The notes below the pieces were generated by a model. It worked only from the letters and a program-made list of their open reading frames with translations, was not told where the DNA came from and did no database searches. Below are positions 1 to 35,104 of a stretch of 35,104 bases of DNA, in pieces. Position numbers and translations under genes: made by a program. Source of the DNA: a virus; IMG/VR virus record IMGVR_UViG_3300022833_000249, positions 1-35,104 of that record. One strand, written 5' to 3'. The first letter of the stretch is position 1; each line of letters opens with the position of its first letter.

Positions 1-2
1 TA

Positions 3-878
3 CAAGCAAACCGTAAACACTTTCTACAAAAGTTGGTTGACAACGGTATGACGATGGATATTATTCCAGGCAATCATGATGTTGTATATAAGAATACCAA
101 CGAACTGTGTTCACTCAAAGAGTTGATGGGTCATTACATGAACAACGTCAACATTGTGATGAAGCCCACTGTTATGGACTATGATGGTTTGAAGTTTGGT
201 TTGATTCCATGGATTAATAACGAAAACTATGCCGAGACCATGAAGTTTGTTAAAAACTGTACTGCCGATATGATTGGTGGGCACTTTGAGTTTGAAGGTT
301 TTGAAATGCATAAGGGTGCGATGAACACTCACGGCATGTCTACCAAAGAATTCGGGCGGTTTGAACTAGTGTTGTCCGGACACTTCCATACCAAGTCGCA
401 TAAGGGTAACATACACTATCTTGGTTCGCAGATGGAGTTTAACTGGGGTGATTGTGATGATACTAAGTACTTTCATGTGATCGACACCACTGACCGATCA
501 CTGACTCCAGTTGCTAATCCATTAACCATGTTTACGAAAATCATTTACAATGATGATAAAAACGAGTATAATGATTATAACGTCGATGCACTTGAAAATA
601 AGTTTGTTAAAGTTGTTGTGGTTAAGAAAACCAACTTGTATGCGTTTGATCGCTTTATAGATCGTATTCAACAAGTTAACACACATGAACTAAAGATAGC
701 AGAGACGTTTGAAGAGTTCTTGGGAGATTCTGTTGATGATGCAAAAATATCAGTAGAAGATACCACTGAACTATTAGATACCTATGTCCAAGCAGTTGAA
801 ACAGATCTAGATAAAGATCGACTGAAAACTATAATGAGAACCCTATATGTTGAAGCGCAAAACGTTTCAATTGTTTAA
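3..878 (+). CDS. 47: gp47-like recombination nuclease subunit (SbcD/Mre11 type), 5' truncated by window
   Basis: This is the phosphoesterase subunit of the T4 gp46/gp47 complex, which resects DNA ends for recombination-dependent replication. The frame is open from base 3, so the gene begins upstream of the window; the TTG at 33 is an internal codon. The metallophosphoesterase motif GNHD lies at 69-80 and a GHFH motif (metal-binding HxH) at about 376-387. About 291 residues are visible, against roughly 340 in T4 gp47, so only the first metal-binding motif is likely missing. It lies 9 nt upstream of gp46, as expected for a cotranscribed SbcD-SbcC type pair. The family call is secure; the true start cannot be seen. 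Confidence 0.93.
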   Translation, partial: QANRKHFLQKLVDNGMTMDIIPGNHDVVYKNTNELCSLKELMGHYMNNVNIVMKPTVMDYDGLKFGLIPWINNENYAETMKFVKNCTADMIGGHFEFEGFEMHKGAMNTHGMSTKEFGRFELVLSGHFHTKSHKGNIHYLGSQMEFNWGDCDDTKYFHVIDTTDRSLTPVANPLTMFTKIIYNDDKNEYNDYNVDALENKFVKVVVVKKTNLYAFDRFIDRIQQVNTHELKIAETFEEFLGDSVDDAKISVEDTTELLDTYVQAVETDLDKDRLKTIMRTLYVEAQNVSIV

Positions 879-887
879 TAATAATAT

Positions 888-2609
888 ATGCTGAAGTTTA
901 AAACTGTTCGATGGAAGAATTTCTTATCAACTGGTGATGTTTTCACCGAAGTTGCACTAGATCGATCACCGTCTACTCTTATTGTTGGCCAGAACGGTGC
1001 TGGTAAGTCAACCATGTTGGATGCGCTGTCATTCAGTTTGTTTGGTAAACCTCACCGAAATATCACAAAACCTCAACTCACCAACTCTATCAATGGCAAG
1101 GGTACACTTGTTGAGGTAGAGTTCGACACTGCTGGAGTTCAGTTCAAAGTTGTGCGTGGTATCAAACCTAATAAGTTTGAGATCTATCAAAACGGTGTTA
1201 TGATTAACCAAGACAGTAACTCTAGGGACTACCAAAAGTTCCTAGAGCAAAATGTGCTTAAACTAAACCACAAATCTTTCCATCAGATTGTTGTGCTCGG
1301 TTCTAGTTCTTTTATACCGTTCATGCAGTTGACAACAAATAACCGTAGAGAGGTCATCGAAGACTTGTTGGATATTCAAGTGTTTACTAAGATGAATGTT
1401 CTGTTAAAAGAACGCGCATCAAATTTAAAAGAAGACTTGGTACAAGTTAACCATGCACTAGAACTAACTAAGGAAAAGTACGATCTACAGAAACGCCATA
1501 TCAAAAGCATTGAGAATATTAATCAAGAGCAGATTGATATCAAGACTAAAACAATTTTTGCTAAACAAGATCAGGTTTCTGCACTCAATGAAATGAACAG
1601 TAGTCTGAGCGAATTTGTTGCAGATAACTTAGAGTCTGTGACTACTGGACTCGAAAAGTTCAATGGTAAGAAAACAAAGCTAAACAACTACAACTTTCAA
1701 ATCAAGAGTAACATTAAGAAAGTAGTTGAAGATGCTAAGTTCTATACTGAAAACGATGTTTGTCCAACATGCACACAACCGATCGGTGATGATATCAAGG
1801 CAACTAAACTCGCAGATGCTAAGGCACGCGCCGCCGAGTTGAAAGATGGTCAAACTAAGTTGCAAGAGTCTATGCAAGAACTGGAAGAAAAACTATCTGC
1901 CGTTGTAGAACTGCAAAATGCAATTGCAGATAATCAGAATTCTATCAATGTGAACAATGCTTCTATTAATGTATTGCAAAAAGATATTAAGGCAACAGTT
2001 GCGGAAATAGATTCATTAAGCGATGCATCTGCTGATTTATCTACTGCAAAGGTTGATCTAGAAGAATTAGTTAATGAGAAAGAAGAACTAACTGAAAAGA
2101 AGTTACTTCTTAGTGATCAGAAAACTTATCATGATGTTATTTCTGAAATGTTAAAGGACTCTGGAATTAAGACCAAAGTAATTAAACAATACTTGCCAGT
2201 AATGAATAAACTAATTAATCATTATCTACAAGTATTAGACTTCTTTGTATCATTTAATTTAGATGAATCATTTGAGGAAACTATTCGTTCGCGTCACCGT
2301 GATGATTTTACATACAGTTCATTCTCTGAAGGCGAGAAGCAGAGAATCGATTTGGCATTGCTATTTACTTGGCGGCAAATTGCAAAGATGAAGAATAGTG
2401 CATCTACTAACTTATTAGTATTAGATGAAACATTCGATTCTTCATTAGATAATGATGGTGTAGATAACTTAATGAAGATATTGAACACATTAGACGAAGG
2501 AACTAATGTGTTTATTATATCACATAAGGGTGAGATTCTAGAAGGTAAGTTCCGTTCTAAAATTGAATTCGTAAAGCAAAATAACTTTAGTGTAATGAAA
2601 TTAACATGA
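888..2609 (+). CDS. 46: gp46-like recombination ATPase subunit (SbcC/Rad50 type)
   Basis: This is the ABC/SMC-type ATPase partner of gp47. The 573-residue protein has an N-terminal Walker A motif GQNGAGKST (residues 34-42, Lys40), a central coiled-coil region with a zinc hook CPTC (Cys292 and Cys295), a C-terminal signature SFSEGEKQR, and Walker B LLVLDETFDSS. The length is close to T4 gp46 (about 560). The ATG at 888 follows the gp47 stop by 9 nt. The complex processes DNA ends so that UvsX, also encoded here, can start recombination-dependent replication. All key motifs are intact and nothing unusual was seen. Confidence 0.95.
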   Translation: MLKFKTVRWKNFLSTGDVFTEVALDRSPSTLIVGQNGAGKSTMLDALSFSLFGKPHRNITKPQLTNSINGKGTLVEVEFDTAGVQFKVVRGIKPNKFEIYQNGVMINQDSNSRDYQKFLEQNVLKLNHKSFHQIVVLGSSSFIPFMQLTTNNRREVIEDLLDIQVFTKMNVLLKERASNLKEDLVQVNHALELTKEKYDLQKRHIKSIENINQEQIDIKTKTIFAKQDQVSALNEMNSSLSEFVADNLESVTTGLEKFNGKKTKLNNYNFQIKSNIKKVVEDAKFYTENDVCPTCTQPIGDDIKATKLADAKARAAELKDGQTKLQESMQELEEKLSAVVELQNAIADNQNSINVNNASINVLQKDIKATVAEIDSLSDASADLSTAKVDLEELVNEKEELTEKKLLLSDQKTYHDVISEMLKDSGIKTKVIKQYLPVMNKLINHYLQVLDFFVSFNLDESFEETIRSRHRDDFTYSSFSEGEKQRIDLALLFTWRQIAKMKNSASTNLLVLDETFDSSLDNDGVDNLMKILNTLDEGTNVFIISHKGEILEGKFRSKIEFVKQNNFSVMKLT

Positions 2610-2740
2610 CCGAAGAAAGAATTAAAGAACTACTAACCCAAATGACTGAGTACTTTGGTGGTAGTTTACCTGATCCAGTTGCACATCCAAGAGTATTTGC
2701 GTACTATGTAACACTTTTTAGGTACTTTAAAAAAGTGTAG
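2606..2740 (+). CDS. small conserved-type protein, 44 aa, unknown function
   Basis: A 44-codon ORF starts at the ATG that overlaps the gp46 stop in an ATGA junction, so translation is probably coupled. The peptide starts MTEERIKELL and is mostly helical and charged, with an aromatic C-terminal half (FAYYVTLFRYFKK). Similar tiny ORFs follow gp46 in environmental T4-like phages, as far as I recall. The end of the gene overlaps an A/T-rich hairpin that looks like a terminator. There is no motif from which to infer a function. The coupled start and the exact fit between gp46 and the hairpin are the main support. Confidence 0.6.
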   Translation: MTEERIKELLTQMTEYFGGSLPDPVAHPRVFAYYVTLFRYFKKV

Positions 2741-2747
2741 TATTTTT
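2711..2747 (+). terminator. A/T-rich hairpin, probable terminator after the gp47-gp46 operon
   Basis: ACACTTTTT (2711-2719) pairs with AAAAAGTGT (2730-2738) around a 10-nt loop and is followed by AGTATTTTT. The stem overlaps the last codons of the 44-aa ORF. It separates the recombination operon from the promoter of the VWA gene. The stem is mostly A-T, so efficiency is uncertain. Confidence 0.5.
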
Positions 2748-2779
2748 GCAACATCGCTGTTTTTGAGAGATTTATGGTG

Positions 2780-2785
2780 TATAAT
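2780..2785 (+). promoter_or_regulatory. sigma70-like -10 box upstream of the VWA/CobT-like gene
   Basis: TATAAT at 2780-2785 lies in the gap after the hairpin at 2711-2747. No good -35 box is found 17 nt upstream (CTGTTT), so this is the weakest promoter of the set. A start near 2792 would exclude the upstream ATG at 2774 from the mRNA, which supports the ATG at 2807 or 2810 as the gene start. Confidence 0.5.
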
Positions 2786-2806
2786 ACAGCTTGTAACGAA
2801 AGAAAA

Positions 2807-4924
2807 ATGATGTCCCAACACACTAATCTCACAATCAAGTCAACAACAGCACGCTTGCTCGCGACAGAAAACATTCAAGTAACTCAGACCAATAGCAAGA
2901 CTGCATGGTTTGATGTCGAAAAGCGGGTTCTTAACTTACCTCTCTGGGATGTTGAACCTTATGTGTACGACATGCTAGTTGGTCACGAAGTTGGTCATGC
3001 ATTGTATACTCCGGCTCAAGGTTGGCACGATGCACAGATTGACCTTGGAATCCCACGGTCTTACATCAACGTCGTAGAAGATGCTCGCATTGAAAAGTTG
3101 ATAAAATCCAAATACCCCGGATTGGTATATACATTTACTCGTGCATACTCATGGATGCACGATGAAGACTTTTTCAAAATACAGAATCGTGATCTACATA
3201 CAATGAAGTTGATCGATCGTATCAACTTACATTTTAAATTAGGCGGTTCTATGAAAGTTCCGTTCTCTGACATTGAATTCCCATTCATTGATAAGGTTGC
3301 ACAATGTGACACCTTCGAAGATGTAGTGCGAGTATCTACAGAAATACTTAATTTCTGGAAAGATAATAAGGAAGAAATTCAAGATCAACTGGAAGGTATG
3401 GGTTCTTCATCCGCCGCTGATGATGAATATGACGACTTTGATGATGATTATGACTTTGAAGAATCTGACGGTTCTGGTGACGAGAGTGAAGATTCTTCAA
3501 CTGATGTAGACCCATCCCCTGATGAAGCAGCAGCATATGATGATAATCGTGCTACTGCTAGTTCTGGAGGTAATACTACCCCTCCTGAAGATTCTCCTGA
3601 TGATATTTCTGATACTGATGAGGCACAACGCAGTTCTGAACATCGCATGTTGAATTCAGAATCTGGTGATATTATCAAGTTGTTCCCAGAATCTATGCTT
3701 AATGATATGGTAGTGTCATATAAAGAATATTATGCGTCCGAGCGTAAAGTGTTTCTTTACCGTAGTCGTTTTATGGGATATGACCGATATACTATGGATG
3801 ATCATGACATTTCTTATCCCATATTTTGCGACAATATATTTAAGATTTTCATGACAGAAACTAATAGAGCAGTTTCATATATGGCAAAGGAATTTGAACA
3901 GAAGAAGGCTGCGTTTCAGTACTCACGTGCTAAGACATCAACTTCGGGCACATTGAATACATCTGCCCTTTACAAATACAAATTCAGTGAGGATATATTT
4001 AAACGCATTACTACTCTTGCTGACGCAAAGTCTCATGGCATGATGATATCTATTGATATGTCGGGGTCTATGTCTGATGTTATGATAGATACAGTCAAAC
4101 AGGCATTAAACCTAGCATTGTTTTGTCGCCGTGTTAACATTCCATTCGAGATGTATGGATACACAGATGGTCGTGAATATAATCCTGCAGAACAGGACGC
4201 CAAATTATTAGACGGCACTATTAACCCTTACGATACTAGGTTAACACAGTTCTTCTCACATAAAATGAATAAACGAGAGTTTGATACCGCTGTAAAACAA
4301 ATATTCATGATGGCATGTGGTATACAGAACACCCATGATAGGTTGGGTTCTACTCCAACTAATGAAGCGTTAATCGCTATTTCATATCTGCTGAAGCGGT
4401 TTCGCAAGGCGACCGGAGTACAGAAGATGATGAACATTGTTTTGTCCGACGGAGAACCAAACCGAACATCTGCTATAGGGTTTTCATACTATAGGTCTTC
4501 TCGCGGTACTCTTTTACAAGTATCTCCAACCAAGTTCGTAAAGCTCAATAATGTTCAGAATGATCTTTCTGTGAAATTGCTAGAGTATATTAAGAAGGAA
4601 TGCGATGTAACTAATTTCGGTTACTTTTTGGGTGATAGTCATAGTATGAAAATGACTATTATTCGATTGAGCGAGGGTTCTTACGATGAAACCGCTCGTA
4701 TTAAATCCGAGATCCGTAAACATGGTTCTATCACTATGGACAACGCTCTAGGATACGACCGCTATGTGGTTATTCGCAATAAGTCCTTTTGTATTGAAGA
4801 TGGTGCGTTCGAGGTCGCTGAGGACGCTAATAAGTCTACTATTGCCCGAGAATTCTCTAAGTTTACTAAGGGTAAACGCACAAGCCGAGTTCTGCTGGAC
4901 AAATTCGTACAGTGTGTGGTGTAA
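2807..4924 (+). CDS. CobT-like protein with HExxH motif and C-terminal VWA domain
   Basis: The protein has about 705 residues. An HExxH zinc-peptidase-like motif (HEVGH, residues 60-64) lies in the N-terminal domain, a strongly acidic Asp/Glu/Ser linker spans about residues 204-280, and a von Willebrand A domain contains the MIDAS motif DMSGS (Asp417, Ser419, Ser421) and a downstream LSDGEPN. This layout matches phage proteins annotated as CobT-like or peptidase. The next gene encodes a MoxR/CobS-like AAA+ ATPase, so the two probably form an AAA+/VWA remodelling machine. No CobN partner is present, so cobalt chelation is unlikely here. I chose the ATG at 2807 because the ATG at 2774 lies upstream of the -10 box. 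The substrate is unknown. Confidence 0.8.
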   Translation: MMSQHTNLTIKSTTARLLATENIQVTQTNSKTAWFDVEKRVLNLPLWDVEPYVYDMLVGHEVGHALYTPAQGWHDAQIDLGIPRSYINVVEDARIEKLIKSKYPGLVYTFTRAYSWMHDEDFFKIQNRDLHTMKLIDRINLHFKLGGSMKVPFSDIEFPFIDKVAQCDTFEDVVRVSTEILNFWKDNKEEIQDQLEGMGSSSAADDEYDDFDDDYDFEESDGSGDESEDSSTDVDPSPDEAAAYDDNRATASSGGNTTPPEDSPDDISDTDEAQRSSEHRMLNSESGDIIKLFPESMLNDMVVSYKEYYASERKVFLYRSRFMGYDRYTMDDHDISYPIFCDNIFKIFMTETNRAVSYMAKEFEQKKAAFQYSRAKTSTSGTLNTSALYKYKFSEDIFKRITTLADAKSHGMMISIDMSGSMSDVMIDTVKQALNLALFCRRVNIPFEMYGYTDGREYNPAEQDAKLLDGTINPYDTRLTQFFSHKMNKREFDTAVKQIFMMACGIQNTHDRLGSTPTNEALIAISYLLKRFRKATGVQKMMNIVLSDGEPNRTSAIGFSYYRSSRGTLLQVSPTKFVKLNNVQNDLSVKLLEYIKKECDVTNFGYFLGDSHSMKMTIIRLSEGSYDETARIKSEIRKHGSITMDNALGYDRYVVIRNKSFCIEDGAFEVAEDANKSTIAREFSKFTKGKRTSRVLLDKFVQCVV

Positions 4925-4932
4925 AAACAACA

Positions 4933-4955
4933 AAACCCTACTACAAATAGGGTTT
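4933..4955 (+). terminator. hairpin between the VWA gene and the AAA+ promoter
   Basis: AAACCCTA (4933-4940) pairs perfectly with TAGGGTTT (4948-4955) around a 7-nt loop, just after the stop at 4924. There is no long T tract beyond the stem on the + strand, so termination strength is uncertain. The -35 box of the next promoter starts 4 nt downstream. Confidence 0.5.
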
Positions 4956-4959
4956 ACAC

Positions 4960-4988
4960 TTGCGTTTAACTTGAAATGATGTTATACT
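4960..4988 (+). promoter_or_regulatory. promoter for the CobS-like AAA+ gene
   Basis: The -35 box TTGCGT (4960-4965), a 17-nt spacer and TATACT (4983-4988) with the extended -10 TGT match the other promoters of this window. The start codon lies at 5037, after a GGAG ribosome binding site. Confidence 0.75.
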
Positions 4989-5036
4989 AACAGCAGTGAG
5001 TGGGAAAATGTTCTCATACTATATTATGGAGTTTTT

Positions 5037-6182
5037 ATGAATCTCGTCGCATCTGAAGTGCTTGCAGAAACCAAAGCACGGTTCCCTAATCAAGAGGTGT
5101 TCTCCCGTAGTGAAATACATTTCACCGGCCGTGATATGGGATATTCCGCTTATAAGTTCAAAGAACTGTTCAGTGATACATATAAAGTCAGCCATGGCAA
5201 ATATTCATTTGAGTTAAATGAATTTAAAGATGCATCTTCGGTTAAAGTTATGGAGATCCCCGAAAAACAACTACCCAAGAAAGATATGACAACTCAAAAG
5301 TCAATTGATGACGGTGATGTATATGTTCCCGCCAAAGACGCATGTTACATTCCATGGGGGAACTTTACAGATGTAACTGAGATTATTAAATCACAGCAAT
5401 TCTATCCTACTTTCATTACTGGACTTTCTGGCAATGGCAAGACTATGATGGTTGAACAGGCGTGTGCTAAACTGAAACGTGAATATGTTCGTGTACAGAT
5501 CACTCCAGAAACTGATGAGGATGACCTGATCGGTGGTTTCCGACTGATTAATGGTGAAACCGTATTCTCTTACGGTCCGGTCGTTAAGGCGATGAAGCAT
5601 GGTGCTATCCTATTGATTGACGAGATCGACCGTGGTTCTAATAAACTGATGTGCCTACAGTCTGTCCTTGAAGGTAAGTCTTTGCTCCTGAAGAAAACTG
5701 GCGAAGTGGTTAAACCTGCTGCTGGTTTCAACATTATCGCAACTGCGAACACCAAGGGCAAGGGTTCTGATGATGGTCGTTACACTGCTGCTACTATCCT
5801 GGACGATGCTTTCCTAGAACGGTTTGTTGACACCATTGAACAGTCATACCCTAGTGCTAAGATTGAGAAAAAGATCGTCATGAAGCACATGGAAAAGTTC
5901 AATAAGATAGATGAAGAATTCTCAGATAACCTTATCACTTGGGCTGAGATTATCCGTAAGACATTCACCGAGGGCGGTGTCGATGAAGTAGTAACTACTC
6001 GTCGTCTGTGCCACATTGTGCAGATCTACTCCATCTTCAACGATAAGATGAAGGCGATCACACGAGGTATCGCTCGCTTTGATGAAGATACTAAGGCGGC
6101 TTTCGCTGACTTGTACACCAAAGTAGATGCCAAGGCAATTGTCTTTCAACCAGTAACTGAGGAAGATTCTGAAAATAATTAA
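5037..6182 (+). CDS. MoxR/CobS-like AAA+ ATPase
   Basis: This 381-residue AAA+ ATPase has Walker A GLSGNGKT (about residues 130-137), Walker B ILLIDEIDRG, and a conserved ATAN sensor-1 region. The N-terminal 100 residues are variable and probably bind a partner. In environmental T4-like phages this family is usually annotated cobS (cobaltochelatase subunit), but a general MoxR chaperone role is equally compatible. The preceding gene encodes the expected VWA partner, under a separate but similar promoter. The cobalamin label should be treated cautiously because no other cobalamin gene is present. Confidence 0.85.
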   Translation: MNLVASEVLAETKARFPNQEVFSRSEIHFTGRDMGYSAYKFKELFSDTYKVSHGKYSFELNEFKDASSVKVMEIPEKQLPKKDMTTQKSIDDGDVYVPAKDACYIPWGNFTDVTEIIKSQQFYPTFITGLSGNGKTMMVEQACAKLKREYVRVQITPETDEDDLIGGFRLINGETVFSYGPVVKAMKHGAILLIDEIDRGSNKLMCLQSVLEGKSLLLKKTGEVVKPAAGFNIIATANTKGKGSDDGRYTAATILDDAFLERFVDTIEQSYPSAKIEKKIVMKHMEKFNKIDEEFSDNLITWAEIIRKTFTEGGVDEVVTTRRLCHIVQIYSIFNDKMKAITRGIARFDEDTKAAFADLYTKVDAKAIVFQPVTEEDSENN

Positions 6183-6190
6183 GAAAACAC

Positions 6191-6219
6191 TTGCAAAACC
6201 AACTACTCTATGGTATAAT
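6191..6219 (+). promoter_or_regulatory. promoter for the gp45 clamp operon
   Basis: The -35 box TTGCAA (6191-6196), a 17-nt spacer and TATAAT (6214-6219) with TGG extension are clear. An inverted repeat TATGGT (6209-6214) / ACCATA (6221-6226) surrounds the -10 box and could be an operator or a hairpin. Confidence 0.8.
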
Positions 6220-6256
6220 AACCATATCAACTATCTAATGGAGATTACATTAAATC

Positions 6257-6940
6257 ATGAAACTATCTGACAATACCCTAAACATTCTTAAGAACTTCTC
6301 TACCATCAATCCTAATTTGGTGTTTAAAGAAGGTAATCAACTTAAGACTATCTCAGTCGCCAAGAACATTCTCGCCACTGCAACCATTGATGAAACCATT
6401 CCTAGTGAATTTGGTATTTACGATTTACCTGAGTTCTTGAGTGTTATCGGTTTGATCGAAGACGCAGAACTAGTTATTGGTGATACTAGTGCCAAGATCC
6501 GCGGAGACGGTGATTCACTAAACTACTTCTTCAGTGATGTGAGTAACCTTACTACACCACAAAAAGATATCACAATGCCAAAGTGCGAAATCGAGTTTGA
6601 CTTGACCGAGGTTAGTTTGGGTAAACTGCGTCGTGCTGCATCTACTATGGGTGTGTCTGAGGTGTTGGTTGTTGGTGAAGAGAATGGTGTTGGTATTTCT
6701 ATTCAAGTAGTTGATACCAAGAATCCAACTTCAAACTCTTATCAACTCGACTTGCCAACAGAAACCGTTGTGCGACCTTCAAACGAATTTAAAATGGTAT
6801 TCAACATTGGTAACTTTAAGTTCGCCTCTGGCGACTACCGTGGTAAACTAAGTTCTAAACTGATCTCAAACTTCTCGAATACCAATGGTAAACTTGAATA
6901 TTGGGTCGCGCTAGAAAAATCATCTACTTTTAATCAATAA
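6257..6940 (+). CDS. 45: gp45-like DNA polymerase sliding clamp
   Basis: This is the trimeric sliding clamp that tethers gp43 polymerase and, in T4, also activates late transcription. The 227-residue length matches T4 gp45 (228), and the N-terminal pattern (MKLSDNTLNILKNFS, then IYDLPEFLSVI) is typical of the family. The gene lies just upstream of small DNA-binding proteins and the clamp loader genes, the usual T4 context. The nearest GGAG is about 13 nt from the ATG, longer than usual, but no closer alternative start fits the family. Several modification proteins in this window end in possible binding peptides for this clamp. Confidence 0.93.
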   Translation: MKLSDNTLNILKNFSTINPNLVFKEGNQLKTISVAKNILATATIDETIPSEFGIYDLPEFLSVIGLIEDAELVIGDTSAKIRGDGDSLNYFFSDVSNLTTPQKDITMPKCEIEFDLTEVSLGKLRRAASTMGVSEVLVVGEENGVGISIQVVDTKNPTSNSYQLDLPTETVVRPSNEFKMVFNIGNFKFASGDYRGKLSSKLISNFSNTNGKLEYWVALEKSSTFNQ

Positions 6941-6953
6941 GGAATCATATAAC

Positions 6954-7190
6954 ATGACTACAGACCAAACTACCCCAGCCCCAGAAACAACTGCACCAGA
7001 GACTGAATCTGTTGGTGTTTCACTAAACGACATTGCTCTTGCAGTACGCATTGTAGACCTCGCCAGTGAGCGCGGCGCATTTAAGGGACCAGAGTTGAGT
7101 GCTATCGGTACATGCCGCGATCGCCTGGCTGCATTTGTAAAAGCAAATGCCGCCGCGCCTGCTGAGCCCCAAGAACCTGTCTCTGAGTAA
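6954..7190 (+). CDS. small conserved hypothetical protein, 78 aa
   Basis: The protein has low-complexity Pro/Thr/Glu ends around a central helix-rich core (about residues 23-65; LNDIALAVRIVDLASERGAF). From memory, a similar core occurs in proteins found next to gp45 in many marine T4-like phages, with no known role. The gene sits 13 nt after gp45 and precedes the DsbA-like gene in the same direction, so it probably belongs to the clamp transcript. No catalytic motif is visible. A structural or regulatory role at the replisome is possible but not shown. Confidence 0.75.
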   Translation: MTTDQTTPAPETTAPETESVGVSLNDIALAVRIVDLASERGAFKGPELSAIGTCRDRLAAFVKANAAAPAEPQEPVSE

Positions 7191-7209
7191 TACATAGGAA
7201 AATTATATA

Positions 7210-7485
7210 ATGTCCGTAGTGAATACCAATGTCGCGAAGATCCCAACGGATCCCGCTGAGCGCAAAAAAGTTATGGGAGCACTGATGGAAATCAGTGCAT
7301 CTATGACGAGGATGGAAGCAGAACGCGATCTGATTAAATCTATCCTCGAACGTATGGAAGACGAGTTTGAAATTCCTAAGAAACCTGGACGCAAGTTGGC
7401 GAAGATCTACCACAAGCAGAACTTCTCCGAGGTCAAGGAAGAACAGGAAGAACTTGAAACTCTGTACGAAACCATCGTGGGATAA
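7210..7485 (+). CDS. dsbA: DsbA-like double-stranded DNA-binding protein
   Basis: The 91-residue acidic/basic protein ends with a stretch (KIYHKQNFSEV, then ELETLYETIVG) that resembles the C-terminus of T4 DsbA (about 89 aa; LYHKDN, then VELYDTVF, from memory). T4 DsbA binds double-stranded DNA near late promoters. The N-terminal half is predicted helical. In T4 dsbA lies near gene 33; here it lies between gp45 and gp44. The call rests on remembered family sequence, length and the conserved YHK and LY-T patterns, so it is moderate. Confidence 0.6.
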   Translation: MSVVNTNVAKIPTDPAERKKVMGALMEISASMTRMEAERDLIKSILERMEDEFEIPKKPGRKLAKIYHKQNFSEVKEEQEELETLYETIVG

Positions 7486-7522
7486 TCCACAAATTTATCA
7501 TTCTATATAAGGAAACCCTGAA

Positions 7523-7780
7523 ATGACTAAAACATCTAACCTACACACTGCACTGAAATCAGGTGCTAACATGACTGCAAAGCAAATCTCTGCCCAGTTC
7601 AAGATCAAGAACGCCCGCGAGGCAGTTCGCTCACTGCGCGAGTCTGGCGTATGTATCTATGGTAACCCCGCTGTGATGAGCGACGGTACTAAGACAACCA
7701 AGTACCGAATTGGTACTCCTACTAAGGCAATGGTTGCCGCTGCTTACGCCTCTGTTGGTGGTGAATTGTTTACTGGCTAA
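7523..7780 (+). CDS. small winged-helix-like DNA-binding protein, 85 aa
   Basis: Residues about 14-50 (MTAKQISAQFKIKNAREAVR, then LRESGVCIYG) look like a helix-turn-helix followed by a wing, and the next TKYRIG strand fits a winged helix. Comparable small proteins are common in T4-like environmental phages near gp44. The gene has an AAGGAAA ribosome binding site. It ends just before a hairpin-promoter element, making it the last gene of the gp45 transcript. It may be a transcription regulator, but its target is not evident from sequence. Confidence 0.65.
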   Translation: MTKTSNLHTALKSGANMTAKQISAQFKIKNAREAVRSLRESGVCIYGNPAVMSDGTKTTKYRIGTPTKAMVAAAYASVGGELFTG

Positions 7781-7791
7781 TTAAATAGTAG

Positions 7792-7820
7792 TTTACTTTT
7801 GAATGGGAACATGTTATAAT
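7792..7820 (+). promoter_or_regulatory. promoter for the clamp loader operon
   Basis: TTTACT (7792-7797), 17 nt, then TATAAT (7815-7820) with TGT extension. The -10 box lies in the loop of the hairpin at 7805-7833, so one DNA segment carries both signals. Confidence 0.8.
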
Positions 7821-7838
7821 GATACATGTTCCCTTTTT
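7805..7838 (+). terminator. perfect 9-bp hairpin plus T tract, with a promoter -10 in its loop
   Basis: GGGAACATG (7805-7813) pairs with CATGTTCCC (7825-7833), followed by TTTTT. The 11-nt loop contains most of the TATAAT box. It would terminate transcripts from gp45, while transcripts starting at the embedded promoter (near 7827) lack the left arm. Confidence 0.75.
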
Positions 7839-7856
7839 ATATTATGGAGATAGATT

Positions 7857-8798
7857 ATGAGCGTAAAAGAATTTCTCTGGGTTGAAAAATATCGACCAAA
7901 AACCATTGAAGATTGTGTGCTACCCGAGCATATCAAGAACACCTTTCAAGAGATCGTTAACACTGGTGAGATGCATAACATGTTACTTTGTGGTACGGCT
8001 GGTCTAGGTAAGACTACCGTTGCTAAGGCATTGTGTAATGAGTTGGATCTAGACTACATGATGATTAACGCTTCTGAGGATGGTAACATTGACACACTAC
8101 GCGGCAAGATCAAACAGTTTGCATCAAGTGTATCATTGCAGGGCGGTTACAAAGTTGTTATCCTAGATGAGGCAGACTACCTTAACGCACAGTCAACTCA
8201 ACCAGCACTACGGGGTTTCATTGAAGAATTCTCAAACAACTGTCGTTTCATTATGACATGTAACTTCAAGAACCGCATTATTGAACCACTTCATAGTCGT
8301 CTTGCTGTTATTGAATTCAACATTGCAAAGAAGGATACGCCTCCATTGTTGATGAAGTTCATGAAACGACTTAAAGTTATCCTAGACACTGAAGGTGTTA
8401 AATATGATGACAAGGTACTTGCCGAGGTTATCATGAAGTTTGCTCCTGACTGGCGTCGTGTTATCAATCAATGTCAGAACTATGGTAAGACAGGTTCGAT
8501 TGATAGTGGTATGTTGTCTTGGATGAACAACTCATCGATCGACCCGTTGATCAAAGCACTAAAGGATAAAGACTTCAAGAAGATGCGTCAATGGGTTGCT
8601 GACAACATGGACTCTGATGCGTCTGCTATCTATCGCAAGATCTACGACAGTTTGTACGACCATATCCAACCTCAGTCTATCCCTCAGGTGGTGGTTACTA
8701 TTGCTGATTATCAGTACAAGGATGCATTTGTTGCAGACCATGAACTGAATACTGTTGCATGTATGACAGAGTTGATGGTTTCCACTGAGTTCAATTAA
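7857..8798 (+). CDS. 44: gp44-like clamp loader ATPase (large subunit)
   Basis: This AAA+ subunit of the clamp loader opens and loads gp45 on primed DNA. The 313-residue length is close to T4 gp44 (319). Motifs seen include an N-terminal WVEKYRP, Walker A GTAGLGKTT (about residues 45-53), Walker B VILDEADYL, and an SRL in the position of the arginine finger (HSRLAVIEF). Ribosome binding is by GGAG shortly before the ATG at 7857. gp62 follows after one small gene, so the loader genes share a transcript. Confidence 0.95.
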   Translation: MSVKEFLWVEKYRPKTIEDCVLPEHIKNTFQEIVNTGEMHNMLLCGTAGLGKTTVAKALCNELDLDYMMINASEDGNIDTLRGKIKQFASSVSLQGGYKVVILDEADYLNAQSTQPALRGFIEEFSNNCRFIMTCNFKNRIIEPLHSRLAVIEFNIAKKDTPPLLMKFMKRLKVILDTEGVKYDDKVLAEVIMKFAPDWRRVINQCQNYGKTGSIDSGMLSWMNNSSIDPLIKALKDKDFKKMRQWVADNMDSDASAIYRKIYDSLYDHIQPQSIPQVVVTIADYQYKDAFVADHELNTVACMTELMVSTEFN

Positions 8799-8799
8799 T

Positions 8800-8988
8800 A
8801 TGCTTACTAAGATAGCAAGCCTATATAAAGATAATGACCCAGAAGTATTCTCTAAGGTATACCTTAACGAAATCACAGGATACTACGAAGTTCATTATTA
8901 CGATGAGACAATTAAAGAAGAACCTCCCGTGGGATTATTCACTAAGTATTTGCAAGCAATAGAATCAGCAAGGGAGTGGACAATATGA
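8800..8988 (+). CDS. small hypothetical protein between gp44 and gp62, 62 aa
   Basis: The ATG at 8800 is 1 nt after the gp44 stop, and the C-terminal codons overlap the start of gp62 at 8985. The protein is acidic and rich in Tyr (NEITGYYEVHYYDE), with no recognised motif. Its position inside the tightly coupled clamp loader operon supports its being translated. I do not recognise a family and cannot assign a function. Confidence 0.6.
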   Translation: MLTKIASLYKDNDPEVFSKVYLNEITGYYEVHYYDETIKEEPPVGLFTKYLQAIESAREWTI

Positions 8989-9380
8989 GCCTTAGTCCGT
9001 TTGATTATACCAATGCAATCAACATGACCAAAGAAGATATCATGGTGGATGACCTTGCTGAAAAGGCATATGCTCCATACATGGTTAATCGTTCGTTGTC
9101 GTATTTTATGGATACTGTATTACTTGCTAACGAGATGAATACTCGCCACCGCACAGACCATAAGTTACAGTTTTCTTTTTTACTAAATAGTATTCGTAAG
9201 GGTAAACGTTTCTCTAAATGGGCGAAACCTATGTTACCTGATGACATTGAAGTGGTCAAAGAATACTATGGATACAGTAATGATAAAGCCAAAGTTGCAT
9301 TGACCCTTTTGAGTGAAGAAGAATTAAAAGAACTTAGAATGAGGGTATATAAAGGTGGAACTAGAAAACTACGAAATTAA
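8985..9380 (+). CDS. 62: gp62-like clamp loader small subunit
   Basis: This is the non-ATPase clamp loader subunit. Its N-terminal pattern (SPFDYTNAINMTKEDIM, then YMVNRSLSYF and LLANEMN) matches gp62 proteins of T4-like phages. At about 131 residues it is shorter than T4 gp62 (187), as I recall is usual in environmental relatives. I chose the ATG at 8985 because AGGGAG (8971-8976) lies 8 nt upstream; the GTG at 8976 is within that site. It follows gp44 after one small ORF and precedes regA. Confidence 0.85.
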   Translation: MSLSPFDYTNAINMTKEDIMVDDLAEKAYAPYMVNRSLSYFMDTVLLANEMNTRHRTDHKLQFSFLLNSIRKGKRFSKWAKPMLPDDIEVVKEYYGYSNDKAKVALTLLSEEELKELRMRVYKGGTRKLRN

Positions 9381-9399
9381 AGGATGGACTGCCGCTTCA

Positions 9400-9786
9400 A
9401 TGCTGGAAGTTACTTTGAATGAACCAGATGATTTTTTGAAAGTGCGGGAGACTCTAACTAGAATTGGGGTTGCATCACATAAAGAAAATAAGTTATTCCA
9501 GTCATGTCATATCCTACACAAACAAGGGCGATACTTTATCGTTCACTTTAAAGAACTGTTTTTACTTGACGGTAAACCAAGTACTTTGATGTTGAATGAT
9601 ATACAGAGACGAAATACAGTTGCCACATTGTTGTCTGATTGGGGTCTTATCGACATCACAGATAATGAGATGGTTAAGGACAAGGCACATCTGCGTCAGA
9701 TAAAGGTTATATCACACAAAGATAAACACCAATGGGAGTTGTCTCCAAAATATAATATCGGATCTTCTAGACGCAAGCCTGCATAG
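9400..9786 (+). CDS. regA: RegA-like translational repressor
   Basis: RegA binds the start regions of early phage mRNAs and blocks translation, including those of gp44 and gp45 in T4. The protein from the ATG at 9400 starts MLEVTLNEPDDFLKV, aligning with the first residues of T4 RegA (MIEITLKKPEDFLKV, from memory). Later family signatures include QSCHILHKQGRY, IVHFKE and the C-terminal PKYNIG. Length is 128 residues against 122 in T4. An upstream GTG at 9355 is in frame and would add 15 residues; I prefer 9400 from family alignment, although its nearest AGGA is rather distant (about 15 nt). Confidence 0.92.
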   Translation: MLEVTLNEPDDFLKVRETLTRIGVASHKENKLFQSCHILHKQGRYFIVHFKELFLLDGKPSTLMLNDIQRRNTVATLLSDWGLIDITDNEMVKDKAHLRQIKVISHKDKHQWELSPKYNIGSSRRKPA

Positions 9787-9795
9787 AATAAATAC
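9787..9795 (+). promoter_or_regulatory. candidate T4-type late promoter upstream of hsp20
   Basis: AATAAATAC just after the regA stop resembles the T4 late -10 element TATAAATA, with one mismatch. It is intergenic and points to hsp20. Transcription would start near 9801. Confidence 0.5.
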
Positions 9796-9797
9796 TA

Positions 9798-9824
9798 TTG
9801 AGGGGATAGTATAAAACTCCTCAA
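9798..9824 (+). terminator. hairpin after regA, possible terminator or hsp20 leader structure
   Basis: TTGAGGGG (9798-9805) pairs with CTCCTCAA (9817-9824) with one G-T pair and an 11-nt loop. There is no clear T tract. A second weaker hairpin follows (TGATA 9831-9835 with TATCA 9848-9852). Both lie in the leader of a transcript from the late promoter at 9787. Confidence 0.4.
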
Positions 9825-9887
9825 CTTTACTGATATGCCTTATTGGGTATCAGACATAACTTAACTCGCTTTTAAGGAGAATAAAGC

Positions 9888-10364
9888 ATGACTTATCTAA
9901 ATAGTCCACTCGGACACGACCTATTCGAACGCTCACGCAAATATCACGTCGGCATCGAACAGCAACTAGATCGTATGTTACGCCAGGCGTCTACCGCCCA
10001 AGGCACTCTAACAACCAACTACCCTCCATACAATATCTATCGAGATGGCGACAACTATCGCGTAGAAATTGCCGTGGCTGGTTTTAAGAGAAGTGACATT
10101 GATATAGAACTAACTGAAAACATGTTGACCGTAACTGGAAAGATCGAGCAGAAAGGTGAAACTGTAGACGTCATTCATCGAGGCATCGCTTCTCGTGAAT
10201 TTTCTCGTTCGTTTGTACTCGGTGAAAACATCATTGTTAAAGGTGCAGACCTACAGGATGGTATGTTGTTTATAGATATGGTTCATATCGTGCCAGAAGA
10301 AAAGAAACCTCGTAAGATTGAAATTGGTTTATCTGAAAATAAACCTGAATTATTGAACGAATAA
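9888..10364 (+). CDS. hsp20: Hsp20/alpha-crystallin small heat shock protein
   Basis: The 158-residue protein has an alpha-crystallin domain at about residues 43-145: PPYNIYRDGDNYRVEIAVAG, then DIDIELTENMLTV and the later FSRSFVL. It resembles bacterial IbpA-type chaperones, which hold unfolded proteins in soluble form. hsp20 is a common gene of environmental T4-like phages, where it is thought to assist capsid or host protein folding. A strong AAGGAG precedes the ATG. The candidate late promoter at 9787 suggests late expression. Nothing is missing from the domain. Confidence 0.92.
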   Translation: MTYLNSPLGHDLFERSRKYHVGIEQQLDRMLRQASTAQGTLTTNYPPYNIYRDGDNYRVEIAVAGFKRSDIDIELTENMLTVTGKIEQKGETVDVIHRGIASREFSRSFVLGENIIVKGADLQDGMLFIDMVHIVPEEKKPRKIEIGLSENKPELLNE

Positions 10365-10387
10365 TTCTATATTGGGGTTAACCCTAG

Positions 10388-10395
10388 TATAAATA
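10388..10395 (+). promoter_or_regulatory. T4-type late promoter, exact TATAAATA
   Basis: An exact TATAAATA lies in the gap after hsp20, upstream of two small genes. A perfect palindrome GGGTTAACCC sits at 10375-10384, just upstream. The predicted start is near 10402. Confidence 0.7.
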
Positions 10396-10411
10396 CTTTA
10401 TGAAGGAGAAC

Positions 10412-10435
10412 GGGACTGCTCCATAATTCAGTCCC
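10412..10435 (+). other. leader hairpin downstream of the late promoter
   Basis: GGGACTG (10412-10418) pairs with CAGTCCC (10429-10435) around a 10-nt loop, within the 5' untranslated region of the transcript from the late promoter at 10388. There is no T tract, so a role in mRNA stability or translation is more likely than termination. Confidence 0.5.
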
Positions 10436-10460
10436 ATCACACTACACACAGGAGTACAAT

Positions 10461-10673
10461 ATGTACACACTAAAAGCTGTTGCGCAGCACAATGCAAAAT
10501 TCGTTGATTCCTTTGTAGAATTAAAAATCGTTGGGTGGAAATCCTACGAGTCTGCAATGAATTCATACACATATGGATTTTTCAAAGATACATTGACAAA
10601 ACAAACTCAATTGGTTGAGAAGTTTGCTGATGGTATCAAATCGGTTAATGTTAAACTAATAGATTCTATCTAA
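10461..10673 (+). CDS. small helical protein, 70 aa, unknown function
   Basis: An amphipathic helical protein (AKFVDSFVELKIVGWKSYES, then YGFFKDTLTKQTQLVEKFAD) with a faint resemblance to phasin-like proteins. It has a GGAG ribosome binding site and follows the exact late promoter at 10388, so it is probably made late. The next gene (73 aa) encodes another helical small protein, and the two are likely cotranscribed partners. I recall similar pairs in marine T4-like phages without known roles. A structural or membrane/granule-associated function is only a guess. Confidence 0.65.
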   Translation: MYTLKAVAQHNAKFVDSFVELKIVGWKSYESAMNSYTYGFFKDTLTKQTQLVEKFADGIKSVNVKLIDSI

Positions 10674-10684
10674 GGAATATTATC

Positions 10685-10906
10685 ATGGCAAATAAAAACC
10701 CCTTTGAAATTCGTACTGAAATGCTCCAAATGGCTAAAGACTATATGGACCGTACTTGGGAAATGAACTATATGTTTACCCAACAACTTTTTGATGAAGG
10801 TAAGAAAACTGCAGAAGACATGCAAGATGCATTAAAACCTTATTCAACAAAAGAGTTGATGGAAAAGGCTACAGAATTATATTCTTTCGTATCAAAGAAG
10901 GACTAA
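10685..10906 (+). CDS. small helical protein, 73 aa, unknown function
   Basis: This helical, Met- and Lys-rich protein (NPFEIRTEMLQMAKDYMDRT, then FDEGKKTAEDMQ) follows the 70-aa gene by 11 nt and shares the late promoter. Its NPFEIR start is shared by small conserved proteins of marine T4-like phages, as I recall. It has no transmembrane segment or catalytic motif. The pairing with the preceding helical gene suggests they act together, perhaps as coiled-coil partners, but this is inference. Confidence 0.65.
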   Translation: MANKNPFEIRTEMLQMAKDYMDRTWEMNYMFTQQLFDEGKKTAEDMQDALKPYSTKELMEKATELYSFVSKKD

Positions 10907-10910
10907 TACT

Positions 10911-10967
10911 ATGTGGCCAGTAAGCGACGAAGAATGGGAAGCATGGTTTAATCAACCATCTGCTTAA
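10911..10967 (+). CDS. micro-ORF, 18 aa, acidic and tryptophan-rich
   Basis: An ATG 4 nt after the stop of the 73-aa gene opens an 18-codon ORF, MWPVSDEEWEAWFNQPSA, with three Trp residues. A terminator-like hairpin follows 8 nt after its stop, so the ORF fits exactly between gene and terminator. The composition is unlike random sequence. I recall comparable MWPV-type peptides in marine phages but cannot confirm it. Translation is plausible through coupling to the upstream gene. Confidence 0.4.
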   Translation: MWPVSDEEWEAWFNQPSA

Positions 10968-10975
10968 CTAATACG

Positions 10976-11001
10976 AATCCCGAGTGATCCTCAGGATTTT
11001 T
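10976..11001 (+). terminator. probable intrinsic terminator after the small-protein cluster
   Basis: AATCC-C-GAG (10976-10984) pairs with CTC-A-GGATT (10990-10998) with one C/A mismatch and a 5-nt loop TGATC, followed by a run of T (10997-11001). It closes the late transcript starting near 10402. Confidence 0.6.
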
Positions 11002-11026
11002 AATGTGCATATCTTACGAGGATAAA

Positions 11027-11200
11027 ATGCTAAAACTAATAACAAAAATTTTCAACGCCCTAGAGTGGGTACTAGATCAAATGTCTCCAGATTTTGTTCA
11101 TATGAACCGTAAACAGATTGACAACTACCTTGGTCAGTCAGAGAATCTTGCAGAACTAGAAACCCGCCAACGTGAACTAATGCGCAGAGGTGTTATATGA
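11027..11200 (+). CDS. small DUF3563-like protein, 57 aa
   Basis: From the ATG at 11027 the protein is 57 residues: a hydrophobic N-terminal helix (MLKLITKIFNALEWVL) followed by NYLGQSENLAELETRQRELM. The latter resembles the DUF3563 pattern (YL-Q-x-DLxxLExRxREL), from memory. I chose 11027 because ACGAGGA lies 4-5 nt upstream; an ATG at 11003 would add 8 residues. The stop overlaps the next start by ATGA, so the following 36-aa gene is probably translationally coupled. The function of the family is unknown. Confidence 0.6.
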   Translation: MLKLITKIFNALEWVLDQMSPDFVHMNRKQIDNYLGQSENLAELETRQRELMRRGVI

Positions 11201-11307
11201 TACAGAAGATACTAGATATCATAGAGGCTATCGGTCGTAGGCGTGCCGCGAGAGAATTATACCGTCTAGGTCATCATAAAATTGCATCAGACCTCTTGAA
11301 CAGATAA
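11197..11307 (+). CDS. small basic protein, 36 aa, DUF1127-like pattern
   Basis: The 36-codon ORF begins in an ATGA overlap with the preceding gene, so coupling is likely. It starts MIQKILDIIEAIG, then has RRRAARELYRLGHHKIASDL, which resembles the Arg-rich RRxxRELxxLxDxxLxDIG pattern of DUF1127/YjiS-like small proteins. Some proteins of that family bind RNA, but no function can be assigned here. It ends 3 nt before the -35 box of the next promoter. Confidence 0.5.
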   Translation: MIQKILDIIEAIGRRRAARELYRLGHHKIASDLLNR

Positions 11308-11310
11308 TAC

Positions 11311-11339
11311 TTTACATAAATATGATAGTATGGTATAAT
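11311..11339 (+). promoter_or_regulatory. promoter for the 11.35-11.84 kb gene pair
   Basis: TTTACA (11311-11316), 17-nt spacer, TATAAT (11334-11339) with TGG extension. The start codon at 11350 leaves a short leader (start near 11346) with little room for a ribosome binding site. Confidence 0.8.
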
Positions 11340-11349
11340 AAGGAATGTT

Positions 11350-11556
11350 ATGAAACTACTATCAATGGATACAGTAATACGAGGGAACTGGAAAATTCGC
11401 GCTTCCATAGTGCAGAATGAACAGATTCTCATTTGTATGTTTAATACTTGGACTTTCGAGACAGTAGTACGCGCATTCACCGATGAGTTGAATGCTAACT
11501 TGATGATAGAATATATTCTACATAAAAATTTATTAAAGGATGGATACGATGAATGA
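11350..11556 (+). CDS. small hypothetical protein, 68 aa
   Basis: A 68-residue protein directly under its own promoter (predicted RNA start near 11346, so the leader is only a few nt and may lack the upstream AAGGAA). It contains aromatic/hydrophobic patches (RGNWKIRASIV, then CMFNTWTFETVVRAF) consistent with a small mixed alpha/beta fold. The last 8 nt overlap the next gene at 11549. I do not recognise the family. Confidence 0.6.
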   Translation: MKLLSMDTVIRGNWKIRASIVQNEQILICMFNTWTFETVVRAFTDELNANLMIEYILHKNLLKDGYDE

Positions 11557-11836
11557 TGTGAAACTGGTGCGAATTACTTCTGGTGAAGAAGTATTGTGTA
11601 CCATTATTAAAGACGAAGCCGCTGACTATATTACAATCGCACAACCTACTATTATTATTCCAACGCAGGACAGGAGCATCGCTCTAGCACCGTGGATGCC
11701 CTATGCAAAGACTGATAAGATGGACATTAGTCGCTCGGCAATTGCGTTCATTATTGAACCAGTAGAACAACTTGCCACGCAATATAATGAGATCCACTCT
11801 AAGATCCTAGTACCAAACCAGAAAATCATAACATAA
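11549..11836 (+). CDS. Sm-like fold conserved phage protein, 95 aa
   Basis: The N-terminus MNDVKLVRITSGEEVLCTI and the later ITIAQPTIIIPT fit the five-stranded Sm-like fold of small conserved phage proteins that begin with a VRLxTGEEV pattern. The start at 11549 is chosen because AAGGA (11536-11540) lies 8 nt upstream; an ATG at 11540 is within that site. It overlaps the preceding gene by 8 nt. Such proteins are often found near replication genes in marine myoviruses. RNA binding is possible but not shown. Confidence 0.6.
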   Translation: MNDVKLVRITSGEEVLCTIIKDEAADYITIAQPTIIIPTQDRSIALAPWMPYAKTDKMDISRSAIAFIIEPVEQLATQYNEIHSKILVPNQKIIT

Positions 11837-11860
11837 CATTTATGATTATGATCCATAAGG

Positions 11861-11885
11861 CTGTTGTTATAATGTAACATAACAG
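11861..11885 (+). repeat. inverted repeat upstream of the polymerase promoter
   Basis: CTGTT (11861-11865) and AACAG (11881-11885), with TGTTAT (11865-11870) opposite ATAACA (11879-11884), form an imperfect inverted repeat. A GTTATAA motif appears three times between 11866 and 11913. This may be an operator or a second -10 box (TATAAT 11868-11873). Confidence 0.4.
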
Positions 11886-11914
11886 TTGCGTTATAACACC
11901 TTTTATGTTATAAT
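11886..11914 (+). promoter_or_regulatory. promoter for gp43 and the downstream island
   Basis: TTGCGT (11886-11891), 17-nt spacer, TATAAT (11909-11914) with TGT extension. No other good promoter was found until 20217, so this one may drive gp43 and the genes up to dadA. Confidence 0.75.
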
Positions 11915-11940
11915 GATTATATTATGTTAGAAGGTGAATG

Positions 11941-14469
11941 ATGCGATTTTATACCAATGTAGGGCGATACGGTAACTCTATTCTGTATCGTGGTTTTGAT
12001 GACGGCAAACGAGTAACTACCAAAGTTCCGTTCTGCCCGACTCTATATGTTCCAGACCGCAATGGTGACTGGAGCACCTTAGATAATCAAACTGTATCAC
12101 CAATGCAGTTCGAAGACATGAAGTCTGCTAAAGAGTTCATGACCAGTTATGAAGATGTAAACAACTTTACCATCTACGGTAATAGCAACTTCATCGCACA
12201 GTACATTCACGACAACTTTCCTGGCAGTGAAATCCCATTTGACCCATCACTAATCAATGTCTGTACAATTGACATTGAGGTACAGTCTGATGATGGATTT
12301 CCTCAACCCGAAGAAGCAAAGTATCCAGTCACCGCAATCGCAATCAAAGACAGTGTCCGTGATACTTACTACGTCTGGGGTACGGGTGAGTATGATGTGT
12401 CTAAGTCTGAACTGCCTGGAATTATTGTAAAGTACACACGATGTACAGACGAAGTTCATTTGTTGAAGTTGTTCCTCACGCACTGGAATACTCCACACCT
12501 CACACCAGATGTTATCACAGGTTGGAACATCCGTGGGTTCGATGTACCATACTTGGTTAACCGTTTGAGCGTGTTGTTTGGTGAAGATATCGCCAAGAAA
12601 CTATCCCCTTGGAAGATGATCAACGAACGAGTTGTTACTATCAAAGGTAAGAAGCAACAGATGTTTGACTTGGTTGGTATTCAACAGATGGACTATCTTG
12701 AACTGTTCTTGAAGTTCGGTGTTCAGACATATGGTAAACAAGAATCCAACAGACTTGATCACATTGCATGGGTTATCCTAGGTGAGCGCAAACTTGCATT
12801 TGATGGTAACTTGCATACATTGTACAAGACAGATCACCAGAAGTTCATTGAGTACAACATTAAAGACGTTTACTTGGTTGATCGCATTAACGATAAGACT
12901 GGCTTGATGCAGCTTGCATTCACACTGGCTTATAAGGGTGGAGTTAACTACAATGAGACACTAGGCACTACTGGTATTTGGGATACCATTATCTACCGTC
13001 AGTTGAGCGCCAAGAAGGTTGCGATTCCACCAAATAAACACACCGCCAAGGAAGAGTATCCGGGTGCATATGTTAAAGAACCTATTCCTGGTAAGTATGA
13101 TTGGGTAGTTTCCTTTGACTTGAACTCACTATATCCTTCTATCATTATCCAGTTGAACATGGGTCCAGACACTATATCAGATCATGTTACATCGGGTGTT
13201 GACGTTGATTCGTGTCTTGCCGGAACTAATGCACCAAACGAACTACCTGGAACTGCAATGAGTGCATATGGTATTCACTTCAACACTGCTGAACAGGGTG
13301 CGTTACCCGAGATTATCGATGGTTACTACAAAGAACGAGTAACCATTAAGCGAAAGATGTTGGATGCTAAACAGGCAAAGCAACATTTGTCGGGTAGTGA
13401 TGCTGATGAAAAGTACCGCATCGAAAAAGAGATATCGCAGTATGATAGTCAACAGATGGCGATTAAGATTCTACTCAATTCACTTTATGGTGCGATGGGT
13501 AATCAATGGTTCCGTTACTATGACAATCGTATCGCTAAGTCAATTACATTGTCCGGTCAGTTAACTATTCGCTGGGCAGAACGCGCCGTGAACGACTACA
13601 TGAACAAGATTATGGGTAGTACAGATGTTGACTATGTCGTCGCAATGGACACTGACTCTTTGTATTTGAACTTCGGACCCTTTGTTAAGAAGTATCTTGG
13701 TGATGCACCTGAAACACAAAAAGCGGTTAAGTTCCTTGATGCAGTATGTGAAGAAAAGTTTACTAAGGTACTTGAATGTTCTTTCCAACAATTGTACGAC
13801 AAGATGGGTGGTTACGAGAACCGCATGGTTATGAAACGCGAAGGTATCTCTGATAAAGGTATCTGGGTTGCCAAGAAACGCTATATACTAAATGTATGGA
13901 ACAATGAGGGTGTTCAATACAAAGAAGCAGACTTGAAGGTTATGGGTATTGAGGCAGTTAAATCGTCTACTCCACAAGTGTGTCGTGATAAGTTTATGGA
14001 TGTATTTAAACTACTGATCGATGGTGACGAGCGTGATGTGCGTACATTCGTAGATAACTTCCGTGATGAGTTCCGAGCATTGCCTCCAGAGAAAGTATCA
14101 TTCCCTCGTGGTGTTAGTGATGTTATCTCTTGGGCAGATCGCGCAAGCATCTACAAGAAAGGTTGCCCAATTCATGTTCGTGGTAGTCTGCTATATAATC
14201 ATCATGTTAAGAAACATGGTCTTGAAAAGCAATATGAGATGATTAAGAATGGTGAGAAGATTAAGTTCTGTTACTTGCGTATGCCAAACCCCATTGGTGA
14301 AAACATCATATCATACTCAGAGCAGTTCCCCGAAGAGTTGGGGTTGTTGAAATATATCGACAAAGACAAGCAATTTGATAAAACATTTAAAGACCCTCTT
14401 AACGCAATTATGGAAGCGATTGGATGGTCTCTAGAAGATAAAAACACACTTGAAGATTTTTTTGGTTGA
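11941..14469 (+). CDS. 43: gp43-like family B DNA polymerase
   Basis: This is the replicative polymerase with 3'-5' proofreading. The exonuclease motifs are DIE (Asp111, Glu113), GWNIRGFD and YNIKDVYLVD. The polymerase motifs are DLNSLYPS (A), KILLNSLYG (B) and DTDS (C, Asp570-Ser573), with KKRY further on. Length is about 842 residues. The C-terminus NTLEDFFG resembles the clamp-binding tail of T4-like polymerases. The start is either ATG 11938 or 11941; AAGG at 11931-11934 favours 11941. All catalytic residues seen are intact. Confidence 0.97.
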   Translation: MRFYTNVGRYGNSILYRGFDDGKRVTTKVPFCPTLYVPDRNGDWSTLDNQTVSPMQFEDMKSAKEFMTSYEDVNNFTIYGNSNFIAQYIHDNFPGSEIPFDPSLINVCTIDIEVQSDDGFPQPEEAKYPVTAIAIKDSVRDTYYVWGTGEYDVSKSELPGIIVKYTRCTDEVHLLKLFLTHWNTPHLTPDVITGWNIRGFDVPYLVNRLSVLFGEDIAKKLSPWKMINERVVTIKGKKQQMFDLVGIQQMDYLELFLKFGVQTYGKQESNRLDHIAWVILGERKLAFDGNLHTLYKTDHQKFIEYNIKDVYLVDRINDKTGLMQLAFTLAYKGGVNYNETLGTTGIWDTIIYRQLSAKKVAIPPNKHTAKEEYPGAYVKEPIPGKYDWVVSFDLNSLYPSIIIQLNMGPDTISDHVTSGVDVDSCLAGTNAPNELPGTAMSAYGIHFNTAEQGALPEIIDGYYKERVTIKRKMLDAKQAKQHLSGSDADEKYRIEKEISQYDSQQMAIKILLNSLYGAMGNQWFRYYDNRIAKSITLSGQLTIRWAERAVNDYMNKIMGSTDVDYVVAMDTDSLYLNFGPFVKKYLGDAPETQKAVKFLDAVCEEKFTKVLECSFQQLYDKMGGYENRMVMKREGISDKGIWVAKKRYILNVWNNEGVQYKEADLKVMGIEAVKSSTPQVCRDKFMDVFKLLIDGDERDVRTFVDNFRDEFRALPPEKVSFPRGVSDVISWADRASIYKKGCPIHVRGSLLYNHHVKKHGLEKQYEMIKNGEKIKFCYLRMPNPIGENIISYSEQFPEELGLLKYIDKDKQFDKTFKDPLNAIMEAIGWSLEDKNTLEDFFG

Positions 14470-14479
14470 AAGTTATATA

Positions 14480-14680
14480 ATGTATTCAGAAATTTTAGAA
14501 TTTGATCCTGCTACTCAAGAATATACAACTAATATGATCTGTATAGATCGTATAGAAAAGACCCCTGATGGTTCTATTGAGCTTGCTATGACTATTGATA
14601 AGATGAACCATGATAGTCTGAAGCGCAAGGGGTTCTATCGCAAGTTCTTAGAGAACCCTGATAACATTTGGATTGGATAA
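14480..14680 (+). CDS. small hypothetical protein, 66 aa
   Basis: From the ATG at 14480 (10 nt after gp43) the protein is 66 residues (MYSEILEFDPATQEYTTNMI, ending FLENPDNIWIG). It is a soluble protein, probably mixed beta and helix, with no motif I recognise. Its stop shares an A with the start of the methyltransferase at 14680 (TAATG), so translation of the methyltransferase may be coupled to it. That makes it the first gene of the modification island. Confidence 0.6.
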   Translation: MYSEILEFDPATQEYTTNMICIDRIEKTPDGSIELAMTIDKMNHDSLKRKGFYRKFLENPDNIWIG

Positions 14681-15840
14681 TGAATATGTACACACCCTAT
14701 AATCTTCAAGACGTATTAGAAGCGTCTAATCAGAATAAGTTTAACGTGATATCAACATTTGCTGGCGGTGGTGGTTCTTCTACTGGATACCGTCTCGCAG
14801 GTGGTAAGATACTATGTGTGAACGAGTTTGTTGAACAGGCTCAACGCACATATGCGGAGAACTACGCCGATACACCAATTCTACCTGATGACATAAAAAA
14901 ACTTTCTGGTAAAGATTTCATGTCTATAGCGAATATACAACCAGGCGAACTTGATATCTTTGATGGTTCGCCTCCATGTTCTGCTTTCTCTGTATCAGGT
15001 AAGTTATCACACACCAAGGATGGTAAACATTCTGACGGTTGGGGCAAGACCAAGAAATACTCTGATGGTATGATGGTCGAAAATATCGAGGACTTGTTCT
15101 TTGAGTTTCTACGCATCGCTAATGAAATTAAACCTAAAGTCATCATCGCAGAAAATGTCAAGGGTTTAACTATTGGTGAAGCGAAATCATATTTCAATAA
15201 AATCCAGAACACATTTGGTGAAATTGGATACGATGTATGTGCTCACGTGTTAGACAGTAGGTATTATGGCGTATCGCAGACTAGGTCAAGGGTTATCTTC
15301 ATTGGTGTCAGAGAAGATATCAGCGAAGCGTTGGGACTAAGTATATTAAACATTGGAAACATATTTCCTGATCCAACTGCATATACTATCCCCCTTAAAG
15401 ACGCATTAGTTGGTTTGGTGTATGATCCTGATGAGGTTGAGTTGTTAACCAAGAAGTTTTCTGCAACTGCATATTGGAAACAGACTGGTTCTCTAATGCC
15501 CTTGGACCCACCAAAGGTATTGAGCGGAATGGATTATCATCCAAAGGGGCATCACTTTAACCTAAAGCGAGTTTCGCAATACGCACCAGCACCAACACTA
15601 ACCGCTCTTGGTAGTGGTGACGGTACTGCCGGAGCATTCCACTGGAACGAACCTAGGAAACTAACTCTTGGTGAGTTGAAGCGTATTATGTCATTACCAG
15701 ATGACTATAAATTAACTGGTACATGGAATCAAAAGGCAGAGCGCATTGGGCGCATGGTTCCTCCGTTAATGATGAAATCAGTAGCGAGTTCTGTCTACGA
15801 AAGAGTATTAAACCCATATAAGGAATTACATAATGGCTGA
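14680..15840 (+). CDS. C5-cytosine DNA methyltransferase with Arg in motif X; candidate carboxymethyltransferase
   Basis: The 386-residue protein shows C5-methyltransferase motifs in order: I (FAGGGGSSTG), II, IV with the catalytic Cys (GSPPCSAFS), VI (IAENVKG), VIII (SQTRSRVIFIG), IX (TLGELKRIMSLP) and X (RIGRMVPP). In most relatives motif X reads IGN-x-VP; here Arg358 replaces the Asn. As I recall, changing the matching Asn of M.MpeI to a basic residue lets that enzyme use carboxy-SAM. The gene overlaps a CmoA-like carboxy-SAM synthase by 8 nt. It may therefore place 5-carboxymethylcytosine, or ordinary 5-methylcytosine, in phage DNA. No restriction endonuclease lies beside it. Start 14680 has TAATG coupling; 14686 is an alternative. 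Confidence 0.9.
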   Translation: MNMYTPYNLQDVLEASNQNKFNVISTFAGGGGSSTGYRLAGGKILCVNEFVEQAQRTYAENYADTPILPDDIKKLSGKDFMSIANIQPGELDIFDGSPPCSAFSVSGKLSHTKDGKHSDGWGKTKKYSDGMMVENIEDLFFEFLRIANEIKPKVIIAENVKGLTIGEAKSYFNKIQNTFGEIGYDVCAHVLDSRYYGVSQTRSRVIFIGVREDISEALGLSILNIGNIFPDPTAYTIPLKDALVGLVYDPDEVELLTKKFSATAYWKQTGSLMPLDPPKVLSGMDYHPKGHHFNLKRVSQYAPAPTLTALGSGDGTAGAFHWNEPRKLTLGELKRIMSLPDDYKLTGTWNQKAERIGRMVPPLMMKSVASSVYERVLNPYKELHNG

Positions 15841-16528
15841 TTTTACATTTGCACACCGTGAAGAAGGTTTCGATGAACACATTGAAAACTCTATCCGAGG
15901 ATATAGCAACCTACTAGAAGATGTTATATCTTTGTCTAGATACTTTGTAGAAGACAATACTAATGTTTACGACATTGGGTGTTCTACTGGTAAGTTGACT
16001 GAACGCATGTTGGAATCTAACATGGACTTTTGCAAGAATGCAACCTACATTGGAATCGAGATTGCCGAGGGGTTCTATAAAGATATGGATAACCGTAGCA
16101 CTTCATTGAATGATAAGTTCCCTTGGTCTAATGTTGAGTTCATTAAAGATGATGTACGAGAAGTCGTGCTAGAAAATGCTTCTTTGGTTACATCTATCTT
16201 TACTTTACAGTTTATGCGACAACAAGACAGGCAGGGAATGGTTCATCGTATTTACGATAGTTTGAACGAAGGTGGTGCATACATCTTCTCTGAGAAAACC
16301 ATTTGCGAAAATGCCCGTCATCAGGATATGCTTACTTTCAACTACTATGACTACAAGCGTAAGTCTTTCACCACAGAAGATATCATGGACAAAGAGCGTA
16401 CACTACGCCCCATGATGAAACCTAATACATGGAGTGAGATTGAGAACATGTTACACACAGCAGGTTTCCGAGAAATACAACCATTCTGGCGCAACTATAT
16501 GTTCGTCGGCGCAATTGCTTTAAAATAA
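15833..16528 (+). CDS. cmoA-like: CmoA-like carboxy-S-adenosylmethionine synthase
   Basis: CmoA makes carboxy-SAM from SAM and prephenate; in bacteria this serves tRNA wobble uridine modification. The 231-residue protein has the SAM motif DIGCSTGKLT, then the CmoA-like FTLQFM, YDSLNEGGAYIFSEKT, DYKRKSFT, TAGFREI, and the C-terminal FVGAIALK, parallel to E. coli CmoA (YTLQFL, GLNPGGVLVLSEK, DFKRANGY, QAGFEHS, SLVALK, from memory). No CmoB partner is seen. It overlaps the methyltransferase by 8 nt, suggesting that carboxy-SAM serves DNA, not tRNA, modification. A plain SAM methyltransferase remains possible. Confidence 0.8.
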   Translation: MADFTFAHREEGFDEHIENSIRGYSNLLEDVISLSRYFVEDNTNVYDIGCSTGKLTERMLESNMDFCKNATYIGIEIAEGFYKDMDNRSTSLNDKFPWSNVEFIKDDVREVVLENASLVTSIFTLQFMRQQDRQGMVHRIYDSLNEGGAYIFSEKTICENARHQDMLTFNYYDYKRKSFTTEDIMDKERTLRPMMKPNTWSEIENMLHTAGFREIQPFWRNYMFVGAIALK

Positions 16529-16529
16529 T

Positions 16530-17153
16530 ATGTTAGAAACTATTTGTGAAGTAATGGTAGACGCCTATGAGCGTAATTGGATCACCAGTCGTGATGGTAA
16601 TGTAAGTATTCGTCACCACGACCGTGATCACTTTTACATTACTCCTTCGGGTGTTCGCAAGCAGACTCTACAACCCGATCAGTTCAAGAAGATTGAGATT
16701 GTAAGTGGTCTAATGTGGCGTGAAGAATCTTACACTGACATCAGTTCAAATCTAAAACCATCTGGTGAGATTCCTCTACATTTTGGTCTACAGAAGAATA
16801 TGGGACAGCACAGCAATGATGTGCGAGTAGTAGTGCATGTACATCCTACATATTGTATCGCCGCTATGCATGCTGGTATTGACCTAAGCACAATTAGCGA
16901 TGCGTTTCCAGAGTTGAACCGTTACACCCGAGTTGGTAAAAATGTTGGTGATGTACCACCAATTAGTCAACAACTTGCTGATGAATGTTTTGAAAGTTTT
17001 CAACTTGATAAAGATGGTAATATTGGTTTTGATATTATAGGTATCAAGGGTCACGGTGTTGTTGCGGTGGATACAAGTCCATGGCGAGCGTATGAACACA
17101 TCGAACGATTAGAACACATTTGCAAGATTGTACTTGCGTCAGGAAAATATTAA
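16530..17153 (+). CDS. class II aldolase/adducin family protein
   Basis: The 207-residue protein has the class II aldolase layout: GNVSIR near the start, a KPSGEIPLH segment with the catalytic-type Glu, the zinc ligands HVHP (about residues 98-101) and GHG near the C-terminus. Related enzymes are L-fuculose-1-phosphate aldolase, ribulose-5-phosphate 4-epimerase and methylthioribulose-phosphate dehydratase (MtnB); sequence alone does not decide. It starts 1 nt after the cmoA-like stop and is directly followed by doxX. Its substrate could be a phosphorylated sugar or a SAM-salvage product. A role with the modified base is only a guess. Confidence 0.8.
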   Translation: MLETICEVMVDAYERNWITSRDGNVSIRHHDRDHFYITPSGVRKQTLQPDQFKKIEIVSGLMWREESYTDISSNLKPSGEIPLHFGLQKNMGQHSNDVRVVVHVHPTYCIAAMHAGIDLSTISDAFPELNRYTRVGKNVGDVPPISQQLADECFESFQLDKDGNIGFDIIGIKGHGVVAVDTSPWRAYEHIERLEHICKIVLASGKY

Positions 17154-17615
17154 ATGTTAGTTAATATAAGAAACTATTGGAATCTATTACCAGATTTTAG
17201 CCTAAGCCATATTCTGCTGCGTATCCCACTAGCGCTGATCTTTATTCAGCAGGGTTTAAGTAAAATGCCGTTCGATCCTGCTGGCGGTGAAGCATTTGGG
17301 TTACCAGCATTGATATGGTGGGTAGTTGTATTTGGAGAAATTGCTGCTGGTATAGGACTTTTATTAGGCGCACTAACCACACTGCCAGGACTGCGGGACA
17401 ACTATGTTGTGGCAGTGACTGGCGACTTGATCACACGATTCTGCGGCATCACCATGTGCTGTATTGCAACCGGAGTGATTTGGGTAGTAATCAGACCTGA
17501 CGATCTGCTGACATTTGTAATGACCGACTACATGCACTTTTCTTTGTGGTGCGGTGGACTATATTTTGCCTTGCGTGGCAACTGGGCCGTAGCTACTAGA
17601 ATTAAATCTGTATAA
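17154..17615 (+). CDS. DoxX-like integral membrane protein
   Basis: The 153-residue protein has about four hydrophobic segments (HILLRIPLALIFIQQG, then IWWVVVFGEIAAGIGLLL, CGITMCCIATGVIWVV and a last segment near the C-terminus), matching the DoxX/SURF4-like family. It follows the aldolase with the stop and start adjacent (TAAATG). DoxX proteins are poorly understood membrane proteins linked with redox and respiration. A neighbouring small membrane protein and DadA, an electron-transferring enzyme, suggest a membrane-linked metabolic role during infection. This is context inference only. Confidence 0.75.
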   Translation: MLVNIRNYWNLLPDFSLSHILLRIPLALIFIQQGLSKMPFDPAGGEAFGLPALIWWVVVFGEIAAGIGLLLGALTTLPGLRDNYVVAVTGDLITRFCGITMCCIATGVIWVVIRPDDLLTFVMTDYMHFSLWCGGLYFALRGNWAVATRIKSV

Positions 17616-17635
17616 CAAATACGGATATATACAGT

Positions 17636-17797
17636 ATGACAAAAATAAATCGACAAGAAGACAACAACACAGCGCATGAACCTGCAGAAGAAAAAGATGT
17701 AACCGAAGCGATAGTGCATATAATGCACATTGCTTTGCCTGTTACCGGCGTTATTTTAATTTTCTTAATGGCATTTATTGCTGTGTTCATGGCATAA
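17636..17797 (+). CDS. small single-pass membrane protein, 53 aa
   Basis: The ORF has a hydrophilic, charged N-terminal half (NRQEDNNTAHEPAEEKD) and a C-terminal hydrophobic helix (about residues 33-53, IALPVTGVILIFLMAFIAVF). It lies 20 nt after the doxX-like gene in the same direction. The ribosome binding site is weak. It is probably a small membrane partner, perhaps of the DoxX-like protein. I do not recognise a family. Confidence 0.5.
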   Translation: MTKINRQEDNNTAHEPAEEKDVTEAIVHIMHIALPVTGVILIFLMAFIAVFMA

Positions 17798-17929
17798 TGT
17801 TTGATGATTGAAAAGATTGCAGCATCAAATCTAGCGGACCAATTATTAAGTATAAGTAAAAATTAAAGGCATGTGTAAAAACGTCGCCTTAACCAACAGA
17901 AATACTATTATGCAAAAGACTCTGATCTA

Positions 17930-18259
17930 ATGGACCAATTAACAATAACCGAAGCAGCATTTGTAAAAATACAAGATCTTCTTGCTGAAGAAAATAATCC
18001 TGAAATTAAACTTAGAACTTTCGTTCAAGGTGGTGGATGCAGTGGGTTCACTTATGGATTTACATTAGATGAAGTGCAGAATGATGACGACTTCACAATA
18101 GAACGCGAGAATGTTACTGTTCTAATTGATGCCATGAGTATGCAATATTTAGTTGGATCGGTCGTCGATTATAAAGAAGACTTGCATGGCAGCAGCTTCA
18201 GTATTTCTAATCCAGGTGCTACAAGTACATGTGGGTGCGGCAGCAGTTTTTCAGTTTAA
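17930..18259 (+). CDS. A-type iron-sulfur carrier (ErpA/IscA-like)
   Basis: The 109-residue protein shows the three cysteines of A-type carriers: GGGCSGF (about residue 38) and the C-terminal TCGCGSSF. It fits ErpA more than IscA by the [13 protein letters not shown] stretch. These carriers move Fe-S clusters from the scaffold to target proteins. IscU follows after 17 nt and IscA after that. No clear ribosome binding site precedes the ATG. Phages with single A-type carriers are known; one with IscU next to it is unusual. Confidence 0.88.
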
Positions 18260-18276
18260 TATAAGAGGATAACATA

Positions 18277-18660
18277 ATGGCATATTCAGCAGCAGTAGTT
18301 GAGCACTACGAAAATCCACGCAATGTGGGAAAGTTCGAAATAGACGAAACCATTGGCACCGGAATGGTTGGCGCCCCCGCTTGTGGTGATGTGATGAAGT
18401 TGCAAATCAAAGTCGTAGACGATGTTATCACTGATGCGCGTTTCAAAACATATGGGTGCGGCAGTGCTATCGCAAGTTCAAGTTTAATTACCGAAATGGT
18501 TAAGGGTATGACCCTTGATCAGGCGGCCGCCATCAAGAACAGTGAACTGGCAGAAGAACTTGCACTCCCTCCAGTTAAAATTCACTGTAGTATTTTGGCA
18601 GAGGATGCTATCAAAGCAGCAGTCGCAGACTACAGATCCAAACATGATAACACTAACTGA
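18277..18660 (+). CDS. iscU: IscU-like iron-sulfur cluster scaffold
   Basis: The 127-residue protein is very close to bacterial IscU along its whole length: [20 protein letters not shown], then [27 protein letters not shown] and [19 protein letters not shown]. The three cluster-binding cysteines and the LPPVK motif read by the HscA chaperone are intact, so it could work with the host IscS and HscA. AGAGGA precedes the ATG. It is clearly of bacterial isc-operon type and looks recently acquired. No IscS, HscA or ferredoxin gene is present. Confidence 0.95.
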
Positions 18661-18967
18661 AGTTGCAGCCAACAAAGTTAAAAAACAACTAGACAAGCGA
18701 GGGTTTGGCTTAGGTATTCGCCTTGGCGTAAAAACTACTGGATGCAGTGGACTAGCATATGTGTTAGAATTTGTTGACTCTGTAAATTTCTCCGAAGATA
18801 CTGAAATTACCTCCAATGGTATCACAGTAGTGATAGATCCAAAATCCTTGGTGTATATGCAGGGACTGGTGGTTGATTATGTTCGAAATGGACTCAATGA
18901 AGGATTTGAGTTCAGGAATCCCAACGAGCGTGATCGTTGCGGTTGCGGAGAAAGTTTTAGAATATGA
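18644..18967 (+). CDS. iscA: IscA-like iron-sulfur carrier
   Basis: From the ATG at 18644 the protein has 107 residues and matches E. coli IscA over its length: [14 protein letters not shown], then [19 protein letters not shown] and the C-terminal CGCGESFRI, with all three cysteines. The start overlaps iscU by 17 nt, and the longer reading frame from 18515 is only iscU shadow. The iscU-iscA order is that of bacterial isc operons, suggesting the pair was taken from such an operon. It has no obvious ribosome binding site, consistent with coupling to iscU. Confidence 0.93.
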
Positions 18968-19032
18968 AGATAGGGTACAATAGAAATTTCTGGAATGATC
19001 TAGATTTAACACAACAATACAATATAAGATGA
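18964..19032 (+). CDS. micro-ORF, 22 aa, bridging iscA and dadA by ATGA at both ends
   Basis: An ORF of 22 codons (starts [10 protein letters not shown]) begins at an ATGA overlap with the iscA stop and ends in an ATGA overlap with the dadA start. The dadA ATG has no ribosome binding site of its own, so this ORF may serve to carry ribosomes across the gap. GGAG lies about 12 nt before its ATG. The peptide may have no function beyond coupling. Confidence 0.4.
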
Positions 19033-20213
19033 CAAACAAAAAAGTAGCAGTTGTTGGTGCAGGAATATCTGGTGTATGTGCAGCGTATTACCTTGCACGA
19101 GCAGGATATCAAGTCACGGTGTATGACGCAGAGCGCTATCCCGCCATGCGAACTAGTTTTGCCAATGGTGGTCAGGTATCAGTTAGCAATAGCGAAGTTT
19201 GGACAACATGGAGTAATGTGTTCAAGGGTATCAAGTGGATGTTTCGCAAGGATGCTCCTTTGCTTATTAAACCCAGTTTTGAATGGGCTCGTATCAAGTG
19301 GATGATCAAGTTCTTATGGACAACTATGCGAGGTAGTGCAGATGCAAACACTGCGGAGACTATCCGCATGGGACTAGAAGCACGAGCATTGTACAAAGAC
19401 ATCATTGCAGAAGAAGGATTGGAGTTTGATCAATCCAGCAGTGGCATCCTACACTTCTATAAGAATCCAGAATATCTACAAAACGCACACAATGTAAAAG
19501 AACTGTACAACGCAAATGGATGTTCTTGGGATATGCTAGGCGAAATGCAAACCAAATCAATGGATCCTGCACTGGCACAAATTAGTGGTATTGTAGGCGG
19601 TGCATGGACTGGTGAAGACTGGACTGGTGATATACACAAGTTCTGTACTGAATTATGTAAGGTGTTAGAGACAAAGTATGGTGTGGAATTTAAATTTAAC
19701 ACTGAGATTAAAGACGGTTATGAACTAGCACTATACGATAAAGTTGTTGTTAGCAATGGCGTTGGTAGTACTGCACTTGCTAAACTGATTGGCGATAGCA
19801 TTGATGTGTATCCAGTTAAGGGATATAGTATTACTATCAACGCCAGTGATGATGATATGAAGTATGTACCAAAGGTTAGTCTATTAGATGACGAGGCAAA
19901 GATTGTTACCAGCACACTGGGAAACCGATTACGTGTTGCGGGTACTGCCGAACTTGCTGGAGAAGACTATGACATTAGGCGTGATCGCATTGAACCCTTG
20001 TTGAATTGGGTACACACTAACTTTCCCAATATCAATACCAGTGACTACACACAATGGGCATGTTTGCGTCCTATGGCACCAGACATGATGCCTATCATCA
20101 AACAAAGCAAGGTTGACAGCAGAGTATTTTACCATACTGGCCACGGTCACTTGGGTTGGACACTAAGTCCTGCAACTGCTAAGAAATTAGTGATGATAAT
20201 ATCTGAATCTTAA
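19029..20213 (+). CDS. dadA-like: DadA-like FAD-dependent D-amino acid dehydrogenase
   Basis: The 394-residue protein has an N-terminal FAD Rossmann motif VAVVGAGISGVCAAYYLARAG and then the DadA-type stretches SFANGGQVS, IKWMFRKDAPL, PVKGYSITI, and the C-terminal LRPMAPDMMPI and TGHGHLGWT, parallel to E. coli DadA (about 432 aa), with the last ~35 residues missing. DadA oxidises D-amino acids, mainly D-alanine, to keto acids and passes electrons to the respiratory chain. It lies in the metabolic island after the Fe-S genes. DAO-family enzymes also act in some phage thymine modification pathways, so a DNA-related role cannot be excluded. Confidence 0.85.
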   Translation: MTNKKVAVVGAGISGVCAAYYLARAGYQVTVYDAERYPAMRTSFANGGQVSVSNSEVWTTWSNVFKGIKWMFRKDAPLLIKPSFEWARIKWMIKFLWTTMRGSADANTAETIRMGLEARALYKDIIAEEGLEFDQSSSGILHFYKNPEYLQNAHNVKELYNANGCSWDMLGEMQTKSMDPALAQISGIVGGAWTGEDWTGDIHKFCTELCKVLETKYGVEFKFNTEIKDGYELALYDKVVVSNGVGSTALAKLIGDSIDVYPVKGYSITINASDDDMKYVPKVSLLDDEAKIVTSTLGNRLRVAGTAELAGEDYDIRRDRIEPLLNWVHTNFPNINTSDYTQWACLRPMAPDMMPIIKQSKVDSRVFYHTGHGHLGWTLSPATAKKLVMIISES

Positions 20214-20216
20214 CCA

Positions 20217-20245
20217 TTGCAAAACCCGTAGAAATATGGTATAAT
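20217..20245 (+). promoter_or_regulatory. promoter for the mazG-TET-glycosyltransferase operon
   Basis: TTGCAA (20217-20222), 17-nt spacer, TATAAT (20240-20245) with TGG extension, located right after the dadA stop. The mazG start at 20270 has AAGGA in its leader. Confidence 0.82.
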
Positions 20246-20269
20246 ACTACTTTACATTAAGGATATACT

Positions 20270-20686
20270 ATGACAAAAAATGTTGATTTGAACCAATACA
20301 GTAAATTCGTTGAACAAGTTACTTCAGAAGAGAGTAACAGTGTCGACCACTTTGGTCGCCGCTTAAAAGAACTAGCAGATGTTAACGATGGGTATAATTT
20401 CTCACTGTTAATGACCGCCGCTATTGGTATGGCGGCAGAGACTGGCGAGTTCTGCGAACTTCCTAAAAAGATTCTGTTTCAAGGTAAACCCTTTGATGAA
20501 GAAACTATATTCCATATGAAGCGCGAACTAGGTGATGTCATGTGGTACTGGATTAATGCATGTCGTGCGCTCAATCTAGACCCTAATGATGTGGTTGCCG
20601 AGAATGTGCGTAAACTAGAATCTCGTTATCCAGGTGGGTCATTTGATGTGTTCCAATCCGAGAACCGCAAATCTGGAGACCTATAA
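20270..20686 (+). CDS. mazG: MazG-like nucleoside triphosphate pyrophosphohydrolase
   Basis: The 138-residue protein has the MazG helical core: the acidic motif AAETGEFCE (about residues 64-72) and ELGDVMWYW (about 89-97), which bind Mg2+. The YPGGSFDVFQSENRKSGDL ending matches the phage type found in marine T4-like viruses. MazG enzymes remove pyrophosphate from NTPs, dNTPs or (p)ppGpp analogues; the phage role may be nucleotide-pool adjustment. It is the first gene under the promoter at 20217. Confidence 0.88.
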   Translation: MTKNVDLNQYSKFVEQVTSEESNSVDHFGRRLKELADVNDGYNFSLLMTAAIGMAAETGEFCELPKKILFQGKPFDEETIFHMKRELGDVMWYWINACRALNLDPNDVVAENVRKLESRYPGGSFDVFQSENRKSGDL

Positions 20687-20689
20687 TAC

Positions 20690-20887
20690 ATGGACTCGTA
20701 TGATCTTTCCGGAAAACTCCTAGATTCATGGAGAAAAGTTATGTCCAATCAAATTGAATCTGCATCGATAAATAAACAGTATCCTAAAATCCATACTTAT
20801 GTTACAATGGACGATATGGGTAGGCGCAGAGTAATAGGTTGTAGGGTTGAAGGCTCTGATATTATATTAGATGTAGAAGGAAAGTAA
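20690..20887 (+). CDS. small hypothetical protein, 65 aa
   Basis: The ATG follows the mazG stop by 3 nt, and the stop precedes the dioxygenase start by 1 nt, so it lies inside a tight operon. The protein has a hydrophilic N-terminal half and a beta-type C-terminus (RRRVIGCRVEGSDIILDVEG). I do not recognise a family. Being between mazG and the TET-like gene, it may be a partner of either, but no motif supports this. Confidence 0.55.
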   Translation: MDSYDLSGKLLDSWRKVMSNQIESASINKQYPKIHTYVTMDDMGRRRVIGCRVEGSDIILDVEGK

Positions 20888-20888
20888 A

Positions 20889-22226
20889 ATGGTTAGAGTA
20901 GTAATAGCACCAACTAAATTTGATGCAGAACATGTGATTGGTCAGTTCATTGACGAATCTCATTACGACGAGGTTATCGATGAAGACTGCGATTTCTATG
21001 CTCCAACACCATACGGCGAAGATCCGCATGATGAAAGTCGACTGATCTTCAAGTTTCGTAAGAACGCATTCACTTCTAAAGAATACGTCGATGCATATAT
21101 CGGATTGGTTGATGCTGCCCAACCACAAACTAATCGTGGTCTTGCTGCTGGCCCTCGTGGTGAAACCGTTGGCGCCCGTGACTTTGTCAAAGCAGTAGAG
21201 TTTGATATTCTCAAGTACTTTATGGAAGACAAGACTTCTGCACTGTATGAAGATGAGATGTCTGATAGTGAACATATCAACCGAATTATCCGCAACCATG
21301 AATCCGGCGAAAATAAGGAAGACACTCGTGGTGTAGTCTGGCGACGAGGTGGTATTGAAGAAGATGGTCTTGAATATGGTAAGTGGTTTAAGCATTGGGT
21401 AGAACAGATGTGCGCACTACCAAAGAGCCAACAAGTAGAAAGGGCAAAGGACATCTATGATCGATACATTTCTGACACTTCTTATGCTGCTGCTGTTAAC
21501 AGCGGTGTTGCTGGTTACTATGATCGTTATCCTAGGTTTCCTTACGGGCGTGTCACTTCTTATAGTTTGGCAAATCCTAAGTGGACAATGGCATTACCTT
21601 ACCTCAAGAAACTTAATCAATACTTTAAAGAATTAGTCCCAGGAAAGTACGCTGCTCAAAAACATGTTGCTGATCAATTAGACCCCAAGTTCTTGGTAGA
21701 GGATACCGTGTTTACTACTATCACGGTTAACAAGAATTTCCGAACCGCAGCGCACCGAGACGCAGGTGATTTGCGCACAGGTTTCTCGAACCTCGCGGCA
21801 CTCACCGGCCCTGATAATAAAGGTTGGACAGGTGCGTATCTTACATTCCCAGAGTTTAGGGTCGCTGTTAATGTACGCCCCGGAGATTTGTTATTGGTTA
21901 ACAACCATGAAGGCATCCATGGAAACTCTGCTATCACTTCCCCCATCGAGGAATCTGACCGTTGTACATTGGTATGTTACTTCCGTGAGAACATGATGGA
22001 ACTAGGTTCATGGGAATATGAGCACATCCGTAAAGACTTTGTTGAAGGTCGCAGATTGAATAAAGAACATTCAGAATGGCGTGCTGGTTGGAATGGAGTT
22101 TCTCCTAGTATGTTCTCGTCTAAAGAATGGTATGGCTATTGTGCTGAACGAGGTGGTGTAGATATGTTGAACAAATATCATCCCAAAGCAAATGAGGTTA
22201 AATCATCACTGGAGGAATTTTTCTGA
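20889..22226 (+). CDS. TET/JBP-type 2-oxoglutarate/Fe(II) dioxygenase acting on DNA bases
   Basis: The C-terminal half carries the TET/JBP fold signature: HRD (His289, Asp291) in TAAHRDAGDLRTGF, then GAYLTFPEFRVAVNVRPGDLLL, HGN (His344) and Arg358 in DRCTLVCYFRENM. These are the Fe(II) facial triad and the 2-oxoglutarate-binding Arg. Phage TETs oxidise 5-methylcytosine to 5-hydroxymethylcytosine in DNA. The N-terminal ~200 residues are not part of that domain and their role is unknown. The protein ends KSSLEEFF, like the clamp-binding tail of gp43. A glycosyltransferase-like gene follows immediately. Confidence 0.9.
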   Translation: MVRVVIAPTKFDAEHVIGQFIDESHYDEVIDEDCDFYAPTPYGEDPHDESRLIFKFRKNAFTSKEYVDAYIGLVDAAQPQTNRGLAAGPRGETVGARDFVKAVEFDILKYFMEDKTSALYEDEMSDSEHINRIIRNHESGENKEDTRGVVWRRGGIEEDGLEYGKWFKHWVEQMCALPKSQQVERAKDIYDRYISDTSYAAAVNSGVAGYYDRYPRFPYGRVTSYSLANPKWTMALPYLKKLNQYFKELVPGKYAAQKHVADQLDPKFLVEDTVFTTITVNKNFRTAAHRDAGDLRTGFSNLAALTGPDNKGWTGAYLTFPEFRVAVNVRPGDLLLVNNHEGIHGNSAITSPIEESDRCTLVCYFRENMMELGSWEYEHIRKDFVEGRRLNKEHSEWRAGWNGVSPSMFSSKEWYGYCAERGGVDMLNKYHPKANEVKSSLEEFF

Positions 22227-22227
22227 T

Positions 22228-23034
22228 ATGATTATTACTATTCCTACTCTCATGCGTGAGGATAATCAGAAGTGTTTTAACAATATGCCACAATGGGTAA
22301 AGGATATGACCGTCCTTGCTACTCGTAGTGATCGTGTCGATGAGTTACGGAAACACAACCCATCTGCAACTATCGTCGATTTAGGTATGACCGAAGGTAT
22401 TGCGGATGTTCGCCAGCGACTGCTTGATTACGCCAAGGATGAAAAGGTGTTGATCGTTGACGACAGTTGTGTGTTTATGCAGCGTGACAGTGAATTGAAA
22501 CTATCTGAGATCACAGAAGATGGTTGGAAAGACATGTTGCATATGGTTGAAACAATGTTAGATGAGTACCCTTGGGTTGGTATTAGTGATCGTGGTGGCA
22601 ACAATCGAGTTCCAGAGGACTTCAAAGAAATTACCCGTTCATACTCTTGTTATGGTATCAATCCCGTCACTATGCGTGGACATGGAGTTAGGTTTGATGG
22701 TATGTATCAAAAGAACAATGAGATCAAACTGTATGAAGATTTCTACGCAACATTGTCTCTATTAACCAAAGGCGTGAAAAATGCAGTCATCTTTAAGTAT
22801 GCGTTTAATCATCCTCATGGTAAGCCTGGCGGTAACTCGGTGTTCAGAACCACTGACCTCCAACGAAAGTGCCTTGAAGCACTCTCAGCAGAATTTCCAG
22901 GACTTGTAAAGTTAGTTCGCAAAGAAGATCCTTCTTGGGTTACTGGAGAAGGTGAGAACTTCCGGTGGGAAGCTATTATATCATGGTCTGAAGCATATAA
23001 GGGCGGTGGTAACTCTTTAGAGGACTTCTTTTAA
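22228..23034 (+). CDS. TET-associated glycosyltransferase-like protein (GT-A type), with clamp-like C-terminal tail
   Basis: The 268-residue protein starts MIITIPTLMRED, has GIADVRQRLLDYA, then IVDDS (Asp78, Asp79, the metal/sugar-nucleotide position of GT-A enzymes), YGINPVTMRG and KLYEDFYATLSLL. The same pattern occurs in the gene at 30170 (GGIANKRQAC, VDDD, FEDIDFYLQL), so the two are paralogues of the type described as TET/JBP-associated glycosyltransferases. It probably adds a sugar to the hydroxylated cytosine. ATG 22228 (GGAGGA 11 nt upstream) is preferred to the upstream in-frame start at 22192, which overlaps the dioxygenase. The tail reads NSLEDFF. Confidence 0.75.
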   Translation: MIITIPTLMREDNQKCFNNMPQWVKDMTVLATRSDRVDELRKHNPSATIVDLGMTEGIADVRQRLLDYAKDEKVLIVDDSCVFMQRDSELKLSEITEDGWKDMLHMVETMLDEYPWVGISDRGGNNRVPEDFKEITRSYSCYGINPVTMRGHGVRFDGMYQKNNEIKLYEDFYATLSLLTKGVKNAVIFKYAFNHPHGKPGGNSVFRTTDLQRKCLEALSAEFPGLVKLVRKEDPSWVTGEGENFRWEAIISWSEAYKGGGNSLEDFF

Positions 23035-23040
23035 TAAATA
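23032..23040 (+). promoter_or_regulatory. candidate late promoter upstream of the PD-(D/E)XK gene
   Basis: TAATAAATA overlaps the stop of the glycosyltransferase-like gene and resembles the T4 late element TATAAATA, with one mismatch. The gene at 23063 has a good AAAAGGAG site. Confidence 0.45.
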
Positions 23041-23062
23041 GTATATTAAAAGGAGTTTTTAG

Positions 23063-23875
23063 ATGGCTGCACAGCAAGGTTTTGTTTACGAAGAATATAC
23101 TACTAAGTTTCTTAAGAAATTTGGTTTGTCCGATGGAATCACTGCTGGTGCATCTCACACGCGTCCAGACCTCATGCTTACCGTTAGAGGTAAATCTGAG
23201 GGGTGTGAATTAAAAATATCCCCGACTGCGGGTGGTAGTTTAGTTATTAAAGCGTATGCCAATTCTAGACCGCATTGGAGGTTTGGTGATATTGAACATG
23301 ATGATACTGAAAAGCAGTTCATGGTTGATCTTGCCAAGCAGTCTGGAGTATTGGATCAGATTAATAAAAAGTGGGATCTTCCTGTTTATAATATATCTGA
23401 TAGATCCGGTGTATGGGAAACTCAAATGTTGAAGATCCCACTACGAGAGCGTTATGACTTTGACCTTAAGACATGTCCCGACATTAAGATGGCACTGCCT
23501 TCAGACTCAATGTCAAAATACTATAATCTAAAAAAGACATACTATATCAACGTAGGTACGCATGGGTTTTATCTACTTGGTAGTAAAGACCCATTAGGAT
23601 TGAACGACCAGATGAAAGCGCAGGGCAAACCCCCTGTTCCAAAATTTGAACAACACTGTAGGATAACTGCTCGTGTGCGTTGTCAGTCAAAGGGTGTGAC
23701 TAAAGCTGACGCGGCAGAGAAGTCTAAAAAGACTATTGGTGCTCAGGGGTATCAGTTTACTTTTACCATTGAATTTGCTCTGCCCAAGAACACCAGCCCC
23801 TACAATATTGCTCCTATCAGTGATGGTTCAGTTAGAATACTTGAAAATCAAGCAAAATATGACTGTCTAAAATAA
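23063..23875 (+). CDS. candidate PD-(D/E)XK nuclease-like protein, conserved in environmental phages
   Basis: The 270-residue protein has PD (Pro35-Asp36) in RPDLMLTV and ELK (Glu49, Lys51) in GCELKISPTAGG, spaced as in PD-(D/E)XK nucleases, and acidic residues (Glu10, Glu11) that could complete the site. From memory, similar proteins starting MAAQxGF are frequent in marine T4-like phages, without known function. It lies directly after the TET and glycosyltransferase-like genes and behind a candidate late promoter. It may cut unmodified (host) DNA, or resolve DNA junctions. The nuclease call is from motif pattern only. Confidence 0.55.
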   Translation: MAAQQGFVYEEYTTKFLKKFGLSDGITAGASHTRPDLMLTVRGKSEGCELKISPTAGGSLVIKAYANSRPHWRFGDIEHDDTEKQFMVDLAKQSGVLDQINKKWDLPVYNISDRSGVWETQMLKIPLRERYDFDLKTCPDIKMALPSDSMSKYYNLKKTYYINVGTHGFYLLGSKDPLGLNDQMKAQGKPPVPKFEQHCRITARVRCQSKGVTKADAAEKSKKTIGAQGYQFTFTIEFALPKNTSPYNIAPISDGSVRILENQAKYDCLK

Positions 23876-23879
23876 TCCC

Positions 23880-23908
23880 TTTACTTTATACCATTCCTGT
23901 GGTATAAT
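23880..23908 (+). promoter_or_regulatory. promoter for the primase-like to HAD operon
   Basis: TTTACT (23880-23885), 17-nt spacer, TATAAT (23903-23908) with TGG extension. An inverted repeat TTATACCA (23886-23893) / TGGTATAA (23900-23907) covers the spacer and -10 box. The predicted start near 23915 leaves a 3-nt leader. Confidence 0.78.
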
Positions 23909-23917
23909 ATCTGTATT

Positions 23918-24865
23918 ATGTACTCATTGACCATCTTCAAATCGTTATTTGATAAATACACCGACAAACGCTTGGACTTCTCCACTTGGGAGCAGTTCGA
24001 GAGCATGTTGTACGAACTATCAAAGAAACCAGGCTACAAGGGTTCTCGTGGAGACCCCAAGCAATCTTCCCCCTTAATATCCCCTGCTGTATATCATCCA
24101 GACACTACTCGTGCGAATAAGAACGTCATCGAGTGGGCCCACTGGGCTGCGGTAGACGTTGATGATCATACATTTGAAGGAGACTTACAGAATGAGCTTT
24201 ACTCTAGGTTTGGTGATTGGTATTATGTGTGTTATAGTACTGCGAGCAGCACACTTGACAGACCAAAGTTCCGACTAGTCTTCCCACTTACTACGCCTGT
24301 CGGATCCGATAACATACGACACTTCTGGTATGCCCTTAATACAGAACTTGAGTCAATCGGAGATAGACAAACTAAAGACTTCAGCAGAATGTATTACGTC
24401 CCTGCGATATATCCTAATGCTCATAATTTTATCTTCAGTAATACTGGGAATCATATCGATCCTAGTGCATTGATGGAAAAACACCCGTATGTCGAAAAGA
24501 CAGTTACGGGTAACTCGTTCTTTGATAAACTTCCTGAAGAGTTGCAGAACAAGGTTATTGAGCACCGCAAGAACCAAGCAAATAATAAAAACTTCGCATG
24601 GAAATCTTACCGAGACTGCCCATTCATTAATCGCAAGCTCCTTGCTGATTACCTTACTATCAGTGAGACCGGATGGTACTCTAAGATGTACTCGTTGATG
24701 GTTTCCATTGCAATGAACGCAGTCAAACGAGGATATCCTATTACTGCTGCTGAGATTGCTACTTTGTGTAGAGAGTTAGATATGGATAACGGTAATTGGT
24801 ATGAGAACCGTCCGATGAAAGTTGAATCAGAAAGAGCAATTGAATATGCATACCGAAACGGATAA
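23918..24865 (+). CDS. primase-like (archaeo-eukaryotic type) protein
   Basis: The 315-residue protein contains AAVDVDDHTFEG (acidic metal-binding type motif, about residues 76-87), followed by YYVCYSTASST and DRPKFRLVFPL. This order resembles the catalytic region of bifunctional AEP primase/polymerase-type proteins of phages and plasmids. The C-terminal part is helical. No gp61 primase is in the window. The mRNA is nearly leaderless (predicted 3-nt leader). I am not certain of the primase role; it could be a related AEP fold with another function. Confidence 0.5.
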   Translation: MYSLTIFKSLFDKYTDKRLDFSTWEQFESMLYELSKKPGYKGSRGDPKQSSPLISPAVYHPDTTRANKNVIEWAHWAAVDVDDHTFEGDLQNELYSRFGDWYYVCYSTASSTLDRPKFRLVFPLTTPVGSDNIRHFWYALNTELESIGDRQTKDFSRMYYVPAIYPNAHNFIFSNTGNHIDPSALMEKHPYVEKTVTGNSFFDKLPEELQNKVIEHRKNQANNKNFAWKSYRDCPFINRKLLADYLTISETGWYSKMYSLMVSIAMNAVKRGYPITAAEIATLCRELDMDNGNWYENRPMKVESERAIEYAYRNG

Positions 24866-25304
24866 TAAATGGCACACCCGATATATAAACCTTGCCAAGG
24901 AGGTTTCGGGTTGGAGTAAAGACCCTTCTCGTAAAATTGGTGCTGTTATAGTCGGAGAACATGGTCAGATATTATCACAGGGTTACAATGGATTCCCTCG
25001 TGGAGTGTTTGACTTAACCGAGAGGTACGACGATCGTCCAACGAAATATAAGTATGTTGTCCATGCTGAGATGAACGCCATTTACAACGCCACCCTAAAT
25101 GGTGTAAAATGTCAGGGTGCAGAACTATATGTCTGGGGACTACCCGTTTGTTCTGAATGTGCAAAAGGTATCATCCAAGTTGGTATCACGCATGTACATA
25201 TCCCTCAAGCTGCGTTTGGTGTCAATGTGATGTGGGATGAATCATTCGAATTCACTAAATCAATGTTTATAGAAAGCGGAGTTACCGTTACAATACATGA
25301 ATAA
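24846..25304 (+). CDS. cd: deoxycytidylate (dCMP) deaminase
   Basis: The 152-residue protein has the zinc site HAEMNAI and the PVCSEC pair, together with GYNGFPRGV, a hallmark of dCMP deaminases. The enzyme makes dUMP from dCMP, feeding thymidylate synthesis, here likely with ThyX. The ATG at 24846 overlaps the preceding gene by 20 nt; an upstream TTG at 24822 is less likely. The last codons overlap the next gene by 8 nt. At 152 aa it is shorter than T4 Cd (193). Confidence 0.92.
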   Translation: MHTETDNKWHTRYINLAKEVSGWSKDPSRKIGAVIVGEHGQILSQGYNGFPRGVFDLTERYDDRPTKYKYVVHAEMNAIYNATLNGVKCQGAELYVWGLPVCSECAKGIIQVGITHVHIPQAAFGVNVMWDESFEFTKSMFIESGVTVTIHE

Positions 25305-26835
25305 AATTAACCTTATTATCCCTGCCGCTGGTGCTGCAACAAGACTAAGACCTCTATCTAGCAATACATCAAAGGCTATGGTTCGCGTCAATGGTAAACC
25401 CTGCATCGATTTTATCCTAGAGCAAGCGGGTGAACATGCTGAAGTGTCTGAAGTTATCATAGTAGATGGTGCATTTAACGATATCCGTGAATATGTTAAA
25501 CGACGCTGGTCGAGCAAGTTGAATATCAAGTTTGTTAAACAAACTTCGTTAGACGGTCCTCTAAATGCAATTAAGATAGGTGTAGATTCTATCACTGATA
25601 TGAGTATTCCTACAGTCGTTTGGCTTGGTGATGCTATTATTCTAGAGGAAGAACTTCCATTAGGTAAAGATTTTTTATTGACCAAAGAAGTCACTGATCA
25701 TAACAACTGGTGTATGTGGAATGTGGTTAACAACACATTTCATGACAAACCCGTTGAAACTGTTCCTAATGCGGTCGCGTTGGTGGGATTGTATTCATTT
25801 TCCGACACTTTACGGTTTATGTCTGCTCTGGTTGATACGGATGGTCAGTATGATATCAGTTCTGCACTGGTTGCGTATCAGCGCAAGTATGAACCAATCA
25901 GTACTGAAAAATGGTATGATATTGGCGAGATCAGTTCTTACTACAAGACATGTGCGTCATTGTTATCGTTAAAGAGTCGTTCATTCAATACTATTTCTTA
26001 TGACTCGGAACTTAATCTTATACATAAACAACCAGATTACCACAACATTGATGCGATACAAACCATTGATAGCGAGAAGTCTTGGTATAGAGGACTTGAT
26101 TGGCGTCAAGAGTTGTTTGTTCCTAGGTTTATTGATTCTTCATCATCACTGACATTGTCTTACGAACCAGGATTGTTGTTGTCAGACTTGTTGATGTATG
26201 AGGACATTCCTGCTTCTACTTGGGAATATATCATAGATAAAATTTTCCATATCGTTACTCAGTATTTTCATGCGGGTAATGAGTCTGCGCAGAATGACCC
26301 TATATACACTTTCAGCACAAATTGTAAAAAGATATGGGTTGGTAAAACAGAAGATAGACTACGGGGAACAGTACTGCCGCATGATATTAAAGATCAACTT
26401 ATAAGATATGCACATGAGATCTACAAGAACTGCAAGCCGGTGGCATGTATGCTTGGTGATTTACACTTTGGTAATGTATTATACAATGCTCAGAATGATA
26501 AAGTAACATTCATTGATCCTCGTGGTCAATATGGTGATATTGAAGGTGTTATGGGTGATAGTCTGTACGACTGGTCTAAGCTTGCTCAAGACTTGGTACT
26601 TGGATATAATCACTTACTTTCAGATATACCATACACACGCCAAGAAGAACTCACGGGTATATTCAAACGCATGTGTAAGAAATATGGAGTTGACTATAAA
26701 CTTGCAGTTAAGGGTGGGGTAGTGTTACTGGCAACATGCATCCCATTGCATAATGATAACCTTGCGCGCCAAAAGCGTTTTGAAACTAAAGTAGTGGAGT
26801 ATTTCGATGACAAGTCTTCGTTCCATAGTATTTGA
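25297..26835 (+). CDS. fused nucleotidyltransferase and APH-like kinase, probably sugar-activating
   Basis: The N-terminal ~235 residues are a sugar-nucleotidyltransferase domain: IIPAAGAATRLRPLS, then VWLGDAI and YDIGE. The C-terminal ~250 residues are an aminoglycoside-phosphotransferase/choline-kinase-like domain with GDLHFGNVLY and FIDPRG, the catalytic and metal-binding loops. Together they could phosphorylate a free sugar or alcohol and attach a nucleotide, giving an activated donor. Because two glycosyltransferase-like genes lie in this window, one use is donor synthesis for DNA glycosylation. The alternative is modification of cell-surface polysaccharide. It overlaps dCMP deaminase by 8 nt and the HAD gene by 29 nt. 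Confidence 0.8.
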   Translation: MNKINLIIPAAGAATRLRPLSSNTSKAMVRVNGKPCIDFILEQAGEHAEVSEVIIVDGAFNDIREYVKRRWSSKLNIKFVKQTSLDGPLNAIKIGVDSITDMSIPTVVWLGDAIILEEELPLGKDFLLTKEVTDHNNWCMWNVVNNTFHDKPVETVPNAVALVGLYSFSDTLRFMSALVDTDGQYDISSALVAYQRKYEPISTEKWYDIGEISSYYKTCASLLSLKSRSFNTISYDSELNLIHKQPDYHNIDAIQTIDSEKSWYRGLDWRQELFVPRFIDSSSSLTLSYEPGLLLSDLLMYEDIPASTWEYIIDKIFHIVTQYFHAGNESAQNDPIYTFSTNCKKIWVGKTEDRLRGTVLPHDIKDQLIRYAHEIYKNCKPVACMLGDLHFGNVLYNAQNDKVTFIDPRGQYGDIEGVMGDSLYDWSKLAQDLVLGYNHLLSDIPYTRQEELTGIFKRMCKKYGVDYKLAVKGGVVLLATCIPLHNDNLARQKRFETKVVEYFDDKSSFHSI

Positions 26836-27175
26836 TCTAGACGATACCATATGTTTTCCCGACCACACTCAGTCTGAGACATATGAAAAATACGGTCGTG
26901 CTGCGCCTAATATCCCAGTCATCACGGCCATGCAAAAACTAGATGGCGCAGGATATCATATTACTATATTATCCAGTAGGAGAATGTTGACCCATGATGG
27001 AAACCTAGCAAAGATCATTGCCGATGTATCTGAAACCACTGTAGAATGGTTACATAAGCACAAAGTTCCTTACGATGAGCTAAAATTCGGAAAACCCTAC
27101 AGCACAACTTATTATGTCGACGACAAAGCAATGACTCCAGAAATACTTTGCAATAATGTCGATAGTATGTTATAA
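26807..27175 (+). CDS. HAD-family phosphatase-like protein
   Basis: The 122-residue protein begins with the HAD motif I FDLDDTICFP (nucleophile Asp) and has ILSSR (motif II-like Ser) and YYVDDKAMTPE (motif IV). It resembles small phosphatases of capsule/sugar-phosphate pathways. The ATG overlaps the fused nucleotidyltransferase-kinase by 29 nt, so the two are likely coexpressed. It may remove phosphate from sugar intermediates. The uvsX promoter is embedded in its last codons. Confidence 0.75.
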   Translation: MTSLRSIVFDLDDTICFPDHTQSETYEKYGRAAPNIPVITAMQKLDGAGYHITILSSRRMLTHDGNLAKIIADVSETTVEWLHKHKVPYDELKFGKPYSTTYYVDDKAMTPEILCNNVDSML

Positions 27176-27176
27176 T
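27148..27176 (+). promoter_or_regulatory. promoter for uvsX, inside the HAD gene end
   Basis: TTGCAA (27148-27153), 17-nt spacer, TATAAT (27171-27176) with TGT extension. It overlaps the last codons and stop of the HAD-like gene. The uvsX start at 27203 is preceded by AGGAG. Confidence 0.8.
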
Positions 27177-27202
27177 GAACGTTATTCTAAACAGGAGACT
27201 AT

Positions 27203-28285
27203 ATGTCCTTACTTCAAAAACTTAAAGCAAATTCAAAAATCAAAGAGAGTGCATCTCTCGACAAGTCCAAGTTCTTTGGTGAGAAAGATCAAATCCCAAC
27301 CGCAGTGCCGATGGTAAACGTCGCGCTTTCGGGTAAACTCGATGGTGGACTAACCAGCGGTCTTACTGTATTGGCAGGTCCTTCTAAACACTTTAAGACT
27401 GCATTCTCATTGTTAATGGCTAAGGCGTATCTTGATAAGTATGAAGATGCAGTTATGATATTCTATGACTCGGAGTTTGGTACACCACAAAACTACTTCA
27501 CCTCATTTGGTATCGACACCTCACGGGTATTACATACTCCTATTACTGATGTAGAGCAGTTAAAGTTTGATGTAGTTTCGCAACTGGATAACCTTATTCG
27601 CGGTGAGCGAGTCATTATGGTTATCGACTCAGTTGGCAACCTCGCATCTAAGAAAGAACTTGAAGATGCTAAAGATGGTAAATCAGTTGCAGACATGTCG
27701 CGTGCCAAAGCATTGAAGGGTCTGTTCCGTATGATTACGCCATACCTCACCATGAAGGATATTCCTATGGTTGCGGTGAACCATACATATAAAGAGATCG
27801 GATTGTTTCCTAAAGACATTGTCGGAGGTGGTACAGGAATTTATTATTCAGCAGACAACATCTGGATCATCGGTCGTCAGCAAGATAAAGTTGGTACAGA
27901 GATTCAGGGTTATCACTTTATCATCAACATTGAGAAGTCTCGATATGTGCGTGAGAAATCTAAGATCCCAGTATCTGTTTCATACGACGGTGGTATCCAG
28001 AAGTACAGTGGTCTACTAGATATTGCGCTTCAGACTGGTTATGTTATCAAACCCTCTAATGGATGGTATCAGTTGGTTGATAAGTCCACGGGCGAGTTGA
28101 TTGGTGGTAAGGTTCGTGAGAAAGATACACAGAAGAAAGAGTTCTGGGCAGATATGATGGCAAGTAAAGAGTTCCACAAAGAAGTATCTGAGATGTTTAC
28201 TATTGGTCATCGCTCTATGATGGAATCTACTGAGGCAGAACTTGCATCAGGTGAAGAAGAGGAATATGTTGATGATAACGAGTGA
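27203..28285 (+). CDS. uvsX: UvsX-like RecA-family recombinase
   Basis: This strand-exchange protein drives recombination-dependent replication together with gp46/47 and gp41. The 360-residue protein has the P-loop GPSKHFKTAF (Walker A type used by UvsX), Walker B VIMVIDSVGN, and the acidic C-terminus (ASGEEEEYVDDNE). T4 UvsX is about 391 residues. The AGGAG site and own promoter at 27148 support expression with gp41. The last codons overlap the next gene. Confidence 0.94.
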   Translation: MSLLQKLKANSKIKESASLDKSKFFGEKDQIPTAVPMVNVALSGKLDGGLTSGLTVLAGPSKHFKTAFSLLMAKAYLDKYEDAVMIFYDSEFGTPQNYFTSFGIDTSRVLHTPITDVEQLKFDVVSQLDNLIRGERVIMVIDSVGNLASKKELEDAKDGKSVADMSRAKALKGLFRMITPYLTMKDIPMVAVNHTYKEIGLFPKDIVGGGTGIYYSADNIWIIGRQQDKVGTEIQGYHFIINIEKSRYVREKSKIPVSVSYDGGIQKYSGLLDIALQTGYVIKPSNGWYQLVDKSTGELIGGKVREKDTQKKEFWADMMASKEFHKEVSEMFTIGHRSMMESTEAELASGEEEEYVDDNE

Positions 28286-28598
28286 TGACTACACCTTTAT
28301 GGAAAACCCAATGTCTGAAAGTTGGGCTATCCATATTAAAACCGGACAATACGAAGGTGTACAGTATTCATATGGTAAGATTGGGTTGAAGGAGTCTCTC
28401 GAACATGATTCTGCAACCCTCCAGTTCAACTATGCAGTATTAGACTCATGTGAGCACGACACTGATGAATTAGTCGCAAGTGCAGAATTTAATAATTATG
28501 TGGGAGATATTCTCTCCCATATCTTGACAGACTCTTTAGAAAACGATAGATTCAAATTAGGTAATAATGATAGAGCAGATGCAAACAACGGTTCTTAA
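28272..28598 (+). CDS. conserved-type hypothetical protein between uvsX and gp41, 108 aa
   Basis: From the ATG at 28272 the protein is 108 residues, rich in aromatic and acidic positions (ESWAIHIKTGQYEGVQYSYG, then LQFNYAVLDS), suggesting a small beta-rich fold. AGAGGA (28257-28262) lies 9 nt upstream; ATG 28266 is also possible. It overlaps uvsX by 14 nt and gp41 by 32 nt, so it is tightly coupled. Similar small genes occur at this position in other environmental T4-like phages, as I recall. The function is unknown. Confidence 0.6.
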   Translation: MITSDDYTFMENPMSESWAIHIKTGQYEGVQYSYGKIGLKESLEHDSATLQFNYAVLDSCEHDTDELVASAEFNNYVGDILSHILTDSLENDRFKLGNNDRADANNGS

Positions 28599-29967
28599 GA
28601 ACCTGATTCATGATGAAAACTATGTCAGGAGGGTATCACCCTTCCTGAAGGATATCTACTTTGACGGTGCGAACAAACATGTTTTCAATCTCATTGTAGA
28701 TCATTTGGAACGGTATAACGCTGTTCCTACTAAAGAGGCGCTGAACATTGAAGTTCAGAATGCTGATAAAGTTGATATGGAGGTATTGAATGTCATTGAA
28801 GATGTCTGTGGTGGATACGAAACACCCAACGACAAGTGGTTGTATGACACGACTGAGAAGTGGTGTCGTGATCGTGCTATCTACCTTGCGGTACTGGATA
28901 GTTTTAATATTATTGATGGTAAGAACAAAGAATTAACTCCTAATGCAATTCCTGATATCTTGAAAGATGCACTTGCGATATCGTTTGATCCTAATATTGG
29001 TCACGACTACATTGAGAACTTTCAAGAGCGTTACGACTTCTATCATCGTGTAGAGGAGCGTATTCCATTTGGTCTGGAACTATTTGACGATATCACAAAG
29101 GGTGGTTTACCTAAGAAGACCCTGAACATATGTTTGGCCGGGACTGGAGTCGGGAAATCTTTGTTCATGTGTTCTGTAGGAGCAAACATGCTCACTCAAG
29201 GTAAGAATGTACTATACATCACTATGGAGATGGCAGAAGAGCGTATCGCAGAGCGTGTTGATGCAAACCTAATGAACATGCCAATTGATCAACTTGAGAA
29301 TTTGTCGAAGGATATGTTCCAAACCAAAGTTGATAAGATCGCCGCTAAGACCAATGGTAAGTTCATCGTTAAAGAGTATCCTACTGGTTCTGCTCATGCG
29401 GGACACTTTCGCGCACTGTTGAATGATCTGCGTCTAAAGAAGAAATTTGTACCAGATATCATATTCATCGATTACCTAAACATTTGCGCTTCCTCCCGTA
29501 TGAAGGGTCTTGGTGGTAGTGTTAACTCATACACATACATTAAAGCAATTGCTGAAGAACTCCGTGGTCTTGCCGTAGAGTTTAATGTGCCTATCGTTTC
29601 TGCTACCCAAACTACAAGATCTGGATTCTCGAATTCTGACGTTGGTCTTGAGGACACGAGCGAGTCGTTCGGTTTGCCTGCCACTGCTGACCTGATGTTT
29701 GCGTTAATAAGTACTGAGGAACTAGAGAAGTTGGGTCAGTTGATGGTAAAGCAATTGAAGAATAGATATAATGACCCAACACGCAACAAGCGGTTTATTA
29801 TCGGTGTTGATCGCGCTAAGATGAAACTGTATGATGTTGAGCAATCTGCTCAGAGTTTAATCCAGGACACAGCACCAGCAGGAGCAATGCCAACCGATAA
29901 ACCATTAAACACATTCGGTATGAATAACCGTAGTAACAATAAAGACTTTTCAGGAATAAGAGTATAA
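28567..29967 (+). CDS. 41: gp41-like replicative DNA helicase
   Basis: This DnaB-type hexameric helicase unwinds DNA ahead of gp43. The 466-residue protein has Walker A LAGTGVGKS, Walker B DIIFIDYLN and the downstream region (ATQTTRSG and later VDRAKMK) of RecA-like helicases; T4 gp41 is 475 residues. The start at 28567 overlaps the preceding gene by 32 nt, with AGG about 5 nt upstream; ATG 28579 is an alternative. The C-terminal ~45 residues are flexible and rich in Asn and Ala. No dedicated helicase loader (gp59) was seen in the window. Confidence 0.94.
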   Translation: MIEQMQTTVLKNLIHDENYVRRVSPFLKDIYFDGANKHVFNLIVDHLERYNAVPTKEALNIEVQNADKVDMEVLNVIEDVCGGYETPNDKWLYDTTEKWCRDRAIYLAVLDSFNIIDGKNKELTPNAIPDILKDALAISFDPNIGHDYIENFQERYDFYHRVEERIPFGLELFDDITKGGLPKKTLNICLAGTGVGKSLFMCSVGANMLTQGKNVLYITMEMAEERIAERVDANLMNMPIDQLENLSKDMFQTKVDKIAAKTNGKFIVKEYPTGSAHAGHFRALLNDLRLKKKFVPDIIFIDYLNICASSRMKGLGGSVNSYTYIKAIAEELRGLAVEFNVPIVSATQTTRSGFSNSDVGLEDTSESFGLPATADLMFALISTEELEKLGQLMVKQLKNRYNDPTRNKRFIIGVDRAKMKLYDVEQSAQSLIQDTAPAGAMPTDKPLNTFGMNNRSNNKDFSGIRV

Positions 29968-30173
29968 TGACAAGACCAATAAGTGAATATTTTTCAGATC
30001 CATGTAAGGGTTTGCGCAGGAGTGCTCAAGTTCTAACCTACGGTATGACCGGATATATGGTTAGAATGTTTGAGGAGGGGCATATCGCTAGAGAGCACCT
30101 CATTAACGAGGGACAATCATTAGATTACGCTGAGGATTGTGCTGAAAATTGGGTAACAAGAGTAATTAAATGA
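29967..30173 (+). CDS. small hypothetical protein, 68 aa
   Basis: The ATG shares an A with the gp41 stop (TAATG), and the stop overlaps the next gene by ATGA, so it is translated as part of the operon. The protein (RPISEYFSDPCKGLRRSAQV, then MVRMFEEGHIAREHLI) is mostly helical with two Cys. I do not recognise a family. Its position between the helicase and the second glycosyltransferase-like gene does not give a clear clue. Confidence 0.6.
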   Translation: MTRPISEYFSDPCKGLRRSAQVLTYGMTGYMVRMFEEGHIAREHLINEGQSLDYAEDCAENWVTRVIK

Positions 30174-30940
30174 TACCAATTTATATTCCGACAAGAGGTA
30201 CTGTAACCAAAACATACGATAACCTACCTGATTCAATTAAGAAAAGTGTTATTATGTTCACGGACAACATCGTTGACAGTATCCCTCTTGATCAACAATT
30301 ATTATTTAAAGGGGGCATTGCAAACAAGCGCCAAGCATGTATTGATCATGCTATCAAGACCAACAATGAACATATGGTACTGGTTGATGATGACGCATTA
30401 TTGTATAAGGTGATTCGTAATGAGGATGGTACACATAAAGCGGCAAAGGAACTTGCTGATGAAGAATCATACAAAAGTTTCTACGTTGATGCAATTCAAC
30501 GATTCGTTGACGACGATGCCCTGACAATTATCAGTGATCATTCTCGGGCGTTTATCAATGGTAAAAATGAAACGAATAGTAACCTAAACAAATTTTGTAT
30601 TCACGATCTTGCCAAGGTTAAAAAGAGTGGGTGCGTATATAACCGAATAACTATATTCGAGGATATTGATTTTTACCTACAGTTATTCAGAGCAGGTTAT
30701 TCAGTGCGTAGAACAAAAATTATATCTTCAATCAATGATTCGAGTGATTATGTTGATATGAGTCCAGATAAATACACCGCAGTGTTCTTAGATTGGCAAG
30801 AGCACTTTCATCACAACGTAAAGATAACATGGGATACAGCCTCTATATTTGCTGGCAATAAAAGAGTTCCAGTAACAGTTAATATCAAATGGAAACCTAT
30901 GGTATATGAAACCGTGGATTTAAATAATTTTTTTGAATAA
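30170..30940 (+). CDS. second GT-A glycosyltransferase-like protein with clamp-like C-terminal tail
   Basis: The 256-residue protein begins MIPIYIPTRGTVTKTYDNLP and has GGIANKRQACIDHA, then VLVDDD (Asp73-Asp75, donor-binding position), and TIFEDIDFYLQLFRAGYSVRR near the middle, all paralleled in the gene at 22228. These fit the TET-associated GT-A family. It ends TVDLNNFFE, a weaker version of the polymerase tail. It lies between a small gene and thyX, away from the dioxygenase, so the two paralogues may add different sugars or act in sequence. Substrates cannot be read from sequence. Confidence 0.7.
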   Translation: MIPIYIPTRGTVTKTYDNLPDSIKKSVIMFTDNIVDSIPLDQQLLFKGGIANKRQACIDHAIKTNNEHMVLVDDDALLYKVIRNEDGTHKAAKELADEESYKSFYVDAIQRFVDDDALTIISDHSRAFINGKNETNSNLNKFCIHDLAKVKKSGCVYNRITIFEDIDFYLQLFRAGYSVRRTKIISSINDSSDYVDMSPDKYTAVFLDWQEHFHHNVKITWDTASIFAGNKRVPVTVNIKWKPMVYETVDLNNFFE

Positions 30941-30948
30941 GGCATAAT

Positions 30949-31620
30949 ATGGAAGTAAAGCTAGTAGCATATACGCAACCCACAGAAGAGTTTGCGGTTA
31001 AAGGAGTAGAAGATGTACAAGACCTCATTGCATTCTGCGCAAAAGTGTCAAATCCATCAGGGCAGTTCGACCTAGAAACTTCTGAGCGACTTATTAGGTA
31101 TTTGGTCAAGCACCAGCACTGGAGCCCCTTGGAAATGGCTAGTGCCACTTTGGAAATCACCACTACACGTGATATTGCCCGACAAATTCTACGACATAGA
31201 TCTTTCACGTTTCAGGAGTTCAGTCAGCGATACGCAGACCCGACCAAAGACTTAGACTTTGTTATTCGTGAAGCACGACTACAGGACACCAAGAACCGTC
31301 AGAACAGTATTGAGACCGATGACTTTGCCCTTACCGTATGGTGGACGGCAGAACAGCAACGCATTATCGAACTAGTACAAAGTACTTACAAACAGGCAAT
31401 TGAGCGTGGTATTGCTAAGGAACAGGCTAGAGCGATCCTCCCCGAGGGTAACACAGTGTCTAGAATGTATGTACAGGGTAGTATCAGGTCTTGGGTACAT
31501 TTTATAGCTCTCAGATCCGGTAACGGGACTCAGAAGGAACATATGGAGGTAGCCAGGGCAGTGGCAGGGGTGATTGCTAAAATCTTCCCTATGGGGTCTG
31601 AGTTCATCGCAGATATGTAA
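30949..31620 (+). CDS. thyX: FAD-dependent thymidylate synthase ThyX
   Basis: ThyX makes dTMP from dUMP with methylene-tetrahydrofolate and FAD. The 223-residue protein carries the diagnostic RHR-x7-S motif, RHRSFTFQEFSQRY. The RHQ-like variation LVKHQHWSPLEM fits its N-terminal active-site loop. It works with dCMP deaminase, encoded upstream. An AAGG site is weak (ATAAGGCATAAT). It is the last gene before the terminator at 31652. Confidence 0.95.
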   Translation: MEVKLVAYTQPTEEFAVKGVEDVQDLIAFCAKVSNPSGQFDLETSERLIRYLVKHQHWSPLEMASATLEITTTRDIARQILRHRSFTFQEFSQRYADPTKDLDFVIREARLQDTKNRQNSIETDDFALTVWWTAEQQRIIELVQSTYKQAIERGIAKEQARAILPEGNTVSRMYVQGSIRSWVHFIALRSGNGTQKEHMEVARAVAGVIAKIFPMGSEFIADM

Positions 31621-31651
31621 TATTTTAGTATTAAGTTGTTTTAAAACCACA

Positions 31652-31684
31652 AAATACCCCTACACTTGCATGGGGTATTTTTTT
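31652..31684 (+). terminator. terminator after thyX with the next -35 box in its loop
   Basis: AAATACCCC (31652-31660) pairs with GGGGTATTT (31672-31680), a perfect 9-bp stem with an 11-nt loop, followed by TTTT. The loop contains TTGCAT (31666-31671), the -35 box of the next promoter. Confidence 0.8.
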
Positions 31685-31694
31685 ATGTTATACT
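31666..31694 (+). promoter_or_regulatory. promoter giving a leaderless mRNA for the 46-aa gene
   Basis: TTGCAT (31666-31671), 17-nt spacer, TATACT (31689-31694) with TGT extension. Seven nt after the -10 box lies the A of the ATG at 31701, so transcription should start at the start codon. Confidence 0.75.
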
Positions 31695-31700
31695 TCATTC

Positions 31701-31841
31701 ATGAATTCAAAAAGCAATACCCGCTACCTAATCCACTTCAGTGGTACTACTATGGTATTCACTGTCAAGGCATGTGCGGAACTCTATGGAGGAATGTACA
31801 ATACTCAAGTCGTTGAGGTACTGGTTTCTAATGACACCTAA
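31701..31841 (+). CDS. small hypothetical protein, 46 aa, predicted leaderless
   Basis: The 46-codon ORF starts MNSKSNTRYLIHF and ends LVSNDT. The promoter at 31666 places the transcription start on its ATG, so the mRNA would have no leader and no ribosome binding site. It is flanked by two hairpin-promoter elements as a one-gene unit. I do not recognise the family. Being bracketed by its own promoter and terminator-like signal supports its reality. Confidence 0.55.
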   Translation: MNSKSNTRYLIHFSGTTMVFTVKACAELYGGMYNTQVVEVLVSNDT

Positions 31842-31863
31842 CCGTTGTTTTTTTACAACAATA

Positions 31864-31888
31864 ATAACCCTACATTTGCAGGGGTTAT
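31864..31888 (+). terminator. hairpin after the 46-aa gene with the next -35 box in its loop
   Basis: ATAACCC (31864-31870) pairs with GGGTTAT (31882-31888) around an 11-nt loop containing TTGCAG (31876-31881). A second short hairpin GTTGT/ACAAC with a six-T loop lies at 31844-31859. The architecture copies the element at 31652. Confidence 0.6.
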
Positions 31889-31904
31889 CAAATTGTGTTA
31901 TACT
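31876..31904 (+). promoter_or_regulatory. promoter giving a leaderless mRNA for the SprT-like gene
   Basis: TTGCAG (31876-31881), 17-nt spacer, TATACT (31899-31904) with TGT extension. The predicted +1 is 31911, the A of the start codon. Confidence 0.72.
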
Positions 31905-31910
31905 AGCTTC

Positions 31911-32351
31911 ATGATAAAAATTAATTTCAATAGTTATATCAAGGGTACAGATCGTGCTCTTGTCCGTCGCGCAGTAGAATTCTTCATGCAGGAAGTCGTA
32001 ACTGAGCGTAAGATTAATAATACCCATCTGACACTGAGTTTCCGCTCAATGGAAGATAGTGGTATGTGTTCAGTATCTGATGATGACAATGTTTCGCGTC
32101 CAACTTGTTTTGATATGGACGTTGATGGTAAATTATCAATCAAGGAAATATTGATCACAATTGCACACGAAATGGTCCACTTGGGTCAGTTTCGCAACCA
32201 GAAATTGTTCATGAGTTATACCAGATTCAAATTCAATGGTAAGGTCTACCGCACGGATTGTTCATACAAGAACCAACCGTGGGAGAAAGAGGCATACCGC
32301 ATGGAAAAAGTATTGTATCGTAAATTTATTAAGGAAGAATCATCACTATGA
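31911..32351 (+). CDS. SprT-like zinc metallopeptidase-type protein
   Basis: From the ATG at 31911 the protein has 146 residues. It carries HEMVHLGQ (HExxH zinc motif, about residues 84-91) in a SprT/M78-like setting, followed by Arg/Tyr-rich segments and CSYKNQPWEKEA. SprT-like proteins are proteases or peptidase-like proteins acting at DNA-protein crosslinks, among others; the phage role is unknown. The promoter at 31876 predicts an mRNA starting exactly at this ATG, so upstream in-frame starts (31845) are rejected. The following 45-aa gene overlaps the stop by ATGA. Confidence 0.8.
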   Translation: MIKINFNSYIKGTDRALVRRAVEFFMQEVVTERKINNTHLTLSFRSMEDSGMCSVSDDDNVSRPTCFDMDVDGKLSIKEILITIAHEMVHLGQFRNQKLFMSYTRFKFNGKVYRTDCSYKNQPWEKEAYRMEKVLYRKFIKEESSL

Positions 32352-32485
32352 AAACTAAATTTGACTTGGTAGTATACTACCTCATTAACCCATCTAAGAC
32401 ACTGACTAAGACCCAAGAGCAGAATACTAAGGTGGTAGACAAAGTTTTGAAACCTAAGAACGCCCGCGTGGTCAAGTTCAGGTAA
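32348..32485 (+). CDS. small basic protein, 45 aa
   Basis: The ORF starts in an ATGA overlap with the SprT-like gene and ends 7 nt before the next gene. It is strongly basic (MKTKFDLVVYYLINPSKT, then LKPKNARVVKF) and has no motif I recognise. Coupled translation with the protease-like gene is likely. It may bind nucleic acid because of its charge, but that is a guess. Confidence 0.5.
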   Translation: MKTKFDLVVYYLINPSKTLTKTQEQNTKVVDKVLKPKNARVVKFR

Positions 32486-32492
32486 TACTGAT

Positions 32493-33002
32493 ATGAAACT
32501 ATTAGTAATAGGTCATGGTCGACACGGTAAAGATACCGTATGCGAAATACTGCGCGACAAGTATAAGATGAGGTTTAAGTCTAGTTCGGAGTTTTGTGCA
32601 GAACTATTCATCTATGATGTGTTAAAAGATCGATATGGATATACCTCTCCAGAGCAGTGTTACAATGATCGGCATAACCATCGAGCAGAATGGTTTGATA
32701 TGATATCAGATTATTGTAAGGATGATGCTGGTCGTCTGGGTCGTGCCATATTTGAATCTAACGAAATATACTGCGGACTAAGGAATAGTCGAGAGTTTAA
32801 TGCTATGAAAAACGCTCAGGTGTTTGACTGCGCAATTTGGGTTGATCGTAGTACGCATCTTCCACTAGAACCAACGGATAGTATGAATCTAGAACAGTGG
32901 ATGGCAGATTATACCATTGATAATAATGGTTCCAAGGACGAACTGTTGCTGAATGTACACACCTTAATGACGACACTTAATGTCAGGAGATATATTGCAT
33001 GA
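32493..33002 (+). CDS. P-loop deoxynucleoside monophosphate kinase-like protein
   Basis: The 169-residue protein starts with a P-loop VIGHGRHGKDTV (residues 5-16) and has NDRHNHRAEWFD and GLRNSREFNAM segments typical of phage dNMP kinases (T4 gp1 type). It would phosphorylate dNMPs for DNA synthesis, possibly including products of the ThyX branch. It is shorter than T4 gp1 (241). It overlaps the next gene by 4 nt. The substrate range is not evident. Confidence 0.7.
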   Translation: MKLLVIGHGRHGKDTVCEILRDKYKMRFKSSSEFCAELFIYDVLKDRYGYTSPEQCYNDRHNHRAEWFDMISDYCKDDAGRLGRAIFESNEIYCGLRNSREFNAMKNAQVFDCAIWVDRSTHLPLEPTDSMNLEQWMADYTIDNNGSKDELLLNVHTLMTTLNVRRYIA

Positions 33003-33331
33003 CTACCGACCAACAAAATAATGCGCTCGATAAGTTGAGTGAAATTACACAAGAAGCAGAAGCTGCCAGGCAAAGATTTGAATCTAAAGTAGATGGATGG
33101 TGGGATAGTTTATCTGAGCAGGAACGCGAATGGGCATTCTACTCAGTATGCAAACGGTTATATCAAGGTGAAATTAAAGAACGCGGAACTTACCGCTATG
33201 TGCTGTACGATGTATTTGGATTTAATGCAGGCATGTATACTCAGGGCATGGACTGCGGGTTTATGGCATTACATAATAGCATAATGACCGAAGATCAGTT
33301 TAACGAAGCGAATAAGTGGATGTGTGAATAA
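32999..33331 (+). CDS. conserved hypothetical protein, 110 aa
   Basis: The protein starts in an ATGA overlap with the kinase-like gene. Its stretch WWDSLSEQEREWAFYSVCKR, then YRYVLYDVFGF and GMDCGFMALHN, is a pattern I recall from marine T4-like phage proteins without assigned function. It is soluble, with an N-terminal helical part and two Cys. Translation coupling with neighbours is likely. No enzymatic motif is visible. Confidence 0.7.
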   Translation: MTTDQQNNALDKLSEITQEAEAARQRFESKVDGWWDSLSEQEREWAFYSVCKRLYQGEIKERGTYRYVLYDVFGFNAGMYTQGMDCGFMALHNSIMTEDQFNEANKWMCE

Positions 33332-33347
33332 CTCGATGGAAGTTAAT

Positions 33348-33818
33348 ATGTCGAAACCTAAATGTTATCAGCTGATCGGTGTTCCTAGTTCGGGTAAAAG
33401 TACTTGGGTAAATAGTCAAAAGTGGGGACTTATCTGTGCGTATGTCAGCACCGGCCGATATGTTGAAGCATACGCCGAAAGCGTTGGATTGACTTATAGT
33501 GAAGTATTTCATGATGTAATGCCAGGCGCTGTTGCTGCTATGGTAGACAGTGTTGAACTTGCCAGTAGTATGAAACAGGATGTGATCTGGGATCAGACCA
33601 GTGTGAGTGTAAAAAGTCGTAAACGCAAGTTTCAACTATTACCCAACTACGAACACATTGCTGTGGTGTTTAAGACACCAGACCAGACTGAACTGCTCAA
33701 GCGCTTGGCAACACGGCCTGGTAAGAATATTCCCTGGCATGTTATGGAAGACATGATTAAAAACCTAGAGATGCCTACTGAAGAAGAAGGGTTCTCGGAA
33801 ATTTGGTATGCTGAATGA
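33348..33818 (+). CDS. P-loop kinase of the polynucleotide kinase-like type
   Basis: The 156-residue protein carries Walker A GVPSSGKST (residues 9-17) and downstream a DQTSVSVKSRKRK segment with Asp and Arg/Lys typical of the T4 Pnk kinase domain / zeta-toxin-like P-loop kinases. No phosphatase domain follows, unlike full T4 Pnk. The ATG at 33348 is chosen because GGAAG (33338-33342) lies 5 nt upstream; GTG 33324 and ATG 33336 are less likely. It probably phosphorylates a nucleic acid end or nucleotide. It ends in an ATGA overlap with a micro-ORF. Confidence 0.68.
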   Translation: MSKPKCYQLIGVPSSGKSTWVNSQKWGLICAYVSTGRYVEAYAESVGLTYSEVFHDVMPGAVAAMVDSVELASSMKQDVIWDQTSVSVKSRKRKFQLLPNYEHIAVVFKTPDQTELLKRLATRPGKNIPWHVMEDMIKNLEMPTEEEGFSEIWYAE

Positions 33819-33874
33819 TTGAAATACTTGTAGCAATTTGGGTAGCAACCATAATAATAGGAATGGTAGAATGA
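33815..33874 (+). CDS. micro-ORF, 19-aa hydrophobic peptide with ATGA at both ends
   Basis: A 19-codon ORF, MIEILVAIWVATIIIGMVE, starts in an ATGA overlap with the kinase-like gene and ends in an ATGA overlap with the exonuclease gene. The peptide is hydrophobic and long enough for one membrane helix. It may be a membrane microprotein, or serve mainly to couple translation of its neighbours. Confidence 0.45.
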   Translation: MIEILVAIWVATIIIGMVE

Positions 33875-34290
33875 ATAAATTATTTTTGGACTGTGAATTT
33901 AACGGTTTCGGCGGCAAGTTGATGTCCATGGCATTGGTTCCAGCAGGACATGAACCTGAGTTCTATTGTGAGATCGAAATGACCGACCAGTTGGATCCAT
34001 GGGTTGCTGCAAATGTTGTTCCCCATATGACTGAGGCTCCTGTCGCCTACAGTGAATTCCAACAACGTCTGTGTCAGTATCTCATCAACATGGAGAACAT
34101 CCTTATTGTTGCTGACTGGCCAGACGATATTCGTTACTTCTGTGAAGCACTTATTACTGGCCCTGGCGAAAGAATTAATACTCCAAGTGTGATAAAGTTT
34201 GAACTGGACCTCAGCATCGACTATGTGTCAGCAGTTCCACACAATGCATTACATGATGCTCGTGGTATTAGAGATTATTTTACTGGATAG
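33871..34290 (+). CDS. DEDDh-type 3'-5' exonuclease-like protein
   Basis: The 139-residue protein begins MNKLFLDCEFNGFGG with DxE (metal-binding motif I), has ADWPDDIRYF (motif II-like Asp) and ends PHNALHDARGIRD (His and Asp of motif III). This fits a short DnaQ/RNase T-like exonuclease. It might trim RNA or DNA ends. AGGA (33859-33862) lies 8 nt before the ATG. It follows the micro-ORF by an ATGA overlap. A separate proofreading function is unlikely since gp43 has its own domain. Confidence 0.78.
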   Translation: MNKLFLDCEFNGFGGKLMSMALVPAGHEPEFYCEIEMTDQLDPWVAANVVPHMTEAPVAYSEFQQRLCQYLINMENILIVADWPDDIRYFCEALITGPGERINTPSVIKFELDLSIDYVSAVPHNALHDARGIRDYFTG

Positions 34291-34296
34291 AAAAAA

Positions 34297-34836
34297 ATGA
34301 AGACATTTGTGACTTCAGATTTACATTTTTCACACAAAAACATTATTAACTTTTGTCCACAAACTCGTGGACACTTCTCTGACATCGATCAAATGAACGA
34401 GTGGATGATTGCCGAATGGAACCGCAAAGTTGATGCTGGTGACTTGGTATACCTCTTGGGTGATATTGCATTTTGCAATGGCTATGATGCCAGTAAATAT
34501 GTAAACCGTTTAAATGGTCGTAAGATCTTGGTGCAAGGCAACCATGATGTAAAAACGCTGAAGGATATACATTTTAAAAATGCCTTTGAAGAAGTGCATC
34601 ATTATCTAGAGGTCAACTATGAGGGTTCCAAATTTGTTATGTGCCATTATCCGATCTTTGATCACAACGGCGCTAGCTATGGTTCTATTATGTTGCACGG
34701 TCATCGTCATGGTAATCCTACTGGAATCCCTGGCCGTATTATGGATGCTGGTTACGATGCTACTGGCGACATTGTGACTGAACTGGATCACATCATCACA
34801 AAGATGTCAAAAGTTGCCCATATGGATCACCACTAA
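34297..34836 (+). CDS. calcineurin-like metallophosphoesterase
   Basis: The 179-residue protein shows the five metallophosphoesterase motifs: SDLHFSH (residues 7-13), GDIAF, GNHD, CHYP and HGHRHG. Metal ligands are all present. Phage relatives are of unknown substrate; cyclic nucleotides, modified nucleotides or nucleic acid ends are possible. It lies 6 nt after the exonuclease-like gene. A strong hairpin follows, so it ends the operon. Confidence 0.85.
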   Translation: MKTFVTSDLHFSHKNIINFCPQTRGHFSDIDQMNEWMIAEWNRKVDAGDLVYLLGDIAFCNGYDASKYVNRLNGRKILVQGNHDVKTLKDIHFKNAFEEVHHYLEVNYEGSKFVMCHYPIFDHNGASYGSIMLHGHRHGNPTGIPGRIMDAGYDATGDIVTELDHIITKMSKVAHMDHH

Positions 34837-34870
34837 CCGATAGGTAATACTTCAGTACTACTGTTGCATA

Positions 34871-34920
34871 AAAACCACAAATATCCTTTATTTTACTGGA
34901 TATTTGTGGTTTTGTCGTTT
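34871..34920 (+). terminator. perfect 16-bp hairpin terminator overlapping the next promoter
   Basis: AAAACCACAAATATCC (34871-34886) pairs with the complementary 16 nt at 34898-34913 around an 11-nt loop. A T-rich stretch follows (GTCGTTTTT). The right arm contains TTGTGG (34904-34909), the -35 box of the next promoter. Confidence 0.85.
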
Positions 34921-34932
34921 TTGTGTTATAAT
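34904..34932 (+). promoter_or_regulatory. promoter for the gene at the window end
   Basis: TTGTGG (34904-34909), 17-nt spacer, TATAAT (34927-34932) with TGT extension. The -35 box lies in the right arm of the terminator stem. Confidence 0.72.
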
Positions 34933-34962
34933 ATACACATAGACAGCAACAAGAAGCACACT

Positions 34963-35104
34963 ATGATAGACAAAATTACTCCTCAACGGCCGGCTAGCGG
35001 TAAATTGACTCCTCGTCAACTCAGTGCTGATGTACAGGCTTTGATCAAACAAGCCAATACCCGCCAGAACGCACAACAACTACTAGCGGATGCCGCAGAC
35101 ATTC
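34963..35104 (+). CDS. hypothetical protein, 3' truncated by window
   Basis: The ATG at 34963 opens a frame that runs off the window (at least 47 codons; starts MIDKITPQRPASGKLTPRQL). It is hydrophilic with repeated Gln and Ala, likely helical in LSADVQALIKQANTRQNAQQ. It has a leader of about 24 nt from the promoter at 34904 and only a weak ribosome binding site. No function can be assigned. Confidence 0.6.
   Translation, partial: MIDKITPQRPASGKLTPRQLSADVQALIKQANTRQNAQQLLADAADI

Follow-up and report, generated by a model that had tools for sequence, protein, structure and literature searches.

Promoter and gene layout in the window

The window, meaning the whole stretch of DNA that was analysed, is a 35,104-base IMG/VR virus record in which all 45 script-called genes lie on the + strand. 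Its T4-type family matches include the sliding clamp, clamp loader, RegA, gp43, UvsX, a DnaB-like helicase and ThyX. Proteins matching HMC-glucosyltransferase-type families are encoded at 22192-23034 and 30170-30940, and a cytidine/dCMP deaminase family match lies at 24822-25304; judging by these matches, the phage DNA may be modified.

Two + strand frames, a 46-aa open frame (31701..31841) and a 146-aa HExxH (SprT-like) putative metallopeptidase (31911..32351), are preceded at very short distance by promoter-like sequences. At 31701 the -35-like box TTGCAT (31666-31671) is followed by a 17-nt spacer, TGn-TATACT (TG extension 31686-31687, -10 box 31689-31694), tcattc and the ATG; at 31911 the order is TTGCAG (31876-31881), a 17-nt spacer, TGn-TATACT (-10 box 31899-31904), agcttc and the ATG. 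The number of bases between the -10 box and the start codon, here termed d in the window and in relatives, is 6 in both cases, confirming an earlier remark that the A of each ATG is the seventh base after the -10 box. Both -35 boxes are poor matches to TTGACA.

Two further starts have the same layout. A 315-aa protein of the phage DNA primase families (phrog_9765; 23918..24865, + strand) is preceded by TTTACT (23880-23885), a 17-nt spacer, TGn-TATAAT (23903-23908) and atctgtatt (d=9). The 3-nt leader proposed for it in the preliminary description holds as a prediction, being what a transcript begun at the seventh base after the -10 box would carry. At 11350, a start absent from that description, a promoter with a TG extension (11311..11339, + strand) reads TTTACA-17-TATAAT-aaggaatgtt-ATG (d=10), and TAAGGA sits between the -10 box and the expected +1. 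The described lack of a ribosome binding site was borne out at 31701 and 31911 and holds also at 23918: no Shine-Dalgarno (SD) match of at least 4 bases to TAAGGAGGTGA occurs in -18..-4 of these starts; such a match is present at 31 of the 52 window starts and absent from 21. AUG is the start codon at 31701 and 31911, and the scans of relatives described below demanded ATG and are hence no test of AUG use.

Hairpin and promoter cassettes

Both promoters are interlocked with hairpins. A terminator-like hairpin, AAAATACCCC / 11-nt loop / GGGGTATTTT, followed by a T-run, occupies 31651..31684 (+ strand) and carries the -35 box (31666-31671) in its loop; the isolated strand folds at -12.8 kcal/mol. 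The second hairpin, ATAACCCT / ACATTTGCA / GGGGTTAT (31864..31888, + strand), has a loop that takes in most of the -35 box, and it lacks a T-run. Hairpin and promoter thus form one short unit, present twice in the window, and four similar units were found in the related contigs G003/G005 (at 18538, 18698, 23894 and 24363 of G003). Contigs G003-G005 share cassettes with the window without any long DNA match to it. Sister cassettes in these contigs lead into a normal leader (TATACT-agtatc-ATAG...AAAGG...ATG and TATACT-gaactc...AAGGAG...ATG), and one unit with an unrelated stem is followed by an ATG at once (TATAAT-agcttc-ATG), which opens a 43-codon frame.

Promoter-early stem-loop cassettes (PeSLs) have reportedly been described by Arbiol (2010) and Comeau (2014). 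In PMC4503421, PeSLs of T4-like phages are mentioned as cassettes of a stem-loop and an early promoter. The window cassettes at 31701 and 31911 resemble them in sequence layout, each being a short composite of a stem-loop and a host-like early promoter repeated between genes. They may differ from described PeSLs in that the ATG lies at the predicted +1, so that the cassette brings no leader.

Position of promoters relative to start codons

The window has 60 generic promoters against 58.0 expected, no excess over chance, and the generic terminator count likewise equalled chance, therefore position relative to the ATG was used as the test. One fixed promoter criterion was applied to 52 window starts; for comparison, the 80 nt upstream of each start were dinucleotide-shuffled 2000 times. 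A promoter at d=6 was observed before 2 of the 52 starts, against a shuffled mean of 0.0365 and a maximum of 1, and at d=6-10 before 4 of the 52, against a mean of 0.152 and a maximum of 2; no shuffle in 2000 reached the observed value in either case. The non-random feature is the position of promoters relative to start codons, not their number.

Close relatives contribute little on this point. L002 is the same virus (99.5% identity), G002 is 99.9% identical and L003 is 97-98% identical over the matching parts; the near-identical DNA of L002 and L003 at 31701 and 31911 adds little evidence of conservation. Between 31400 and 32500 no blastn match to the DNA was found in the phage collection. 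L003 carries an insert beside thyX (L003:3763-4422) on the opposite strand, with the 3' end of thyX present twice; judged by eye, the insert resembles a GIY-YIG homing endonuclease frame.

In four more distant relatives (G006, G007, G009 and G010), 11 of 194 starts were preceded by a strong promoter at d=6-10, compared with 0.155 expected and a maximum of 2 in 200 shuffles. The distances were bimodal, with none at d=0-5 or d=11-15 and 25 at d=16-45. Two of the 11, at 8209 and 22164 of G007, were dropped as leaderless candidates, since an SD-led Met 12 nt downstream matches the orthologues. The remaining nine comprise the primase (four records), a gene whose product has the N-terminus of a nucleotide-sugar epimerase (two records) and three others. 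Two further cases lay outside the called starts: uvsY at G007:5724 (d=7), for which the caller had picked a later Met, and a frame of 184 codons at G010:5083, which the gene-calling script had not called. The epimerase in G006 and G007 and uvsY in G007 have no predicted leader, whereas in G010 both genes have a leader with an SD, uvsY at d=42 and the epimerase at d=21. The same d=6-10 test gave 2 cases against 0.09 expected in the group formed by the window and G003-G005, and none against 0.07 expected for the called starts of phage C48C1. When all in-frame ATGs of C48C1 were allowed, the primase (d=6) and gp43, the DNA polymerase (d=7), appeared, and these ATGs are the starts annotated by the depositors.

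In 25 T4-type record sets, a start lay no more than 70 nt from 219 strong intergenic promoters. The distance d was 0-5 for 11 of them, 6-10 for 38, 11-15 for 14 and greater for the rest. The figure of 38 is an upper count, as several of these starts have a second, perhaps SD-led, Met nearby and some sets are related. Four sets were partial (P-SSM2, 180/252 kb; G008, 119/178 kb; C48C1, 150/156 kb; KVP40, 20/245 kb), and the 25 leave out G005, which overlaps G003/G004, and G017, which entered the pattern scan only. By this measure d=6-10 accounted for 2 of 23 promoters in C48C1, 0 of 11 in T4 and 0 of 6 in Syn9, and a small number of candidate starts was seen in HTVC008M and P-SSM2. T4 early promoters are like those described here in being sigma-70-type promoters of a T4-type phage, but differ in that T4 has no d=6-10 case among its 11 and the window has such cases. 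In L304 and in G020 (L258:11503), d=6 was also seen at a gene that is metallophosphoesterase-like by its SDLHLE motif, recognised by eye; a frame similar to it, at G003:9245, has a leader with an SD.

A wider scan of IMG/VR used the pattern TTKACW-N15-TGN-TATAAT-N(d)-ATG, with near-identical upstream sequences collapsed and short frames running off a contig dropped. The scan was complete at d=3, where 5 of the 63 distinct matches had an ATG opening a frame of at least 60 codons. At the other distances, among the 120 matches listed for each, a sample that may be non-random, d=6 gave such a frame in 44 of 92 distinct cases, d=8 in 29 of 85 and d=12 in 15 of 75 (Fisher, among the matches listed: d=6 vs d=3, p=6e-8; d=6 vs d=12, p=2e-4). 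For d=8 the pattern itself dictates an upstream in-frame stop, which was given no weight. The d=6 and d=8 matches listed together gave 73 long frames, of which 11 matched a chosen reference protein; UvsY, gp43, gp44 and primase were among these, and the N-termini were in register. These data indicate that the arrangement is real and recurring and not a local accident.

The primase and SprT-like genes

For the primase, a promoter abutting the ATG (d=6-9) was present in 10 of the 16 distinct upstream sequences listed, namely those of the window, G006, L091, L092, L093, G009, G010, phage C48C1, L307 and L339. L307 and L339 were retrieved by the promoter pattern itself and are not independent; protein similarity led to the other eight, among which G006, L091, L092 and L093 are fairly close to one another. 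L527, likewise retrieved by pattern, has d=8. Start codons were in register across the records with an ATG-abutting promoter. The six upstream sequences without a promoter (L114, L098, L100, L105, L101 and L112) have the start at or beside the stop of the preceding gene. Among the 20 primase loci listed of 27, many relatives start at the stop of the upstream gene with no promoter, these being L094, L098, L099, L102, L103, L105-L107, L109, L112 and L114.

The name "SprT-like", given earlier to the gene at 31911, is reasonable in that the HExxH zinc motif is present, with H86, E87 and H90 invariant in eight aligned sequences; the profile match does not support it significantly, Spartan (6mdx) being matched weakly at E 1.1 only and no SprT-family match being found in Pfam up to E 10. 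The N-termini of the homologues fit a start at 31911. Two of them, L017 and L020, have TATAAT-6nt-ATG, in which a clear -35 box at standard spacing was not established. Among the 50 SprT-like loci listed of 80, one of which is without a start, most homologues have an SD-like sequence before the start.

Predicted leaderless transcripts and alternative explanations

Sigma-70 RNA polymerase initiates about 7 nt after the -10 box and prefers a purine that follows a pyrimidine, a preference satisfied by C(-1)A(+1) before and at the ATG of 31701 and of 31911. A host-type sigma-70 promoter would place the transcription start on the ATG, or no more than about 3 nt from it, at 31911, at 23918 and probably at 31701. 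This supposes use of the promoters at 31701, 31911 and 23918, a +1 at the A of the ATG and translation from the 5'-terminal AUG. If the hairpins also terminate transcription, the one at 31701 being a likely terminator, then, with the -35 box held in the loop at 31701 and 31911, the upstream message would stop, and the next one begin at its ATG, within one short stretch between genes. The best explanation of the layout, and one that we consider probable, is that the mRNAs at 31911, 23918 and probably 31701 are leaderless or have leaders of 0-3 nt. This prediction is well supported because the shuffles, the relatives, the in-register N-termini and the sister cassettes agree.

It is unlikely, though worth weighing, that promoters further upstream dominate, the near ones being weak or fortuitous, and that translation relies on a longer leader without an SD, on coupling or on A-U-rich recognition. 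The frequency of SD-less starts in the window, the promoterless primase relatives and the missing T-run of the second hairpin are all in keeping with such an arrangement; because that T-run is missing, transcription from the 31701 promoter could also reach the SprT-like gene. However, a hairpin with a T-run stands directly 5' of 31701, and the exact spacing exceeds that in the shuffles and is repeated at the primase across relatives. Still less probable, and in our view very much so, is that translation truly begins at codons downstream of the first ATG, which would then be incidental. That account does hold for the two G007 starts that were dropped, but for the products of 31911 and 23918 the alignment with homologues begins at residues 1-5, and neither has a later ATG near its N-terminus.

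The 46-aa frame is the weakest part of the finding and, being only weakly supported, may not be a gene. There is an appreciable chance, short of even, that the promoters are real and this frame is not translated, the 31701 promoter then serving an untranslated leader or a longer SprT-like message. The codon-based gene caller did not accept the frame, it has no PHROG or Pfam match, and only 5 differences separate two close variants, 3 of them non-synonymous. Against this, the frame is 96% identical in L003, compared with only 81% for a competing, overlapping frame of 43 aa that begins at 31685. Over 31612-31700, L003 differs from the window at 4 bases, all within the 16 bases of 31685-31700, and these changes spare the TG, TATACT, the spacing and the ATG; the pattern is suggestive, in a small sample. 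Absence of a gene here would leave 31911 and 23918 untouched.

Translation, RegA and the occurrence of predicted leaderless starts

The mRNA of lambda cI is the model leaderless mRNA. On leaderless mRNAs 70S ribosomes initiate at the 5'-terminal AUG, according to PMC9031893, and by analogy the predicted leaderless mRNAs of the window would be initiated in this way. Kasugamycin reportedly spares leaderless transcripts but not SD-led ones (PMC5230787). The window encodes a homologue of the RegA-type translation repressor (9355..9786, + strand; phrog_242, E 1.9e-60). T4 RegA recognises sites with a 5' A-tract that are situated across the AUG or immediately 5' to it (PMC3014915). Escape from RegA, as had been proposed, is plausible by this analogy because a leaderless mRNA would keep the AUG and lose the 5' part of the site.

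The window starts are similar to the TA-led genes defined in PMC3160421 by a -10-like signal about 10-12 bp before the ATG and no SD, as they too combine a -10 signal, an ATG and no SD. Unlike known leaderless mRNAs, those predicted here belong to T4-type phages, often precede replication genes and form a distance peak apart from that of SD-led genes. Published accounts call leaderless mRNAs rare in enterobacteria (PMC9031893), describe T4 translation control via ribosome-binding regions and RegA (PMC3014915) and call phage transcripts "often leaderless" (PMC5312081). No description of leaderless transcripts in T4-type phages was found in titles and the openings of abstracts, the subscription literature lying mostly outside reach.

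That a family-wide leaderless regulon of T4-type phages, its early or middle replication genes (primase, gp43, gp44, UvsY) being placed at the +1 of host-type promoters, uses a translation route different from that of SD-led phage and host mRNAs, escapes RegA and is favoured when the phage changes the host ribosomes is a speculative idea that we regard as improbable. T4-type core genes with a promoter-abutting ATG, together with the leadered orthologues of uvsY and the epimerase, offer a system in which the worth of a leader could be measured. Promoter-abutting ATGs also matter for gene callers that score starts by SD.

A phage-encoded ribosomal protein bS21 was found at G006:11251-11385, G007:29302-29442, G010:28461-28604 and G020:48642-48797, and also in HTVC008M and Melnitz, making 6 of the 32 distinct records searched; among these records it was not found in C48C1, T4 or Syn9. 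Contigs rich in predicted leaderless starts (G006, G007 and G020) carry bS21. It was not adopted as the cause of such starts, as C48C1 has two of them without bS21 and the records are related.

A further observation concerns 11909-11940 of the window. There, an ATG lying 9 nt past the gp43 promoter begins a frame of 5 codons, the TGA of which overlaps the ATG of the DNA polymerase; it may be a coupled, leaderless upstream frame, or may have arisen by chance.
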